Shown here: piece by piece, positions 1 to 64,000 of the stretch | Numbering within the stretch: position 1 is the stretch's first letter | Layout: every line of letters begins with the position of its first letter | Assembly (NCBI RefSeq): GCF_014192715.1 | Contig: NZ_JACHYH010000001.1 | Span: 372,001-436,000 of the forward strand | From: Luteibacter sp. Sphag1AF | Lineage (GTDB): Bacteria; Pseudomonadota; Gammaproteobacteria; Xanthomonadales; Rhodanobacteraceae | DNA: 64,000 bases | Direction: 5' to 3' | The notes under the pieces: model-generated | The model's database searches: none | What the model was told of the DNA's origin: nothing | The model's input: the letters and a program-made list of their open reading frames with translations, nothing else | Translations under genes and position numbers: made by a program

Positions 1-1
1 G

Positions 2-106
2 CTGGCCGAAGCCCGCGAGCAGTTGCTGGCGCAGGCGGAACTCAGCGACGACGTCCGCGCGATGCTCGAATTTCTTGATCGCAGCGAGCGTTCGCTGGCG
101 CGGTAA
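2..106 (+). CDS. lpxA: C-terminal end of LpxA (UDP-N-acetylglucosamine acyltransferase), partial
   Basis: An open frame enters from the left edge and ends at TAA 104-106, giving 34 residues (LAEAREQLLAQ...SERSLAR). The Ala/Glu-rich helical tail and the position directly upstream of lpxB fit the C-terminal helices of LpxA, the first acyltransferase of lipid A synthesis, in the usual lpxD-fabZ-lpxA-lpxB order. The fragment is too short to carry a diagnostic motif, so the call rests mainly on context. Confidence 0.6.
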   Translation: MAEAREQLLAQAELSDDVRAMLEFLDRSERSLAR

Positions 107-164
107 CTTTGGTGGCCGTCATGGCCACCCTGGTTCGTATCGCCCAAGGCAGGAGGACACCATC

Positions 165-1394
165 ATGCAGAACACGACCTCGATGGCGTCGGCGCCCCTG
201 ATTGCACTGGTTGCCGGAGAAGACTCCGGTGACCAGCTCGGCGCCGATCTGATCCTCGCCCTGCGGCGTCGCTACCCCGATGCCCGCTTTGTCGGTATTG
301 GCGGCGCCCGCATGCTCGCTCAGGGCTTTGAATCCTGGTACGACATCCGCGAGCTTTCCGTCATGGGCTTTGCCGAAGTGCTGCGGCATCTGCCGCGACT
401 GCTTCGTCTGCGCAAGGATGTGACCGCACAGTTGCTCGCAGCACGCCCGGATATCGTGGTGGGCATCGACGCTCCGGACTTCAATCTGGGCGTGGAGCGC
501 AAGCTCAAAGCCGCTGGCCTGCGCACGGTGCATTACGTCAGCCCCTCGGTCTGGGCATGGCGTGAAAAACGCGCTGAGAAAATCGGCCAGTCCGCCGACC
601 GCGTGCTGTGCCTCTTTCCGATGGAACCGCCCATCTATCAGAAGCATGGCGTCGATGCCCGCTTCGTGGGTCACCCGCTGGCCGACCGTTTCCCGCTGGT
701 TGCCGACCGGGCTGCCGCGCGCGATGCGCTTGGCCTGCCTCAGGATGCGCCGGTGCTTGCCGTGCTGCCCGGCAGTCGTCCCAGCGAAATTGACCGGCTG
801 GGCACCATTTTTCTCGATGCGGCTGCCCGCGTTGCGGCATCCATGCCGCAGGTCCGCATCGTGGTGCCGGCCGCCAATCCGGCGGTACATGCTCGCCTGA
901 CGCAGTTGCTGTCGTCGTTCGCCGTTCCGGGTGCTACCGCGCCGCTGCTGGTAGACGGCCATTCGCACGAAGCCATGCTGGCTGCCGACACGGTGCTGCT
1001 GGCTTCGGGCACTGCCACGCTGGAAGCCATGCTGGCCAAGCGGCCCATGGTGGTGGGCTACCGCGTGGCGCCCACCAGCTATCGCATCGCGCGTGCGCTG
1101 AAAATGCTGAAGACCGACGTCTACGCGCTGCCCAACATCCTGGCGCGCGCCTGCGGGCTCGGCAATCGCCTGCTCGCCCCCGAATTCATGCAGGACGACT
1201 GCACGGCAGACAATCTCGCCCGCGCCACGCTGGACCTGCTGGGCGACAGCGAGCGCCGTGGCGGTATCGTTGCCGCGTTCGAATATCTGCATCAGGCACT
1301 GCGCGGCGGCCTGGAAGGACATGCCGCGGACCACGCCGCAGAAGCCATCGCCGAACTGATCCCTTCGCTTCCCAGCGAAGTCACCACGCGCTGA
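165..1394 (+). CDS. lpxB: Lipid-A-disaccharide synthase LpxB
   Basis: Glycosyltransferase that joins UDP-2,3-diacylglucosamine and lipid X to form the lipid A disaccharide at the inner membrane. 409 aa, a little longer than the usual ~380. Family landmarks seen: N-terminal [59 protein letters not shown] and the donor-site region [21 protein letters not shown]. The ATG at 165 is chosen because AGGAGG lies at 151-156; the frame is open further upstream, but that stretch has no family similarity. It follows lpxA by 58 bases and precedes rnhB by 14, so the three are probably one transcript. Confidence 0.97.
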
Positions 1395-1408
1395 CCGGGT
1401 CACCTGCC

Positions 1409-2065
1409 ATGCCGCGCAAACGCAACGTCAGCTCCCGCCTTGAACCTGGCCTCATCGTCGCAGGTGTGGACGAAGCTGGCCGCGGGCCGCTGGCAGGCCC
1501 CGTCGTGGTGGCAGCCGTCATTCTGGACCCTGCGCGTGCCATTCGCGGATTGAACGACTCCAAGCAGTTGAACGAAAGCGTCCGCGAAAAGCTCTTCGAC
1601 CGCATCATCGAACGTGCCCTCGCGTTCACCGTGGTATTCGTCGAGCGCGACGAGATCGACCGCATCAACATCTTCCAGGCCACGATGACCGGCATGACGC
1701 GCTCGCTGATGGGGCTGTCTGTCGCGCCGCAGGTAGCGCTGATCGACGGCAATCGCCTGCCGAAGACACTGCCCTGCCAGGCCCATGCCGTGATTGGCGG
1801 CGATGCCACCGAGCCGGCCATCAGCGCCGCATCCATCCTGGCCAAGGTCAGCCGCGACCGGCACATGCATGAACTGGACGCCCGTTATCCCGGTTACGGC
1901 TTTGCCCGTCACAAGGGTTACGGCGTACCCGAACACCTGGATGCCCTGGAACGACTGGGCCCGTGCGATGCGCACCGGCGCAGTTTCGCGCCTGTGCGCC
2001 GCTGGTTTGAGCCTGCCGCTGGCGAGCCCGTGGCCGATCTTTTCGCCCCAGCCGCTGTCGGATAA
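1409..2065 (+). CDS. rnhB: Ribonuclease HII
   Basis: Cytoplasmic endonuclease that removes ribonucleotides from DNA-RNA hybrids. 218 aa, normal length. The metal-binding start [17 protein letters not shown] carries the catalytic DE pair, followed by LNDSKQL, the VALIDGN strand and the conserved [17 protein letters not shown]-type segment with HKGYGVPEH near the C terminus. It lies 14 bases after lpxB, the standard gammaproteobacterial order, and is probably co-transcribed with it. Confidence 0.96.
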
Positions 2066-2196
2066 CCACGCGCAAGCCGCGCGCAGGCGCCCCTGCTGCG
2101 CAGCGAAATAAATCCTAAAGTCCTGTCATGTCCTGCCGAAAACGGGGGTAACGCCCTCCGCCCGAGGGTGTCTTCCCTTCCCTCCAGGTGCACGTC

Positions 2197-2559
2197 ATGA
2201 AAATCGCTCTTGCTGCTGCTCTTCTTCTCGCCGCCCCACTCAGCGCCCACGCCGCGTGCGCCTCCAAGGACTTCTCGGTTGACGGCTTCTCCGTCAAGGT
2301 CACCCAGGGCTCGGGCCAGCCGCGTTTCAGCATGAAGGGCCAGCTGGCCAACAAGTGCTCCGAAGCTGCGGCCGCGCAGATCCGCATCGACGCGAAGGAT
2401 GCTTCGGGCAAGGTGCTGGCAAGCAAGCAGGGCTGGCCGGCAGGCACGTCCAACATCAGCCCGGGCCAGTCGGTCGAGTTCGATCTGGGCCGTCTGTTCC
2501 GTTACCAGTCCGACATGTCCGACTACACGGTGACCGTGGTCGACGTCAAATCCTGGTAA
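2197..2559 (+). CDS. Small exported protein of unknown function
   Basis: 120 aa with a classic Sec signal peptide (MKIALAAALLLAAPLSAHAA, cleavage after AHA). The mature part has two Cys (early CASKDF and later NKCSEAAAA) that could form one disulfide, and a beta-rich pattern ending in YTVTVVDVKSW, resembling small FxLYD-type beta-sandwich secreted proteins. A start at GTG 2188 is possible; ATG 2197 is preferred because it begins the signal peptide. It is convergent with moeA, with only 3 bases between the stops. Function unknown. Confidence 0.75.
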   Translation: MKIALAAALLLAAPLSAHAACASKDFSVDGFSVKVTQGSGQPRFSMKGQLANKCSEAAAAQIRIDAKDASGKVLASKQGWPAGTSNISPGQSVEFDLGRLFRYQSDMSDYTVTVVDVKSW

Positions 2560-2562
2560 TCG

Positions 2563-3750
2563 CTAAAGCGCCAGCCAGCGCACGCGCTCGCCGGCAGCAA
2601 ACGGCAACTCTCGCGACGGCAGCCACACCAGTGCGTGTGCCGACGCCAGATTGCTGAGCATGTGGGAGTCCTGCTTCGGCAGGACTTCCAGTTCCACCGT
2701 CCCGGCATGGTCCATCATGCGCATGCGGACCAGTCGGTCGCGTTCGGCATCCGCTTCCACCTCTGACGACAGCACCCCCGAGCGCCACTGCGGCATCGGC
2801 TCGGTCAATCCTTCCATGTGTCCAAGCACCGCCCGCGCGTGCACGGCCAGGCACACCAGCACCGCCGCCGGATTGCCCGGCATGCCCAGCAATGCCGTGT
2901 TTCCGCGCATGCCGAACCACAGCGGCTTGCCCGGCTTCTGCGCCACTTTCCAGAACACGCGGGACACCCCCAGACGCTCGGCCACCACGGGCACGAAGTC
3001 GCGGTCACCCACGGATACACCGCCACTGGTCACCACCAGATCGGCGCTGTCCAGCGCCTGCTGCATCGCCCGGGCAAGCGCCTCTTCATCGTCCGGCACA
3101 TACACCACCGACGGCTCGCCATAGCCCTGCTCTACAAACCACGAGCGCAGAAGCGGACCATTCGCGTCGTAAACCTGCCCCGGCCCCAACGGTTCGCCAG
3201 CGCGGCGGATTTCATCGCCCGTGACCAGCACCGCAATGCGCGGACGCTGCCGCACCAGCACCTCGTCCACGCCCGCCATGCACAAAGCGGCCACAAGGCC
3301 CGAGGTGACACGCTGGCCGGTAAGCGCCAGCGTTGTACCGGCTGCCAGCTCCTCGCCCGCGTAGCGCACGCCCGTGCCCTCTGCGACGGCTTCGCGCAGA
3401 TGAATGCGGCCGCCATCGCGATCCACGATCTCCTGCCGCGCAATGGCGTCCGCACCTTCCGGCAACATGCCTCCGGTGTAGATGCGCACAGCCAGCCCGG
3501 GCCCCACGCGGGCGGGCGACGGATCACCCGCCGCCGACGTACCGATGAGTTCCCGCGGCGCCAGGCCATCCGCACTGCATAGGGCGTAACCATCCAGCGC
3601 GCTTTGCGTGAAGCGGGGCAACGCAATGCGCGCACCCGGCGCTTCGGCCAGCACGGCGCCAAGCGCGGCGGTGACCGGAACCCGCTCGCTGTCACGCCGC
3701 ATCACGTGCCGGCGGTACTCACCCAATGCGGCTTCAATGGCCAGCAACAT
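2563..3750 (-). CDS. moeA: Molybdopterin molybdenumtransferase MoeA
   Basis: Inserts molybdate into adenylylated molybdopterin, the last general step of Mo cofactor synthesis. 395 aa, slightly short of the usual ~410. Seen: ALDGYAL near the N terminus, VRIYTGGMLPEGADAI, VLVTGDEI, GQVYDANGPLL, VVTSGGVSVGDRDFV and KPGKPLWFG...LGMPGNPAAVLV. The ATG at 3750 directly abuts the TGA of the upstream moaC-moaB gene, with GGGAGAG just before, so translation is probably coupled. Last gene of the minus-strand moa cluster. Confidence 0.96.
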   Translation of the reverse strand: MLLAIEAALGEYRRHVMRRDSERVPVTAALGAVLAEAPGARIALPRFTQSALDGYALCSADGLAPRELIGTSAAGDPSPARVGPGLAVRIYTGGMLPEGADAIARQEIVDRDGGRIHLREAVAEGTGVRYAGEELAAGTTLALTGQRVTSGLVAALCMAGVDEVLVRQRPRIAVLVTGDEIRRAGEPLGPGQVYDANGPLLRSWFVEQGYGEPSVVYVPDDEEALARAMQQALDSADLVVTSGGVSVGDRDFVPVVAERLGVSRVFWKVAQKPGKPLWFGMRGNTALLGMPGNPAAVLVCLAVHARAVLGHMEGLTEPMPQWRSGVLSSEVEADAERDRLVRMRMMDHAGTVELEVLPKQDSHMLSNLASAHALVWLPSRELPFAAGERVRWLAL

Positions 3751-4689
3751 TCAACTCTCCCTGGTGTAACCACCCGCATGCGCGCCACCCTGACGGCCGG
3801 TTTCCACCAGATGCACCACGCCCGGCAACACCGCCGCAAGCGACTCCCGGGCACCCGCGCGACTGCCGGGAAAAGTGAGCACCAGGGACTCGCGCGCGTA
3901 GCCAGCCACGCCACGGGACAGCATCGCGTACGGCATGCGCTGCTGACCGAAAGCACGCGCGGTTTCCATGATTCCGGGAATATCCACGTCGATCATGGGG
4001 CGCACCACATCTACCGTGATGTCACGCGGCCCCAGGCCCGTGCCACCGACGGTGACGATCAGGGTGATGCCCGCATCAATCAACTGGCGCAGATGATCGG
4101 CCAGCTGGCCGGCATCATCAGGAAGTACAACGTAATCCACGGGCGAGAAACCCGCGGCCTCCAGCGAATCCTTGACCGCGACGCCTGCCGTATCCGGCTT
4201 CGCACCGCTGGCCACCGTATCGGACAGCACCACGACCGCTGCCGTGCGTGCAGCGGACAACTCGCGCCTGTAGTGCGATTTGCCGCCGATCTTGCGTTCC
4301 AGACGGCAGTCTTCGATGTGCAGGTCATCCGGCTCTGCGTATGGCTTGAGCATGTCGTACAACGTGAGCGCCGCCATGTTCGCCGCCACGAGCGCCTCCA
4401 TCTCCACACCAGTCGGGCCAATGGTCTGCACTTCAGCGATCACGCGCACGTGACGTTCACCGAGCTCGTAAATCACCTCTGCGCGATGAATGGGCAACGG
4501 GTGACATAACGGAATCAGCTCGTCGGTGCGCTTCGCGGCAAGGATGCCGGCGACGCGTGCGGTCTTGAGCGCATCCCCCTTTTCCGTCTCGCCCGAGCGA
4601 AGCAACTGGATGCATGAGGCCGGCGCATGCAGCGTGGCGGTGGCGCGCGCCTTGCGCAGGGAGTCGGGCTTCTGGCTGACGTCTTTCAT
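3751..4689 (-). CDS. moaCB: Bifunctional MoaC-MoaB fusion (cyclic pyranopterin monophosphate synthase + molybdopterin adenylyltransferase family)
   Basis: 312 aa with two complete domains. Residues ~1-155 are MoaC: KGDALKTARVAGILAAKRT, LCHPLPI, GPTGVEMEAL and the catalytic-loop region IEDCRLERKIGGKSH. Residues ~160-312 are MoaB/MogA-like: VVVLSDTVASG, PDDAGQLADHL, VTVGGTGLGPRDITVD and LTFPGS. MoaC makes cyclic pyranopterin monophosphate together with MoaA; the MoaB/MogA family adenylylates molybdopterin. The start ATG 4689 overlaps the moaE stop by 4 bases. The reading frame is uninterrupted through the linker, so this is a genuine fusion and not a frame error. Confidence 0.95.
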   Translation of the reverse strand: MKDVSQKPDSLRKARATATLHAPASCIQLLRSGETEKGDALKTARVAGILAAKRTDELIPLCHPLPIHRAEVIYELGERHVRVIAEVQTIGPTGVEMEALVAANMAALTLYDMLKPYAEPDDLHIEDCRLERKIGGKSHYRRELSAARTAAVVVLSDTVASGAKPDTAGVAVKDSLEAAGFSPVDYVVLPDDAGQLADHLRQLIDAGITLIVTVGGTGLGPRDITVDVVRPMIDVDIPGIMETARAFGQQRMPYAMLSRGVAGYARESLVLTFPGSRAGARESLAAVLPGVVHLVETGRQGGAHAGGYTRES

Positions 4690-5171
4690 GCGTGATGGTG
4701 GCTCGTGGATGCGTGGGAATGCGGCGCCGACTCGTTCAGGTCGTCGCGAATGCAGCAGCCTTCGACAAAGGCGCTGCTGCCGTCGGTGTAGAACTCTTCT
4801 TTCCAGATGGGTGCGCCGTGCTTCACCGCATCCACCGCATGACGGCACGCCTCAAACGCCTCGGCACGATGCGCCGCGCGCACCACACACACGATGGCAA
4901 TGTCACCGATGCGCAATTCGCCCAGACGGTGGCGCACGCGGCAATAGGCAACGCCAAACTGCTCGCGCGTCTGCGCTTCCACTTCGCGGATGATTTTCGC
5001 AGCCATGGGCGCGTGGGCGGTGTACACAAGGCGATCAACGGAACGTCCTTCGTGATGATCCCGCACCGTTCCCACGAACATCGCCAGACCGCCGCAGTCC
5101 GGATACGCATCCAGCGCCAGCAGCGGTTCCACCGCGATGGGTTCGTGCGTCAGCACATCGTCCGTCGTCAC
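4686..5171 (-). CDS. moaE: Molybdopterin synthase catalytic subunit MoaE
   Basis: 161 aa large subunit of molybdopterin synthase, which with MoaD converts cyclic pyranopterin monophosphate into molybdopterin. Seen: GGLAMFVGTVRDHHEGR, LVYTAHAPMA, the VRHRLGELRIGD loop, HRAEAF and PIWKEEF with the conserved Lys. The His-rich C-terminal tail (HSHASTSHHHA) is unusual and could bind metal. The start is GTG 5171, chosen because AGGAGG stands five bases upstream and the moaD stop ends at 5173; the longer open frame upstream overlaps moaD and lacks similarity. Confidence 0.94.
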   Translation of the reverse strand: MTTDDVLTHEPIAVEPLLALDAYPDCGGLAMFVGTVRDHHEGRSVDRLVYTAHAPMAAKIIREVEAQTREQFGVAYCRVRHRLGELRIGDIAIVCVVRAAHRAEAFEACRHAVDAVKHGAPIWKEEFYTDGSSAFVEGCCIRDDLNESAPHSHASTSHHHA

Positions 5172-5172
5172 A

Positions 5173-5424
5173 TCAACCTCCTGCCACGGGGGGAAGCAAC
5201 GCAATACGCCCGTCCACGGGCAAGGCATCGGCACGGCGGATCACCGTGTCGCCGCTGACGCATGCGCAGCGATCAAGCAGACCCGCCAGATCCGGGCGTG
5301 CCGCTGCCAGCGAAGCCAGCGCGTCGGCCACGCTGCGCACCGCATCGTCCACGTCAACGCGACACTCATCCGTGCCAGCAATCCTGCGCATATTCGCAAA
5401 AAGCTCGAAAACAACAACAGCCAT
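5173..5424 (-). CDS. moaD: Molybdopterin synthase sulfur carrier subunit MoaD
   Basis: 83 aa ubiquitin-like protein ending in Gly-Gly (PPVAGG), the C terminus that is thiocarboxylated and donates sulfur to MoaE. The ATG at 5424 (MAVVVFELFAN) has GGAGA just upstream. It lies between moaA (20 bases) and moaE (1 base), so the three should be co-expressed. Confidence 0.92.
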   Translation of the reverse strand: MAVVVFELFANMRRIAGTDECRVDVDDAVRSVADALASLAAARPDLAGLLDRCACVSGDTVIRRADALPVDGRIALLPPVAGG

Positions 5425-5444
5425 GAATTCTCCGGCGCAGGCGG

Positions 5445-6422
5445 TCAACCGCCCATCGCATGCATGGTGAGGGGACGATCCACCGGACCTGGATGCGCCG
5501 CGTAGCCCGCTTCTTTCAGCCATACCGCGCGGCGCACGCGCTCGCGCAATGCGGCATCGTCGTCACCCTCGCGAAGGAAGTGCCCCAGCGGGGTGCCGAC
5601 CGGCGAAAACAGGCAGGTATACAGCTCGCCCGTTGCCGTGATGCGCAGGCGGTCGCAGGTGGAACAAAACGGGTCGGACACCGTGGAAATGATGCCAAGC
5701 GGGTAATGACCGTCGATAAGAAACGGCGTAGCGGGGTCGCTTCCGCGTGGTTGCCGCTCTACCCGGTGAAACGGCGCGATGGCCGCCAGCATGTCTGCCT
5801 CGCTGACCACCTGCCCCCGCTGCCAGTGCCCCGGGGCGTCCAGCGGCATGTATTCGATGAAGCGAAGCGGCAGCTGGCGGCTCATGGCCCATTGCAACAG
5901 CGGCACGATGTCCTTTTCGTTGGCATCGCGCACCACCACGGCGTTCAGTTTGATCCGGGCGCCTGCCGCGACCAGCGCGTTGATGCCGTCGAGCACCGGC
6001 TCAACCGGCGCGCGGGTAAGCGCGCGGAAGGTTTCAGGGTCGATGGCATCCAGGCTGACGTTGAAGTCATCGACCCCAGCGTCCACCAGTTGCTGCGCGC
6101 GCGGCGCCATGCGCGAGGCGTTGGTCGTCATGGACAGGCGCTGGAGGCCACGCGCGCGCAGTGCCGAAATCGCCTGAACGCACTCGACCAGGTCCCGCCG
6201 CAGCAATGGCTCGCCGCCGGTCAGCCGAATCTGCGTGATGCCCTCGTCCACGAACAATCCGGCCAGGCGGACCACCTCATCCAGCGTCAGCACGCTTGAA
6301 CGCGGCAACCAGTCCGGATGCTCGGGCATGCAGTACGAGCAACGGAAATTGCAGCGATCCGTAAGGGATATCCGCAGTTTTCGCTTGCGTCGTCCGTGCT
6401 GGTCGGTCAGTTGGGCGGTCAT
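5445..6422 (-). CDS. moaA: GTP 3',8-cyclase MoaA (radical SAM)
   Basis: Radical-SAM enzyme that starts Mo cofactor synthesis from GTP. 325 aa from ATG 6422. The N-terminal cluster CNFRCSYC (CxxxCxxC), the LTGGEPLLRRD SAM motif, SMTTNA, and the C-terminal second cluster CSTCDRLRITATGELYTC are present, and the protein ends in the essential Gly-Gly (HAMGG). Two in-frame upstream ATGs (6440, 6491) are possible; none has a strong ribosome site, and the conserved family sequence begins at LRISLTDRCN, so the shortest was taken. First gene of the minus-strand moaA-D-E-CB-moeA cluster. The leader 6423-6669 was searched by eye for a Moco riboswitch without a convincing match. Confidence 0.95.
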   Translation of the reverse strand: MTAQLTDQHGRRKRKLRISLTDRCNFRCSYCMPEHPDWLPRSSVLTLDEVVRLAGLFVDEGITQIRLTGGEPLLRRDLVECVQAISALRARGLQRLSMTTNASRMAPRAQQLVDAGVDDFNVSLDAIDPETFRALTRAPVEPVLDGINALVAAGARIKLNAVVVRDANEKDIVPLLQWAMSRQLPLRFIEYMPLDAPGHWQRGQVVSEADMLAAIAPFHRVERQPRGSDPATPFLIDGHYPLGIISTVSDPFCSTCDRLRITATGELYTCLFSPVGTPLGHFLREGDDDAALRERVRRAVWLKEAGYAAHPGPVDRPLTMHAMGG

Positions 6423-6669
6423 TGTCTGCTCAGTGTGCATATCGGCCGTGAGAGCGTTGTTGGCGGCACTCACGCCGTGTATATCCGGCATCGTGCCAGA
6501 CTTGCCCCAAGAGCGTCGCGGCCTTGCCTGACTATCCGGGCAAAGACAGGGCAGGAAGCGTAAGCCCTGACCTTGCCGGTGCGTAAGCCGCGGCCTCTGG
6601 CAAGCTCTCACAGTCCAACGTCCCGGCAACACACCGCCATACTCCGGCAAGCCTCAACGGACGGATGCC

Positions 6670-7506
6670 ATGCACGACGCCAGCCCCTCCCGACTCGTTT
6701 ACCGACACCGCTGGCCCGTGCGCGTCATGCACTGGATCAACGTGGCATGCCTGCTTGCACTGCTGGGAAGCGGCCTGCAAATCTTCAATGCGCATCCGGC
6801 GCTGTACCTCGGGAACCGCTCGGACCCCGGGGCCGAAGTCCTGAAAATCGACGCGCAGCGCCAGGGTGACGGCCCCATGCGCGGCGTCACCCAGGTAGGC
6901 AGCGCCTCTTTCGATACCACGGGTGTGCTGGGCGTCTCACGCAGCAACGGACAGGAGCAGGCCCGCGCCTTCCCCTCCTGGGCGACGATTCCCGGCGCCG
7001 GCTGGCTGGCCATGGGGCGGCGCTGGCATTTCTTCTTTGCGTGGCTCTTCGTGATCAACGGGCTTTGTTACGTTGCCTGGTCTGTCGCCAGCCGGCATTT
7101 CCAGCGCGATCTTGTCCCCACGCGCCGCGACTGGCGCGGCATTGGCCGCTCCGTGCTGGACCACGTGCGCCTGCGCCACCCCGAAGGCGACGAGGCGCTA
7201 CGCTACAACGTGCTTCAACGCATTGCGTACCTGGTGGCGATCTTCATTTTCGGTGGCGGCATCGTGCTGATGGGGCTGGCCATGTCGCCCCGCATGGATG
7301 CGGTCCTGTCACCGCTGGTGGACCTGATCGGCGGACGGCAGACCGCGCGCACGCTGCATTTCATCATTGCCTGCGGCTTCGTCGCCTTCGTGGTGGTCCA
7401 CGTGGTGGAAGTGATTCTTACCGGCCCGATAAACCAGCTGCGAGGCATGATTACCGGCTATTACCGCGTAAAGAAGCAGCCACCGGAGGAGACACCGCAT
7501 GACTGA
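6670..7506 (+). CDS. Cytochrome b561-family membrane subunit
   Basis: 278 aa di-heme cytochrome b type integral membrane protein, like the b subunits of Ni/Fe-hydrogenase, thiosulfate reductase and MsrPQ-like systems. About four membrane segments: ~17-38 (VMHWINVACLLALLGSG), ~118-140 (RWHFFFAWLFVINGLCYV), ~185-210 and ~238-262. His in MHW, RWHFFF, LHFIIACG and VVHVVEV are candidate heme ligands. The stop overlaps the start of the following molybdoenzyme by 8 bases, so it probably passes electrons to or from that enzyme. Confidence 0.88.
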   Translation: MHDASPSRLVYRHRWPVRVMHWINVACLLALLGSGLQIFNAHPALYLGNRSDPGAEVLKIDAQRQGDGPMRGVTQVGSASFDTTGVLGVSRSNGQEQARAFPSWATIPGAGWLAMGRRWHFFFAWLFVINGLCYVAWSVASRHFQRDLVPTRRDWRGIGRSVLDHVRLRHPEGDEALRYNVLQRIAYLVAIFIFGGGIVLMGLAMSPRMDAVLSPLVDLIGGRQTARTLHFIIACGFVAFVVVHVVEVILTGPINQLRGMITGYYRVKKQPPEETPHD

Positions 7507-8254
7507 CCGTCGCCGTTTCCTGCGCCATACCGCCCTCGCGCTGGGCGGCGTCATCGTCACCGGCTGCGACCGCATCTCCGACAGCCAGACCGGCGAGCGT
7601 ATCCTCAGCCAGGCGGAGAAACTGAACCACCTTGCGCAAAAAATCGCCGCGCCCGGCGATGTGCTCGCCAAAGAGTTCACCGAGGCCGATATTTCAGCGG
7701 TATTCAAGCCCAACGGCAGCACCATGCCGGACACACCCGACTATCGCGCACTGCTGAACAACGCCTTCCGCGACTATCGCCTCGCGATAGGCGGCATGGT
7801 GGAACGGCCGGCGCTGTTATCCATCAGCGACCTTCGCGCGCTGGGCATGCGTACCCAGATCACCCGGCACGACTGCGTGGAGGGCTGGAGCGCTATCGGC
7901 AAATGGACCGGCACGCCGCTTCGTCAGGTGATGGACTTTGTGCGGCCGCATATGCGCGCCCGCTATGTGGTTTTTCACTGCTACGACGAGTACGAGGAAG
8001 GCACGCCGTACTACGAGAGCATTGATCTTGCCGAAGCCCGCCACCCGCAAACCCTGCTTGCCTACATGCTCAACGGCCATGATTTGCCGGTACAGAACGG
8101 CGCCCCCCTGCGCCTGCGCGTAGAGCGGCAACTCGGTTACAAGCACGCCAAGTACATCCGCAGCCTTCAATTCACCGACTCTTTCGCATCCATCGGCGAC
8201 GGTAAAGGCGGGTATTGGGAAGACAATGGATATGAGTGGTACGCAGGAATCTGA
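7499..8254 (+). CDS. Tat-exported molybdopterin-dependent oxidoreductase (sulfite-oxidase/MsrP fold)
   Basis: 251 aa. The N terminus carries a twin-arginine motif (RRRFLRH) and then a lipobox VTGC at residue 23, so it should be a Tat-exported lipoprotein. The Mo-ligand region ITRHDCVEGW (Cys about 126) followed by GKWTGTPL, HCYDEYEEG, LAYMLNGHDLP and PLRLRVERQLGYKHAKYI are hallmarks of the sulfite-oxidase-type Moco domain. It is translationally coupled to the cytochrome b gene and lies beside the Moco biosynthesis genes. Substrate unknown; methionine sulfoxide or another S/N-oxide reductase activity is plausible. Confidence 0.9.
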   Translation: MTDRRRFLRHTALALGGVIVTGCDRISDSQTGERILSQAEKLNHLAQKIAAPGDVLAKEFTEADISAVFKPNGSTMPDTPDYRALLNNAFRDYRLAIGGMVERPALLSISDLRALGMRTQITRHDCVEGWSAIGKWTGTPLRQVMDFVRPHMRARYVVFHCYDEYEEGTPYYESIDLAEARHPQTLLAYMLNGHDLPVQNGAPLRLRVERQLGYKHAKYIRSLQFTDSFASIGDGKGGYWEDNGYEWYAGI

Positions 8255-8455
8255 CGCGGCGCAACAGGTTCAGTTGGCCCTCACGTTTTGGGCTCTATAA
8301 CCCGTGGGCTCGTCAAGAACCTTAAAAAAAGGGTCGAAACGAGAAAAAAAACCGCTCTACCCTATTTCCCAAGGCGCAAAGCAACGCTAGAGTGAGTCGC
8401 CCGCGGGGCACCGGCCGGACAGGCCGCACTTTTCGATCAAGTGACAAGGATAACC

Positions 8456-8866
8456 ATGGCCAAGACCACCAAATCGGCGGCGACCAAGAAAGCCGCCAAG
8501 GCGCCTGCAAAGGCTGCCGCCAAGACCGCTGCAAAGACGCCCGCCGCGATCAAGCCGATCAAGGAAGCGCTGTCGAAGTCGACCCTCGTTGCTCACCTCG
8601 TTGAAATCAGCGGCGTAGAGAGCAAGTCCGTGAAGGCCGTTCTGGCTTCCCTCGAAAGCGTCATCAGCGCTTCGGTGCACAAGAAGGGCGCAGGTACCTT
8701 CACGCTGCCCGGCCTGCTGAAGATCACCTCGGTGGCCGTTGCTGCCAAGCCGAAGCGCAAGGGCAAGGATCCGTTCACCGGTGAAGAGCGCTGGTTCGCC
8801 GCCAAGCCGGCATCGGTCAAGGTCAAGGTTCGCCCGCTGAAGAAGCTCAAAGACGCGGCAGCCTGA
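8456..8866 (+). CDS. HU-family DNA-binding protein with Lys/Ala-rich N-terminal tail
   Basis: 136 aa nucleoid-type protein. Residues 1-~38 are a basic tail of alternating Lys and Ala (KTTKSAATKKAAKAPAKAAA), similar to histone H1-like tails. Residues ~45-133 are an HU/IHF domain (STLVAHLVEISGVESKSVKAVLASLESVI, FTLPGLLKI, arm region with KGKDPFTGEERWFAAKPAS). ATG 8456 has AAGGA at 8446-8450. It is monocistronic, with a strong terminator after it. The upstream gap 8255-8455 holds two A-tracts (8325-8331, 8343-8350) but no clear promoter by eye. Confidence 0.92.
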   Translation: MAKTTKSAATKKAAKAPAKAAAKTAAKTPAAIKPIKEALSKSTLVAHLVEISGVESKSVKAVLASLESVISASVHKKGAGTFTLPGLLKITSVAVAAKPKRKGKDPFTGEERWFAAKPASVKVKVRPLKKLKDAAA

Positions 8867-8923
8867 TCTGACGCGCACGTCACGCATCACGCGTAGACGC
8901 GCAGCGACAAAAAAGCATTCCGA

Positions 8924-8951
8924 ACGCCCCCGCCTCTGGCGGGGGCGTTTT
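8924..8951 (+). terminator. Rho-independent terminator after the HU-like gene
   Basis: A perfect 11 bp G+C-rich stem (ACGCCCCCGCC at 8924-8934 with GGCGGGGGCGT at 8938-8948), a TCT loop and a following T-run. It lies 57 bases after the HU-like stop and before the BlaI operators. Confidence 0.85.
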
Positions 8952-8994
8952 GGTTTCTGCGTCACGTAAAAGCAGCCGTGTGCCGGAAGTCATG

Positions 8995-9042
8995 CTTGAC
9001 TACATCTGTAGTCAAGCGCAGTCTGACTACATCTGTAGTCAG
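8995..9042 (+). promoter_or_regulatory. Twin BlaI/MecI-type operators
   Basis: Two copies of the dyad TGACTACATCTGTAGTCA lie at 8995-9016 (perfect 10+2+10 dyad including flanks) and 9023-9042 (9+2+9). The TACA-N2-TGTA core is the classic BlaI/MecI operator. The second copy runs into the AGGGAG ribosome site of the repressor gene, so the repressor should autoregulate the repressor-protease pair. A TTGACT inside the first copy may serve as -35; the -10 is not clear. Confidence 0.88.
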
Positions 9043-9052
9043 GGAGATTTCC

Positions 9053-9439
9053 GTGCTCAAGCGAACCATTGGCGACCAGGAACTGGCTCTCCTGGAATAC
9101 GTGTCCATGCATCCGAAAAGCTCTGTCGCCGACGTGCAGGCAGGCTTCGGCGAACCGCGTGGCCTCGCGCGCTCTACCGTGCTGACCATGATGGAACGCC
9201 TGCGCACGAAGGGCTATCTGGGTCGCCGTCGTGCCGAAGGCGCCTTTCGTTACAGCGCCAGCAGCGGGGCGACCGATGTGATGCGCGGTGCCGTCGGCAG
9301 CTTCGTAGAAAAGACCCTGCGTGGTTCGGTGTCCCCCTTCGTGGCGTGGATGTCCGAGCGCGGCGAAGTCAGCGACAACGAACTGGCCGAACTGGAAGCG
9401 CTGGTCAGCACCCTGCAATCGAAGCGCAAGGCACGCTGA
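9053..9439 (+). CDS. BlaI/MecI-family transcriptional repressor
   Basis: 128 aa winged-helix repressor. VADVQAGFGEPRGLARSTVLTMMERLRTKGYLGRRRAEGAFRY-type sequence is the family helix-turn-helix and wing, and the C-terminal part (VSDNELAELEALVSTL) is the dimerisation tail. The start is GTG 9053 because AGGGAG lies at 9041-9046; the longer open frame would translate the operators. It sits one base before the M56 protease gene, the standard BlaI-BlaR1 order. It is probably released by cleavage when the partner protease is activated; the regulon beyond this operon is unknown. Confidence 0.93.
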   Translation: MLKRTIGDQELALLEYVSMHPKSSVADVQAGFGEPRGLARSTVLTMMERLRTKGYLGRRRAEGAFRYSASSGATDVMRGAVGSFVEKTLRGSVSPFVAWMSERGEVSDNELAELEALVSTLQSKRKAR

Positions 9440-9440
9440 C

Positions 9441-11255
9441 ATGGACGCCATGGCCGAAACCCTGCTGCAACGTCTGGCGTATGCCTCTGTGCAGGCATGC
9501 GTGCTTAGCGCGCTGATTTTCGTTGTCATGCGTTGCGTTCCCCGCCTGTCTGCCGCGACACGTGCACTACTGTGGTGGCTGGTGGGTCTTCAACTGATCA
9601 TCGGCCTCGCCGGGGCTCCGGGCTGGTCGCTGCCGTTGCTCAAGCCTGCAATACAGGGCGCGGCGGTAACCTCCCTCATCACGACCTTCGCGCCCGCTGC
9701 CGGCGATGTCGTGCCGCCCGTCGTGGCAGAGCCAGCCGCATCTCTTTCGTGGGCCGCATGGCTGATGCTGGCCTGGGCGCTGGTCGTGGCTGCGCAATGC
9801 GTTGTGGCGTTCGTGCAGTGGCGCCGGGTTCGCGGATGCGTGGCGCGTGCCATGCCCCACGACGATATCCGTATCGAAACACTCGTGTCGCAGCGTGCCC
9901 GCCGCCTGGGCATGCGTCGTTCACCCGCATTGCTGTGTTCCGATGAAGTGACCTCGCCACAGGTCGTGGGCGTCCTTCGGCCCGCCATCCTCCTGCCCAC
10001 GGAACACACACTGGGCGACGACGAACTGGAAATGGCGCTGCTGCACGAACTGGCTCACGTACGACGCGGTGACCTGTGGCTGGGCTGGATTCCCGCCGCG
10101 GCACGCGCACTTTTCTTCTTTCATCCGCTGGCCCACCTGGCCGCGCGTGAATACGGCCTTTCCCGGGAAGCGGCGTGCGATGCCGAAGTGATCGGCCGCG
10201 GACGTCAGGTGCCGCAGGCCTATGGACGGCTACTCGTGCGGTTGGGCGTATCGCCTGAAACGCGCCATGCACTCGGCGGCGCCTCCCCCACCTTTGCCAC
10301 ACTCAAGCGGAGACTCACCATGCTTGGCCAGGTTCATGACACTTCCTCCCGTGCACTCGCATGGACGCTCGTTGCCGTCGTCGCCGTGGCGGGCGTCGCC
10401 CCATGGCGTGTTGTGGCTTCCACACAGGACACCGTGCCCACAGTAAACGCCGTGCCCCCTGTACCTGACGTGGCACCCGTGCGTCCGGTGGCGCCAGTGG
10501 CCTCCATCGCGTCAGTGGCGCCGATGGCACCCATGGCAAGCCTGCCGCCCCCGCCCCCGCCGCCAGCTCCGATGGCACCCATGGCCCCCGACGTAGCACC
10601 TGCCCGACCGGCACGTCCCGCCATGCCGCCGCCGCTGGGCGGTACATACACACACAGTGTGGTCACGCTCAACGACGACACGAATACCGCCTATGTATTG
10701 ATGGACGGCCATTCGATGTTCATGAGCGGCAGCACGCGGGATGCAGAACATGCGACGCGACAGCGCAAAGGCGATGAGGCCCTGCTGTGGTTTCGTCGCG
10801 GGGACAGCGAGTGGGTTGTACGTGACCCGGCTTACGTCCGCAGGGTTCAGAGCGCGTTTGCGTCTGTGAATGACCTGAGCGGCAAGCAGCAGTCGTTAGC
10901 CGATAAACAAAGGGACATCGGAGAAAAGCAACGCATGATCGGCCAGCAGCAGGCCGCCATCGGCCACGCCCAGGCACGGCTCAGCGCCACCCAGGCGGAA
11001 CTCTCCTACCGCGCCTCCGATCCGAATCAACCTGATGTCGCCATTGCCATGCAGGCCGAACAAAAGAAAATCGGCGACGAACAGCGCAAGGTAGGTGAAC
11101 AGCAACGCGCCCTGGGTCTCCAGCAGGCCGAGCTTGGCAAACAGCAGGCCGCACTCGGCCAGCAGCAGCGGGAAGCCGCGCAGAAAGCGCAGCAGAACGT
11201 TCAACGCGTATTAGATGAAGCGCTTCGCGATCACGTGGCACAGGCTGCGCGCTGA
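9441..11255 (+). CDS. BlaR1-like M56 membrane protease with Pro-rich and coiled-coil C terminus
   Basis: 604 aa. N-terminal membrane segments (~12-32, ~40-58, ~103-125) surround a cytoplasmic zinc-protease domain with LLHELAHVRRGDLW (HExxH about residues 202-206) and the downstream AACDAEVIGRG. A further membrane segment lies at ~305-321. In place of the penicillin-binding sensor of true BlaR1, the external part has a Pro/Ala/Val-rich stretch (~335-420), a small region around HSVVTLNDDTNTAYVLMDG, and a ~100-residue coiled coil built from repeats such as KQRDIG, KQRMIG, QQRALG and QQAALG. It is paired with the BlaI repressor, so it probably senses an envelope signal other than beta-lactam. Confidence 0.9.
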   Translation: MDAMAETLLQRLAYASVQACVLSALIFVVMRCVPRLSAATRALLWWLVGLQLIIGLAGAPGWSLPLLKPAIQGAAVTSLITTFAPAAGDVVPPVVAEPAASLSWAAWLMLAWALVVAAQCVVAFVQWRRVRGCVARAMPHDDIRIETLVSQRARRLGMRRSPALLCSDEVTSPQVVGVLRPAILLPTEHTLGDDELEMALLHELAHVRRGDLWLGWIPAAARALFFFHPLAHLAAREYGLSREAACDAEVIGRGRQVPQAYGRLLVRLGVSPETRHALGGASPTFATLKRRLTMLGQVHDTSSRALAWTLVAVVAVAGVAPWRVVASTQDTVPTVNAVPPVPDVAPVRPVAPVASIASVAPMAPMASLPPPPPPPAPMAPMAPDVAPARPARPAMPPPLGGTYTHSVVTLNDDTNTAYVLMDGHSMFMSGSTRDAEHATRQRKGDEALLWFRRGDSEWVVRDPAYVRRVQSAFASVNDLSGKQQSLADKQRDIGEKQRMIGQQQAAIGHAQARLSATQAELSYRASDPNQPDVAIAMQAEQKKIGDEQRKVGEQQRALGLQQAELGKQQAALGQQQREAAQKAQQNVQRVLDEALRDHVAQAAR

Positions 11256-11321
11256 CGAACGGGCGTCGCTCCGGTAAGGTGGTGGTCTTGTCGCATCGAC
11301 TATCCCCTTCCCGGAGTTCTT

Positions 11322-12005
11322 ATGCGCCTGACCCCAGGCAGCGTCATTGCATGCAAAGCCCTGCTGTTCGACATGGACGGCACACTGATCGACTCGCGCA
11401 TCGCGGTCGAACGCATATGGAAAGCCTGGTGCGATGAGCACGGCGTCGACTGGCACTACGTGCTGCCTCGGCTGCATGGCGTGCGCCTCGCCGACTCGGT
11501 ACGCAGTTTCGCTCCGGCAGGCGTCGATATTGCAGTGGAAACAGCCCGGCTATATCAGCTGGAGCTCGAACAGACCGACGGCATCGTTCCCATCCCTGGC
11601 GCGCACGAGCTGCTGGCATCACTGCCGGCCGACAAGTGGACCATCGTCACCTCGGCGGATCGCGAGCTGGCCCATGCACGCTTGCAGAGCGCGGGAATCG
11701 CGCCGCCTCCGCTCATGGTGTGTGGTGACGACGTGCGCGAAGGGAAGCCTGATCCGGAAGGCTACATGGAAGGCGCACGGCGCTTTGGCGTCGCACCGGC
11801 CGATACGCTTGTTTTTGAAGACGCGGCAGCGGGCATTGATGCGGGATTGGGCGCAGGTGCGCGGGTGATTGCCATAGCAGGCGACCATCCCGAGGAATTG
11901 CGCGACGGTGTGGAGTGGGTCACGGACCTTCGCACACTGCGCTTTGCTGGTATCCGTGACGGACTGGTGGAGCTGGCCGTGGTGGAGTCTTCTGCCGATC
12001 AGTAA
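11322..12005 (+). CDS. HAD-superfamily (IA) sugar-phosphatase-like hydrolase
   Basis: 227 aa. Motif I LLFDMDGTLIDS with the nucleophile Asp, motif II TIVTSADRE, the Lys of motif III in VREGKPDPEGY and motif IV VFEDAAAGIDAGLGAGARVI are all present, with a helical cap between motifs I and II. This pattern matches glycerol-3-phosphatase and hexitol/2-deoxyglucose-6-phosphatase enzymes. It is convergent with the flavoreductase and overlaps its 3' end by 7 bases. Substrate not predictable. Confidence 0.9.
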   Translation: MRLTPGSVIACKALLFDMDGTLIDSRIAVERIWKAWCDEHGVDWHYVLPRLHGVRLADSVRSFAPAGVDIAVETARLYQLELEQTDGIVPIPGAHELLASLPADKWTIVTSADRELAHARLQSAGIAPPPLMVCGDDVREGKPDPEGYMEGARRFGVAPADTLVFEDAAAGIDAGLGAGARVIAIAGDHPEELRDGVEWVTDLRTLRFAGIRDGLVELAVVESSADQ

Positions 12006-13588
12006 ACATCCCGGCGATAGCGACCGGCTTCCAGCAGCGTGTCCACCATTGCGTCTCCCAGCGATTCGCGCAGCGCACTGTCCACGGCAGGCGCCATGCC
12101 TGCCAGACTGCCGCAAACGTACAGGCTGGCGCCTTCGGCCACCCACGTGCGCAACATGGGCGCATTCGCACGCAGGGCATCCTGCACGTAACGCCCCGCC
12201 CCACCGTCACGCGACCACACGAGATCCAGTTGCGCGATGTCACCCGCGTGCTGCCAGCGCTCCAGCTCGTCCACATGAAGACGATCCACCGCCGCCTGTC
12301 GCTCACCGAACAGCAACCAGTTGCGCCGGTGTCCACGCGCCATGCGCTGCTTCAGAAGTGCACGAAGACCGGCAATGCCCGTGCCATTACCTATCAGAAT
12401 GACTGGCCGATCATCAGACGGCGCGTGAAAACCCGGATTGCGCCGTACACGTGCATCCACCCGCCCGCCTACGGAAACATGCTCGGTCAACCAGCCCGAA
12501 CCCAGGCCACTTGAGCCATCCGCGCCGCGCTGCTGACGAACGACCAGATCGAGCGATCCATCCGCAGGAACCGATGCAATGGAATACTCCCGATGTGGAA
12601 GCGCACTCAGCGTCGGCAGCCACGCCGCCACAGGCATGCCACGCACGGAAGCCGGTTCGGGCAGGTGCATGGACGCCAGCGCTGCAAGCAGCGAAGCGTC
12701 CGGCGCAACGCCCGCCTGCTCTGTCCAGCGGCGCAATACAGCGTCACCGTGCTTCGGACCTACTTCAAGAATGTCACCGGCCTGCCAGTCCAGCGCCGCC
12801 AGATCGTCCGGCACCAGCGACACGTGAAAGCACGGCAGCCCCTGACTGCCCGCATTGAGCAACTGGCGCGCGTTCACCCGCCACGCACCGTATGCGGGAC
12901 GCTGCCAGTCCGGCAGCTCGGCATTGCCACTCAGCTGGCGCAGCTGGTCCTGCCAGTGACGCAAGGCACCGTCGTCACCGTTATCCACATCCACCCGGTC
13001 AAAGAGGGCCGTCGCGCCGGAGGCATGCAGCCAGTGCTCGAGATCACGCCCGAAGGCGCAGAAATCCTCGTAATCGCGATCACCCAGCGCAAGGATGCCG
13101 TAATGCAGGTGCGACAGCGCACGCGGAGAGCTCATCAACGCGCGCTGGAAGCCCACGGCGCTGTCGGGCGCATCGCCCTCGCCGGTGGTGCTTACAACGA
13201 ACAGCGCACGCGTGTGTGCACTCAGCATGGCGCTATCCAGCTCACCGACGGCGCAGGTGACGACGCCAAGCCCGGCGTCGCGCAGGGCATCTGCCGTGCG
13301 GTGGGCAAGCTCAGTGGCGAAACCGGTCTGCGAGGCGTGCACCACAAGTACCTGCGACACGCCTGCCACGGTTGCCTGCACAGGACGTGCGACCGGCGCG
13401 CGCCGCATCAGTGCAGCGGTGCCCGTTACCCAGAGGATCGCCGCAGCAAGCGCCCAGCCAATTCGCTCACCGTCGTGAGTGATGGCCAACATGCTCGCGG
13501 CATGCCATCGCCACAGCACAACGGCGACAACGAGCAGGCCCGCGCCAATGAGCGATTGCCCCACCCAGGCACGGCGCTCCGCTGTCAC
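11999..13588 (-). CDS. Membrane-anchored flavodoxin/NADPH reductase (CysJ-like)
   Basis: 529 aa. Two N-terminal membrane segments (~10-28 and ~42-60), then a flavodoxin domain (~75-215; LVVHASQTGFATELA, VVSTTGEGDAPDSA, GILALGDRDYEDFCAFG), then a ferredoxin-reductase module with the FAD motif REYSIAS, the NADP-binding ILIGNGTGIAGLR and YVCGSLAGMA. The order is that of CysJ/P450-reductase-type diflavin enzymes, so it should move electrons from NADPH through FAD and FMN at the membrane. The start overlaps the apbE stop by 4 bases. Likely cytosolic electron source for the cluster. Confidence 0.9.
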   Translation of the reverse strand: MTAERRAWVGQSLIGAGLLVVAVVLWRWHAASMLAITHDGERIGWALAAAILWVTGTAALMRRAPVARPVQATVAGVSQVLVVHASQTGFATELAHRTADALRDAGLGVVTCAVGELDSAMLSAHTRALFVVSTTGEGDAPDSAVGFQRALMSSPRALSHLHYGILALGDRDYEDFCAFGRDLEHWLHASGATALFDRVDVDNGDDGALRHWQDQLRQLSGNAELPDWQRPAYGAWRVNARQLLNAGSQGLPCFHVSLVPDDLAALDWQAGDILEVGPKHGDAVLRRWTEQAGVAPDASLLAALASMHLPEPASVRGMPVAAWLPTLSALPHREYSIASVPADGSLDLVVRQQRGADGSSGLGSGWLTEHVSVGGRVDARVRRNPGFHAPSDDRPVILIGNGTGIAGLRALLKQRMARGHRRNWLLFGERQAAVDRLHVDELERWQHAGDIAQLDLVWSRDGGAGRYVQDALRANAPMLRTWVAEGASLYVCGSLAGMAPAVDSALRESLGDAMVDTLLEAGRYRRDVY

Positions 13589-14601
13589 GGCTTCTGTGCT
13601 GCCGCGAAGGCCGGCGACATGCGCTCTTCAAAGCCGTTGTCCCCGTAAATCACGAAAAGCACCGCGATATCGTGCTGCGTCGCGTACGCCATGCCGTCTT
13701 CGGGACCGAGGACCGTCATGGTGGTGCCCAGTGAATCGGCATGCATGCAATCGGCGGCAATAATGCTGACCGATGCGATGCGGTGCTTCACGGGGTATCC
13801 CGTGCGCGGGTCGATGTGGTGCGAAAACACCTTGCCGCCCGTCTCGAAGAAATGGCGGTAGTCGCCCGACGTGGCGATGGCCCGATCATCCAGTGAAATG
13901 ATCCGCTCTATCTGATCCACGCCAGCGGCCGCAGAAGCGGCGCCCGGACGTTCGATGCCCACATGCCAGGACGAACCATCCGGCTTGCGGCCATGGGCGC
14001 GCAGTTCGCCACCCACTTCCACCAGATATGCGTGCACGCCCTGCGCATCCAGCCAGCGCGCCACCTGGTCAACGCTGTAACCTTTGGCCACCGAAGACAG
14101 ATCCACGTACACACCACCGGGCTGCCGTGCACGACGGCCCGCCGGGTCCAGCGTGATGCGCTGCCAGCCCACACGCTGCTTCGCCGCCGCAATGGCTTCC
14201 GGCGTGGGTATGTCGTGGGGATGGCGGTCGGGGCCAAAGCCCCACAGGTTGACCAGCGGACCCACCGTCGGGTCATACGCGCCACCCGACGACGACGCGA
14301 GTTGCAGCGCGTAGGTCAGCACGTCAAAGAATTCGGGAGGCAGCACCTGCCAGGTGCCCGCCGGCGCGTTGTTGAAACGGCTGAGGTCGGACTGCGGCTT
14401 CCAGGTGCTCATCTGCAGATCGACCTTGTCGACCTCGGCCTGGATGCCCTTGCGGATGTACTCCGGGTCGGTCCCCTCGGGCATCACGGCATTCACTGAC
14501 CAGGTGGTGCCCATGACTTCGCCTTCAAACCGGCGCACATCCGTGGCCGTGGCAACGAAGGGAAGCAACAGGGCGGCACAAAGAAGGATCAGGCGTTTCA
14601 T
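13585..14601 (-). CDS. apbE: FAD:protein FMN transferase ApbE
   Basis: 338 aa periplasmic enzyme that covalently attaches FMN from FAD to Thr in [ST]GAT-type motifs of target proteins. A signal peptide (LILLCAALLLPFVATA) has no lipobox, unlike many ApbE lipoproteins. Conserved blocks: VMGTTWSVN, YDPTVGPLVNLWGFG, VDLSSVAKGYSVDQVARWL, VEVGGELRAHG, IATSGDYRHFF, SHHIDPRTGYPV and ADSLGTTMTVLG. ATG 14601 begins the signal peptide. It lies downstream of a strong terminator that follows the DUF4198 gene, so readthrough or its own promoter must feed apbE and the reductase. The likely target is the DUF2271 protein of the same cluster. Confidence 0.95.
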   Translation of the reverse strand: MKRLILLCAALLLPFVATATDVRRFEGEVMGTTWSVNAVMPEGTDPEYIRKGIQAEVDKVDLQMSTWKPQSDLSRFNNAPAGTWQVLPPEFFDVLTYALQLASSSGGAYDPTVGPLVNLWGFGPDRHPHDIPTPEAIAAAKQRVGWQRITLDPAGRRARQPGGVYVDLSSVAKGYSVDQVARWLDAQGVHAYLVEVGGELRAHGRKPDGSSWHVGIERPGAASAAAGVDQIERIISLDDRAIATSGDYRHFFETGGKVFSHHIDPRTGYPVKHRIASVSIIAADCMHADSLGTTMTVLGPEDGMAYATQHDIAVLFVIYGDNGFEERMSPAFAAAQKP

Positions 14602-14619
14602 GGGCGTCGCTGGCAGCGA

Positions 14620-14661
14620 AGGAATAAAAAACCGAAGCCGCGCTCCGGGCGCGGCTTCGGT
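14620..14661 (-). terminator. Rho-independent terminator between DUF4198 and apbE
   Basis: A 12 bp perfect stem (ACCGAAGCCGCG at 14631-14642 with its complement at 14650-14661), a 7-base loop and, on the minus strand, a run of six T directly after. It would partly separate pepSY-DUF2271-DUF4198 from apbE and the reductase. Confidence 0.85.
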
Positions 14662-14671
14662 TGCATGGCAC

Positions 14672-15481
14672 TTACTGCGGAAGCACTTCCAGCGTGGCGG
14701 TATAGCCAAGGCGACGCTGTTTGGCTTCCTTGAGGCTGGTGTGGGTGTCTTCAGCGCTGGCGTTGACCCAGTACATGCCCGCGCTCGGGAACGTGATGGT
14801 GAAGTTGCCATCCTTGTCGGTGGTGGTGTCCATCTCGTCCTGCGCGTTGCGATAGCGCGTGGCACCGTTGATGGCGGCCACCTTCACGTTAGCGGCCGGC
14901 TTGCCGTCCACCACGAGTCGGAACTTCGCCGGCTCGCCCACGGCCAGGTCATTGGGATGGGTGACCGGAACCAGCTCCATGCCAACGTTGGTGAGCTTCA
15001 GCGCACCCGTGCTCGGCGAGCCCTGGGTCACGAAGGTTTCCACACGCGATGCCATTTCGCTGACCTGCACGTTCTTCGCGCCCGCCGGAATGGCGGTCTT
15101 GAATTCGTCGGCCTTGCCGCGCCAGCGCTTCTTCTGGCCGTCCATCTCGTAGTTGGCGAACAGGCCCTGATTTACCAGCGCGATGCGGTAGGTACCCTTC
15201 TGCGGCACGGGCAGGTCGAACGTACTGCGGTACTTGCCGGTGGCGGAATTCTCCGGCTTCACCACCGTGCCGTCGGGCGCGGTGATGACCAGCTGATCGA
15301 GCTGTGCCGGGAAGTGATCCGGGTAGTACAGATCATTGGAGATAGCCGCATCGACAGTCACCCAGGCATCATCGCTGGACAGCACGGTGGAGGACGGAAC
15401 CATCCACATCTTGTGCGCATGCGCGGCGACGGGAAGGATCAGTGCAAGCGCGAGAGCCGCGCGCAGAGCGGAAGTTTTCAC
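14672..15481 (-). CDS. DUF4198 periplasmic protein
   Basis: 269 aa with a Sec signal peptide ending in VAAHAHKMWMVPSS; the His right after cleavage and the HKMW start are typical of DUF4198 proteins. The remainder is beta-rich with two Ig-like parts (QLDQLVITAPDGTVVKPE; EPAKFRLVVDGKPAANVKV, DKDGNFTITFPSAGMYWVNAS). DUF4198 is often found near metal or heme uptake and redox genes, but its biochemical role is not established. It is third in the Fur-box operon, 30 bases after DUF2271. It carries INGATRY, which lacks the acidic and Ser positions of an ApbE site. Confidence 0.85.
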   Translation of the reverse strand: MKTSALRAALALALILPVAAHAHKMWMVPSSTVLSSDDAWVTVDAAISNDLYYPDHFPAQLDQLVITAPDGTVVKPENSATGKYRSTFDLPVPQKGTYRIALVNQGLFANYEMDGQKKRWRGKADEFKTAIPAGAKNVQVSEMASRVETFVTQGSPSTGALKLTNVGMELVPVTHPNDLAVGEPAKFRLVVDGKPAANVKVAAINGATRYRNAQDEMDTTTDKDGNFTITFPSAGMYWVNASAEDTHTSLKEAKQRRLGYTATLEVLPQ

Positions 15482-15511
15482 AGGTCGTCTCCTTGAAAAA
15501 CGGGTGAAAGA

Positions 15512-16024
15512 TCAGGGATTGAGGTCGAGACTGATAAGGCCGAGTTCGTCCTTGCCCTGCGCGCTGAGATGCGCGGAAGCCTTGACCGGCCACTCGAACG
15601 GAATGCGCTGCATTTCACGGCCACCCACTTCACGCGCGGCCTCCACTACCAATTCGTACTTGCCGGGCGGCAGCGTGCCGAGCGGCGCCTTGCCGTCAAC
15701 AAACTTCAGCTGGTGCTGGCCGGCCGGGCGCGTCGCGCCAGACACGCCGTCGATGGGCATGGTCTGTTCGCGTCCCGTGCGACGCCACCACTGGCGCATG
15801 TCCTTCAGCCACTTGGTGCCTTCGCCATCGGCCTTCTTCACGTCGTACCAGACCGCCAGATTGGCAGCGACCGTGTGGTCTTCGCGCTCCAGCCACACGG
15901 CGACATACGGACGGTGGTATTCGGCCACCTTCAGGGTGGGAATTTCCACAGTGATGTTCATGTCGCCGGCAACGGCCGTAGCGGACACGGCAAAACAGGC
16001 GACAGCGAATGCAATACGACGCAT
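15512..16024 (-). CDS. DUF2271 periplasmic protein with ApbE flavinylation motif
   Basis: 170 aa with a signal peptide (AFAVACFAVSATAVAG). The domain pattern (MNITVEIPTLKVAEYHRPYVAVWLE, KWLKDMRQWW, LPPGKYELVVEAAREVGGRE) is the DUF2271 family, a small beta-sandwich. Residues 92-98 read DGVSGAT, an exact D-G-x-S-G-A-T site of the kind on which ApbE places FMN via a phosphoester to the Thr (Thr98 here). The protein should therefore be a periplasmic flavoprotein electron carrier. Its gene stands 10 bases after the PepSY membrane gene, upstream of apbE. Confidence 0.88.
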   Translation of the reverse strand: MRRIAFAVACFAVSATAVAGDMNITVEIPTLKVAEYHRPYVAVWLEREDHTVAANLAVWYDVKKADGEGTKWLKDMRQWWRRTGREQTMPIDGVSGATRPAGQHQLKFVDGKAPLGTLPPGKYELVVEAAREVGGREMQRIPFEWPVKASAHLSAQGKDELGLISLDLNP

Positions 16025-16034
16025 GGAATCCCCT

Positions 16035-16655
16035 TCAATGAATAAACAGCAGAATCAAGATCAGTGGCAGCACGAGTCCCAGGGCCACCATCGGCCAGGT
16101 GGCACCGCGCTGCGCGGCATGCATCTTCAGCAGGAACAGGCCCGTGATCGCGAAGATCAGGCAGGCAAGCGCGAAGATGTCGATAAACCAGCTCCACACA
16201 GGACCGGTGTTGCGCCCCTTGTGCAGATCATTGAAGTACGACACCCAGCCGCGATCGGTAAGCTCGTACTCCACCTCGCCGCTCTCGCGCTGAATGCTCA
16301 GCCATGCATCGCCGCCGGGGCGCGGCAGGGCGAGATAGATTTCGTCCTCGCTCCAGTCCGCATCGCGACCATTCAACGAGACGTGCCATTGCGACTGGAT
16401 CCATTCGCGCACAGGCGCGGGAAGCGGCGCGGACTTCTGCCGGGCATCCAGAGTTGCCAGCAGCGCGGGCGGCAGCGTGGCCTGTCGATGGTCCACGCGC
16501 GGCTTCGCCTCGATGCTGCCCGCGTGATTGAGCGTAAAGCCCGTCATCGCGAACAGCACCAGCGCCAGCAGGCAGACCGCCGAGCTGATCCAGTGCCACT
16601 GATGCAGGTGTTTGAGCCAGAACGCGCGGCGTTGCCGGTCGACGGTATCGCGCAT
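16035..16655 (-). CDS. PepSY-associated transmembrane protein
   Basis: 206 aa. An N-terminal membrane segment (~22-42, HQWHWISSAVCLLALVLFAMTGF), a periplasmic region of ~110 residues, then two close C-terminal segments (~155-175 WFIDIFALACLIFAITGLFLL and ~187-205). The HLHQWHW, FNDLHKGR and LLKMHAA histidines are in positions often used for heme in PepSY-TM proteins. It would connect the flavoreductase inside with the flavinylated DUF2271 protein outside. First gene of the operon, about 37 bases after the predicted transcription start. Confidence 0.88.
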   Translation of the reverse strand: MRDTVDRQRRAFWLKHLHQWHWISSAVCLLALVLFAMTGFTLNHAGSIEAKPRVDHRQATLPPALLATLDARQKSAPLPAPVREWIQSQWHVSLNGRDADWSEDEIYLALPRPGGDAWLSIQRESGEVEYELTDRGWVSYFNDLHKGRNTGPVWSWFIDIFALACLIFAITGLFLLKMHAAQRGATWPMVALGLVLPLILILLFIH

Positions 16656-16698
16656 GTTCGGACTTGAATCCCTGAGAGGCGGATCGGTAAGGGCCTAC

Positions 16699-16729
16699 AT
16701 ACTAGAAGAAATGCGAATGACTCGCAATC
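16699..16729 (-). promoter_or_regulatory. Promoter with overlapping Fur-box-like dyad for the PepSY/DUF2271/ApbE cluster
   Basis: On the minus strand TTGCGA (16727-16722), a 17-base spacer and TAGTAT (16704-16699) make a good sigma70 promoter. The -35 lies inside the dyad ATTGCGAGTCATTCGCAT (16728-16711), close to the Fur-box form seen upstream of iron-uptake genes in xanthomonads. Iron-dependent repression is inferred. The rest of the gap 16730-16968 shows no gene, only possible weak promoter hexamers for the plus-strand gene at 16969. Confidence 0.65.
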
Positions 16730-16968
16730 GCAGGGCTTCGGTGTGGCGCGGCGCCCAAGGGTCAGACCGGGCGAGAGATCCGCCGCCCGTTGTCGTGGAT
16801 TTGATGGTGGCTTTTCGGGACCGTTGACTGCCGATACGACGCATCACAAAGCACCCGCCAACCCCGTCACTTTCCACCCGTGACGTGTGCCCATCGACTC
16901 GGCGCGCGTTCGAGCGCTATGCCATCATCGTCGGACACGGATCGTATTCACCTTCTTGAGGACCTGGC

Positions 16969-19374
16969 ATGGAGCCATGGGCAAAACGTTTTTGTGCGCT
17001 GGTTTTTGTATTCATTGCGCTGGTCGTTTCGATGAGCGTAGCCAGTGCCCTGATTTCCTGGGTGTACAACGTTCGGCATCCGGTGCATGGCCCCCTGATG
17101 ACCTTGGTGCTCTGGAACAACCTCAGCGCCCCCAACATCAAACCGATCGCCACCGGCCTTCTCTGCTGGAGCCTTGCGGGCTTCCTTCCCACGCTGCTGC
17201 TCTTCGCGTGGCTGGGCTGGCAATTGCACGACTACCAGCGCACTTGCTGGCCGGCCCCGGTTCCTCCGTTTGCAAAGCCGCGCCTTCGCGAGTGGATGCG
17301 GCAAGGCCAGCGCAGAGGCAGCATCGCCATGGGGTCACGCTTCGGACAAAATCTGTTCGCGCCGGAGACGGCCTCGGTGCTGGTGGCAGGACCTCGCCTG
17401 AAGGGCCTGGCGCTGATGGCCACGCTGCGGCATGTCGATGGCCCGGTGCTGGTCATCGACACCGATAGCGTCACTTATAAGGCAACGGCGCAATGGCGTG
17501 CCGCCCGTGGAGACGCGGTGGTGAGTGTCATGCCCTTCGGCGGTGGCCATGCGTGGAATCCGCTGCGGCAGGCGTGGACACCGCATGGCTGGGATGACGA
17601 GGCGTTACGGCAACTGGCCGCGCATTGGTATCCCGCCACGTCGTCGCGACATCCTTTGCTTGCCAGTCAGGTCCGCCATGCCTTCGTGACGCTGATTTAC
17701 GCGCTGGACGACGTGCTGCATGGAGGGGACGAGCCGGGCACCGTCGTCTCGCTGACTGACCTGTGTCGGGTGTGCCGTGCGTGCGAGGATGATCCGGATC
17801 ACCGCCCATTGAGGATGCTGGCCGATCATCCGGGGCTGAAGCCTTCCACGCGCGATGCCCTCCAGGAGTGGCTTGCCCTGGACTCAGCTTCCCTCGCCAG
17901 GGTCTGGCAGGAACTGCGCGAGCCGCTGGCACCCTTTGCGCCGCGTCACGCGGACAGCGATGCCGTGGACCGCTGCGGGAATGTGTTTGCACGTCGCGAT
18001 CCGCGCCGCACGACGCTCTACCTGCATATCCCCGCCGACCGGCGTCGGGGCGCGTCGCGGGTGATCGACACCTTCGTTGCCCAGTGGCACGCGCACCTGC
18101 ACCACCACGATCCCCAGGCCCGGCCGCTGGTCGTGATCCATCAGCTGGAGGGGTTCGGTCGCCTGAACAGCCTGACCCACGGCTCGCACACGTTGCGCTG
18201 GCTCGCCACCGTCGAAGGGCTGGAAGATTTGCAGGCGGTCTACCACCGAACCACGCCGGAGGTGATGCGGCGCTTCAGCCGATGCGTGGTGCAGGCGCCC
18301 TCCCATCTTGCCGGGGCCGAGGCGCAGAGGGCGGCACTGGACGTGTTTCACGACGCGCATGTGGCCCAGGGGGCCAGCCGGGCGTCCTTTGGCCTGCCCA
18401 CGTCCGCCGAGCTGATGACCCTGCGTCGACGTCAGCAAGTGATCACCGGCCCCGGTATTCGCCAGGCGGTACTCAGCCGCACGCCACGGTACCCCCCACC
18501 GTTGTCACCGCCGCCTCATGTTCCCGGAGAACCCATGCCCCTGCCCAAACCGCTCATCGCCCTTGTCGCTTCCCTGATGGCGGCATGCACCACCTCCCCC
18601 GTGCCGATCAACGACACCACGGGGCCGAACCCGTGCGGCGCCCGTCCGCCCGCGCGGCGTCCGGGGAATCAGATGCTGGAGGCGTGTCTGGGAAGGCAGC
18701 GCTTTCAGCTGCCCAAAAACCTGTTCAATTGGCAGGACGGTCAGGATGATCGGGACATCCTTTACCTCGCTTTACGCTGGCCCGCCATGCAGCCAATACC
18801 GATGGGCGTGGATTTTCACGACGACCCGGAAACGTATTTTTCAACGCTGCAGATAACGGTCGTACACGAATCACGGCGAACGGACGAAGGGTATCGAACC
18901 ATCATGATGACATCGATCCAGCCGATGAGTCAGGATGATCCGGAGCAACGCGACAATCCGGCCTGGAATCTGGATATGCGCATCAAGGGTGAGCCGGTCC
19001 ACGGGCTGACGCCGTACTACGCAAACTTCGACAAGATCAAGGCGCACTATACGAAATATCACGGCCCCAATAGCCGCGCTTCCGAGCCGGAAAACAACGA
19101 TGACTGGTTCGTGCAGCTCGATAGGGAAGGTATTCCCACCACGTTCATCCGCTGCTCTTCGTACCTCTTCCCGGATGGTCTGCATATCGAACAGGGGCGT
19201 GTCATCGATGACATCGAGCGCGACGGTCGCCGGTCCAATTGCACTCACGAGTTTTTGATTCCTGAGTACAAAGCCCATGTCTCGATCGCCTACATGCGCG
19301 TGTTGCTGCCGTACTGGGCGCAGTTTGAAGCGCATGTTCGTGCACTGCTCAAGAACGCCGAGGTCCATGCATGA
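16969..19374 (+). CDS. Degenerate VirD4/TraG-like coupling protein fused in frame to a lipoprotein domain
   Basis: 801 codons with no stop. Residues 1-~515 follow the VirD4 plan: two N-terminal membrane segments (~8-32, ~62-86), VLVAGPRLKGLAL where Walker A should be (~138-149), VLVIDTDSVTYKATAQWRAARGD and AWNPLRQA matching the VirD4 DIKGE(N/L)Y and NPL segments, a helical insert (~205-330), VVIHQLEGFGRL where VirD4 has the Walker B DEF...LG (~388-399), and a C-terminal LMTLRRRQQVI...RYPPP like the VirD4 end. Both ATP-binding motifs are lost, so it is probably a pseudo-ATPase. Residues 523-801 are a separate lipoprotein-like domain. GAGG precedes ATG 16969. The last 4 bases overlap the effector gene. 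Confidence 0.8.
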   Translation: MEPWAKRFCALVFVFIALVVSMSVASALISWVYNVRHPVHGPLMTLVLWNNLSAPNIKPIATGLLCWSLAGFLPTLLLFAWLGWQLHDYQRTCWPAPVPPFAKPRLREWMRQGQRRGSIAMGSRFGQNLFAPETASVLVAGPRLKGLALMATLRHVDGPVLVIDTDSVTYKATAQWRAARGDAVVSVMPFGGGHAWNPLRQAWTPHGWDDEALRQLAAHWYPATSSRHPLLASQVRHAFVTLIYALDDVLHGGDEPGTVVSLTDLCRVCRACEDDPDHRPLRMLADHPGLKPSTRDALQEWLALDSASLARVWQELREPLAPFAPRHADSDAVDRCGNVFARRDPRRTTLYLHIPADRRRGASRVIDTFVAQWHAHLHHHDPQARPLVVIHQLEGFGRLNSLTHGSHTLRWLATVEGLEDLQAVYHRTTPEVMRRFSRCVVQAPSHLAGAEAQRAALDVFHDAHVAQGASRASFGLPTSAELMTLRRRQQVITGPGIRQAVLSRTPRYPPPLSPPPHVPGEPMPLPKPLIALVASLMAACTTSPVPINDTTGPNPCGARPPARRPGNQMLEACLGRQRFQLPKNLFNWQDGQDDRDILYLALRWPAMQPIPMGVDFHDDPETYFSTLQITVVHESRRTDEGYRTIMMTSIQPMSQDDPEQRDNPAWNLDMRIKGEPVHGLTPYYANFDKIKAHYTKYHGPNSRASEPENNDDWFVQLDREGIPTTFIRCSSYLFPDGLHIEQGRVIDDIERDGRRSNCTHEFLIPEYKAHVSIAYMRVLLPYWAQFEAHVRALLKNAEVHA
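18535..19374 (+). CDS. Putative immunity lipoprotein, internal start within the fusion frame
   Basis: An in-frame ATG at 18535 preceded by GGAGA (18526-18530) would give a free 279 aa protein. It begins MPLPKPLIALVASLMAACTTS, a typical lipoprotein signal with LMAAC as lipobox (Cys18). The body has no recognised domain, with ILYLALRWPAMQPIPMG, TTFIRCSSYLFPDGLHIEQG and a helical end. Lipoproteins placed directly before XVIPCD effectors are usually the cognate immunity proteins that protect the periplasm. A signal sequence buried in the middle of a membrane protein would make little sense, so separate translation is likely. Base composition looks a little less GC-rich than its neighbours. Confidence 0.55.
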   Translation: MPLPKPLIALVASLMAACTTSPVPINDTTGPNPCGARPPARRPGNQMLEACLGRQRFQLPKNLFNWQDGQDDRDILYLALRWPAMQPIPMGVDFHDDPETYFSTLQITVVHESRRTDEGYRTIMMTSIQPMSQDDPEQRDNPAWNLDMRIKGEPVHGLTPYYANFDKIKAHYTKYHGPNSRASEPENNDDWFVQLDREGIPTTFIRCSSYLFPDGLHIEQGRVIDDIERDGRRSNCTHEFLIPEYKAHVSIAYMRVLLPYWAQFEAHVRALLKNAEVHA

Positions 19375-20621
19375 CGGCCGCGCTTGCAGGGTTGACCGAG
19401 AAAGACCTGCGAATACTTGCCTACTACGCTGGCAGGGGAAATCGCGAACGCTACTGGAACTACCTGGCCAGTCTCCCCGGAAACGATGGCTATGGTCTTC
19501 TCGCTCTGGGCGTGGTCCGCAACGACAACATGCCCGGCGCGGTCGCCAATCTGTATGCACGGGAGTATGTAAGGACCCATAACGGCAGGGTGCTGACCGA
19601 GCGCGAATGGGACGCCTTTGGCGTGGATTTGATCAGACAAGATCTGTCCTTTCGTCGTGAGTGGATGAACACTCATCATCGCGCAGATCTGGCCCTCAAT
19701 CTGCCGGTCAGACATGTACAGACGGCTCACGATCAGAGCTTCGACAATATCCACGTGGATCGCGATGCGTGGACCCCGCGCAAAGTCCTTCAGGCTCTTC
19801 GCATCGACGAAAGAGGCGCTGAGATCAAGACCGAGGCGCTCTGGAAAAGCATGCTCGACAACCGCTTTGGCGGTGCAAACCGCATGGCCAGGACACTCGC
19901 CGAGGTCGTCACGCTGGACAGCATGCCGGCACGCGAACAACGCAGCTACAGTGTGGACATGATGAGCGCGTACTCCGCTGCGACGATCGAGCGCCCACAC
20001 ACGAATCCCACGCTCATCGGCTCAAGGCACGACTACTACCAGCGCGACCGCATGGGTGTGTGGACGCACGTGCAGGCAGCCGTCACGCCCCGACATCCGC
20101 CGCTGATGACCCGCGTAACGCATCCGGACGCACACGCGTGGCTGGAAGATACCTACAGGCTCCGGCTTGAACGCCAGCGTGCCCGCGATGAGATTCACCC
20201 CGAAGACCGCAGCGAACTGCTGCCTTCGCCGCATCCGGTGGCCGTGCGCAAGCCGCGGGCGAGTACGCCCGTGCCCGGGGACGATCCGTTATATGCCGAG
20301 CTGCGGGTGAAGTTGCCGATGCAGGTATCCGACGATCAGGTCGCGGTGCTGGCGTGCGATGTGCGGCGGGCGGGTTTTCGCCGGCCCGGCTGTGTGCAGG
20401 ACGCGCAGCTTGAAGACAATCAGATCACGATCAGCATGCCCGACCGCACGCTGACCCTGGACATGGAGACGCGCGTACCGCCCCGGGAGGAAAGCATGGA
20501 GCTGGCGCAGCAGCTGGATGAAGAGGCAAGGCAACTGGCCATGCAGCAGGCGATGGAACGGGAGTTGGTGGCCCGGCAGGAGGTGACCATGCGGCATCGG
20601 GGACCGGTGATGCGCCACTAG
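19371..20621 (+). CDS. Predicted X-T4SS effector with C-terminal XVIPCD-like domain
   Basis: 416 aa, overlapping the preceding gene by 4 bases (ATGA). The N-terminal ~250 residues start LTEKDLRILAYYAGRGNRER and contain GYGLLALGVVRNDNMPG and ANLYARE; I do not recognise an enzymatic motif there. Residues ~300-400 look like XVIPCD, the domain by which VirD4 recruits toxins: DDPLYAEL, VAVLACDVRRAGF, ITISMPDRTLTLDMETRVPP, REESMELAQQL and a Gln/Glu-rich tail (EEARQLAMQQAMERE). Such proteins are injected into rival bacteria. No virB genes are in the window, so delivery needs a secretion system elsewhere. Confidence 0.78.
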   Translation: MTAALAGLTEKDLRILAYYAGRGNRERYWNYLASLPGNDGYGLLALGVVRNDNMPGAVANLYAREYVRTHNGRVLTEREWDAFGVDLIRQDLSFRREWMNTHHRADLALNLPVRHVQTAHDQSFDNIHVDRDAWTPRKVLQALRIDERGAEIKTEALWKSMLDNRFGGANRMARTLAEVVTLDSMPAREQRSYSVDMMSAYSAATIERPHTNPTLIGSRHDYYQRDRMGVWTHVQAAVTPRHPPLMTRVTHPDAHAWLEDTYRLRLERQRARDEIHPEDRSELLPSPHPVAVRKPRASTPVPGDDPLYAELRVKLPMQVSDDQVAVLACDVRRAGFRRPGCVQDAQLEDNQITISMPDRTLTLDMETRVPPREESMELAQQLDEEARQLAMQQAMERELVARQEVTMRHRGPVMRH

Positions 20622-20750
20622 CCCTGTTGCCAGCACCCCTCGCAAGCCATCCCGCACACCCAGGCGATTAGCGCGAAAGCCCTCGCGCGATCGCCGCCGG
20701 GACGGGTGACGACGCGGGAGGGTCTGGCTGAATGCCTCGATGCTACATCT

Positions 20751-21356
20751 TCAGAAACGCCACTCAGTCGTGAGCTGCAGGGTGCGCATGCGGAAGCCAT
20801 CATTGCGGCTTTTGCGCGTCGAACTCATCCAGTGCTTGTCCAGGCTCATGCCGACGCTCCATGTCTTGGTCACGTCCAGACCTGCGCCAACACCTGCGTA
20901 CAACCCAGTACCCCGACCATTGCGACGGGCGCGCTGCCCCTGGACCGAAAGGTCGCTGTTGCCGCTCCAGGACAGCCAGCCCCCGCGGGCCGAAAGATAC
21001 CAGCGGTCGGTCACCGAAAAGCGCATATTGCCGCCAAGTGTGAATGCTGCCGTCGACACCGAGGCTTTGCCTGCCGTGGGGCCGTTGCCCCAGGTGATGT
21101 TCGCGCTGCCGAAACGCTGATAGGCGAACTCAGGACCCAGCGCCAGGCGGCTTCCCAATGCCCAGCGGTGGCCCACGTTGAATCCCCATGCGGCACCCGT
21201 ATCACGGGTTTTGACGGAGGTGGCAGCGCCACGGCCAAAACCCGAATTGGCGTCGCCCAACTGCGCGCCCACGAACCAGCCCTTGCCCGACTCCGCCGAT
21301 GCGGCGCCTGCCATCAGGCAGCAAGCGACAGCTACTGCAACGATGCACTTTTTCAT
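20751..21356 (-). CDS. Outer-membrane beta-barrel protein
   Basis: 201 aa with a signal peptide (MKKCIVAVAVACCLMAGAASA) and a series of amphipathic strands ending in the aromatic C terminus LTTEWRF typical of Bam substrates. Pattern such as GWFVGAQLG, WGFNVGHRWAL, LALGPEFAYQRFG, WYLSARGGW and GLYAGVGAGLDV resembles OmpA-like or OmpW-like eight-stranded barrels. ATG 21356 has AAGGAG six bases upstream. It is divergent from the response regulator at 21634 across 277 bases that contain an imperfect dyad near 21418-21440. It could be a porin or a target of that two-component system; function unknown. Confidence 0.8.
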   Translation of the reverse strand: MKKCIVAVAVACCLMAGAASAESGKGWFVGAQLGDANSGFGRGAATSVKTRDTGAAWGFNVGHRWALGSRLALGPEFAYQRFGSANITWGNGPTAGKASVSTAAFTLGGNMRFSVTDRWYLSARGGWLSWSGNSDLSVQGQRARRNGRGTGLYAGVGAGLDVTKTWSVGMSLDKHWMSSTRKSRNDGFRMRTLQLTTEWRF

Positions 21357-21633
21357 CCATATCTCCTTGTGTCCAACCATCCCTGCCCGTCGTCCATAGG
21401 ATCGGGCCCCTTTGCGGACGTCAGTGCAAACTGAACGTCTTGTAGGCAAGATAAAGGCAGGGCTCACGGGCGTCAGGAAGGCTACGCCGAGGTCTGAAGC
21501 CATCTTCGGCTGATGATGTGAAGGCGTCCGATTTCACGCTGTAGGCGAAACGGAGGTTAGGGCGGGCGGGCCCGCGTCGCGTTGTCCGTCAGTGAGGCGT
21601 ATCCTTCCCCTCATAACCACGCAGGCTTCATTC

Positions 21634-22308
21634 ATGCGCATCCTCGTAGCCGAAGACGACGCCGCCATCGCCGCAGGTATCCGTGCCTCGCTGGAGCAGA
21701 GCAGCCACGCCGTCGATCACGTCACTGACGGCGCCAGCGCCGATACCGCCCTACGCGATCACGCTTATGACCTTCTGGTCCTGGACCTGGGCCTGCCGCT
21801 GCTGGATGGCAGCGACGTGCTGGCCCGCCTGCGAAAACGTGGCGCGGGCATTCCGGTGCTGGTAGTGACCGCACGCGAGGGCCTTCGGGAACGCGTGCGC
21901 GTGCTGGACCTGGGCGCCGACGACTATCTGGTGAAACCCTTTGCCCTGGTGGAATTTGAAGCCCGCGTCCGCGCGCTGCTGCGCCGTCGCACGACGCAGG
22001 GCACGCCGGAGCTGCAAATCGGGCAGCTGCGCCTGGATATCGCAGGACACCGCGCGTGGATCGGACAGACCCCACTGGAACTTACCGCGCGTGAGTTCGG
22101 CCTGGTGGAGGCGCTGGCCACGCGCCCGGACAAGGTGACCAGCCGCGCCCAGCTGGTGGAAGCGCTGTGCAACTGGGACGAAGAACTGACCGATAACGGG
22201 CTGGACATCGCCCTGCATCGCCTCCGCCGAAAATTGCAGGGATCCGGCACAAACGTGCGCACGATCCGCGGGCTTGGCTACCTTCTGGAAGAAACCCAGG
22301 ATGCCTGA
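21634..22308 (+). CDS. OmpR/PhoP-family response regulator
   Basis: 224 aa. Receiver domain with the acidic pair in VAEDDAA, phosphoacceptor region LLVLDLGLPLLDG, VTAREGLRERV and LGADDYLVKPF, then a winged-helix output domain (LTAREFGLVEALATRPDKVTSRAQL, ALHRLRRKLQG, IRGLGYLLEE). Closest to the QseB/PmrA/TctD branch. ATG 21634 begins the family sequence MRILVAEDD. It overlaps the sensor kinase by 8 bases. Target genes are not evident; the divergent outer-membrane barrel is one candidate. Confidence 0.93.
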   Translation: MRILVAEDDAAIAAGIRASLEQSSHAVDHVTDGASADTALRDHAYDLLVLDLGLPLLDGSDVLARLRKRGAGIPVLVVTAREGLRERVRVLDLGADDYLVKPFALVEFEARVRALLRRRTTQGTPELQIGQLRLDIAGHRAWIGQTPLELTAREFGLVEALATRPDKVTSRAQLVEALCNWDEELTDNGLDIALHRLRRKLQGSGTNVRTIRGLGYLLEETQDA

Positions 22309-23752
22309 TCAGGCTTCAGTGTGGCCCCTGCGCCGTCGGCGGCGTTCCAATGAAAAACTTTCCCTGCGCAAGCGCCTGCTCACCTTCCTGCTGGTGCCGG
22401 TGCTGCTTGCGCTGGTGCTTGATTCGATCCTCGCGTACGCCGTTGCCCTCGCCTATTCCAATCGCGTGCACGATGCCGACCTTTCCGACTCGGCCCTGAC
22501 GCTCGCCGAAATGATGCGCAGCGATGCCCTCAACGGCGAGCTGACGGCGCAGGCACGGTTCCTTCTGGAATACGATCCGGACGGCCGCAATTACTACACC
22601 GTGGTCAGCGAGCGGCATGGCCGCCTGATTGGCAATGCGGAACTGAATGCGCCCGTGCGCACCGTGGCTGTGGACCGTCCTCCGCTGCTGTTCGATTCCA
22701 CCCTGGCGCACCGGCCGCTGCGCGCGGCCATCATGCGCACGCCCAATGCGCACGAGCCGGGCGATGTACTGACGATCACGGTCGCTGAAAATCTGCGCGA
22801 CCGTCACCAGCGCGCACGCGAAATCCTGTTTCTGACGGTGCCGCTTCAGGCACTGCTGATTCTCGCGATCTTCCTGCTGGTGTGGTTCGGCGTGAGCTAT
22901 GGCCTGCGCGTGCTCGAACCGCTCACCGCGCGACTCGGCCGTCGCGGCCACGACCTGAGCCCCATCGGCGAGACGGACGTGCCCATCGAAATTCTTCCGC
23001 TCACCCGCACCATTGATGATCTGTTTGCGCGCATGCGCGGCATGCTGACATTGCAGGAACGCTTCATCGCCGATGCCGCGCATCAACTGCGCACGCCGCT
23101 GGCGGGCATCCAGTTGCAGGTGGAGCGCATGGACGCCACAAAAGATGCCACAGCGCATGCGGATGCGCTCACTCATATTCATCGCCTGTCTGCGCGCGCG
23201 GCACGCACATCGGCGCAGCTTCTGGCACTTACCCGCACGCAGTCACCGCACCGCGATGCGGACGACATGCAGGTGATCGACCTCACCGTCGTGATTCCGG
23301 AAGCCATCTCGCTGCGCGTCCATCAGGCACTGACGCTGCGCATCGACCTGGGCTACGAAAGCAGCCTTTCGGCCTGCCTGATACACGGCGACACGCTCAT
23401 GCTTCAGGAGCTGCTGGACAACCTCCTGGACAACGCTTTCCACTACGCCGGGCCGGGCCATGCCGTAACGGTGGGGCTGTCCATGGACGATGATGCCGCA
23501 GTGCTCAGCGTAGAAGACGACGGCCCGGGTGTGGATGAAGCGTTCCTCTCGCGCCTGGGTGAGCGCTTCTTCCGCGTTCCGGGCGTTCGTGAAGAAGGCA
23601 CGGGGCTCGGGCTCGCCATCGTGGAGAGCATCGCGGAACAGCACGACGCCAAAATAACCTTCTCGCGCGGGGACATGGGCGGTTTGCGCATCGAAATGCG
23701 CCTGCCTCTGGTCAGGGGTGAAGACCCCGACCTGCAACCGAAAGGTTTCTGA
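22301..23752 (+). CDS. Sensor histidine kinase (QseC/TctE type)
   Basis: 483 aa. Membrane segment ~26-50 (LLTFLLVPVLLALVLDSIL), a ~130-residue periplasmic sensor region, second segment ~178-200 (LFLTVPLQALLILAIFLLVWFGV), a HAMP-like linker (LRVLEPLTARLG), the H-box FIADAAHQLRTPLAGIQLQVE, the N-box LLDNLLDNAFHYA and G-boxes DDGPGVDEAF and GTGLGLAIVESIA. It begins at ATG 22301 inside the response regulator end. Partner of the regulator at 21634; signal unknown. Confidence 0.93.
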   Translation: MPDQASVWPLRRRRRSNEKLSLRKRLLTFLLVPVLLALVLDSILAYAVALAYSNRVHDADLSDSALTLAEMMRSDALNGELTAQARFLLEYDPDGRNYYTVVSERHGRLIGNAELNAPVRTVAVDRPPLLFDSTLAHRPLRAAIMRTPNAHEPGDVLTITVAENLRDRHQRAREILFLTVPLQALLILAIFLLVWFGVSYGLRVLEPLTARLGRRGHDLSPIGETDVPIEILPLTRTIDDLFARMRGMLTLQERFIADAAHQLRTPLAGIQLQVERMDATKDATAHADALTHIHRLSARAARTSAQLLALTRTQSPHRDADDMQVIDLTVVIPEAISLRVHQALTLRIDLGYESSLSACLIHGDTLMLQELLDNLLDNAFHYAGPGHAVTVGLSMDDDAAVLSVEDDGPGVDEAFLSRLGERFFRVPGVREEGTGLGLAIVESIAEQHDAKITFSRGDMGGLRIEMRLPLVRGEDPDLQPKGF

Positions 23753-23807
23753 AACCGCCTCATGCGAGCCTGCAATCCATTCATCAGACCCTGCCTGGAG
23801 TGTCGAC

Positions 23808-24644
23808 GTGGCCAAGACGGCTGAATTCATCTTTGAAGGCGACCGTAATGGCGTGCTCCTCATCCATGGGCTGACGGGAACGCCCACGGAAATGCGCCTC
23901 GTCGGCAAAGGACTGAATCGCGCAGGTTTTACCGTGGTTGGCATGCAGCTGGCGGGTCATTGCGGCACCGAGGACGATCTGCTCGCCACCACGTGGGAAG
24001 ACTGGTACGCCAGCGTCGAAGCCGCCGCAGAAGAACTGCGCGGTCGCGTCGATCACCTGTTTGTTGCTGGCCTGTCCATGGGCGCCGTGCTCGCGCTGCG
24101 CCTTGCGGCACGCCGTCCCGAATGGGTGGATGGCGTGGGCGTGTTCGGCGCCACCTTCCGCTACGACGGCTGGAGCATTCCCTGGACGGGCAAGTTCTCG
24201 TTCCTGCTGCCGTGGTTCAAGCGCTTCGGTATTGGTCGCAAGCGCAGTTTCATCGAGCAACCACCTTACGGCATCCGCGACGAGCGTCTGCGCGCGCAGG
24301 TCAGCTCGGCCATGTTCGCCGGCGACAGCGCCGCGGCCGGCCTGCCCGGCAACCCGTGGCATGCGCTGGCTGAAATGTACGCGCTGGCCAAGGACGTTCG
24401 CCGCTCGCTGGCGCAGGTCACCGCACCGTGCCTGATCGCGCACGCTGTGGAAGACGACGTCGCCAGCGTGAGCAATGCGCAGATGGTGGAAGCGGGCGTG
24501 TCCGGCCCGGTGGAAATGCTGCTGCTGGGCGACAGCTACCACATGATCACGATTGACCGCGAACGCCGCACGCTGATCGACCGCTCTGCCGATTTCTTCC
24601 AGCGCATCGTCAACGGCGCGCGTCCCACACGAGTGGCTGCATGA
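23808..24644 (+). CDS. Alpha/beta-hydrolase, carboxylesterase/lysophospholipase family (Est30-like)
   Basis: 278 aa serine hydrolase. GVLLIHGLTGTPTEMR (oxyanion region), GLSMGAVLALRL (nucleophile Ser), HAVEDDVAS (Asp) and SYHMITIDRERR (His) form the triad and match the thermostable Est30/YvaK monoacylglycerol-lipase-like family, as does GTEDDLLATTWEDW. The start GTG 23808 has GGAG seven bases upstream. It opens a tightly overlapping run with two SMR-like proteins and a DegT enzyme, so its substrate may be an envelope lipid intermediate. Confidence 0.85.
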   Translation: MAKTAEFIFEGDRNGVLLIHGLTGTPTEMRLVGKGLNRAGFTVVGMQLAGHCGTEDDLLATTWEDWYASVEAAAEELRGRVDHLFVAGLSMGAVLALRLAARRPEWVDGVGVFGATFRYDGWSIPWTGKFSFLLPWFKRFGIGRKRSFIEQPPYGIRDERLRAQVSSAMFAGDSAAAGLPGNPWHALAEMYALAKDVRRSLAQVTAPCLIAHAVEDDVASVSNAQMVEAGVSGPVEMLLLGDSYHMITIDRERRTLIDRSADFFQRIVNGARPTRVAA

Positions 24645-25000
24645 GTACGCTTGCCGCGATGCTCTGGCTGCTCAATGTCGTGCTCGACACGGGTGGCCAG
24701 CTCGCATTCAAGGCAGCGGCAGGTGACGACCGCGCAGGTGATGGCCTGGCACGCTGGCGCTACATGCTGTCGCGTCCGTGGATCTGGGTGGGTGGCGGCT
24801 GCTACGTGCTGGAATTTGTGGTGTGGATCGCCTTCCTCTCGCTGGTGCCGCTGTCTGAAGGCGTGCTGCTGGGATCCATCAACATCGTGGCCGTGATGCT
24901 TGCCGGACGCTGGCTGTTCCGCGAGCGCCTTACGCCGTTGCGCGTCACCGGCATTCTTCTGATTGCCGCTGGCGTGGCTGTCGTAGGAGCTGGCGCATGA
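24641..25000 (+). CDS. SMR/EamA-like small membrane transporter subunit 1
   Basis: 119 aa with about four membrane segments (~2-22, ~45-65, ~70-90, ~98-117). GGQLAFKAAAGD, VVWIAFLSLVPLSEGVLLGSINIVAVMLAGRWLFRE-type sequence fits the small multidrug resistance/EamA fold, as in ArnE/ArnF flippase subunits. It overlaps the hydrolase by ATGA and the second SMR-like gene by ATGA, suggesting the two act as a heterodimer. Confidence 0.82.
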   Translation: MSTLAAMLWLLNVVLDTGGQLAFKAAAGDDRAGDGLARWRYMLSRPWIWVGGGCYVLEFVVWIAFLSLVPLSEGVLLGSINIVAVMLAGRWLFRERLTPLRVTGILLIAAGVAVVGAGA

Positions 25001-25416
25001 AGCGCTTCTATCTCATCGGTTTTGCCCTGCTGCTGGCCTTCGACACGCTGAACCTGTTCTGCTTCAAGCTGGCAGGCAACGGCGCGCTGCCGGTCGAAAT
25101 GTCTGCCGCGTGGCTGGGCCGTGTGTTTTCGCATCCGTGGATCTACGGCGCCATCATCGGTTACGTCGGCGCGTTCTTCACGTGGATGAGCCTGCTCAAG
25201 CATGCGCCCATCGGCCCGGCGTTCGCGGCATCGCATCTGGAAGTCATCAGCGTGATGTTGCTGTCGTACTGGGTGTTTTCCGAACCGGTGACCGTGACCC
25301 AGATCATCGGCGCCGTGGCGATTCTGCTCGGCATCGTATGCCTTGCCATGTCCGAGACCGACGGTGGCGAACACGCGTCCGTCGCCGAGTCCGCGGCCCA
25401 TGTCATATCGCCCTGA
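24997..25416 (+). CDS. SMR/EamA-like small membrane transporter subunit 2
   Basis: 139 aa, about four membrane segments, with a longer charged C-terminal tail (SETDGGEHASVAESAAHVISP). TLNLFCFKLAGNG, AFFTWMSLLKHAPIGPAFAASHLEVISVMLLSYWVFSE-type sequence parallels subunit 1. Starts inside the stop of subunit 1 and overlaps the DegT gene by 17 bases. Likely partner of subunit 1; probable lipid-linked sugar or other amphiphile flippase, by analogy with ArnEF. Confidence 0.82.
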   Translation: MKRFYLIGFALLLAFDTLNLFCFKLAGNGALPVEMSAAWLGRVFSHPWIYGAIIGYVGAFFTWMSLLKHAPIGPAFAASHLEVISVMLLSYWVFSEPVTVTQIIGAVAILLGIVCLAMSETDGGEHASVAESAAHVISP

Positions 25417-26629
25417 CCGCGAACTGCCTCCCACCGCCGGCCTGCCACTCGCACTGGCTGATCTGCGTGCCCGTCCGCGCCAGCGCCTGACCGACGCCGC
25501 CGCCGCCTTCATCAATGTTCCGGCCACCCAGCTGGAATGTTCCGGCACGGCCTCACTGATCGTCGCACTGCTGGCACTGAAAGAACTCGCGCCGGATCGC
25601 CACGAAGTGGTGATCCCGGCCTATACCTGTCCGCTGGTTCCCATGGCCGTGCAGCGCGCGGGGCTGACGTCCCGTTTGTGCGACATGGCCACCGGGCGGC
25701 TGGACATGGATGCGCAGAAGCTGCAAAGCGCGTGCAGTGCCTCCACGCTTGCCATCATCCCCACCCATCTCGGCGGCCGCGTGGCGGATGTGGCCACCGC
25801 CCAGGCCATCGCACGGGCTGAAGGGGCGTTCGTCATTGAAGATGCGGCGCAAGCCTTCGGCGCGCGCGTCAACGGCCAAAGCGTCGGCACCATCGGCGAC
25901 ATCGGCTTTTTCAGTCTCGCGGCCGGCAAAGGCCTGTCGATCTACGAAGGCGGCCTGCTGGTCAGCCGCGATGACGCCTTGCGCAGCCAGCTCGTTCGCG
26001 CCAGCGAAGCCCATGTGCCGCGAAACCGCCTGTGGGAAATGCGCCGGTCGATGGAACTGGCCGGATACGCCGCCCTGTATGGGCCGCGCGGATTGCGCTG
26101 GGCCTACGGCGACCCGCTGCGACGCGCGCTGCGCCGGGGCAACCTGGTGGCGGCGGCCAGCGAAGATTTTGGCCCGACCATCCCCCTGCATCGCGTGGGT
26201 GCGTGGCGTGAGCGCGTTGGCGCATCGGCCATCACCCGCTTGCCCGCCTTTGTCGAACACACCACGCAACAGGCCTTGCGGCGCTTGCCCCGTCTTCAGG
26301 CCATCGAAGGCGTGCATGTGTACGCCGACCATGAAGGCGAGCAAGGCACGTGGCCCTATTTCCTGGTGCGCCTGCCTGATGAAGCGACCCGCGATGAGGC
26401 CCTGTCACGGCTGTGGCATGCCGGCCTGGGTGTGGGTCGCCTGTTCATCCACGCCCTGCCCGATTACAGCTATCTGGACCCGATGGAAGGCAGCGACGAT
26501 GTCTCGGTTGCCCGGCACATCGCCGCCTGTACGCTGACCATCTCGAACAGCCCGTGGATCGACGACGGCACGTTCGAGCACGTGTGCGCCGTGATCGAGG
26601 CGCTGGTCGTCCGGCGCCGCGCGGCTTAA
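25400..26629 (+). CDS. DegT/DnrJ/EryC1/StrS-family aminotransferase-like enzyme
   Basis: 409 aa PLP-dependent fold type I protein. CSGTASLIVALLAL, VIPAYTCPLVPMAVQRAG, PTHLGGRVADV, VIEDAAQAFGARVNG and the PLP-Lys region FFSLAAGKGLSIYEGG are clear. Family members transaminate nucleotide-activated keto sugars or make related small molecules. ATG 25400 (MSYRPDREL) lies inside the upstream gene; no better start is seen. Its 3' end overlaps convergent tsaB by 4 bases. Fourth gene of the hydrolase-SMR-SMR-DegT operon. Confidence 0.88.
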   Translation: MSYRPDRELPPTAGLPLALADLRARPRQRLTDAAAAFINVPATQLECSGTASLIVALLALKELAPDRHEVVIPAYTCPLVPMAVQRAGLTSRLCDMATGRLDMDAQKLQSACSASTLAIIPTHLGGRVADVATAQAIARAEGAFVIEDAAQAFGARVNGQSVGTIGDIGFFSLAAGKGLSIYEGGLLVSRDDALRSQLVRASEAHVPRNRLWEMRRSMELAGYAALYGPRGLRWAYGDPLRRALRRGNLVAAASEDFGPTIPLHRVGAWRERVGASAITRLPAFVEHTTQQALRRLPRLQAIEGVHVYADHEGEQGTWPYFLVRLPDEATRDEALSRLWHAGLGVGRLFIHALPDYSYLDPMEGSDDVSVARHIAACTLTISNSPWIDDGTFEHVCAVIEALVVRRRAA

Positions 26630-27315
26630 GCCCTGCCCTGTTCCACCAGGGTGAGCGCCACCTTGTCACGCAGATACACAGGCAACGCGAATTCGGGCGA
26701 TACCGCCGCGCCGTCGCGGAATCGGCGCGCCGCTATGCCAGCGATGTGACGCGCCTGCGGATAGCGCAACGGATCGGCAGACACGATGGGCGCATGAATG
26801 CGCTCGCGCAGCGCGGCCTCGTACGTGCCCCAGCCGGTGCCCACGACGTGCCACGCCGACGCTTCCGGCAACAGCAATTTGGCTGCGGTATCCACGCGCT
26901 CGGCATCCAGGCCGATGAGGCCACCGTTGCCGTCGCGGCGATACGCCGCGACGTAGATTTCGCCCATGCGCGCATCAATCACCGCGAGGATGCTGGCGTC
27001 ATCCTCGGGTGCTTCCAGCGCCAGCGCCTCCAGCGACGAGACCGTCACCACCGGCACATCGAGCGCCATGGCCATGCCCTGGGCCAGGGAGACGCCGAGA
27101 CGCACCCCCGTGAAAGCCCCCGGACCACGGCCCACGGCAATGCCATCCAGTGCCATGCGTGAGAGGCCTGCCTCGGCCAGCAGCGCATCGGCCATGGGCA
27201 GCACCAGCTCGGCGTGACGGCGAGGAGCGATCTCGCTGCGTTCGATCACTTCGTCGCCGTGCACGAGTGCAACCGAACAGGCTTCCGTGGAGGTTTCGAT
27301 AGCGAGGAAATTCAT
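26626..27315 (-). CDS. tsaB: tRNA threonylcarbamoyladenosine biosynthesis protein TsaB
   Basis: 229 aa ASKHA-fold pseudo-enzyme that partners TsaD in making t6A37 on tRNA. LAIETSTEACSVAL, RRHAELVLPM, VGRGPGAFTGVRLGVSLAQGMAMAL and VIDARMGEIYVAAY are signature TsaB blocks. It shares a 4-base overlap with creD downstream. Confidence 0.95.
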   Translation of the reverse strand: MNFLAIETSTEACSVALVHGDEVIERSEIAPRRHAELVLPMADALLAEAGLSRMALDGIAVGRGPGAFTGVRLGVSLAQGMAMALDVPVVTVSSLEALALEAPEDDASILAVIDARMGEIYVAAYRRDGNGGLIGLDAERVDTAAKLLLPEASAWHVVGTGWGTYEAALRERIHAPIVSADPLRYPQARHIAGIAARRFRDGAAVSPEFALPVYLRDKVALTLVEQGRA

Positions 27316-28640
27316 GGGGTATCCGTGGTTTTCGAGCCGTAGGCGTACCAGTCGATGCGCCGGGTCAGGAACATGAGGGTGGCAACCACCGCCAGCAGCA
27401 CCACCGAGCCGATCAACAAAGCGTACTGCTCTGCGCCGATCAGCCCATAGAGTACCGCGTAAACCAGTGCCAGCACGCCGCCAAGCAGCAGCCCGGCGCG
27501 ACGGGCCCTCAGCACTGCCGTGGCGTAGCCGCCCACAATCAGCACGACGGCCGAGGAAGCCAGCAGGTAGGCACGGCCAAAGCCGATCTGTTCAGAGAGC
27601 GCCAGCAGCAGCACATAGAACGTGGCCATCGCACCGCCCACCAGCAGGTACTGCACCGGATGGACGCGCAGGCGCTTGAGCACTTCAAACAGGAAGAACG
27701 CGACGAACGTCAGCGCGATAAACAGCAGCGCGTACTTGTTGGCGCGCAGATTCTGCTGATACACGCTGGCCGGCTGATAAAGCTCCACGCCGAACGACGA
27801 GGCGGCCACCAGGCGATCCACACCGTCGGTCGTCTCGTTCCAGTGCTGACCAAAGTTGCGATTCAAATCGAGCATGCGCCAGTTGGCGGAGAATCCATCA
27901 GCGCGAATGTCGCGCGTGGCTGGCAGCAGCGCACCCGTGAAACTGGGATCAGGCCACGGCGCCTTCATCTCCACCACGTTGCTGCGCGCCAGCGGCAGCA
28001 CATCCAGCGACTCGGTACCCGCCAGACGCGCGGTCACCTTGAAATCAATGGGCGTATCGCCAAGCGCATCCAGGTCGATGGGCAATGCCACCACCGGGAA
28101 TCCACCCACGCGCTCCGTGGACGATGCGAAACGCTGCGGCTTCCCGTTGACCGTGACTTCGGAAACCTCACGCAGGCCCTGCGTATCGCTGATCAGCAGG
28201 CGAAGTTCCGCTTTCTTGCCGATCCACGTGGCGTTGCTCGCCTTGTCGAAGGCACGGATATCTGCGGGAAGAATGCGCCCGGAAATCTGCACCTCCGCTT
28301 CGTACACCGGCACTTCGTACATGCCGTAGCTGCGTTTCTGCACAGCGAGGTCAGCGCGCGTGGTCAGCGTGTCGGCAAGCACGATCTCCGTCGCGTAGCG
28401 CGTGGCCACCTTCGAGGTGCCTTCCACATTGACCTGCTCTTGCGTGGGAATGGCCAGCACCAGCCCGCCTACGGTCTGCGCGCCGCCCCAGCCTTTGGCA
28501 ATGTTGGCGGCCGCGTCCACACGCAGCGCTTCGCGCTCACGGACAAGACCCGAAATCTGGCCAAGCGGAATCAGCATCAGCAGCGCGAGAAGTCCCACGC
28601 CAATGACTTTGGCGGTAACGGTTTGTGTCCAGGCAAACAT
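27312..28640 (-). CDS. creD: CreD-family inner membrane protein
   Basis: 442 aa. One N-terminal membrane segment (~10-28), a large periplasmic beta-rich region (~35-300), and about five C-terminal segments (KYALLFIALTFVAFFLFEVLKRLRVHPVQYLLVGGAMATFYVLLLALSEQIGF region onward). RVHPVQYLLVG and LALSEQIGF are CreD signatures. Known CreD proteins are induced by the CreBC system and affect envelope integrity; no creBC is present here. ATG 28640 has AAGGA six bases upstream. Confidence 0.92.
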   Translation of the reverse strand: MFAWTQTVTAKVIGVGLLALLMLIPLGQISGLVREREALRVDAAANIAKGWGGAQTVGGLVLAIPTQEQVNVEGTSKVATRYATEIVLADTLTTRADLAVQKRSYGMYEVPVYEAEVQISGRILPADIRAFDKASNATWIGKKAELRLLISDTQGLREVSEVTVNGKPQRFASSTERVGGFPVVALPIDLDALGDTPIDFKVTARLAGTESLDVLPLARSNVVEMKAPWPDPSFTGALLPATRDIRADGFSANWRMLDLNRNFGQHWNETTDGVDRLVAASSFGVELYQPASVYQQNLRANKYALLFIALTFVAFFLFEVLKRLRVHPVQYLLVGGAMATFYVLLLALSEQIGFGRAYLLASSAVVLIVGGYATAVLRARRAGLLLGGVLALVYAVLYGLIGAEQYALLIGSVVLLAVVATLMFLTRRIDWYAYGSKTTDTP

Positions 28641-28725
28641 GAATGTCCTTTTCGACGAGGTAGCGCACATGAAAGCGCATCAGCCGGCCGTAGCCGGGTT
28701 CGGATTGAGGCAAAGCAGGGGCGAT

Positions 28726-30654
28726 TCAGGGCGTGGCGGTGTCCACGGCGGTGAAAAACGCCTTCACGTCGTCCAGGCTGCGCGTGCGGGGCATCGGCGG
28801 AACGCTGGCAAGAAACAGCTTGCCGTAGCCCTTGGTGGTAAGACGCGGATCGCACAGCACCAGCACGCCGCGATCATGCACATCACGGATGAGCCGACCC
28901 GCGCCTTGCTTGAGCGCGATCACGGCCGTGGGCACCTGCCACCCCATGAAGGGATTGATGCCCGCGTATTCCAGTGCTTCCAGCCGCGCCTGCAACACCG
29001 GATCATCGGGCGTGGCGAATGGCAGCTTGTCGATCACCACCACACTCAACGCTTCGCCGGCCACATCCACGCCTTCCCAGAAACTGGCAGCGCCCAGAAG
29101 CACGCCATGGCCGCTGGCGCGGAACTCTTCCAGCAAACGATGACGTGGCGCGCTGCCCTGTACGAATAAAGGCCACGGAACGCGGCCTTCCAGAAGCTCC
29201 GCTGCACGTCGCAATGCACGATGGGAGGTGAACAGCAGGAACGCGCGACCGTTGGAGGCTTCCAGCACGGGAAGCAATGCATCGACCACCTGATCGGTGT
29301 AATCGCGGGCGGCCGGATCAGGCAGCCCCTGCGGGAGATAAGCGAGCGCCTGACGCGCATAGTCGAACGGGCTTTCCAGGCTCAGCGTGCGCGGATCTTC
29401 AAGACCCAGCTGACGCGCGAAATGCTGAAAATCTCCCGCAATCGACAGCGTGGCCGACGTGTGAATCCATGCCGCGTCGGTCGACATGCGCATGGCGCGC
29501 AACGGCGAGGCGAGGTCCAGTGGCGTGGCATGCAGCGCGAACCCGCGTGGCCAGGTTTCGTACCAGCGCACGTCGGCATCGGAGTGCTCTTCCACGATGC
29601 GATCCAGCCGCAAACTGAGCATCTGGGCGCGCTCGAAGGCACTGGCCAGGCCACGCGAACGCTCGGCCTGCGCACCCAGCAAATCAGACAGTGCGGCCAG
29701 CACGTCGCGCAGTTCCGTCAGACCATCGTGGACGGCATCGTTGCGCTCCAGCTCACCGAACGCCCCTTTCGCCGGCAATACATCCATGGCCAGTCGCACG
29801 CGCTTGACGATGGCCTGCACGGCTTCCACCGGCTCAAGCAACAACCCCATCGCACCGGTAACGCCCTGGCATTCGGCCAGCGCGTCCGACGCCAGGTCGG
29901 TGATCTGTCGGGCACTCACACTCTGCGAGAAGAACTGGCCGGCCAGTTCGGGAATCTGATGGGCTTCATCCAGGATGAACGCATCGGCATGCGGCAGGAT
30001 TTCACCGAAACCTTCCTGCTTCAGCGCCAGGTCGGCCATCAACAGGTGATGGTTCACTACCACGATGTCGGCCTCCATGGCCTCACGGCGCGCCTTCACC
30101 ACATGGCAGTCGTCGAAAAAGGCGCACTCGGTACCCAGGCAGTTTTCCGGCGTGGAGGTCACCCGCGGCCAGACCGGCGAATCCTCCGGGATATCGGCCA
30201 GTTCCATGCGGTCGCCACGCCGCGTGCGTGCCGACCAGGCCCGGATCGTGGCCAGCTGGGAGGCCAGCACGCGGTCGTGATGGCCCTCGCGCACAGACTG
30301 ATCCAGCCGGTAAAGGCACAGATAATTGGCCCGGCCCTTGAGCAGGCTGCTTTTGACCCGGCTACCCAGCACGGAATGCACCCGGGGCAGGTCGCGGAAG
30401 AACAGCTGGTCCTGCAAGGCCTTGGTCCCGGTGGAAACAACGACTTTGCGCCCCGACATCAGGGCAGGCACCAGATAGGCGAACGTCTTGCCGGTGCCGG
30501 TGCCCGCCTCGGCAATCAGGGCATCACGCTCTTCGATGGCCTCGGCCACGATGGCCGCCATGCGTTGCTGCGCCTCGCGTGGGGCGAATCCGGGTACTTC
30601 CCGCGCAAAGGGGCCCTCGGCCCCCAGCAACGCGGCTACGTCGTGATCTGTCAT
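28726..30654 (-). CDS. DinG/YoaA-family ATP-dependent DNA helicase
   Basis: 642 aa XPD-like superfamily 2 helicase. Walker [24 protein letters not shown], four Cys for an Fe-S cluster (ANYLC, ENC, TEC, DDC), DEAH box [11 protein letters not shown], and C-terminal motifs [28 protein letters not shown] and [14 protein letters not shown]. Closest to YoaA, which acts at replication forks with HolC (a holC gene lies at 38.5 kb in this window). Divergent from valS. Confidence 0.93.
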
Positions 30655-30682
30655 CGCCTAAGTATCGCCGAGGCAGCCGGTT

Positions 30683-30712
30683 TTGGCACCGCCCCGGGCG
30701 GGGCCCTACAAT
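30683..30712 (+). promoter_or_regulatory. Predicted sigma70 promoter of valS
   Basis: TTGGCA at 30683-30688, an 18-base spacer and TACAAT at 30707-30712, in the gap between dinG-like and valS, about 58 bases before the valS start. No T-box is seen in the short leader. Confidence 0.6.
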
Positions 30713-30770
30713 GCAGGGTCGTTCATCTAATCACGCGCGCCCGCGATCCGGCGCCAGCCAAGAGTCCCGC

Positions 30771-33530
30771 ATGGAAAAGAGTTTCGAGCCCAGCCAGATC
30801 GAGTCGTCGTGGTATTCCCGCTGGGAATCCAGCGGCTATTTCAAGCCTTCCGGCAAGGGAACGCCGTACACGATCATGCTGCCGCCGCCGAACGTGACCG
30901 GCACACTGCACATGGGCCACGCGTTCCAGCACACCATCATGGACACGCTGGTGCGCTACCACCGCATGCGCGGCTTCGACACCCTGTGGCAGCTGGGCAC
31001 CGATCACGCCGGTATCGCCACCGAGATGGTCGTCACCCGCCAGCTCAACGCTGAAGGCAAGCAGCGCTCCGACTTTGACCGCGATGCCTTCATCGAGCGC
31101 GTATGGGAGTGGAAGGCCGAATCGGGCGACACCATCGGCCGGCAGATGCGCCGCATAGGTGTGTCCGGCGACTGGAGCCGCGAGCGCTTCACCATGGACG
31201 AAGGCCTCAGCAAGGCCGTGGTCGAAACCTTCGTGCGCCTGTCCGAAGAAGGCCTGATCTACCGTGGCCAGAAGCTGGTCAACTGGGATCCGGTGCTGAA
31301 GACCGCCATCTCCGACCTGGAAGTGGTCAGCGAAGAAGAAGACGGTTCGCTGTGGTCCATCCGCTATCCGCTGGCCGACGGCTCCGGCGATCTGGTGGTC
31401 GCCACCACGCGTCCGGAAACCATGCTCGGCGACGTCGCGGTTGCCGTGCATCCGGAAGACGAGCGCTACGCGCACCTGATTGGCCGCATGCTTTCGCTGC
31501 CGCTGTCTGACCGCCAGATTCCGATCATTGCCGACGATTACGTTGAGAAAGACTTCGGCACCGGCTGCGTGAAGATCACGCCCGCGCACGACTTCAACGA
31601 CTACGCGATCGGCCAGCGCCACAGCCTGCCGATGATCAACATCCTCACCGACGAGGCGAAGATCAACGACAACGCGCCGGAAAAATATCGCGGCCTGGAT
31701 CGCTACGTCGCCCGCAAAGCCGTGCTTGCCGATCTGGAAGAACACGGCTTCCTCGTCGAGACGAAGAAGCACAAGCTTCAGGTCCCGCGCGGTGATCGCA
31801 CCGGTCAGGTCATCGAACCCTTCCTCACCTGGCAGTGGTTCGTCCGCATGGACACGCTGGCCGCGCGCGGCCTTGAACTGGTCGAAGACGGCCACGTGAA
31901 ATTCGTGCCGGAAAACTGGATCAACACCTATCGCCACTGGCTCGGCAACATCCAGGACTGGTGCATCAGCCGCCAGCTTACCTGGGGCCACCGCATCCCG
32001 GCGTGGTACACCGATGCGGGCGACATCATCGTGGCCCGCACCGATGACGAAGCGCGTGAACGCGCCGCCGCGCAGGGTTATACCGGCGCACTGCGCCGCG
32101 ACGACGACGTGCTGGAAACCTGGTTCAGCTCGGCGCTGTGGAGCCATTCCACCCTGGGCTGGCCCGACGCGGAAGCACAGCAGGCGCTGGGCTTTGATCG
32201 CTACCTGCCCACCAACGTGCTGGTCACCGGCTTCGACATCATCTTCTTCTGGGTCGCCCGGATGATCATGATGACCGACCACTTCACCGGCGAAGTGCCG
32301 TTCCGCGACGTGTACATCACCGGCCTGGTCCGCGACAAAGACGGCCAGAAGATGAGCAAGTCCAAGGGCAACGTCCTTGACCCGCTGGACCTGATCGACG
32401 GCATCACCCTCGACGACCTGGTGGCCAAACGCACCCGCGGCCTCATGCAGCCGAAGATGGCCGACAAGATTGAAAAGGCCACACGCAAGGAATTCCCCGA
32501 AGGCATACCCGCCTTCGGCGCCGATGCCCTGCGCTTCACCTTCGCATCCCTGGCCACGCATGGCCGTGACATCAAGTTCGACCTTGAGCGTGCTGCCGGC
32601 TACAAGGCGTTCTGCAACAAGCTGTGGAATGCCTCGCGCTTCGTGCTGATGAACCTCGGCGAGGAAGCCGTGGCACCCGTGGCCAGTCCCGCGACGGAAG
32701 CCGAGCGCTGGATTCTTACCCGTCTGAACAACACGCTGGCCGAAGTGCGCACGCAGTTGGACCTGTACCGCTTCGACCTCGCCGCGCAGGCGCTGTATGA
32801 GTTCACCTGGAACGACTTCTGCGACTGGTTCCTCGAACTGTCCAAGCCCGCCCTGAATGGCACCGACACCAGCGCCGCCGCGTCCACTCGCTACACGCTG
32901 GCCGTGGTGCTCGAAACCCTGCTGCGCGCACTGCACCCGATGATTCCGTTCGTGACGGAAGAAATCTGGCAGAACGTAAAGCCCGTGCTCGGCATTCAAG
33001 GCGACACCATCATGCTGCGTCCTTATCCGCAGGCGGATGAAATCGCCTCCGACGGCGCTGCCGCTGCCGAAGTGGAATGGGTCAAGTCCGTACTGACCGG
33101 CGTGCGCCGCATCCGCTCGGAGATGAACATCTCCCCCGGCAAGACCATCCCGCTGCTGTTCGCCGATGGCGGCGATGCGGATCGCGCCCGTGCAACCAAG
33201 TTCGCTGCACAGATCGCGTTCCTCGGCCGCGTGGAAACACCCGAGTGGATCACGGGCGGCGATGAACCCGCTGCCGCCGTGGCCGTGGTCGGCTCACTGC
33301 GCGTGCTGATTCCGCTGGCAGGCCTCATCGACGTGGACGCCGAAAAAGCACGACTGGCGAAGGAAATCGCCCGCGTGGAAGGCGAAGTGCGCAAGTGCGA
33401 AGCCAAGCTCAGCAACGCCAACTTTGTCGCCAACGCCCCCGCCGAAGTTGTCGCCCAGGAACGCCAGCGCATCGCCGACTGGACCGCCCAGGCCAACGCC
33501 ATGCGCGATCAGGCACAACGCCTCGGCTGA
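30771..33530 (+). CDS. valS: Valine-tRNA ligase
   Basis: 919 aa class I aminoacyl-tRNA synthetase. HIGH-type motif [15 protein letters not shown], the editing domain with [10 protein letters not shown] and [31 protein letters not shown], the KMSKS loop [11 protein letters not shown], and the C-terminal coiled-coil arm ([24 protein letters not shown]-type). ATG 30771 begins [11 protein letters not shown], the conserved start; the open frame upstream is not family sequence. Confidence 0.97.
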
Positions 33531-33542
33531 TCCCCGGCTTCA

Positions 33543-33579
33543 GGAAAAAAAAGAGACCGGCAAAAGCCGGTCTTCTTTT
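33543..33579 (+). terminator. Rho-independent terminator after valS
   Basis: Stem AGACCGGC (33554-33561), AAAA loop, GCCGGTCT (33566-33573), then TCTTTT. An A-run before the stem means it could also work on the minus strand. Confidence 0.85.
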
Positions 33580-33714
33580 ACCTGTGGAACGAGCCCTGCG
33601 AACGACGGATGCTTGCCCGCTCTCAAATAATTCCGATGACTTTTTCGGAATAATCGGATAGTTCCGCCTTGCGTGAATCGGGATGCTCTTCGCGTCGCCG
33701 AATCATCGGCGACC

Positions 33715-33886
33715 GGGCGTAGAAACCCGTATTGACTAGATCACACAGGCGGATACCCGCCTGTGTTCTCATCGCACGCCCCTATGGCGGGCGTGTCGGG
33801 CAGGCCTCGCGCCTGGCCGGGTACTGATCAAGTCAACCGGTTTTCTACCCCGACACGTCCGCCACCCTGCGAAACAGGGTGCGGAC
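33715..33886 (+). ncRNA. Candidate structured RNA leader of the small CxxC protein
   Basis: A long-range helix pairs GGG-C-GTAGAAA-C-CC (33715-33728) with its near complement at 33839-33851 (GG, T, TTTCTAC, CCC). Inside it are three hairpins: a 10 bp stem 33743-33752/33757-33766 with an ATAC loop, a 6 bp stem 33776-33781/33789-33794, and a 5 bp stem 33801-33805/33811-33815. A fourth strong hairpin (13 and 12 bases, one bulge, CGAAA loop) follows at 33857-33886, 20 bases before the ATG at 33906. The layout suggests a multi-branched cis-regulatory RNA. I could not match it to a known class. The part 33580-33714 holds a smaller hairpin (33630-33651) and no gene. Confidence 0.5.
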
Positions 33887-33905
33887 CTCCGGCCAGGGAA
33901 CCGCC

Positions 33906-34226
33906 ATGCACACGCCCGACCAGACCATCACCTGCCCCACCTGCCAGAGCGACGTCACCCTCACCATCGACCAGCTCCGCGACGTCGCCGTCATGCGACT
34001 CGCCGATGCCCAGGCCATCGTCGATATCTCTTCGCACGCGGTGGAGGCGGACGTCGATCCGGAAACCTCCGCACAACTCAGCATCATGCTGCGCCGACTG
34101 CTCGCCGAAGCCATGCCGCCCATTACCGGACTCTGGCGCAGCCGGATAAAACTCATGCCCGTTGAGGTGATCGACATGCTCAGAGCGGGCCCCTTCGGAA
34201 CCACACCCGCCTCGACCGAATCCTGA
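33906..34226 (+). CDS. Small CxxC (zinc-ribbon-like) protein of unknown function
   Basis: 106 aa, soluble. TITCPTCQSDVTLTIDQLRDVAVMRLADAQAIVDI shows a single CPTC knuckle followed by a helical region, and the second half (LSIMLRRLLAEAMPPITGLWRS) is helical. One CxxC is too few for a full zinc ribbon, so metal binding would need a dimer. ATG 33906 is preceded by CAGGGAA. It stands alone between valS and lptG behind a structured leader. Function unknown. Confidence 0.65.
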   Translation: MHTPDQTITCPTCQSDVTLTIDQLRDVAVMRLADAQAIVDISSHAVEADVDPETSAQLSIMLRRLLAEAMPPITGLWRSRIKLMPVEVIDMLRAGPFGTTPASTES

Positions 34227-34290
34227 GCGAGGGGTGCTCGCCCCGACAGCAAAGCCCGGCTCTTACCCCAAACACAAGCACCAGTGGGCA

Positions 34291-34345
34291 GAAAGCCCCC
34301 GCCGCCCTCCCCATGAGCGCTAGGAGCGCGAGGACGTTCGGGCGG
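34291..34345. repeat. Inverted partial copy of the 34.4/34.6 kb intergenic repeat
   Basis: The stretch AAAGCCCCCGCCGCCCTCCC followed by CATGAGCGC...GACGTTCGGGCGG is the reverse complement of parts of the direct repeats at 34411 and 34567 (GAACGTCC...CTCATGGGGAGGGCGGCGGGG). It can fold with either of them into a large hairpin. Confidence 0.7.
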
Positions 34346-34410
34346 AAAAGGCCCCGCAGGGGTGGCCGGCAGGGATGCCGGCCATTTGGCGCCTGGCCAT
34401 GGATGGCCAG

Positions 34411-34562
34411 TCGACAAACCCCGCCCGAACGTCCGGGTCGCGTAGCGACCGCGCGACGTGCTCATGGGGAGGGCGGCGGGGGCTTTCCCTCGACACGCCA
34501 CACTGTGCTGAACTCGCGAGACAAACCAACAAGCAAATTGGCGCTAGCCGAACCGCCTGAAA
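34411..34562. repeat. Direct repeat copy A (~150 bp)
   Basis: Begins TCGACAAACCCCGCCCGAAC and ends GCGCTAGCCGAACCGCCTGA. It is about 90 percent identical to copy B at 34567-34707 with a few substitutions and a short insertion near 34530. It contains an extra copy of the last codons of lptG. The non-coding gap 34227-34688 is essentially made of these repeats plus the hairpin GGCCGGCAGGGATGCCGGCC near 34363-34382; no gene is supported. Confidence 0.85.
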
Positions 34563-34566
34563 CCCG

Positions 34567-34707
34567 TCGACAAACCCCGCCCGAACGTCCGGGTCGCGCA
34601 GCGACCGCGCGACGTGCTCATGGGGAGGGCGGCGGGGCTTTCCCGCGAAACGCCACGCTGTGCCGAACTCGCGAGAAGCCAAATGGCGCTAGCCGAACCG
34701 CCTGAAA
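34567..34707. repeat. Direct repeat copy B (~140 bp), ending inside lptG
   Basis: Same unit as copy A. Its right end (from 34689) is the 3' end of the lptG coding sequence, so copy A appears to have arisen by duplication of the lptG terminus together with its downstream region, or the repeat supplied the present lptG end. Confidence 0.85.
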
Positions 34708-35780
34708 TACGCGAGCGCCCCAACGACCAGCAACGACGGCGGCAGCAGGTTGGCCAGTAACGGCGGCATGCCGTACACCGTGCCGAAGTTCACCATCGCG
34801 CCCTGCAGGAAATACCAGCCGATAGCCAGAATGATGCCAATGAAAAGGCGCTTGCCCAAACCACCGGAACGCAGCGAGCCGAATGCAAACGGCATCGCGC
34901 AAAGCACCAGAATCAGCACATTGAAGCCAAACAGCACGCGACCCCAGAACGCCACCGAATACGCACCCGGATTCTGCCCGTTGCTTTCCAGATAACGCAT
35001 GTTGCGACGCAGGTCGCTCATCGACAGATATTCCGGACGGATGACCGACTGCTCCAGCACCCGCGGATTCAGATGGGAATTCCAGGTGGCCGACGGCGCA
35101 TTGGTCGAATGCACACCCGTGTTATCCAGCGTAGTGGTGCGCACATTGGCCATGACCCACTGATTGCCGTCATGCGACGCACTGTCTCCATGGGAGAACA
35201 CGCGCACCTGACCGTCATCCGTAAAGTCGAACACACGCACGTCAACCAGCTTGACCGTATCGTGCCCGTTTTCCTGTGTGGCGATGGCCGACTTGGCATT
35301 GATGAAAAGCTTGCCGTCACGCGCCCACAAGCCACTGCTGGTCGCGCCAAGGTTGCTCGACTTCATGCGCACCTGAATCGCCTGCGCGTGCTGATCGCCG
35401 TAAGGCGCAGCCGTTTCACCCATGACGATCACGCCAACAGTCAGCACGGCGATAACGCCCGCTGCCGAAGCGGCGATGCGCAGCTTGGACATGCCGGCTG
35501 CACGCAGCGCCGTAAGCTCGCCCGTGGCGGCAAGGCCGCCCAGACCCAGCAGGCCGCCAATCAGGGCCGCATTGCTGAACATCTGATACATGCGGCGCGG
35601 CACGGTCAGCGCGATGTACGCGATGGCGTCGTACAGCGTGAACCCGTTCTTGCCGATATTGCCAAGCTGGCGGATGAACTGGGTCAGCGCGTCGAAGCCG
35701 GTGAGCACCAGCCAGACAAGCAGCAGCGTGCCCAGAACGCTCATGGCGATCAGGCGGTCGGCGCGTTTGATGCCAAACAT
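34689..35780 (-). CDS. lptG: LPS export permease LptG
   Basis: 363 aa YjgP/YjgQ-family membrane subunit of the LptB2FG transporter that extracts LPS from the inner membrane. Membrane segments at ~10-30, ~60-80, ~98-118, a periplasmic beta-jellyroll (~130-270), and three C-terminal segments. LRAAGMSKLRIAASA is the coupling-helix region. Its first base is the last base of the lptF stop codon, so translation is coupled. The 3' end lies within an intergenic repeat. Confidence 0.95.
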   Translation of the reverse strand: MFGIKRADRLIAMSVLGTLLLVWLVLTGFDALTQFIRQLGNIGKNGFTLYDAIAYIALTVPRRMYQMFSNAALIGGLLGLGGLAATGELTALRAAGMSKLRIAASAAGVIAVLTVGVIVMGETAAPYGDQHAQAIQVRMKSSNLGATSSGLWARDGKLFINAKSAIATQENGHDTVKLVDVRVFDFTDDGQVRVFSHGDSASHDGNQWVMANVRTTTLDNTGVHSTNAPSATWNSHLNPRVLEQSVIRPEYLSMSDLRRNMRYLESNGQNPGAYSVAFWGRVLFGFNVLILVLCAMPFAFGSLRSGGLGKRLFIGIILAIGWYFLQGAMVNFGTVYGMPPLLANLLPPSLLVVGALAYFRRFG

Positions 35781-36886
35781 CAGGCCGCCCTCTTCGGAAG
35801 GCGACGCGGCGTGTTCTGGCGCCAGAAGAACCAGGCCGCCACGCCGAACACGATGGCATGCAACATCCAGATCGGCACCGACGTGTGCAGATTGCCCTTC
35901 AGAATCTGCGTGCGCGCGATGAGCTGCCAGATCACATAGAGGAAATAAGCCAGCACGGCCACGAGCAGACGGCCATAGCGCGCGTCGCGCGGCGCCTGAC
36001 GGGACATCGGCAGCACCATCATCATCAGCACCAGCGTGCTGACCGGCGCCGCCACGCGCGAAACAAATTCGCCGAGCGCATCGGGTGCGTGGTCGGTGAG
36101 CAATTGCAGGGTCGTGAGTTCGTGCGACGGATCGACGTCGTCATCATCGTCGCCCACCGTGGACAGCGACACATCGTTACGCTCGTATTTCATGCGGCGC
36201 CAGTTGTCGCCACCCAGCGGAATTTCAAACTGCCAGCCGTTGGACAGGCCGAGGAAGCGATTCACGCCATCGCTTTCCTGGAACATCTGACCCTTCTGGG
36301 CGCTGACCACACGAACCTGCGGATTGCCGTTGCCGTCCACCCGGTCGGTGGCGATGAAGGTCTTGCCCAGCTTCGTACCGTCGCGGCTGAGCGCATCCAC
36401 GAAAATGATGCCGCCCTTGCCGGGCAACTCGGTGAACCGGCCGGCATCGAGGCCCGCAGCGATGACCGAGCGATTGGCGGCGGCAATCAGCTGGTCGCTG
36501 GTGCGCGAGGCCAGGGGGCCCAGCCACAGGGAGACAGTGCCCACGGCGATGGTAGTGATGACGGCCAGCAGGGTCACCGGGCGCAGCATGCCGCGCGGGC
36601 CCATGCCCGAGGAAGCCAGCACGTGCATTTCGCTTTCGCGGTACATGCGGCCCAGGGCGATCAGCGTGCCCAGGAAAGCCGACATCGGCAGGAGCATGGA
36701 CAGGAGGTCCACCATCTGCAGGCCCAGCACCTGGAACATGATGGTGGGCTGGATACTGCCGTTAGCCACCTTCTGAAGCACGGTCGCGAACGCGCCGCCG
36801 GCGAAGATCACCAGCAGGACGGCGGCTGTGGCGAGCACGCCAGAGGCCAGCTCGCGAAGGAAGTATCGGTCGAGAATGCTCAGCAT
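35780..36886 (-). CDS. lptF: LPS export permease LptF
   Basis: 368 aa from ATG 36886 (MLSILDRYFLRELASG). Same architecture as LptG: segments ~12-35, ~55-78, ~98-120, periplasmic domain ~135-265, then three C-terminal segments (SRVAAPVSTLVLMMMVLPMS region onward). ASSGMGPRGMLRPVTLLA is the coupling helix. An upstream in-frame ATG at 36907 would add seven residues; neither start has a clear ribosome site. Divergent from pepA across about 100 bases, the usual gammaproteobacterial arrangement. Confidence 0.94.
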   Translation of the reverse strand: MLSILDRYFLRELASGVLATAAVLLVIFAGGAFATVLQKVANGSIQPTIMFQVLGLQMVDLLSMLLPMSAFLGTLIALGRMYRESEMHVLASSGMGPRGMLRPVTLLAVITTIAVGTVSLWLGPLASRTSDQLIAAANRSVIAAGLDAGRFTELPGKGGIIFVDALSRDGTKLGKTFIATDRVDGNGNPQVRVVSAQKGQMFQESDGVNRFLGLSNGWQFEIPLGGDNWRRMKYERNDVSLSTVGDDDDDVDPSHELTTLQLLTDHAPDALGEFVSRVAAPVSTLVLMMMVLPMSRQAPRDARYGRLLVAVLAYFLYVIWQLIARTQILKGNLHTSVPIWMLHAIVFGVAAWFFWRQNTPRRLPKRAA

Positions 36887-36983
36887 TTGGTAGAATTGCC
36901 GGTTCATGCCGGACCAGTCCCGGCCGACAAACCTCAAGTCTAGCTTGTCCGGCCCCCGGCAGGCTTTAGCAGGGCACGTATTT

Positions 36984-38474
36984 ATGACGCTCCAGTTCAG
37001 CCTTGGTTCCATCGCTCCCGAATCCGCCGAGACCGCCGTCGCCGTTGTCGGCGTCTATGAGAACGGCCTGCTGACCAGTGCCGCCGCCCGCGTGGACACG
37101 GCGGCCCACGGCGCCATCAAGCGCCTGGTCGAAAGCGGCGACGTCACCGGCAAGACCGGCTCGGTCACCACGCTGCTGCACCCCACGGGCATCACCGCCC
37201 AGCGCGTGCTGATTGTCGGCCTCGGCCCACAGAAGACCTTCGACGCCGCCCGCTTCCAGCGCGTGTGCCTCGAAGCCGGCCGTGCGCTGGGTCGTCTCCC
37301 GGTGACCGAAGCGGTGTCCTGGCTGTCGGAAATCGACGTCCCGGGCCGCGATGCCGCCTGGCGCGTGCGCGTTGCCGCCCTGGCTACCGACCACGCCGCC
37401 TACCGCTACACCGCCACCTTCAAGCCGCGCGAGAAGGCTGCCGCGCCGGAACTGGCCTCTATCGTCTTCGTGGCTCCGGGCGAAGCCTCGGCCGGATTGG
37501 ATCAGGCCCGCGCCATCGCCGAGGGCGTGCGCTTCGCCCGCGAGCTGGGCAACCTGCCGCCGAACATCTGCAACCCGGCCTACATCGCCGACCAGGCCCG
37601 CGCCTTTGCAGACGCCAACGAGGCCGTGACCTTTGAAGCCCTGGACCGCGACGCCATGGAAGCGGAGGGCTTCGGCTCGCTGCTGGCCGTGGGCCGTGGC
37701 TCGGCCAACCCGTCGCAGCTGGTCATCCTGCAATACCGCGGCGCCAGCGAGTCCGAGCGTCCCTACGCCTTCGTGGGCAAGGGCATCACGTTCGACACGG
37801 GCGGCGTCAGCCTGAAGCCCGGCCCGGGCATGGAAGAAATGAAGTTCGACATGTGCGGCGCCGCCGGCGTCCTGGGCGCCTTCGTGGCCGCCGTGCGCAT
37901 GAAGCTGCCGCTCAACCTGGTCTGCGTCGTGCCGGCGGTTGAAAACATGCCCGACGGCAACAGCTACCGCCCGGGTGACGTGCTGACCAGCCTGTCGGGC
38001 ATTACCATCGAAGTGCTGAACACGGATGCCGAGGGTCGCCTCATCCTGTGCGACGCCCTCACCTACACGGGCAAGCGTTTCGAGCCACACACCATCATTG
38101 ATGCGGCCACACTTACCGGTGCCTGCGTCGTGGCGCTGGGCAAGCACGCCAGCGGCCTGATGACCAAGGACGAAGAGCTGTCCGCCGAACTGCTGGCGGC
38201 CGGCGAGTCCACCCTCGACCGCGCATGGCGCCTGCCGCTGTGGGACGACTACCAGAGCCAGCTCGACTCCGGCTTCGCTGACGTCGCCAACATTGGCGGC
38301 AAGTACGCCGGCGCCATCACGGCCGGCTGCTTCCTTGCCCGCTTCACGGAAGGCCAGCGCTGGGCGCATCTGGACATCGCAGGCACGGCGTGGGACGAAG
38401 GCCGCAAGGGCATGGCCACGGGCCGTCCGGTGCCGCTGCTGGCCCAGTGGCTTCTCGACCGCGTCGCCGGCTGA
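36984..38474 (+). CDS. pepA: Leucyl aminopeptidase PepA
   Basis: 496 aa M17 metallopeptidase, hexameric cytosolic aminopeptidase. [29 protein letters not shown]-type metal and active-site Lys region, [14 protein letters not shown] signature, and C-terminal [17 protein letters not shown]. The N-terminal ~170 residues are the variable macro-like domain. ATG 36984 chosen; a possible -10 TAGAAT lies at 36891. In some relatives PepA also binds DNA. Followed by holC 13 bases later. Confidence 0.96.
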
Positions 38475-38487
38475 GTTTCTGCACCCG

Positions 38488-38910
38488 ATGCGTCGCGCCG
38501 ACTTCTACCTGATCGACAAGCCGCGGTTCCGCGAGGACCCGCTGTTGCTGGTATGCGAACTGGCCCGCAAGGCCCATGCCGCTGGCCAGCCCACGCTGAT
38601 CCTCACGCGCGACTTCCCTCAGGCAGAAGCGGTGGATGAGTACCTGTGGTCCTTCGACGAAGATGCTTTCATCCCCCACCAGCTGGCGGGTGATGACGAC
38701 GACGAAGGCACGGCCGTGCTGATCGTGCCGCCCGGCGTGGACACGGCGGATCGCCCGCTGGTCATCAATCTGCGCGACACCTGCGCACCCGGTCAGTACG
38801 ACCGGGTGCTCGAAGTGGTGGCAGCTGATCCGGCAGAACGCGACGGCTCACGGGTGCGCTGGCAGGAATACAAGCGCGACGGCTTCGCTGTGGCCAAGCA
38901 CGACATGTAA
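38488..38910 (+). CDS. holC: DNA polymerase III subunit chi (HolC)
   Basis: 140 aa clamp-loader accessory protein that links psi and SSB and, in E. coli, also binds YoaA helicase. RADFYLIDKP, LLVCELARKAHAAGQP, VDEYLWSFDEDAFIPHQLAG and PLVINLRDTCAPGQYDRVLEVVAADP are HolC landmarks. The start is 13 bases after pepA, the conserved pepA-holC(-valS) context, although valS here lies upstream of lptFG instead. Confidence 0.93.
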   Translation: MRRADFYLIDKPRFREDPLLLVCELARKAHAAGQPTLILTRDFPQAEAVDEYLWSFDEDAFIPHQLAGDDDDEGTAVLIVPPGVDTADRPLVINLRDTCAPGQYDRVLEVVAADPAERDGSRVRWQEYKRDGFAVAKHDM

Positions 38911-38917
38911 GAAGGCA

Positions 38918-41900
38918 CTACGTCTTCCGGCCCGACAGCCCCGCAATGGCGCTGTCGAGGTCGCTGCCCCGAACGGGCTTGCGTAGAAACCCGTTCATGC
39001 CGGCTGCTTTTACCGCAGCTACTTCATCCCCGATGGATCGCGCACTGACTGCCAGAATGGGCAGATCGGCGTAGTGCTCCGTGCGTCGGACCAGCCTGGC
39101 CACCTGGAATCCATTGATGCCGGGCAAATCCAGATCCAGCAGCATCAGTTCGTAGCGCGCGCACGGCAACTCCGCCAGCGCGGCCAGCCCGTCGGCAACG
39201 TGTGTGACCCGATGCCCGGCAGATTCCAGCAGGCCCCGGATCACCTCTGCCACGGTGGCGTCATCTTCCACCAGCAACACCATGCGTGCCGCGCTCATGG
39301 ACCTCAGATCAGGCGTGGTCGCAGCGGTCAGCGCCGCACAGGTGCACGGCGTGAACGGAAGCGTCAGGCGAAAGCGGCTTCCGCCCTCGGGGCGAGAGTC
39401 GACCGTGATGGTTCCGCCCATCAACAGCGTGAGTTCGCGACAGATGGCCAACCCGAGACCACTGCCCAGCGCCTGCTGGGGTGAGGCGCCCTGCTCGAAG
39501 CGCTCGAACAGCCGTGCCCGCAGCGAATTGGCAATGCCAGGGCCCGTGTCCAGCACGTCGAATTGCATGCCTTCCTCGCTGCACGACAGATGCAGGGTGA
39601 CCGAACCGGTATCCGTGAACTTCACCGCATTGCCAAGCAGGTTTTGCAGTATCTGCCGCAGCCGCGCGCCGTCACCCTCAATGCGCACTGGCACTTCCGG
39701 CTCCACGTGCGCCTCCACGACCAGAGGCTTTTGCCGGGCCTGCGCGCGGGCCATCGCTATCACCTCATCGACCAGCGTCGTTACCGACACGCACTGCGAC
39801 TCCAGCACAAGACGGCGCGACTCGATCCTGGTGAGGTCCAGCGCCTCGTTGACGAGGCGCAGCAGAAGTTCACCGGAACGGCTCAACGCGTCAACGTAAC
39901 CGCGCTGCATGTCGGTCAACGGCGTGCGCCCCATGAGCTCGGCCATGCCAAGCACGCCCGTCATTGGCGTGCGGATTTCATGCCCCAGCGTCGCCATGAA
40001 GTCGGTTTTTGCGGAGTTCGCCTGCTCAGCCAGTTGCCTGCGCTGCTCCGCAAACTGGAGAAGCAGCGACTGACGCAGATGCCGTCGTGTCATCCCGATC
40101 ACCGCCAGCACGCTTGCCGTGGCGCACAAGGCATAGATGAGCCACGCCCACCAGCGCAGCCAGGGCGGGGATGCCACCAGCACGCGGATGGGACGCAAGA
40201 GATCGCCCGTCACGCCGTCGCGCCCTGCCCCCGACACAAACAACTGGTACTCACCCGCAGGGAGTTTTGCGAATTCCCGCGCACCCGCCTTGCCTACCGT
40301 CCACGACGACCGGTCTTCGTTGCGCTCCAGTCGAAAATTGTAGGTGTTGCCCTCCGGGTCCACGTACGAAAGCGCGCGCGCAGTCACGCGAAGGTCACTG
40401 TCATTCCAATCCAGATGCAGCGTATGACTGGTTAACGGCAGCTCGATGCGCTCCCCGCCACGAACGACGCTGACGCTGGAGATTTCCACGGGCGGACGGC
40501 GCGAGTGATCTGCCTGACGGTCGGGACGGAATCCGACGAGCCCGCCCAGGGTGCCTCCGTACATCGTGCCATCGGCCAGAAGAATGGTTGTGCCATTGGT
40601 GAACTCCGCACTGGACAGTCCATCCGCTTCCCCAAACGTGCGGATGCGGCCCGATCCCGAATCGAATCGCCAGATGCCGGTGGGTCCGTAGACCCAGAGG
40701 CGGCCGAGGGCATCCATGCGCAGGTTGAGAATGTCCGGCGCGGGCCACCCGTCGGCAGCCGTGAACGAGCGGTCGAGCGTCGCCTCGGAGCCAATGAACA
40801 GGTAGTGCTCCAGCGCATCCGGACGCGCCAGCCAGAAGCCGCCTTCATGGTGCTCGAAGGCGTTGACCCGCCCGGGCGTGACGCCAGGCACACGGATCAT
40901 CTGGCGACGACCATCGTCCCAGCGAAAAAGGCCTTCGGTGCTGGCATGCCACAGATGGCCGCCCACAAACTCCAGTTGATGGGTCTCCACAAGGCCACGT
41001 GCTGCCGACGCGAACGGCACCGGCGTGACCGCGAGCGAGTGTTCATCCACTGCCACCACACCACGTCCCGCTACTGCCGCCAGCATGCGACCGTCCGGGG
41101 CTTCGGCCAAGGCGGTGACCGCGCGATCCACTTTACTGATGGCCACCGGAGCACGCTGCGTCTGATCCCGCACAAACAGGCCCGATGCCGTGCCCACCCA
41201 CAGCCGTCCATCCATCGACTCGTGGAGTGCCTGGATGGACGACGTACCGACATCAAAGATACCGTCGGCGTGTCCCGTTGCCGGATCAAACCGACGTATC
41301 CACCCGCGCATGCCACCCAGCCACAGACGCGAATCGCCATGAGCTGCCAGCGCCATGATGGCGGCGCCCGGCAGGCTGAATGCATCGCCCTGCACATGCG
41401 TGAAGCGCGTGAAGTCATCCCATGCCGGGCCGATATAGGCCAGTCCGCCGTCGCTCAGCGCAAACCAGATGCCGTGCTCGTCGTCTTCCATGATCTGGCG
41501 AATGCTGCGCCCCGGCAGCCCGCCCCGTGATGACCATGCACCCTGCAACGGATGCACACGCCCGTGCCGGTCAAGAAGATGCAGACCGCTGGCCGTGGCC
41601 ACCCAGAGCAGGCCGTGGCGGTCGGCCAGTGAGGCGTCCACGGGCAACGGCGGCAACCGCGTATCGCGATGAGCCACTCCCCTCTCGTCCAGGCGATAGA
41701 GTCCGCGATTCGTGGCAAGGCGGATGCCGCCGGGCCCCGAATCAATACGATTCACCTGGTGCGGACCTTCGTCAGCGAATGCCACTGCCTGGGCCGTGTC
41801 GCCTGCCACCACGCTGAGGCCTGTTTGGTGCCCTACCCACAGACGACCATCGGACGCCGCACACAGGGACGTGACAGGCGAACCGGAAGGCAACGACAAC

Positions 41901-42418
41901 GCGATGCGGTCGAATCCGGTGCCATCGGCACGCATGCGTTGCAACGCGCCACGTTCGGTGGCCACCCAGATGGAGCCGTCCAGGGTCTGCGCCAGGGCGG
42001 TGACGTCTGCATCCGCCAGACTGCGTACGTCGTTGGCGTCATGCCGCCAGTAGCGGATATCGCCATCCACCGCGTCGTGTCGTTGCAGTCCGTGCGCGGA
42101 GCCACTCCATACCCGATCACTACTGTCCACCAGCAGCGCAGTGATCGCAGGTGCCTGGCCCACCGCACTACCACGCTGTTCAAATCGCACGCCGTCAAAA
42201 CGCGCAAGGCCCGCTGCGGTGCCAATCCAGAGAAAGCCACGCTGATCCTGCACCACCGAATGCACCTGCCGGCTGGGCAATCCCTGCGCCAGTCCATAAC
42301 TGCGGAATTGTGGCGTAGGCCGTGGCGCCACGGCGGTAGCCATACCCGCCGGCACCCACATACATGTGGCCACCACGAGCACAAAAAACAGCACGAACCA
42401 TCTCAACAAACGAGGCAT
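38918..42418 (-). CDS. Hybrid sensor kinase with two-component-regulator beta-propeller (paralogue 1)
   Basis: 1166 aa. Signal/membrane segment ~8-30, then ~12 Reg_prop-type blades (RGFLWIGTAAGLARFDG, GLLWVATASGLHLLDRHG, RLWLGGMRGWIRRFDP) forming periplasmic propellers, a Y_Y_Y domain (~690-760), a membrane segment (~WLRWWAWLIYALCATASVLAV), HisKA with MATLGHEIRTPMTGVLG, HATPase with NLLGNAVKF and GSGLGLAICREL, and a C-terminal receiver (LVEDDATVAEV, LMLLDLDLPGINGFQ, ILAVSARS). No DNA-binding or Hpt domain, so phosphate must pass to a separate protein. Very similar to the kinase at 42575; the gap between them (42419-42574) holds nothing obvious. Confidence 0.93.
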   Translation of the reverse strand: MPRLLRWFVLFFVLVVATCMWVPAGMATAVAPRPTPQFRSYGLAQGLPSRQVHSVVQDQRGFLWIGTAAGLARFDGVRFEQRGSAVGQAPAITALLVDSSDRVWSGSAHGLQRHDAVDGDIRYWRHDANDVRSLADADVTALAQTLDGSIWVATERGALQRMRADGTGFDRIALSLPSGSPVTSLCAASDGRLWVGHQTGLSVVAGDTAQAVAFADEGPHQVNRIDSGPGGIRLATNRGLYRLDERGVAHRDTRLPPLPVDASLADRHGLLWVATASGLHLLDRHGRVHPLQGAWSSRGGLPGRSIRQIMEDDEHGIWFALSDGGLAYIGPAWDDFTRFTHVQGDAFSLPGAAIMALAAHGDSRLWLGGMRGWIRRFDPATGHADGIFDVGTSSIQALHESMDGRLWVGTASGLFVRDQTQRAPVAISKVDRAVTALAEAPDGRMLAAVAGRGVVAVDEHSLAVTPVPFASAARGLVETHQLEFVGGHLWHASTEGLFRWDDGRRQMIRVPGVTPGRVNAFEHHEGGFWLARPDALEHYLFIGSEATLDRSFTAADGWPAPDILNLRMDALGRLWVYGPTGIWRFDSGSGRIRTFGEADGLSSAEFTNGTTILLADGTMYGGTLGGLVGFRPDRQADHSRRPPVEISSVSVVRGGERIELPLTSHTLHLDWNDSDLRVTARALSYVDPEGNTYNFRLERNEDRSSWTVGKAGAREFAKLPAGEYQLFVSGAGRDGVTGDLLRPIRVLVASPPWLRWWAWLIYALCATASVLAVIGMTRRHLRQSLLLQFAEQRRQLAEQANSAKTDFMATLGHEIRTPMTGVLGMAELMGRTPLTDMQRGYVDALSRSGELLLRLVNEALDLTRIESRRLVLESQCVSVTTLVDEVIAMARAQARQKPLVVEAHVEPEVPVRIEGDGARLRQILQNLLGNAVKFTDTGSVTLHLSCSEEGMQFDVLDTGPGIANSLRARLFERFEQGASPQQALGSGLGLAICRELTLLMGGTITVDSRPEGGSRFRLTLPFTPCTCAALTAATTPDLRSMSAARMVLLVEDDATVAEVIRGLLESAGHRVTHVADGLAALAELPCARYELMLLDLDLPGINGFQVARLVRRTEHYADLPILAVSARSIGDEVAAVKAAGMNGFLRKPVRGSDLDSAIAGLSGRKT

Positions 42419-42574
42419 TGCAAATCCTTATGCGCCTTGCGTCATGCTGGCACTGAGCTGATTGCATGACGGCTTACACCCAAGCATCGTGCCTGCTGCC
42501 GTCACACAAATATTCCGGCGCACGTCCCGGAATGATGTAGGAAAAGCACCGCACGTGCGCGATGTGAAAAAACA

Positions 42575-45500
42575 CTACAACGCGTGGTGTTGGCGGGACG
42601 CCACCCTGGCGAGCAGCGCATCAAGCGCGACCATCGACACCGGCTTGCGAAGAAACCCATTCATCCCGGCCTCTTCTGTGACCTGCGTCTCGTCGCCTAC
42701 GGAACGCGCGCTCACAGCAATGATCGGGAGCGCACCGGCATCGTGCGTGAGTCGCATCATGCGACTGACCTGAAAACCGTCCACACACGGAAGATCAAGA
42801 TCGAGCAGCACCAGGTCATGTCGGCCGCACGCCAGTTCGGCCAGCGCGGCCAGTCCATCGGTGGCCCGGACGACGTGGTGTCCACGCTGCTCAAGAAGCG
42901 TGGCCATCCATTCCATGGTGGCAGGATCATCCTCCACCAGCAGGATGGATCGCCGCGTCACAGCAGGCGTGGCTGGCGACGCCGGGACCGCCGCGCCTCC
43001 AGCAGGTACATCGCACTTGCAGGCTTGCAGGGGCAGATGCACGCGAAAGCGACTGCCTTTGCCGACGGTGCTGAAGAGTTCGATGTGACCACCCATCAGG
43101 CAGGCAAGCTCGCGGCAGATGGCAAGCCCCAGACCCACACCGGCCCGCCCCTGCGGTGACGCGCCCTGCTCAAACCGCCCGAACAGACGGGCATGTTGCT
43201 CCGCCGCAATGCCAGGGCCGGTATCGCATACATCAAAGACCACCGCACCCGCATGCCCGGACACATGCAGCCCCACTGACCCACGCTCGGTGAACTTCAC
43301 GGCGTTGTTCAGCAGATTCTGCAAGATCTGACGAATTCGCGTGGGATCGGCGCGAACGATGGCGGGCACCGTATCATCCATATGGACGTCCATATGAAGA
43401 CGCTTCCCTGCCACCGAGGCGCGGGTCAGCTCAGTGACCTCGCCGATGATGGCGCGAAGTGAGCAGCACTCGTTTTCCAGCACCAGTTGCCGCGCCTCGA
43501 TGCGCGCCAGATCGAGCGTCTCGTCCACCAGCCGAAGCAGCCAGGCCCCGGAACGACGTACCGTGTCGACATAGTGTTGCTGCTTTGCGTCCAGCGGCGT
43601 CCGCGCCAGCAGTTCCGCCATGCCCAGCATGCCGGTCATCGGCGTGCGTATTTCATGACCGAGCGTCGCCATGAAATCGGTCTTCGCCTGATTCGCCGCC
43701 ACGGCGAGCACGCTTTGCTGTTGTGCAAGACGCAGCGAAACGCGCCGGTCGTGACGGCTGCACCACAGCCGTGACACACCAAAAATCAACGCCAGCACGA
43801 AAGCGGCGTAAGCGGCCCACGCCCACCAGCGCATCCACGGTGGTGCGTCGATAATCACGACCAGCGGGTCGGCCAGCTCACCGGTCATGCCATCGCCGCC
43901 CGTGCCGCGTATCCGCAGGGTGTAATGGCCGGCCGGCAGCCGGTCGAAATCCTGCACGCCGTCGTGACCCGTATACGACGCCTCCTCACCACGCCGTCCG
44001 CTCAGGCTGAACTCGTGCCAATGCCGGGCGGGATCAACGAACGACAGCGTGCGCGCGGTAATGCGGAGGTCGCGATCATCCCAGCGCATGGCCACCGTCC
44101 CGTTGTGCACGGGAAGCGTCACGCGCGTTTCCCCGCGCATGACGCTCGCCTCGATCAACTGCACGGGTGGAAGCTGCCGATGATCGCCAGGGCGATCGGG
44201 ACGGAAACCGACCACGCCACCCAGGGTCGCTCCGTATACGGTTCCATCGTTCAGACGCACGGTGGAGCCACTGGTGAATTCCACGCTCACTGCGTCGTTG
44301 CCCACGCCCATGCTGCGAAATGCGCCGGAGAACGGATCAAAGCGCCAGCCGCCTGTATGCGCGTAGACCCACAGCCGGCCAAATCCATCCGTGCTCAGGC
44401 CAAGCACTTCGGTCGTCGGCCAGCCCTGAAGCGACGTCACCGATGTATCCCTGACCGCCCGATTGCCATCCCAGCGATAGTGTTCAAGCGCCGCGGGCCG
44501 GGCCAGCCAGAAGCCGGTGGCGTCAGGCTCCACGGCATGGGTTCTGCCCGCCTCCACCCCGTCGACGAAACGCATCTGTCCGGTCGACGGGTCCCACCGC
44601 GCAATGCCCGCCACACTGGCCTGCCACAGCGTATCGTTCGCAAAGGTCAGTTCGCGGGTCTCATGCTGCCCCTGGCGTGGTTCGCGGTAGTACAGCGGCG
44701 TTGCGGTGAGAGATCGGGTATCCACACGGAACACGCCGTCCACTGCCGAGGCGACAAACAGCGTGCCGTCCGGCGCTTCCACAATGTGAGTGATGGCGCG
44801 TCGCAGAAATCCTGGCGCAACGCGACGTACGCCGGCTGGCCCGCGCACGTGCAGTCCATCCGACGTGCCCGCCCAGACGCGGCCATCCCGGGTTTCGTGC
44901 AGCACATCAATGCGCGCGTCTCCCATCGTGGCGGATGGACTGACCCGGCCAGTTGCCGGATCCAGCAGGCGCAGCGAACCGCGCATGCCGCCCACCCAGA
45001 GGCTGTCGCCACGATGCGCGGCCACGGCGGTAACCGCGACGCCCGACAGCCCGTACGCGTCTGCGAACACATCGGTGAAGCGGGTGAAGTCGTCCCAGAA
45101 GGGCGGCAGATACGCAAGACCGCCATCGGTCAGTGCGAACCACAGCCCGTGCTCATGATCTTCCATGATCTGACGCACCGCCTGTCCAGGCAGCGCACCA
45201 CGCCCCGACTGCCCACCATCGACGAGGCTGGTGCGTCCATCGACGTCCTGAACGTGCAGGCCGCGCTCCGTCGCAATCCAGCGCATGCCGTGCGCATCAT
45301 CGAACGACGCATCCATGGCGATGGAAGGCAGATCGGTATCGCGCTGGGCGATGCCGTTGATGAGGCGATAGAGACCGCGTTCGGTGGCGATGCGGATGTC
45401 GCGATGGTCACCATCAATGCGGTTGACGGAAGGCGAGGTGTCGTCTCCAAACGGAATGCGCGTCATGCGCCCGTCGCTGCCAATACGCTCCAGCCCCGAT

Positions 45501-46108
45501 GCGCTGCCCACGATGATGTCGCCGTCAGGGGTCGCCAGCAGGCTGCGGATGGCATCGGCGCGCGGGCCGCCGGGCGCACCTGTTTCGCGCACAGGCCGCG
45601 AGAAAGTCATGCCGTCCTTGCTCAGGTGCTGCACGCCCCGGTGTGCCGTTCCCACCCACAGATCGCCATCACGTCCTTCCACAATCGCGGTGATGTGATC
45701 CTGCGCGAGGCTGTGTGCGGCCGTCGGATCGTGACGCCATTGCCGGCATTCCCCGGTGGTGGGATCGAGACGGCTCAAGCCGGTATCGCGCCCGCCAAAC
45801 CAGATGCGGTCATCGGCGTCCACCACGACGCTGCGCACTCGATGGGAAGACGGTGCGCCCGCCTGGCCCGCGTCGCAGCCATGCACACGGAAATCCACGC
45901 CATCAAAACGCACCAGGCCAGCTGCCGTACCCACCCACAGAAAGCCCTTCCGGTCCTGGGCAACCGCATGCACTTCGCTGCTGGGCAATCCCTGACCCAG
46001 GCTGTACGTACGAAACTGCGGTGTTGGCTGCGGCGGGACATCCGCCGCCTGCGCCAACAAGGCACAGAGGGTGGCCATGACGCCCAGCATCCACCTTGTG
46101 GCACCCAT
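42575..46108 (-). CDS. Hybrid sensor kinase with two-component-regulator beta-propeller (paralogue 2)
   Basis: 1177 aa with the same order as paralogue 1: signal segment, propeller blades (KGFLWVGTAAGLVRFDG, GLWFALTDGGLAYLPPFWDDFTRF), Y_Y_Y domain, membrane segment (WMRWWAWAAYAAFVLALIFGV), MATLGHEIRTPMTGMLGMAELLA, NLLNNAVKFTERG, GVGLGLAICREL, and receiver with LVLLDLDLPCVDGFQ. The two are clearly a tandem duplication that has since diverged most in the propeller. This architecture in Bacteroidetes senses glycans; the ligand here is unknown. The start ATG 46108 is followed by a signal peptide-like MGATRWMLGVMATLCALLAQAA. Confidence 0.93.
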   Translation of the reverse strand: MGATRWMLGVMATLCALLAQAADVPPQPTPQFRTYSLGQGLPSSEVHAVAQDRKGFLWVGTAAGLVRFDGVDFRVHGCDAGQAGAPSSHRVRSVVVDADDRIWFGGRDTGLSRLDPTTGECRQWRHDPTAAHSLAQDHITAIVEGRDGDLWVGTAHRGVQHLSKDGMTFSRPVRETGAPGGPRADAIRSLLATPDGDIIVGSASGLERIGSDGRMTRIPFGDDTSPSVNRIDGDHRDIRIATERGLYRLINGIAQRDTDLPSIAMDASFDDAHGMRWIATERGLHVQDVDGRTSLVDGGQSGRGALPGQAVRQIMEDHEHGLWFALTDGGLAYLPPFWDDFTRFTDVFADAYGLSGVAVTAVAAHRGDSLWVGGMRGSLRLLDPATGRVSPSATMGDARIDVLHETRDGRVWAGTSDGLHVRGPAGVRRVAPGFLRRAITHIVEAPDGTLFVASAVDGVFRVDTRSLTATPLYYREPRQGQHETRELTFANDTLWQASVAGIARWDPSTGQMRFVDGVEAGRTHAVEPDATGFWLARPAALEHYRWDGNRAVRDTSVTSLQGWPTTEVLGLSTDGFGRLWVYAHTGGWRFDPFSGAFRSMGVGNDAVSVEFTSGSTVRLNDGTVYGATLGGVVGFRPDRPGDHRQLPPVQLIEASVMRGETRVTLPVHNGTVAMRWDDRDLRITARTLSFVDPARHWHEFSLSGRRGEEASYTGHDGVQDFDRLPAGHYTLRIRGTGGDGMTGELADPLVVIIDAPPWMRWWAWAAYAAFVLALIFGVSRLWCSRHDRRVSLRLAQQQSVLAVAANQAKTDFMATLGHEIRTPMTGMLGMAELLARTPLDAKQQHYVDTVRRSGAWLLRLVDETLDLARIEARQLVLENECCSLRAIIGEVTELTRASVAGKRLHMDVHMDDTVPAIVRADPTRIRQILQNLLNNAVKFTERGSVGLHVSGHAGAVVFDVCDTGPGIAAEQHARLFGRFEQGASPQGRAGVGLGLAICRELACLMGGHIELFSTVGKGSRFRVHLPLQACKCDVPAGGAAVPASPATPAVTRRSILLVEDDPATMEWMATLLEQRGHHVVRATDGLAALAELACGRHDLVLLDLDLPCVDGFQVSRMMRLTHDAGALPIIAVSARSVGDETQVTEEAGMNGFLRKPVSMVALDALLARVASRQHHAL

Positions 46109-46201
46109 CTTGTAATTGCCCGTCCTTGTGCGTGGGTTCGGGGAAGCCGCGCAGGAAAGGAAGCGGTCCCGCGACCGACAACGCCCGGCTAGAATGGGGT
46201 C

Positions 46202-47659
46202 ATGTCACGACGCATGCGCCTGTTTATCGCTGCCATTGGTCTGGCGGCCCTTGCCTGGCTTGTCCTGGCGGCATTCGACCGCCTGCTGAGCCTGGCCCAG
46301 CGGTACATGACCTTGCCTGAAACGTGGCAATCAATAATTGCGATCATTCTCATCGCGTTCGTGCTCGGCGGCATCTGGGTGCTGTGGTGGCTTTTCGGGC
46401 GTCGCCCCAGACGCCGCGCCCCTCCCCCGATTGATCGCCCCGCGTTGCAGGCGCGCATCGACACGCTGACCCGACTGGGCGCCGACACTGGCGACCTGAA
46501 CGATGAACTGCGCGAGCTGGATCGCCGTCGCGCCAACGAGCAGATTTACGTGGCCCTGTTTGGCGACATATCCACCGGCAAATCGAGCCTGACCGGCGCC
46601 CTGTGTCCGGACGCGGCGCCTCGCACCGATGTGCTGGGCGGCACCACGCGCGAGGTCGGCCACTACGAAGGACGTCTGCCAGGCGGACAGGTGTTGATGC
46701 TTGCCGACGTGCCCGGCAGCCGCGAGGCAGACGGCGAAGCGGTGGAGCGCATCGCGCGCGAGGAAGTGCTGCGTGCCCACGCCGTGGTGTACCTGTGTGC
46801 GGGCGACCTGTCGCGCACGCAGGCGGCCGACATCCGCTGGCTGGGCGATTTCGGCAAGCCGATGGTGCTGGCGCTGAACAAGGCCGACCAATGGACCGAT
46901 GCCGAACGCCAGACACTGCTGGCCCGGCTGCGCGTGCAATCAGACGATGTGGCCGATGCCGTGATCGCCATCAGCGCCGGGGGCCGCGAGCGATTCACCC
47001 GGCATTTGCCCGACGGCACGGTGGAACACGTGCAACGCCAGCGCCGACCACAGCTTGATGCCCTGTATCGCGCACTGGACGATGTGCTGTCGCCCGGCAC
47101 CGCCGCTCTGGAAGACCAGCGCCAGCACGCCGTGCTGGCGGGGCTACATCAGCGTACCGGCGAACGTGAAGCAGACGCGCGGGCCGAACAGGCCCGGCGC
47201 ATCGTGTCCCGTTATTCCCGCCGCGCCATCGTAGGCGCCATGGCGGCCGTGGCGCCAGGCACTGACCTGCTGATCCAGGGCGTACTGGCTACCGGCCTGA
47301 TACGGGCCCTGGCCGAACTCTATGACGTACGGGTCAGCGAGGTCGATATCGAAAGCCTCATTCGCCAGGCCCGCCTGACCCTGCGCACCGGCACCACCGT
47401 CGTGCTGGCCATCTCGGGCAATGCGCTGAAGGCCTTTCCCGGCCTGGGCACCCTTGGCGGCGGCGTGCTGCATGCGTTTGCCTATGCCCTGATTTTCGAC
47501 AGCCTGGGCACGGCGCTCGCCACGTCCCTGGCGGCCACCCATACGCTGGACCAGTTCGACACTACCGCCCGGATGAAGGCCCTGATGGAGAAGCCCGACG
47601 CCCCGCGCCTTCGCCAGCTCGCCGCACTGACCCGGGATGCGTTGCGCGCAAACGGATAA
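46202..47659 (+). CDS. Membrane GTPase with DUF697 domain (1)
   Basis: 485 aa. Two N-terminal membrane segments (~7-27, ~44-66), then a dynamin/Era-like GTP-binding domain: G1 GDISTGKSS, G2-like GGTTREVG, G3 ADVPGSREADG, G4 LNKADQW. The C-terminal ~150 residues are DUF697 (YSRRAIVGAMAAVAPGTDLLIQGVLATGLIRALAELYDV) with further hydrophobic stretches. A TAGAAT at 46190-46195 lies only six bases before ATG 46202, so the transcript may be leaderless. Role unknown; related proteins act at membranes. Confidence 0.85.
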   Translation: MSRRMRLFIAAIGLAALAWLVLAAFDRLLSLAQRYMTLPETWQSIIAIILIAFVLGGIWVLWWLFGRRPRRRAPPPIDRPALQARIDTLTRLGADTGDLNDELRELDRRRANEQIYVALFGDISTGKSSLTGALCPDAAPRTDVLGGTTREVGHYEGRLPGGQVLMLADVPGSREADGEAVERIAREEVLRAHAVVYLCAGDLSRTQAADIRWLGDFGKPMVLALNKADQWTDAERQTLLARLRVQSDDVADAVIAISAGGRERFTRHLPDGTVEHVQRQRRPQLDALYRALDDVLSPGTAALEDQRQHAVLAGLHQRTGEREADARAEQARRIVSRYSRRAIVGAMAAVAPGTDLLIQGVLATGLIRALAELYDVRVSEVDIESLIRQARLTLRTGTTVVLAISGNALKAFPGLGTLGGGVLHAFAYALIFDSLGTALATSLAATHTLDQFDTTARMKALMEKPDAPRLRQLAALTRDALRANG

Positions 47660-47783
47660 CCGGTTCACGGGAGTTCCGCATCATCCGGTGAACAATGCGT
47701 TCGCTTCGGCCCGCTGGCACGCGTGGCCGCCTTGGGCGACACTGCCCTCCCGCCACCCCACGGCCCGCCCGGAGAAAATGCCC

Positions 47784-48410
47784 ATGCGTCACGCCTGGAT
47801 TCTCGCCGCCGCGCTGGCCGCCAGTACCGCCGCGCATGCCGCTCCGTCCTCGTACCGCTATGACCCGGTGCACAGCCAGATCATCTTCAGCGTGACCCAC
47901 AACGGGTTCTCCCGATCCTTAGGCCGACTGCACGTGGCCAGCGGCACACTGCTGTTCGACGATAAGGACTGGACTCGCTCGTCCACCGACCTCACGATCG
48001 ACCTGAGCAAAGTGGACATGGGCGACGCCGGCTGGAGCAAGGCGGTCAGAGGCAATGATTTCTTCGCCAGCGACCGTGCCGCGACTGCACGCTACGTCAG
48101 CACCTCGGTTGAAAAACGCAGCGACAACGAAGGCGTGATCCACGGCAACCTCACCCTGCGCGGCGTCACCCGCCCGGTGGATGTGTCCTTCCGCCTCAAC
48201 CGCGTCGCGCGCACCATCTACGGCATGCATACCATCGCCGGCTTTTCCGGCACGGCCACACTGGATCGCACCGCGTTCGGCATGACCAGCCATACCGGCT
48301 CCATTGGCACCGATGTCGCTGTGATGCTGGAAATCGAAGCGATCCGTACCGATGACACCCCCGCTTCCGCCTCGCCCACCCAGGAGACCCCACGTGGCGC
48401 CACGCAATAA
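47784..48410 (+). CDS. YceI-family periplasmic protein (1)
   Basis: 208 aa. Signal peptide MRHAWILAAALAASTAAHAA and lipocalin-like YceI domain (YRYDPVHSQIIFSVTHNGFSRSLGRLHVASG, GWSKAVRGNDFFASDRAATARYVS, GNLTLRGVTRPVDVSFRLN, GMTSHTGSIGTDVAVMLEIEA). YceI proteins bind isoprenoid quinones or lipids. ATG 47784 has GGAG nine bases upstream; ATG 47778 is too close to it. Overlaps the following cytochrome b561 gene. Confidence 0.9.
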   Translation: MRHAWILAAALAASTAAHAAPSSYRYDPVHSQIIFSVTHNGFSRSLGRLHVASGTLLFDDKDWTRSSTDLTIDLSKVDMGDAGWSKAVRGNDFFASDRAATARYVSTSVEKRSDNEGVIHGNLTLRGVTRPVDVSFRLNRVARTIYGMHTIAGFSGTATLDRTAFGMTSHTGSIGTDVAVMLEIEAIRTDDTPASASPTQETPRGATQ

Positions 48411-48981
48411 TCCGACCCGCTGGAGCGCGGTCGCCAAATTCTTTCACTGGACGATGGCGCTGCTCATCATCGGCAACGGCATTTTCGCCATCTGGATGGA
48501 TGGCCTGAAACCGTCGCTCAACAAGATCAACATGTTCGCGCTGCACAAGTCCATCGGACTGACCGTGCTCGCGCTGTTCGTGCTGCGCCTGGCATGGAAG
48601 ATGTTTGACCGTCGCCCGCCTGACGAACCGGCGCCGCGCTGGCAGCAGATGGCCGCCCATGCGGTGCACGGCCTGCTCTATCTTCTGATCGTTGCCATTC
48701 CGCTGACGGGCTGGATGTTCAATTCCGCGCACGGCTTTCCGCTGCAGTATTTCAAGCAGTTCAATCTGCCGGCGCTGCTGGACAAAAACCCGGAGCTGTC
48801 TGATGTACTGGGTACCGTCCATGTGTACCTGTTCTGGTTCCTGTGCGTTGTACTGGTGGCACACATCGGCGGCGCGCTGAAGCATCATTTTGTGGATCAC
48901 GACAACACGCTGCGCCGTATGCTTCCGTTCGGCCGTCCCCGTCGTACCCCGACTTCCGTTCCACCTGGAGATACCCCATGA
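48394..48981 (+). CDS. Cytochrome b561 (YceJ-like)
   Basis: 195 aa, four membrane segments (~14-34, ~48-68, ~90-110, ~145-167) with paired His (AKFFHWTMALLI, FALHKSIGLTVLALFVLRLAW, AAHAVHGLLYLLIVAIPLTGW, LVAHIGGALKHHF) for two b hemes. It should oxidise quinol and pass electrons across the membrane. The start is GTG 48394, with AGGAG upstream; the gene overlaps yceI copies on both sides, like E. coli yceJ-yceI. Confidence 0.9.
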   Translation: MAPRNNPTRWSAVAKFFHWTMALLIIGNGIFAIWMDGLKPSLNKINMFALHKSIGLTVLALFVLRLAWKMFDRRPPDEPAPRWQQMAAHAVHGLLYLLIVAIPLTGWMFNSAHGFPLQYFKQFNLPALLDKNPELSDVLGTVHVYLFWFLCVVLVAHIGGALKHHFVDHDNTLRRMLPFGRPRRTPTSVPPGDTP

Positions 48982-49538
48982 CGATCACGCTCCGCACCGT
49001 TCTTGCCCTCGGCCTGGCCGTCGCGCTTCCGCTTGGCGCACACGCCGCCACCTACCAGACGCAGCCGTCCAGCACGCTGGGTTTCAGCGGCAAGTTCCAG
49101 GGGCAGCAATTCGACGGCACGTTCAAGAAATTTGATGCAGCCATCACCTACGACGCCGCCAACCTGGCTGCCTCGAAATTCGACGTCACCGTGGATGTGG
49201 CCAGCGCCGCTACCGGCGACGGCGACCGTGACAGCGCGCTTCCGGGTGAAGAATTCTTCAATGCTGCCAAGTTCCCGAAAGCGCATTACGTCACCAGCAG
49301 CTTCACGAAGGATGCCGCTGGCCATGTTGTGGCACACGGCTCGCTCACCCTGCGCGGCGTCACCAAGCCGGTTGACCTGATCGTCACCTTCGCGCCGAAC
49401 GCCGGTGGTGCCACGCTCTCGGTGAAAGGCTCGGTCAAGCGCCTCGATTTCGGCGTGGGCGGTTCGGAATACAAGGACACCAGCACGATTGCTGATGCCG
49501 TGGAAATCAACGGCACGCTGCAACTGCTGCCGAAGTAA
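48978..49538 (+). CDS. YceI-family periplasmic protein (2)
   Basis: 186 aa. Signal peptide (TVLALGLAVALPLGAHAA) and YceI fold (TYQTQPSSTLGFSGKFQGQQFDGTFKKFDAAI, PGEEFFNAAKFPKAHYVTSSF, GSLTLRGVTKPVDLIVTF, GVGGSEYKDTSTIADAVEINGTL). Starts inside the cytochrome stop (ATGA). The two YceI proteins flank the cytochrome and probably bind a quinone-like lipid used with it. Confidence 0.9.
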   Translation: MTITLRTVLALGLAVALPLGAHAATYQTQPSSTLGFSGKFQGQQFDGTFKKFDAAITYDAANLAASKFDVTVDVASAATGDGDRDSALPGEEFFNAAKFPKAHYVTSSFTKDAAGHVVAHGSLTLRGVTKPVDLIVTFAPNAGGATLSVKGSVKRLDFGVGGSEYKDTSTIADAVEINGTLQLLPK

Positions 49539-49552
49539 GTCAGCAGTCACCG

Positions 49553-50899
49553 ATGAGTGCCTTCTGGCAACGCCTGCGCGACCTCGCCGGTCGCGTTCGG
49601 CCTCCCACGCCACGCCCGTCATCCCCCGTGACGGGCGACGGCGTGGCTGCCAGTCTGCGTGAAATTCTCAACGACTCCTCCATTCCCACCGACGTGCGCA
49701 CGGCCATGGCCGAAGACTTCGCACGTGTGGAAGCGATGCTCTCGCGTATCGAAAAATGCGAGCTGCATGTGGCTGTCTTCGGGCGCGTCTCCGCGGGCAA
49801 GTCGGCGCTGGGCAACGCGCTGCTGCGCCGCGAGGCGTTCGCGGTGGGCGTGCTGCACGGCACGACCACCGATGCGCGCCCTGCACGGCTGGACGAAGCG
49901 GCGCACGACGGACTGGTGCTCATTGATACACCGGGCATCAACGAACTGGGCGGCGAAGAGCGCGAACGGCTGGCATTTGATGTCGCCGAGATCAGCGACC
50001 TGGTCGTCTTTGTCGCCGATGGCGACCTCACCCGCGAAGAGCGCGATGCGCTGCGCACGCTGGCACAGACGCGCCGACCGATCATCGTGGCGCTCAACAA
50101 GACAGACCGCTATACGCCCGACGAGCGCGACGGCCTGCTGGCCCGTCTGGTCGAACATACGGCGGGCATCGTGCTGCCGGAGAACGTGATCGCCGTTGCC
50201 GCCCTGCCCTCGCCGAAGGTATTCGTGGAAGTGGACGAACAGGGGCGCGAACACCGCCAGGAACGGGCCACCCTTCCGGACGTCCGCGCACTGCGCGAAC
50301 GCCTGCTGTCCATTGCCCAGCGCGAAGGCAAGGCACTTTCATCCGTCAACGCGGGCCTGTTTGCCGGACGCCTGACCGATCAGGTCAGCCAGCGCATCGC
50401 CAGTGCCCGCCGCGATCTGGCCGCGCGCGTCATTCGTCAGTACTGCATCGCCAAGGGACTGGCCGTGGCGCTCAATCCCGTGCCAGTCGCAGACTTGCTG
50501 GTAGCCGCGGGCCTGGATGCGGCGATGGTGGTGCAGCTCAGCCGCGTGTATGGACTGCCATTGACCCGCAGCGAGTCCGGACGCCTGGTCGCCGTGATAT
50601 CCGCGCAGCTGGCAGCGTTGATGGGCGCCATCTGGGGCGTCCAGCTCGTGGCATCCGCGCTGAAAGGATTGAGTGGCGGACTGTCAACCGTTGTCACCGC
50701 CGCCGCCCAGGGCGCGCTGGGCTGGTACGCCACCGTACTGATCGGGCGCGCGGCCGAACACTATCTGGTGGGCGGCAAATCCTGGGGCGAACACGGCCCC
50801 AAGCGTGCGGTAGCCGACATCGTGGCCAGTCTGGACCGCGATTCCATCCTGCGCGAAGCGCGCGAGGAGATCATGAAACACCTGCGCTCACGCGCATGA
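49553..50899 (+). CDS. GTPase with DUF697 domain (2)
   Basis: 448 aa, no N-terminal membrane anchor. G1 GRVSAGKSALGNALL, TTTDARPAR (G2), DTPGINELGGEER (G3), ALNKTDRY (G4). The C-terminal half (~300-430) is DUF697 with hydrophobic helices (GLAVALNPVPVADLLVAAGLDAAMVVQLSRVYGLPL, SAQLAALMGAIWGVQLV). Distantly similar to the GTPase at 46202 and co-directional, 14 bases after yceI-2. Role unknown. Confidence 0.86.
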   Translation: MSAFWQRLRDLAGRVRPPTPRPSSPVTGDGVAASLREILNDSSIPTDVRTAMAEDFARVEAMLSRIEKCELHVAVFGRVSAGKSALGNALLRREAFAVGVLHGTTTDARPARLDEAAHDGLVLIDTPGINELGGEERERLAFDVAEISDLVVFVADGDLTREERDALRTLAQTRRPIIVALNKTDRYTPDERDGLLARLVEHTAGIVLPENVIAVAALPSPKVFVEVDEQGREHRQERATLPDVRALRERLLSIAQREGKALSSVNAGLFAGRLTDQVSQRIASARRDLAARVIRQYCIAKGLAVALNPVPVADLLVAAGLDAAMVVQLSRVYGLPLTRSESGRLVAVISAQLAALMGAIWGVQLVASALKGLSGGLSTVVTAAAQGALGWYATVLIGRAAEHYLVGGKSWGEHGPKRAVADIVASLDRDSILREAREEIMKHLRSRA

Positions 50900-50900
50900 T

Positions 50901-51128
50901 TCATGCTTGTGCGAAGCGGCAAATAGCCTGCACATCGAAAGGCCAGTCAAGCTCTTCACCATCGCTGCGGCGCAGCACCGGCACGCGCACGCCATAGCGG
51001 TGCTCCAGCGCAGCGTCTTCGTCGATCCACACGCTCTGAAACTCGGGAAAACGCGCCTGCGCCAGCAACGCCAGCGCCTGATCGCACAGATGGCAGTCGT
51101 CGCGTTGATACAGAACAAAGGAATGCAT
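50901..51128 (-). CDS. Glutaredoxin-like (DUF836) thiol-redox protein
   Basis: 75 aa thioredoxin-fold mini-protein: [19 protein letters not shown] (CxxC active site CHLC), cis-Pro region [22 protein letters not shown]. This matches the small glutaredoxin-family/DUF836 proteins. It is convergent with the GTPase, one base after that stop, and divergent from sdaA. Confidence 0.88.
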
Positions 51129-51196
51129 CGGGTCTCTGGGGTCAGCGGGCGTCAGGGCGTAGAATAGCCGGCTATCCCCAACAGCAAGCCTTTCCC

Positions 51197-52579
51197 ATGG
51201 CCGTCAGTGTTTTCGACCTTTTCAAAATCGGCATCGGCCCGTCTTCCTCGCATACGGTAGGCCCGATGCGCGCTGGCGCGCGCTTTGCGGAACACTGGCT
51301 GGAAGAAAAAGGCGTGCTTGAACGCGTGGCCCGCGTGCGCTGCGAACTGTTCGGCTCGCTGGCCATGACCGGCCGCGGCCACGGTACGGACAAGGCCGTG
51401 CTGCTGGGCTTTGAAGGCGAATGGCCCGACCGCGTGGACCCGGACATGATCCCGGCCACGCTGGAGCGCATCCGCAGTTCCAAACGCATCCGCATCCTCG
51501 GTCGCCACGAAATCGCGTTCGATGAAAAGTCCGACCTGGTGTTCAACAAGCGCCAGAAGCTCCCGTTCCACACCAACGGCATGCGTTTCTCTGCCTTCGA
51601 TGCAGATGGCAACGAACTGGCCACGCGCGACTACTACTCGGTAGGCGGCGGCTTTGTGGTCAACCCGGACGAAGCGGCCGAAGACCGCATCGTGGCCGAC
51701 ACCAGCGAACAGCCCTATCCGTTCTCCTCAGGCGACCAGCTGCTGGCGCTGTGCGAGGAACACCACCTCACCATTGCCCAGCTGATGATGGCCAACGAAA
51801 CCATCTGGCGCACCGAGGCCGAGGTCCGCTCCGGCCTTCTGCACATCTGGAAGGCCATGCAGGATTGCGTCAATCGCGGTCTGCGCTCGCCGGGCGTGCT
51901 GCCCGGCGGCCTGAAAGTGAGCCGTCGTGCGCCGGCCATGGTGGCCGAACTGCGCGCGCAGCCGGAAGCCTCCCTGCGCGATCCGCTGACCATTCTTGAC
52001 TGGGTCAATCTGTACGCGCTGGCCGTCAACGAAGAAAACGCCGCCGGTGGCAGCGTGGTCACGGCGCCGACCAATGGCGCCGCGGGCATCGTGCCGGCCG
52101 TGCTGCACTATTACTTCCACTTCTGCCCCAATGCCAGCGAGTCCGGCGTGGTGGAGTTCCTGCTGACCGCGGGCGCCATCGGCATCCTTTACAAGGAAAA
52201 CGCCTCCATCTCCGGCGCCGAAGTGGGCTGCCAGGGCGAAGTCGGCGTGGCCTGCTCCATGGCGGCCGGTGGTCTCACGGCAGCGCTGGGCGGCAATGTG
52301 CGCCAGGTGGAAAACGCCGCGGAAATCGGCATGGAGCACAACCTGGGCCTCACCTGCGACCCGATTGGCGGGCTGGTGCAGATTCCCTGCATCGAGCGGA
52401 ACGCGATGGGCGCGGTCAAAGCCATCAATGCCAGCCGCATGGCTCAGAAGAGTGACGGCAAGCACCACGTGTCGCTGGACAAGGTCATCGCCACCATGCG
52501 CGATACCGGCCGCGATATGAAAGACAAGTACAAAGAGACCTCGCGCGGCGGTCTGGCGGTCAACGTCATCGAGTGCTGA
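51197..52579 (+). CDS. sdaA: L-serine ammonia-lyase
   Basis: 460 aa single-chain iron-sulfur serine dehydratase converting L-serine to pyruvate and ammonia. N-terminal beta domain [24 protein letters not shown], Cys of the [4Fe-4S] cluster in [20 protein letters not shown] and [18 protein letters not shown], and the conserved [21 protein letters not shown] end. A TAGAAT at 51160-51165 is a possible -10. Confidence 0.96.
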
Positions 52580-52597
52580 TGGGGTGTTGCGGGAGGG

Positions 52598-52626
52598 AGT
52601 TCGCGAGGGGGAATGCGAACTTTCTC
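52598..52626 (+). terminator. Possible terminator after sdaA
   Basis: Stem AGTTCGC (52598-52604) with GCGAACT (52615-52621), a 10-base loop and TTCTC after. Modest stem and weak T-run. Confidence 0.45.
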
Positions 52627-52658
52627 AAAACTGGATGCGCTTCGCGCCGCCAGAATGA

Positions 52659-53039
52659 CTATCGCTGCGGGCAGATCCTGGGCAGCCGGTCCACCGTTTC
52701 CACGTGCACCGGCTCGTCGTCGCCCCACAGATTGGCAACGGCGCTGTAGCAGACGCGCAGCTTTCCCTTACGCGTATCAAAGCGCTGGCGACTGGTAAAT
52801 GCGAAGCACGACACACTGGCGAGGTTACCCCGCTCACGCATGGTCTGCGCACACAGGCGTACGGCCGCAACCGGATCTTCGCCCGGGTACAGGGTGAAAT
52901 AGAATCCCTTGGATGTCCGATCGTACGACTCTGAGTCGATCAAACGTCCTTTGTCGCTCCACTCACTGGCGGCACGAACCCCGCCGCATACCGTCATAGC
53001 GACTACGAATACGCCGCAGGCGGTCTTTACCCAACGCAT
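52659..53039 (-). CDS. Small exported protein of unknown function
   Basis: 126 aa with a signal peptide ([25 protein letters not shown]). The mature part has four Cys (VRLCAQ, SVSCFAF, LRVCYSA, RICPQR) that could form two disulfides, and a [15 protein letters not shown] segment. ATG 53039 is preceded by an AAGGGGGT element; the longer open frame upstream has no signal. No family recognised. Convergent with sdaA. Confidence 0.65.
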
Positions 53040-53211
53040 CCGACCCCCTTGTTCCAGACTGCGCCCGACAGTGTATCGCCACCCGACGAGACAGAGGTGA
53101 ATCTGTTCCCAGCCAGTTGGCACGGCTGACAGGTGGCTTCCGGGCTGTCATCATCCCGCCCTTGTGCCGCCTTGAGGAACCTTCCCGGTTCCCCATCCGA
53201 CCGGAGTTTAC

Positions 53212-54879
53212 ATGTCTCATAGCGCTATCCGCCGCGACGTCGGCGCCTTCGCACTCATGCTTACGGGCCTGGGATCGATCATTGGTTCGGGCTGGCTTTT
53301 CGGCGCCTGGCACGCCGCCCAGCTTGCCGGTCCCGGCGCCATCTACGCGTGGATCATCGGCGCGGTCATCATTCTGTTCATCGCCCTGACGTACGCCGAG
53401 CTGGGTGCGATGTTCCCCGAGTCCGGTGGCATGGTGCGCTACGGCCACTATTCCCACGGCTCACTGGTCGGCTTCATTGCCGGCTGGGCCAACTGGATCG
53501 CCATCGTGTCGGTGATTCCGGTCGAGGCCGAAGCGTCGGTGCAGTACATGGCCTCCTGGCCCTGGGACTGGGCGAAGTGGACGCAAAGCCTTTACGTCGT
53601 GACCGAAGGCCATGGCGAACTCACGCCGTGGGGCCTGGCCATCGCCGCCGTGCTGGTGCTGGTGTACTTCTTCCTGAACTTCTGGAGCGTGAAGCTGTTT
53701 GCCAAGAGCAACACGGCAATCACGATCTTCAAGCTGGTGGTGCCCGCCGCCACCGCCATCGCCCTGATGATGACCAGCTTCCACTGGGAAAACTTCAAGA
53801 TCGGTGCGCACGGTGGCACGCATGCCATCAACATTTCCTCGATCCTCACGGCCGTGGCTATCAGCGGCATCGTCTTCAGCTTCAACGGTTTCCAGAGTCC
53901 GGTGAATCTGGCAGGCGAAGCGCGCAATCCGGGGCGCAGCGTTCCGTTCGCGGTCATCGGCTCGATCCTGCTGGCTACCGTGGTCTATGTGCTGCTGCAG
54001 GTTGCCTTCCTCGGCGCCGTGCCGCCGGAACATCTGCATGAAGGCTGGGCGGGCCTGAACTACAGCTCGCCGTTCGCGCAGCTGGCCACCGCCCTGGCAC
54101 TTAACTGGATGGCCATCCTGCTGTACGCGGATGCATTCGTCAGCCCGAGCGGTACGGGTGCCACGTATACGGCGACCACCGCGCGCATGATCTATGCGAT
54201 GGAGCGCAACGGTTCGCTGCCGAAGATCTTCGGCCATATCCACCCGCGATTCGGTATCCCGCGCCCGGCGATGTGGTTGAACCTCGCCGTGTCGTTCGTC
54301 TTCCTCTTCTTCTTCCGCGGCTGGGGCACGCTGGCGGCGGTGATTTCGGTCGCCACCATCATTTCGTACCTGACCGGCCCGGTGAGCGTCATGACGCTTC
54401 GCCGTACCGCCCCGGAACTGAAGCGCCCGCTGCGGATTCCCGGCCTGCCCATCCTCGCCGCGCTGGCCTTCATCTTCGCGACTGAGCTCCTGTACTGGGC
54501 GAAGTGGCCGCTGACCGGCGAGATCATCCTGCTGATGGTCGTCGCGCTTCCGCTGTACTTCTACTACCAGGCAAAAACCGGCTGGCAGGACTTTGCCCGC
54601 AACCTGAAGGGCTCGTGGTGGCTGATCGTCTACCTGCCGGTCATCGCCGCGATTTCGTGGGCCGGCAGCGCCACTTTCGGTGGCCACGACTACATCCCTT
54701 ACGGCTGGGATCTGCTGGTCGTCGCGATCTTCGGCACGGTGTTCTACTTCTGGGGCATCTCCTCAGGCTGGCGCACCCCGACGGTGGACGCGGCCCGATT
54801 CGAAGCCAGCGAACATCCCGACGCGGTCCTCGTGCCGCCTGGCGCGGACCAGACCCAGCACATGACGGGTCACCGTTAA
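53212..54879 (+). CDS. APC-family amino acid permease
   Basis: 555 aa, about 12-14 membrane segments. The first segment has GLGSIIGSGWLFGAW, the glycine-rich substrate-binding GSG motif of APC transporters, and FSFNGFQSPVNLAGEARNPGRSVP is the conserved segment 6 to 7 region. Closest in feel to aspartate:proton symporters and related YhdG/YveA permeases. Substrate not certain. A small stem (GGAAC...GTTCC near 53177-53192) precedes the start. Monocistronic. Confidence 0.9.
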   Translation: MSHSAIRRDVGAFALMLTGLGSIIGSGWLFGAWHAAQLAGPGAIYAWIIGAVIILFIALTYAELGAMFPESGGMVRYGHYSHGSLVGFIAGWANWIAIVSVIPVEAEASVQYMASWPWDWAKWTQSLYVVTEGHGELTPWGLAIAAVLVLVYFFLNFWSVKLFAKSNTAITIFKLVVPAATAIALMMTSFHWENFKIGAHGGTHAINISSILTAVAISGIVFSFNGFQSPVNLAGEARNPGRSVPFAVIGSILLATVVYVLLQVAFLGAVPPEHLHEGWAGLNYSSPFAQLATALALNWMAILLYADAFVSPSGTGATYTATTARMIYAMERNGSLPKIFGHIHPRFGIPRPAMWLNLAVSFVFLFFFRGWGTLAAVISVATIISYLTGPVSVMTLRRTAPELKRPLRIPGLPILAALAFIFATELLYWAKWPLTGEIILLMVVALPLYFYYQAKTGWQDFARNLKGSWWLIVYLPVIAAISWAGSATFGGHDYIPYGWDLLVVAIFGTVFYFWGISSGWRTPTVDAARFEASEHPDAVLVPPGADQTQHMTGHR

Positions 54880-54888
54880 ACAAGAACA

Positions 54889-54911
54889 AGCCGGCGCAAG
54901 CCGGCTTTTTT
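54889..54911 (+). terminator. Rho-independent terminator after the permease
   Basis: AGCCGGC (54889-54895), GCAA loop, GCCGGCT (54900-54906), then five more T. Confidence 0.88.
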
Positions 54912-54951
54912 GTGCCTGGGTGGGAACGAGCCTGCTCGTGCGGAGTGCTGC

Positions 54952-56022
54952 CTACCCCAGTGCCAGCACATCCCCCAGCAACGCCTGCGCCGTGATTTCC
55001 GGCCCCGCGCCCGGCCCCTGGATCACCAGCGGCTGCGCGTGATAGCGGGTGGTGGTGAGTGCGAACTGGTTGTCGGTGCCGTACAGGCGCGCGGCCGGAT
55101 GATCGGTGGGTACTTCCACAAGTCCTACGCGTGCGCGGCCGCGCTGATTCAGTCGGGCGAGGTAACGCAGCACGGTGCCGCGCGATGCGGCAGCAGCCTG
55201 GCGTTCGCGCAGCGGCGCGTCCAGCTCCTTGAGGCGTTCAAGAAACGCGGGTGTGTCGACGCCGCGCAGGCTCTCCGGCACAAGACTTTCAACTTCCACT
55301 TCGTCGCTACCCAGTGAGTAGCCCGCATTGCGCGCGATGATGAGCAACTTGCGCGCCACGTCTTCGCCAGAAAGATCCGAGCGCGGGTCGGGCTCGGTAT
55401 AGCCGAGACGACGTGCCTCGCGCAGAAGTTCGGAGAACGGGCGCGTGCCGTCGTACTGGTTGAACAGCCACGACAGCGAACCGGAGAACACGCCCTCCAA
55501 CGTGAGCAGGCTGTCTCCGCAAGCACGGAGGCGACGCAGGGTGGAAAGCACCGGCAATCCAGCGCCCACCGTCGCAGCATCGCCATAGGTACACCCACCC
55601 TGCCCGGCCTGCTGCAACGCCCGCCATCCACTGAGCGGGCCGCCAGCCAGCGCCTTGTTGGCCGTGACGACGTGATAGCCCGCCTCTAGCCACTCCGCGT
55701 GCCGGGCAGCCTCCAGGGGACATGCCGTGGCGTCGATCACCACTTTGCGAAGCGCGCCGCTGGCATCCAGCGCGTCAAGCAGGGGACGGTTGTCGCGGCT
55801 GTCGCCTGAGCGCTTCAGATGATCGGCAACCTCAACGCTCTTCCATCCCTCGGGCACGAGGTGCTGGCGTCGCGAATTGGCGGCCCCCACCAAACGCAGG
55901 GAGCGCGCCGCAGGCGTGTCGAGCAACTGGAGGAGTGCACGCCCGACCACGCCGGTACCAAGGAGGACCAGAGCCGTGCGCGGCGACGCATTGACTGACC
56001 CAATGGCAGCTACCGCGCTCAT
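54952..56022 (-). CDS. hom: Homoserine dehydrogenase
   Basis: 356 aa monofunctional enzyme reducing aspartate semialdehyde to homoserine. VLLGTGVVGRALLQLL (NAD(P) loop), VIDATACPLEA, YHVVTANKALAGG, TYGDAATVGAGLPVL, GVFSGSLSWLFNQYDG and YTEPDPRSDLSGEDVARKLLIIARNAG are the diagnostic blocks, resembling the C-terminal half of bifunctional ThrA/MetL. No aspartokinase domain is attached. Third gene of the metX-metB-hom operon, 4-base overlap with metB, so it supplies homoserine under the SAM riboswitch. Confidence 0.94.
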   Translation of the reverse strand: MSAVAAIGSVNASPRTALVLLGTGVVGRALLQLLDTPAARSLRLVGAANSRRQHLVPEGWKSVEVADHLKRSGDSRDNRPLLDALDASGALRKVVIDATACPLEAARHAEWLEAGYHVVTANKALAGGPLSGWRALQQAGQGGCTYGDAATVGAGLPVLSTLRRLRACGDSLLTLEGVFSGSLSWLFNQYDGTRPFSELLREARRLGYTEPDPRSDLSGEDVARKLLIIARNAGYSLGSDEVEVESLVPESLRGVDTPAFLERLKELDAPLRERQAAAASRGTVLRYLARLNQRGRARVGLVEVPTDHPAARLYGTDNQFALTTTRYHAQPLVIQGPGAGPEITAQALLGDVLALG

Positions 56023-57206
56023 GCGCCCACCTTGCGTTTGGGTTCGGTCGCGCGCGACGCGCGCTCAAGCGCAGCATCGAGATCGGCCAGCAGGTCGTCG
56101 CCGTCTTCAATACCGATGGACAGGCGCAGCAGGCTGTCGGAGATTCCGGCAACGCGACGCGCTTCGGGCGCCATGGATGCGTGCGTCATGGTCGCGGGGT
56201 GAGCAACGAGACTTTCAACGCCACCCAGCGATTCGGCGAGCGAGAAATACTGGAGGCCATCAACGAAGGCTTCAACGCCCTCCACGCCTCCGGCAATTTC
56301 CAGACTGAGCATTGCGCCGAAGCCCTTCTGCTGACGGGCGGCCAACGCGTGTCCGGCGTGCGAGCTCAGGCCCGGATAGAAGACGCGCGATACGGCCGGG
56401 TGGCCGTCCAGACGCTCGGCAATGCGATGCGCGTTTTCCTCATGCGCCCGCAGGCGAACAGACAGAGTGCGGATGCCGCGAAGGGTAAGGAAGCTGTCGA
56501 ACGGCGCTCCGGTCAGGCCATTGCAGTTACCCCACCACTTCAACTGGTCGGCCACGGCCTGATCGCGCGCGATCACTGCACCACCCACGACGTCGCTGTG
56601 GCCGTTGATGTACTTGGTGGTGGAATGCACAACGACATCCGCGCCCAGCTTCAACGGCTGCTGGAGCACCGGCGAGAGGAAGGTGTTGTCCACGACGACC
56701 AGCGCGCCCACGGCATGCGCCGCCTGCGATACATGACGGATGTCGGTGATGCGCAGCAGCGGATTGGACGGCGTTTCGATCCAGACCAGCGACGGACGGG
56801 CGGACAAGGCATCGGCGAGCGCCGCCGGATCGGTGAAGTCCACGAAGCGGACCTGGAAACGACCCTTCTTCGCCCACGCATCCAGCAGTCGCCATGTGCC
56901 GCCGTAGCAGTCGTGTGCCGCGAGAACCAGCGTGCCGGCAGGCACCAGTTCCAATGCCAGTGCCACGGCGGACATCCCGCTGGAGGTGACGACGGCGCCA
57001 GCGCCTTCTTCCAGATCGGTCAGCGCGTTGGCCAGAAGATCGCGCGTGGGATTGCCGCTACGCGAATAGTCATAGGCGCGCTTGCGGCCGAAGCCTTCAA
57101 AGGCGAAGTTGGTGGAAAGATGCAGCGCGGGAACGACAGCGCCGTGCTGGGTGTCGCTTTCAATGCCGGCGCGAACGGCGCGGGTACAAAGTCGGGTATC
57201 GGTCAT
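56019..57206 (-). CDS. metB: Cystathionine gamma-synthase / O-succinylhomoserine lyase (MetB family)
   Basis: 395 aa PLP enzyme of methionine synthesis. YDYSRSGNPTRDLL, GAVVTSSGMSAVALAL, PLP-Lys site VVVHSTTKYINGHSDVVGG, WIETPSNPLLRITDI and SLGGVESLVAHPATMTHASM are conserved. It condenses the O-acylhomoserine made by the upstream MetX-type enzyme with cysteine (MetB) or sulfide (MetZ); sequence alone cannot decide. ATG 57206 begins the family sequence, two bases after the metX stop. Confidence 0.92.
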   Translation of the reverse strand: MTDTRLCTRAVRAGIESDTQHGAVVPALHLSTNFAFEGFGRKRAYDYSRSGNPTRDLLANALTDLEEGAGAVVTSSGMSAVALALELVPAGTLVLAAHDCYGGTWRLLDAWAKKGRFQVRFVDFTDPAALADALSARPSLVWIETPSNPLLRITDIRHVSQAAHAVGALVVVDNTFLSPVLQQPLKLGADVVVHSTTKYINGHSDVVGGAVIARDQAVADQLKWWGNCNGLTGAPFDSFLTLRGIRTLSVRLRAHEENAHRIAERLDGHPAVSRVFYPGLSSHAGHALAARQQKGFGAMLSLEIAGGVEGVEAFVDGLQYFSLAESLGGVESLVAHPATMTHASMAPEARRVAGISDSLLRLSIGIEDGDDLLADLDAALERASRATEPKRKVGA

Positions 57207-57208
57207 GG

Positions 57209-58243
57209 TCAGCAGTCTCCGCAACAGTTGATTGCCTGGCGCAGCAGCGGGGCGAGCTGTGCGGTTTCTTTCAGGAAGGCGTCGTGGCCGTAAGGGGAAT
57301 CGATCACTTCCAGCGTCGCCGTACCGGCCAGACGACGCTGCAACTCGCAAAGGTCTGCCAGCGGAACAAGACGATCCGACGGGAAGCCCACGAGTGTGGT
57401 CGGGGTGGCGACGGACTCCGGAGCCACGTCGTGCAGGTCGATGGATTCGGACAGTGCGAGGAAGCGGTCGGCATCGAAGCGCTCGACGAAGCGGCGACCC
57501 GCGTGTTCCAGATAATCCTCGACCGGAAAATGGAAGCGCCCTTCGCGCAGCTCCGGGCCGGCAGCAAAGCGACGCGAAAACTCTTCGCTGCCGCGATAAG
57601 TGGTCATGGCAAGTTGGCGAGCCAGTGCCAGCGCTTCGTCCGTGCGGCCGGTGGAAGCACCCAGCCGCACGATGCCGCGCTGGATAGAGCGCTGGGCAGT
57701 AGCCAGCGGATGCGGCCGGTGCGCACCCGCCAGAAGCACCAGCTGACTGACTTTGGCCGGATGGCGGGACGCGAATGCCAGTGCGGTCATGGCGCCATAC
57801 GAGGAACCGACGAACGCCTGCGCGCGACCAATGCCCAGCGCATCCACCAGTGCCGCGAGCACATCGGCCTGGTCTTCGCTGGATACCGACGGCACGCCAC
57901 CCAGGTCATCGGGTACGAGCCAGTCGATGGACAGCACGCGGCAATGACGAAGGTCGATGGCAGCGCTCTCGCCCACCAGGTCCTGCCACCAGCCTGCCGC
58001 ACGATCGCGACCGGTGCAGACGTCACGGTCGGCCGAGATGCCACCCTGCACGATCACCGTGGGCGCACCCGGTGCACCGGACCACAGATAACGGACGTCC
58101 AGATCCACAGCGCCACTGCCGTACTTCGGCGTGATGGTGACCCGGCGGGTGCCGCGGTGCTCGGTGAGATCGGCGGGCGCACGAACAGGCGCAGCGGCGG
58201 CGGGGGCTTCAAAGGGGGTCACGATGGCGGGCTCTGCTGACAC
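57209..58243 (-). CDS. metX: Homoserine O-acyltransferase, MetX family (probably succinyltransferase)
   Basis: 344 aa alpha/beta hydrolase-fold enzyme. Nucleophile region VGSSYGAMTALAFA, LVLLAGAHRPHP, Asp in FPSDRLVPLADL and His in YGHDAFLKE. Short relative to classical MetX (~370) and of the kind that in Xanthomonadales uses succinyl-CoA. The start is GTG 58243 with GGAG upstream. First gene after the SAM riboswitch. The N-terminal ~25 residues are Ala/Pro-rich and probably disordered. Confidence 0.9.
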   Translation of the reverse strand: MSAEPAIVTPFEAPAAAAPVRAPADLTEHRGTRRVTITPKYGSGAVDLDVRYLWSGAPGAPTVIVQGGISADRDVCTGRDRAAGWWQDLVGESAAIDLRHCRVLSIDWLVPDDLGGVPSVSSEDQADVLAALVDALGIGRAQAFVGSSYGAMTALAFASRHPAKVSQLVLLAGAHRPHPLATAQRSIQRGIVRLGASTGRTDEALALARQLAMTTYRGSEEFSRRFAAGPELREGRFHFPVEDYLEHAGRRFVERFDADRFLALSESIDLHDVAPESVATPTTLVGFPSDRLVPLADLCELQRRLAGTATLEVIDSPYGHDAFLKETAQLAPLLRQAINCCGDC

Positions 58244-58339
58244 TGCGGCGATCTCCGAAAGGCGATTCGAGCCTCCGCGGTTGCCACAAGAGCGGATTGC
58301 CGCCGACGAGGCGTGAAGACACGCCGTCCGTCAGGACAT

Positions 58340-58454
58340 CCCATCTATCGGCTGACGTCGCAAGGACGCCCCGCAGGAGTTGGCACCGTCGCGAATAATC
58401 GCAGGTTGCCCCGGCTTCAAAGGGCCTGTCCCTCAGCCGGTCTCGATGAGTGGG
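58340..58454 (-). promoter_or_regulatory. SAM-I (S-box) riboswitch upstream of metX-metB-hom
   Basis: Minus-strand leader. Core elements in order: GAGGGACAGGCCCUUUGA, AGCCGGGGCAACC, then GGUGCCAACUCCUGC, matching the conserved S-box P2/P3/J3-4 sequence, closed by a P1 helix of CCCACUCAUC (58454-58445) with GAUAGAUGGG (58349-58340). It binds S-adenosylmethionine and should switch the operon off when SAM is plentiful. A GGCGTG-TCTT-CACGCC hairpin follows but has no T-run, so control may act on translation or by Rho rather than intrinsic termination. Confidence 0.92.
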
Positions 58455-58457
58455 GCC

Positions 58458-58487
58458 ACGATACGCCCCGCAAAGAGATCATGTCAA
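58458..58487 (-). promoter_or_regulatory. Predicted sigma70 promoter of the methionine operon
   Basis: TTGACA (58487-58482), 18-base spacer and TATCGT (58463-58458). The expected start of transcription falls at the first bases of the SAM riboswitch, which supports both calls. The perfect palindrome AGACGTCT lies just upstream at 58497-58504. The remaining gap to cysteine synthase (58505-58666) shows no gene. Confidence 0.75.
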
Positions 58488-58666
58488 CAGCCGTTTAGAC
58501 GTCTGAACGTCCAGCTATCCATTCGTACATGTCGATCAACACGAACCGAACCCCATGATTCAAGGGTTACAGACCATTTACAGAGACCCCGAAGACTCGC
58601 CCCTCCCCTGCCGCACAAAGCCCCATCGCGTTACCATGCAACACCGCCTTTGTGACCTTCACACCC

Positions 58667-59683
58667 ATGGATATCCGCCCGGACTTCTCCGCCACCGTTG
58701 GCGACACCCCGCTGATCCGGCTCGCCCATGCCTCGGCCATCACGGGCTGCGAGATTCTGGCCAAGGCGGAATTCCTCAATCCCGGCGGCTCGATCAAGGA
58801 CCGCACGGCTCTCGGGCTTCTGGACGATGCCGAGCACCGGAATCTGATCCGCGCAGGCGGCACGCTGGTGGAAGGTACGGCGGGCAATACGGGGATCGGA
58901 CTGGCGCTGCTCGGCGCCAGCCGGGGCTACCGCACCATCATCGTGATGCCTGAGACCCAGAGCCGCGAGAAGATCGACGCGCTGCGCGTCACCGGGGCCG
59001 ACGTCCGCCTGGTGCCTGCCGTGCCCTACAAGGACCCTGGCCACTACGCCCACGCGGCCCGAGCCCTGGCCGCGTCACTGAACGCGCAGGACCCCGGCAG
59101 CGCCTGGTTCGCCAACCAGTTCGACAACACCGCCAACCGCGACTACCACGAAACCCACACCGGCCCGGAAATCTGGGCTCAGACCGATGGTCAGGTGGAC
59201 GGCTTTGTGTGCGCGGCCGGTACAGGCGGCACGCTGGCTGGCGTGGGCCGGGCCCTGAAGGGGCTGCGACCCACCGTCCGCATCGCCCTGGCCGACCCGG
59301 CGGGCTCGGCGCTGGCCAGCTACGTCAATACGGGTGAACTGAAGGCGGAAGGCAACTCCATCAGCGAAGGCATCGGCAGCAGCCGGATCACCGCCAATTT
59401 CGACGGCGCACCCATTGACCTTGCCTGGTCCATCCCGGATGACGAGTCCGTGCCCGTCGTGCATGACCTGCTCCAACGGGAAGGCCTCTGCGTGGGCGGC
59501 TCCAGCGGCGTGAACGTGGCCGGGGCCATCCGCCTGGCCCGCCACCTGGGGCCGGGCCACACCATCGTCACGGTGCTTTGCGACAGCGGCATGCGCTATC
59601 AGGGCAAGCTCTACAGCCCGCGCTTCCTGCGCAGCAAGGAACTGCCGGTCCCGGCCTGGCTGGATACCGCCTTCCCGGACTGA
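58667..59683 (+). CDS. Cysteine synthase (O-acetylserine sulfhydrylase family)
   Basis: 338 aa PLP enzyme. VGDTPLIRLAHAS, PLP-Lys site NPGGSIKDRTALGLL, EGTAGNTGIGLAL, and the phosphate loop VCAAGTGGTLAGVGRALK are conserved, as is VGGSSGVNVAGAIRLA. The NYxGxKxxx-like C terminus is absent, and the family branch is closer to the cysteine synthase A-like enzymes of Xanthomonas (longer than CysM). ATG 58667 (MDIRPDFSATVG) is preferred over GTG 58652. Divergent from the methionine operon. Confidence 0.9.
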   Translation: MDIRPDFSATVGDTPLIRLAHASAITGCEILAKAEFLNPGGSIKDRTALGLLDDAEHRNLIRAGGTLVEGTAGNTGIGLALLGASRGYRTIIVMPETQSREKIDALRVTGADVRLVPAVPYKDPGHYAHAARALAASLNAQDPGSAWFANQFDNTANRDYHETHTGPEIWAQTDGQVDGFVCAAGTGGTLAGVGRALKGLRPTVRIALADPAGSALASYVNTGELKAEGNSISEGIGSSRITANFDGAPIDLAWSIPDDESVPVVHDLLQREGLCVGGSSGVNVAGAIRLARHLGPGHTIVTVLCDSGMRYQGKLYSPRFLRSKELPVPAWLDTAFPD

Positions 59684-59734
59684 CCCGTCCTGACGCGGTA
59701 CACTACGCAGTTAAGCCCTCACCGCGCAGCCCTC

Positions 59735-61339
59735 ATGTCTTCACACCTGACCGAAACCCGGCGCCGTCGCAGCTTTGCGATTGTCAGCCATCCCGATGCC
59801 GGCAAGACCACCCTGACCGAAAAGCTGCTGCTGTTCGGCGGCGCGATCCAGATGGCCGGTTCGGTGAAGGGACGCAAGGCTGCCCGCCATGCCACCTCGG
59901 ACTGGATGGCGCTGGAAAAAGAGCGCGGCATCTCGGTCACCTCCTCGGTGATGCAGTTCCCGTACAGCGAAGCCATCGTGAACCTGCTGGACACCCCGGG
60001 CCACGCAGACTTCTCCGAGGACACCTACCGCGTGCTTACCGCGGTCGATTCGGCCCTGATGGTCATCGACTGCGCCAAGGGCGTGGAAGAACGCACGATC
60101 AAACTGATGGAGGTGTGCCGTCTGCGCGACACGCCGATCATGACCTTCATCAACAAGCTGGACCGCGAGGGCCGCTCGCCCATCGAACTGCTGGACGAGG
60201 TGGAATCGGTGCTGGGCATCGCCTGCGCACCGCTCACCTGGCCCATCGGCATGGGCTCGCGCCTCAAGGGTGTGTATCACGTGCTGCTGGACGAAGTGCA
60301 CATCTTCGAGCCGGGCAAGAACTTCACACGCCAGGACTCCACCATCTTCAAGGGCCTGGATCACCCGGACCTCGCCGCACGCATCGGTGCCGAGGCATTG
60401 AAGGAAGTGCGCGACGAACTGGACCTGGTGCTGGGCGCGTCCAATCCGTTCAATATCGAGGACTACCTTGCCGGCAAGCAGACGCCTGTCTTCTTCGGCT
60501 CGGCGGTCAACAACTTCGGCGTGCAGCTGCTTCTCGACTTCTTTGTGGAAAACGCACCGTATCCGCGTTCGCGCGACACGCTGACCCGCGAAGTGAAGCC
60601 CGAGGAAGAAAAACTCACCGGCTTTGTGTTCAAGATTCAGGCCAACATGGACCCCGCACATCGAGACCGCGTGGCATTCATGCGCGTGTGCTCGGGTACC
60701 TATACCGCAGGCATGAAAATGTTGCAGACGCGCACGGGCAAGGAAGTGCGCATCGCCAATGCGCTGACTTTCATGGCATCGGATCGCGAAATCGTGGAAC
60801 GTGCCTATCCCGGCGATGTGATCGGCCTGCACAACCACGGCACCATCACCATCGGCGACACCTTCACCGAAGGCGAAGTGCTGTCGTTCACTGGCATTCC
60901 CAACTTCGCCCCGGAACTCTTCCGTCGCGCCCGTCTGCGCGATCCGATGAAGATGAAGGCGCTGCAAAAAGGGCTGGCCCAGCTTTCCGAAGAAGGCGCG
61001 ACGCAGTTCTTCCGTCCGATGATGTCCAACGACCTCATCCTGGGCGCTGTCGGCGTGTTGCAGTTCGACGTGGTGGCCTACCGCCTGAAGGACGAATACA
61101 ACGTCGACTCCACCTTCGAGCAGGTAGCGGTTTCCACGGCACGCTGGGTGCATTGCGACGACGCGAAGAAGCTTGAAGAGTTCCGCGAAAAGAACGCCGC
61201 CAATCTCGCCATTGATGGTGCGGGTGAGCTGGTTTACCTCGCCCCCACCCGCGTCAACCTTCAGCTGGCGCAGGAGCGCTGGCCGATGGTGCGCTTCTCC
61301 GCCACACGCGAACATGCCGCCGCGGTAGAAGTGAAGTAA
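59735..61339 (+). CDS. prfC: Peptide chain release factor 3
   Basis: 534 aa translational GTPase that recycles RF1/RF2. G1 [43 protein letters not shown]3 [15 protein letters not shown]4 FINKLDREG, and C-terminal RF3 blocks ([48 protein letters not shown]). Single-gene unit, 51 bases after cysteine synthase. Confidence 0.97.
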
Positions 61340-61346
61340 TGCAACG

Positions 61347-61378
61347 CTGCATCCCGGTGCTCAGCCGCCGGGATGCAG
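61347..61378. other. Perfect inverted repeat between convergent prfC and the flavoprotein gene
   Basis: CTGCATCCCGG (61347-61357) and CCGGGATGCAG (61368-61378) form an 11 bp stem with a 10-base loop. No T-run follows on either strand and the right arm codes for the last residues of the minus-strand gene. It may slow or end converging transcription. Confidence 0.5.
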
Positions 61379-63016
61379 ATAGCGATGGATGGCCTGCACC
61401 ACGACAGAGCCCTCGCCCACGCCGGAAGCCACGCGCTTCACTGAGCCGGAGCGAACATCGCCCACGGCGAAAACCCCGTTCAATGTCGTGGCATAGGGCG
61501 AGTCGACCGCGGTCGTGGGACATTGGCTGCCGGTTTTCACGAAGCCATTGCCATCCAGGTCCAGACATCCATTCAACCAGCCCGTATTGGGCTCGGCACC
61601 AATCATCACGAACAGGCCGCCAATCGCGTGCGTGCTGCGGCGTCCATCCTTGTCGCACCACGTCACGGCACGCAGATAGGTGTCGCCTTCCAGCCCGTCG
61701 ATCTGGCAGTACGTATGCAGCGTAATGCGCGGTGACTGCGCGATGCGCTGCACCAGATAGTCCGACATGGTGGCAGCGAGGCCACCAGAACGTACCAGCA
61801 CGTGCACGTGCGATGCGCTGCGCGAAAGAAAGACGGCAGCCTGACCGGCGGAGTTGCCACCCCCCACGACCACCACGTCCTCGTTGCTGCACAGGGTCGC
61901 CTCCATCGCGGTAGCGGCGTAGTGCACGCCCAGCCCTTCAAAGCGCTCGTAGTCGGGCACGCTGAGCTTGCGATAGCGCGCGCCCGTGGCCACGACGACG
62001 GCACGTGCCTGCACCGTGCTGCCGTCATCCATCGTCAGCCGGTACGGATGCCGCGAGCAATCCAGCCCCACCACTGCACGCGACACGGCCAGATGCGCAC
62101 CGAACTTCATCGCCTGCACCTGTGCACGTCCGGCCAGCGCCTGGCCTGAAATGCCGGTCGGGAAGCCCAGGTAATTCTCGATCTTCGAACTGGTGCCCGC
62201 CTGCCCGCCCGGCGCCAGCGCTTCAAGCACCAGCGTATCCAGGCCTTCGGATGCCGCGTAAACCGCCGCGGCCAGACCAGCCGGACCTGCGCCCACCACG
62301 GCGAGGTCGTACACGTGGCGGCTGTCCACGTGAATGCTGAAACCCAGTTCGTCAGCCAGTTCGGCATTACCGGGATTGCGCAGCACTTTGCGATCCGGGG
62401 TGATGACTACCGGGCACTCCTCGGGCTCCAGGCCGAAACTGTCGATCAGATGCCGGGCATCCTCGTCGATCTCGGTATCCAGCAGCCGGTAGGGATAGCC
62501 ATTGCGGATGAGGAAGCTGCGCAGCCGGATGGTATCGGCACCGTGGGCGGAGCCTGCCAGGGTCACGCCACCGTGGCCGTGCTGGATCAGGCCCACACGC
62601 CGCAGAATGAAGGCGCGCATGATGATTTCGCCGATGTCCGGCTCGGCCGATACCAGTCGGCGGAAATCGGCAGGCGCCACGCGAATCAGGCGCGTGTCTG
62701 CTCCCGCCCGGCTGTTGACCAGGATTTCCCGCCCACTGAAAAGGTCCACCTCGCCGGTGAACTGATGGGGCCCGTGGACGGTGAACACATTGGGCCGGCC
62801 TGCTTCATCGAGGTCGTACACCTCGATGCAGCCTTCAAGCACAAACAGATAGTCCACCCGGCGGTCGCCCCGACGGATCAGGAGCGTGCCCTTCGGGACA
62901 AACTCCTCACGACCGTAGCTGGCCACCCGTTCGGCCATCTCGTCGTTGAGGTGCGGAAACGTCTGCTCCTGGCGCATGTACGGATCGGACGGATTGGACC
63001 CTGGCGGCTGATTCAT
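61361..63016 (-). CDS. Cyclic-nucleotide-binding-domain / thioredoxin-reductase-like flavoprotein
   Basis: 551 aa. Residues ~20-140 are a cNMP-binding fold (VPKGTLLIRRGDRRVDYLFVLEGCIEVYD, GEVDLFSGREILVNSRAGADTRLI), ~150-220 a glutaredoxin-like linker (RLRSFLIRNGYPYRLLDTE, CPVVITPDRKVLRNP), ~230-545 a TrxR-like FAD/NADPH module (DLAVVGAGPAGLAAAVYAASEG, APGGQAGTSSKIENYLGFP, VVVVGGGNSAGQAAVFL, NGVFAVGDVRSGSVKRVASGVGEGSVVV). The CxxC of true TrxR is replaced by ATLCSNED, so it does not use that disulfide. ATG 63016 has AGGAAA upstream. Confidence 0.88.
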   Translation of the reverse strand: MNQPPGSNPSDPYMRQEQTFPHLNDEMAERVASYGREEFVPKGTLLIRRGDRRVDYLFVLEGCIEVYDLDEAGRPNVFTVHGPHQFTGEVDLFSGREILVNSRAGADTRLIRVAPADFRRLVSAEPDIGEIIMRAFILRRVGLIQHGHGGVTLAGSAHGADTIRLRSFLIRNGYPYRLLDTEIDEDARHLIDSFGLEPEECPVVITPDRKVLRNPGNAELADELGFSIHVDSRHVYDLAVVGAGPAGLAAAVYAASEGLDTLVLEALAPGGQAGTSSKIENYLGFPTGISGQALAGRAQVQAMKFGAHLAVSRAVVGLDCSRHPYRLTMDDGSTVQARAVVVATGARYRKLSVPDYERFEGLGVHYAATAMEATLCSNEDVVVVGGGNSAGQAAVFLSRSASHVHVLVRSGGLAATMSDYLVQRIAQSPRITLHTYCQIDGLEGDTYLRAVTWCDKDGRRSTHAIGGLFVMIGAEPNTGWLNGCLDLDGNGFVKTGSQCPTTAVDSPYATTLNGVFAVGDVRSGSVKRVASGVGEGSVVVQAIHRYLHPGG

Positions 63017-63163
63017 CGGGTAATTTCCTGAAAAGACACGCAAGCCGGCACACCGGCAACCATTCCAGACTAATGATCCCCTCAGCGCCCATCTTGTAAC
63101 GAATGCCCCCGGATTGCGCGCTTCCCTTTAAGCTTGCCCCACATTCTCAAAGGGGGGATACCG

Positions 63164-64000
63164 ATGTCTGTTGCGCACGTCGATGCGATACCGCCGGCTG
63201 CCGAGCCCGCTCCACCTGCGCGCTGGAAGCGCTGGCTCACCTCGCCACTGGCGCGGATCGTCATTTTCTTCATACTGGCTTCGGTATTCGGCGCCGTGAT
63301 GGCTCTCGTCCGGCACGCCATTTACGGCCCCCCGTCGGCGAAGCCGCTCCCGTTCACCGACGTCACGCCACTGCTTGAAGTACTTCTGCTGATTCCCTCC
63401 GTGCTGGCGTACTGGATCCTCGTGCGCTTCATTGAGCGACGCAAGGTGACCGAACTGGCGCCTGCAAAACTGATCCCTCACGTGCTGATCGGCCTGGCCG
63501 CCGGCTTCGTGCTGTTCAGCACAATCGTGGGCGTGCTGTTTGCCTTTGGCGCCTATTCGGTTACCGGCCTGCACCACGACGTGATCTGGCTGGGCCCGGT
63601 GCTGGCCATGGGGGTTGGCGCTGGCGTGATTGAGGAAATCGTCGCCCGCGGCGTGCTGTTCCGCATCGTGGAGGAAGGCCTGGGTACATGGGCCGCGCTG
63701 TTGATCTCAGCCGCCTTTTTCGGCGCCGCCCACCTCGGCAACCCCAATGCCACGGTCTGGAGTGCCATCGCCATCGCGCTGGAAGCCGGCTTGTTGTTCG
63801 GGCTGGTCTATCACGTGACCCGTTCGCTGTGGATCTGCATGGGCTTGCATGCCGCGTGGAATGTGAGCCAGGGCCCTTTCTACGGCATCTCGGTATCCGG
63901 CTTCGATCAGCGCGGCTTGCTGGATTCACATATGCAGGGCCCGGACTGGATCACCGGCGGCGCTTTCGGCGCGGAAGCCTCCGTGGTCGCGCTGGCGGTG
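63164..64000 (+). CDS. CPBP-family intramembrane metalloprotease (CAAX/ABI), partial
   Basis: Runs off the right edge; 279 codons visible. ATG 63164 has AGGGGGGAT just upstream. Several membrane segments (IVIFFILASVFGAVMALV; LLEVLLLIPSVLAYWILVRF; LIGLAAGFVLFSTIVGVLFAFG and more). Conserved protease motifs: IEEIVARGVLFR (EExxxR), SAAFFGAAHLGN (FxxxH) and MGLHAAWN (HxxxN/D). Family members process prenylated proteins or act in bacteriocin and phage immunity; the role here is unknown. Divergent from the flavoprotein gene. Confidence 0.9.
   Translation, partial: MSVAHVDAIPPAAEPAPPARWKRWLTSPLARIVIFFILASVFGAVMALVRHAIYGPPSAKPLPFTDVTPLLEVLLLIPSVLAYWILVRFIERRKVTELAPAKLIPHVLIGLAAGFVLFSTIVGVLFAFGAYSVTGLHHDVIWLGPVLAMGVGAGVIEEIVARGVLFRIVEEGLGTWAALLISAAFFGAAHLGNPNATVWSAIAIALEAGLLFGLVYHVTRSLWICMGLHAAWNVSQGPFYGISVSGFDQRGLLDSHMQGPDWITGGAFGAEASVVALAV

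Follow-up and report, generated by a model that had tools for sequence, protein, structure and literature searches.

The window, a stretch of 64,000 nucleotides, encodes a small protein of the DUF2271 family close to a gene for ApbE, and the question that it raises is whether this protein receives a covalently bound FMN and, if it does, what the flavin is used for. The original prediction had taken it to be an FMN-bearing electron carrier of the periplasm, on the strength of a short motif and the neighbouring apbE. We now think it roughly 85% probable that this protein carries FMN in the periplasm as part of a PepSY-like ferric reductase under iron control. The genes concerned form a compact group on the minus strand, in the order PepSY, DUF2271, DUF4198, ApbE and flavodoxin/FNR reductase (Table 1); the start given for ApbE is our choice, as its open frame opens further upstream.

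Table 1. Coordinates of the cluster and its motifs, counted from the first letter of the window
Feature	Position	Strand	Domain match or remark
Fur-type palindromic box ATTGCGAGTCATTCGCATT	16710..16728	-	55-73 bases upstream of first gene
PepSY_TM_like_2 membrane protein	16035..16655	-	PF16357 E 2.2e-85
DUF2271 protein, predicted covalent-FMN carrier	15512..16024	-	PF10029 E 8.8e-53
DGVSGAT, ApbE recognition motif, predicted acceptor Thr98	15731..15751	-	codons 92-98
DUF4198 protein	14672..15481	-	PF10670 E 3.6e-55
ApbE, FAD:protein FMN transferase	13585..14601	-	PF02424 E 4.7e-92
Flavodoxin + NAD(P)H-binding reductase	11999..13588	-	PF00258 E 1.3e-23, PF00175 E 5.8e-8

The DUF2271 gene starts with ATG and encodes 170 amino acids, of which residues 22–162 match PF10029 at 178.1 bits (cut-off 27.3). 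The family assignment of the original prediction thus held, as did its placing of DGVSGAT, which we located in the translation, and its claim that apbE shares the cluster: the PF02424 match lies two genes downstream. That a DUF2271 protein with an ApbE motif is encoded in an apbE cluster is therefore confirmed. Searched for as degenerate DNA on both strands of the 64-kb window, D-G-x-[ST]-G-A-T matched once, within the DUF2271 gene, and 100 shuffled sequences gave a mean of 0.03 matches, three of them containing one. This low expectation, together with the presence of Thr or Ser at the acceptor position in all 73 DUF2271 sequences described below, rules out a chance string. The form of the motif was predicted somewhat too narrowly: DGVSGAT fits it, but its Gly at the second place lies outside the motif D-x-x-[S/T]-G-A-[S/T] that a review gives for recognition (PMC12052999). 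Gly at this place is common in DUF2271, and two DUF2271 alignments, one of 9 and one of 38 sequences, show no variation at D92 and T98. A hydrophobic stretch at the N-terminus (residues 4–22) and the Pfam description lead us to predict a periplasmic location. An AlphaFold2 model built with 38 sequences was beta-rich (mean pLDDT 78.4, pTM 0.74). A Foldseek search of the PDB with this model returned no match at E <= 0.001, with TM-scores below 0.5 in the best 50 of 612 rows, so we describe the fold only as beta-rich; when the DUF2271 profile was run against the PDB, its two matches were weak and fell on designed proteins. An NGAT string in DUF4198 was considered as a second flavinylation site and rejected, as it was not conserved among the commonest forms of 140 DUF4198 sequences.

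To follow the motif beyond the window, we used 73 DUF2271 sequences, namely the window protein and those of loci found in profile searches; the 71 genomes represented include 20 of Luteibacter. Two sub-threshold partial matches (L068 and L069), whose frames lack the motif, were dropped before counting; G371, whose partial match lies at the edge of a contig, and other sub-threshold DUF2271 matches also stand outside this set. A locus was called apbE-linked when a profile seeded with the window protein found a match within about 6 kb on each side, where the contig allowed, or within 5 kb in a set of 80 named loci. The acceptor position was occupied by T in 61 sequences and by S in 12, and one or the other was kept in all 53 apbE-linked and all 20 unlinked proteins. 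The original prediction depended on conservation of the motif in orthologues that also carry apbE. Here the outcome was divided: 33 of the 53 apbE-linked sequences fit D-x-x-[ST]-G-A-[ST] and 20 depart from it, but none of the 53 has lost the acceptor. As the departures spare the acceptor, the idea of flavinylation survives, but conservation does not extend to the exact motif; with 20 of 53 linked loci departing, the strict motif was discarded as a definition of ApbE clients. Weak PF10029 matches, mostly to profile positions of about 60–115, recur in frames of mostly 220–260 amino acids and may represent another family with a similar loop.

The same counts bear on the reading that SGAT is a structural turn that receives no flavin in the window protein. 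The motif is short, its acceptor is kept even in the 20 loci with no apbE nearby, and its strict form is lost in 20 of 53 linked orthologues, all of which such a turn would accommodate. We nevertheless regard it as very improbable. The 17 unlinked loci (of 20) that lie in genomes tested for ApbE all have an apbE elsewhere in the genome, and DUF2271 and apbE track each other across the genus (see below). The modelled motif falls outside helices and strands of at least three residues, where the confidence of the model is lower. A relative is flavinylated at the motif Thr: DUF2271 was identified as an ApbE substrate by Meheust et al. 2021, who co-expressed the DUF2271 protein of Amantichitinum ursilacus with its ApbE and saw in a gel under UV light that it became flavinylated, a modification that a Thr-to-Ala substitution abolished (PMC8238504). 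The experiment that accompanied the original prediction has thus already been done on a relative. Flavinylation of the window DUF2271, the reading supported by the shared domain, motif form, linked apbE and usual partners, would by analogy extend to this protein, and the motif is very probably functional.

Profile searches of the window genome found a single DUF2271 and a single ApbE, both in the cluster. The profiles for FMN_bind, DUF3570 and NQR2_RnfD_RnfE matched nothing there, so that DUF2271 is the only detected client of this ApbE. Deletion of either gene should accordingly report on one flavinylated pathway alone. Among 23 Luteibacter genomes, 20 have both genes and three have neither, one of the three (G007) being only 80% complete. 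In 41 genomes of relatives, ApbE was found in all 26 that have DUF2271 and in 11 of the 15 that lack it. A second set gave ApbE in 29 of 29 genomes, with the qualification that it overlaps the 26 relatives in two genomes (G031 and G039) and that in another member (G194) the DUF2271 match falls short of the threshold.

The departures from the strict motif were not uniform. Of the 20 apbE-linked departures, 11 carry Pro in place of Ala, giving GPT, SPT or QPT (L055, L057, L074, L075, L086, L088, L090, L092, L096, L106 and L109), while Pro occurred in 0 of the 20 unlinked sequences; counted by genus, this is 9 of 27 linked versus 0 of 15 unlinked (p 0.016). In the 80 named loci, which are the closest 80 of at least 579 confirmed ones and include repeats of some Luteibacter genomes, Pro was present in 9 of 69 linked loci and in one of the 11 unlinked ones. 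The single unlinked case (L218), whose contig stops about 0.7 kb past the gene, is the one row against a strict link between Pro and apbE. The window DUF2271 keeps Ala.

Pro was also distributed unevenly with respect to FMN_bind proteins. It was present in 11 of the 23 tested DUF2271 genomes without FMN_bind and in 0 of the 30 with it (Fisher p 1.8e-5, by genome), in a post hoc test for which part of the genomes had been picked after the Pro rows were seen, all 11 Pro genomes being included. Counted by family, the only correction made for kinship, the figures were 5 of 8 without FMN_bind versus 0 of 15 with it (p 0.0017), one two-state family being left out. The search for FMN_bind covered 53 of the 71 genomes of the 73-sequence set; the remaining 18 genomes (16 Luteibacter, G654 and G666) have no Pro. 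As FMN_bind alone was looked for in other genomes, DUF2271 is shown to be the sole client in none of them. The distribution suggests that the motif is strict where ApbE serves clients of the FMN_bind (NqrC/RnfG) type and loosens elsewhere. Substitution of the Ala by Val in another ApbE client cuts flavinylation to about half (PMC12052999), and Pro may therefore need an adapted ApbE. We offer, at somewhat less than even odds, the proposal that ApbE and DUF2271 co-evolve, such that without FMN_bind clients D-G-x-[ST]-G-A-T drifts to D-G-x-[ST]-x-P-T with ApbE adapting. If the pattern holds, it would mean that the target motif of a modifying enzyme loosens as its clients become fewer, and it would provide a wider motif for the prediction of flavinylated proteins.

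ApbE residues 22–332 align best with the solved FMN transferase 5mgy (E 4.1e-71), and among 122 ApbE sequences (some genomes being present twice) S245, H261 and D289 are conserved at 98%, 98% and 97%; we read these residues as the probable catalytic Asp-Ser-His described in a review (PMC12052999). The PepSY protein also matches PF03929 (E 8.5e-9) and has three hydrophobic segments. Its histidines H21, H145, H179 and H44 are present in 99%, 100%, 90% and 86%, respectively, of 136 PepSY sequences, which likewise include some genomes twice. Such near-invariance is as expected for haem ligands in FoxB-type proteins, and by analogy the protein is a putative haem-bearing transmembrane electron conduit. 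No PDB chain matched its sequence with an E-value of 1 or less, so the assignment of haem rests on published relatives and on these histidines. DUF4198, with a hydrophobic N-terminal stretch at residues 1–19, is probably a secreted partner. The reductase has hydrophobic segments within residues 7–61 and most resembles cysJ among NCBIfam models (224 bits against a cut-off of 668); it is likely the electron donor.

This set of partners is a usual one: all 80 named loci have DUF4198, 79 of them have PepSY and 71 have the reductase. Two kinds of gene fusion occur in distant clusters. ApbE and DUF2271 are joined in a single open frame in two of them (L083:5368-6867 and L137:5591-7063), and in three others (L058, L062 and L065) PepSY, flavodoxin and NAD-binding domains belong to a single polypeptide, the electron route proposed for two separate proteins of the window. 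Steps of the proposed pathway are thus linked physically. In the L083 fusion, the motif has drifted to EGYARAT. Between DUF4198 and apbE of the window lies a terminator-like hairpin of 14 pairs followed by a T run (14630–14662, minus strand), which could leave apbE and the reductase less strongly expressed than the first three genes. Hairpins of this kind were found in 10 of 109 intervals, some genomes being counted twice, versus 0–1 in five shuffles; two of the ten are from Luteibacter (the window and L113), and at this frequency the hairpin is not conserved. Beside the cluster, an open frame of 801 amino acids (16969–19374) has no Pfam match at E 0.001; our impression is that it starts like a membrane-anchored coupling-type protein.

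We propose that these proteins would act in the following way. ApbE, after export, would split FAD and join the FMN moiety to Thr98 of DUF2271. The flavodoxin/FNR protein would draw electrons from NAD(P)H, and these would cross the membrane via the histidine-rich PepSY protein, probably with the aid of haem, to the FMN on DUF2271, which would then reduce a periplasmic acceptor, either Fe(III) or a ferric siderophore. That DUF4198 might dock or bind the iron complex is a guess. The flavin and electron-carrier role of DUF2271 are thus put forward as presumptive, and so are the haem of PepSY, the direction of electron flow, iron as the acceptor and control by Fur.

Iron regulation is suggested by the palindromic box upstream of the PepSY gene. 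This was the only match in the window at one mismatch or fewer, and 100 shuffles gave none. A 15-base core of the box occurred near the PepSY frame, exactly, in 20 of 53 related loci versus a shuffle mean of 0.03, and with one mismatch in 33 of 53 versus 1.3; the core pattern was derived after some of the same regions had been viewed, and many of the 53 loci are Luteibacter. Conversely, 33 of the 53 loci have no exact core at this place and 20 have none even with one mismatch, and since the stretch searched was placed by the open frame, sites may be missed. The genome that contains the window has four exact box sites, and a reversed control pattern had none. One of the three others precedes a gene for a TonB-dependent receptor with Plug and barrel domains; its listed open frame begins before the box, and a later true start is presumed. 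This is the only one of the three with an obvious iron gene behind it. From the translations, we take the second to lie between short-chain-dehydrogenase-like and regulator-like frames, and the third near lpxC- and ftsZ-like frames, where the box is possibly due to chance. Compared with the Fur consensus, ATTGCGAGTCATTCGCATT matches at only 11 of 19 places. We infer that the upstream box is a candidate Fur site.

A flavinylated DUF2271 could also work outside iron reduction, for instance as the reductant of a periplasmic oxidoreductase. Among the neighbouring genes scanned, which were a part of the neighbours, we found no TonB receptor, iron transporter or VIT1, and about 4–5 kb away lie a molybdopterin oxidoreductase gene and one that we take to be cytochrome b-like, both of which would suit such a task. 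The former is an Oxidored_molyb protein (PF00174; 7499–8254, plus strand) that forms a redox pair near the cluster with the frame at 6670–7506 (plus strand), presumably the cytochrome b-like one from its translation; what appears to be a MoaA-like frame on the minus strand opens the 5445–8254 region. We consider this alternative unlikely, because the Fur-like box is shared with a TonB receptor gene and because related clusters respond to iron. Fur represses PepSY-like clusters in Shewanella and Caulobacter (PMC8238504). In Caulobacter, two iron-homeostasis mutants up-regulate an operon (CCNA_03155-03159) that encodes a flavin-dependent reductase, PepSY, DUF2271 and DUF4198, and fitness in EDTA falls when this operon carries insertions (PMC11870441). 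In Alteromonas, DUF4198/DUF2271 pairs are found only near iron-responsive TonB receptors and are themselves raised under iron limitation (PMC7190382). By analogy with these other genera, the carrier of a ferric reductase is the role that we favour for the window DUF2271.

The locus may finally be set against the systems that it most resembles. PepSY-like clusters with ApbE, in which DUF2271 was counted in 2833 and DUF4198 in 1500 cases, have been argued to serve iron reduction and assimilation (PMC8238504), and Huang et al. 2024, who show a DUF2271 protein as modelled by AlphaFold, consider PepSY a haem-bearing conduit through the membrane (PMC11334425). DUF2271 is an established ApbE client, and the window accordingly adds one more example, in an apparent Luteibacter; among the matches listed in a literature search on Luteibacter, iron and siderophore, no title concerned a PepSY-DUF2271 system. 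The part that might be new is the Ala-to-Pro drift, which a narrow look at the literature, figure logos excluded, did not find in print; the word 'proline' is absent from PMC12052999, and evidence of flavin binding by GPT proteins was not found. The window protein resembles the A. ursilacus DUF2271 in its Pfam domain, in an [ST]GA[ST] motif with a Thr acceptor and in a cognate apbE in the cluster; it is likened to that protein by domain, motif and cluster, whereas flavinylation was demonstrated there by gel. With the FoxB siderophore reductase of Pseudomonas aeruginosa, a PepSY protein, the Luteibacter PepSY shares conserved histidines (PMC11334425, PMC12424826), but it has no sequence match to any PDB chain at the threshold given above. 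The Caulobacter operon CCNA_03155-03159 has the same flavin-dependent reductase, PepSY, DUF2271 and DUF4198 (PMC11870441); it belongs to another bacterial class, and expression and fitness data exist for it where the window offers genes. The PepSY-like flavinylation system as described (PMC8238504, PMC11334425) has PepSY of the PF16357 type, DUF2271, DUF4198 and ApbE in common with the window. Three transmembrane helices characterise its PepSY-like protein (PF03929/PF16357), and secreted DUF4198 is a frequent but not a universal member. Here the scanned neighbours lack the VIT1 and TonB receptor genes, and the NAD(P)H module, including PF00175, is on the separate flavodoxin-FNR protein and not on PepSY; the PepSY-borne version belongs to a subset of clusters and is not required. 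The window locus is, in sum, an ordinary member of this known system, already explained in print.
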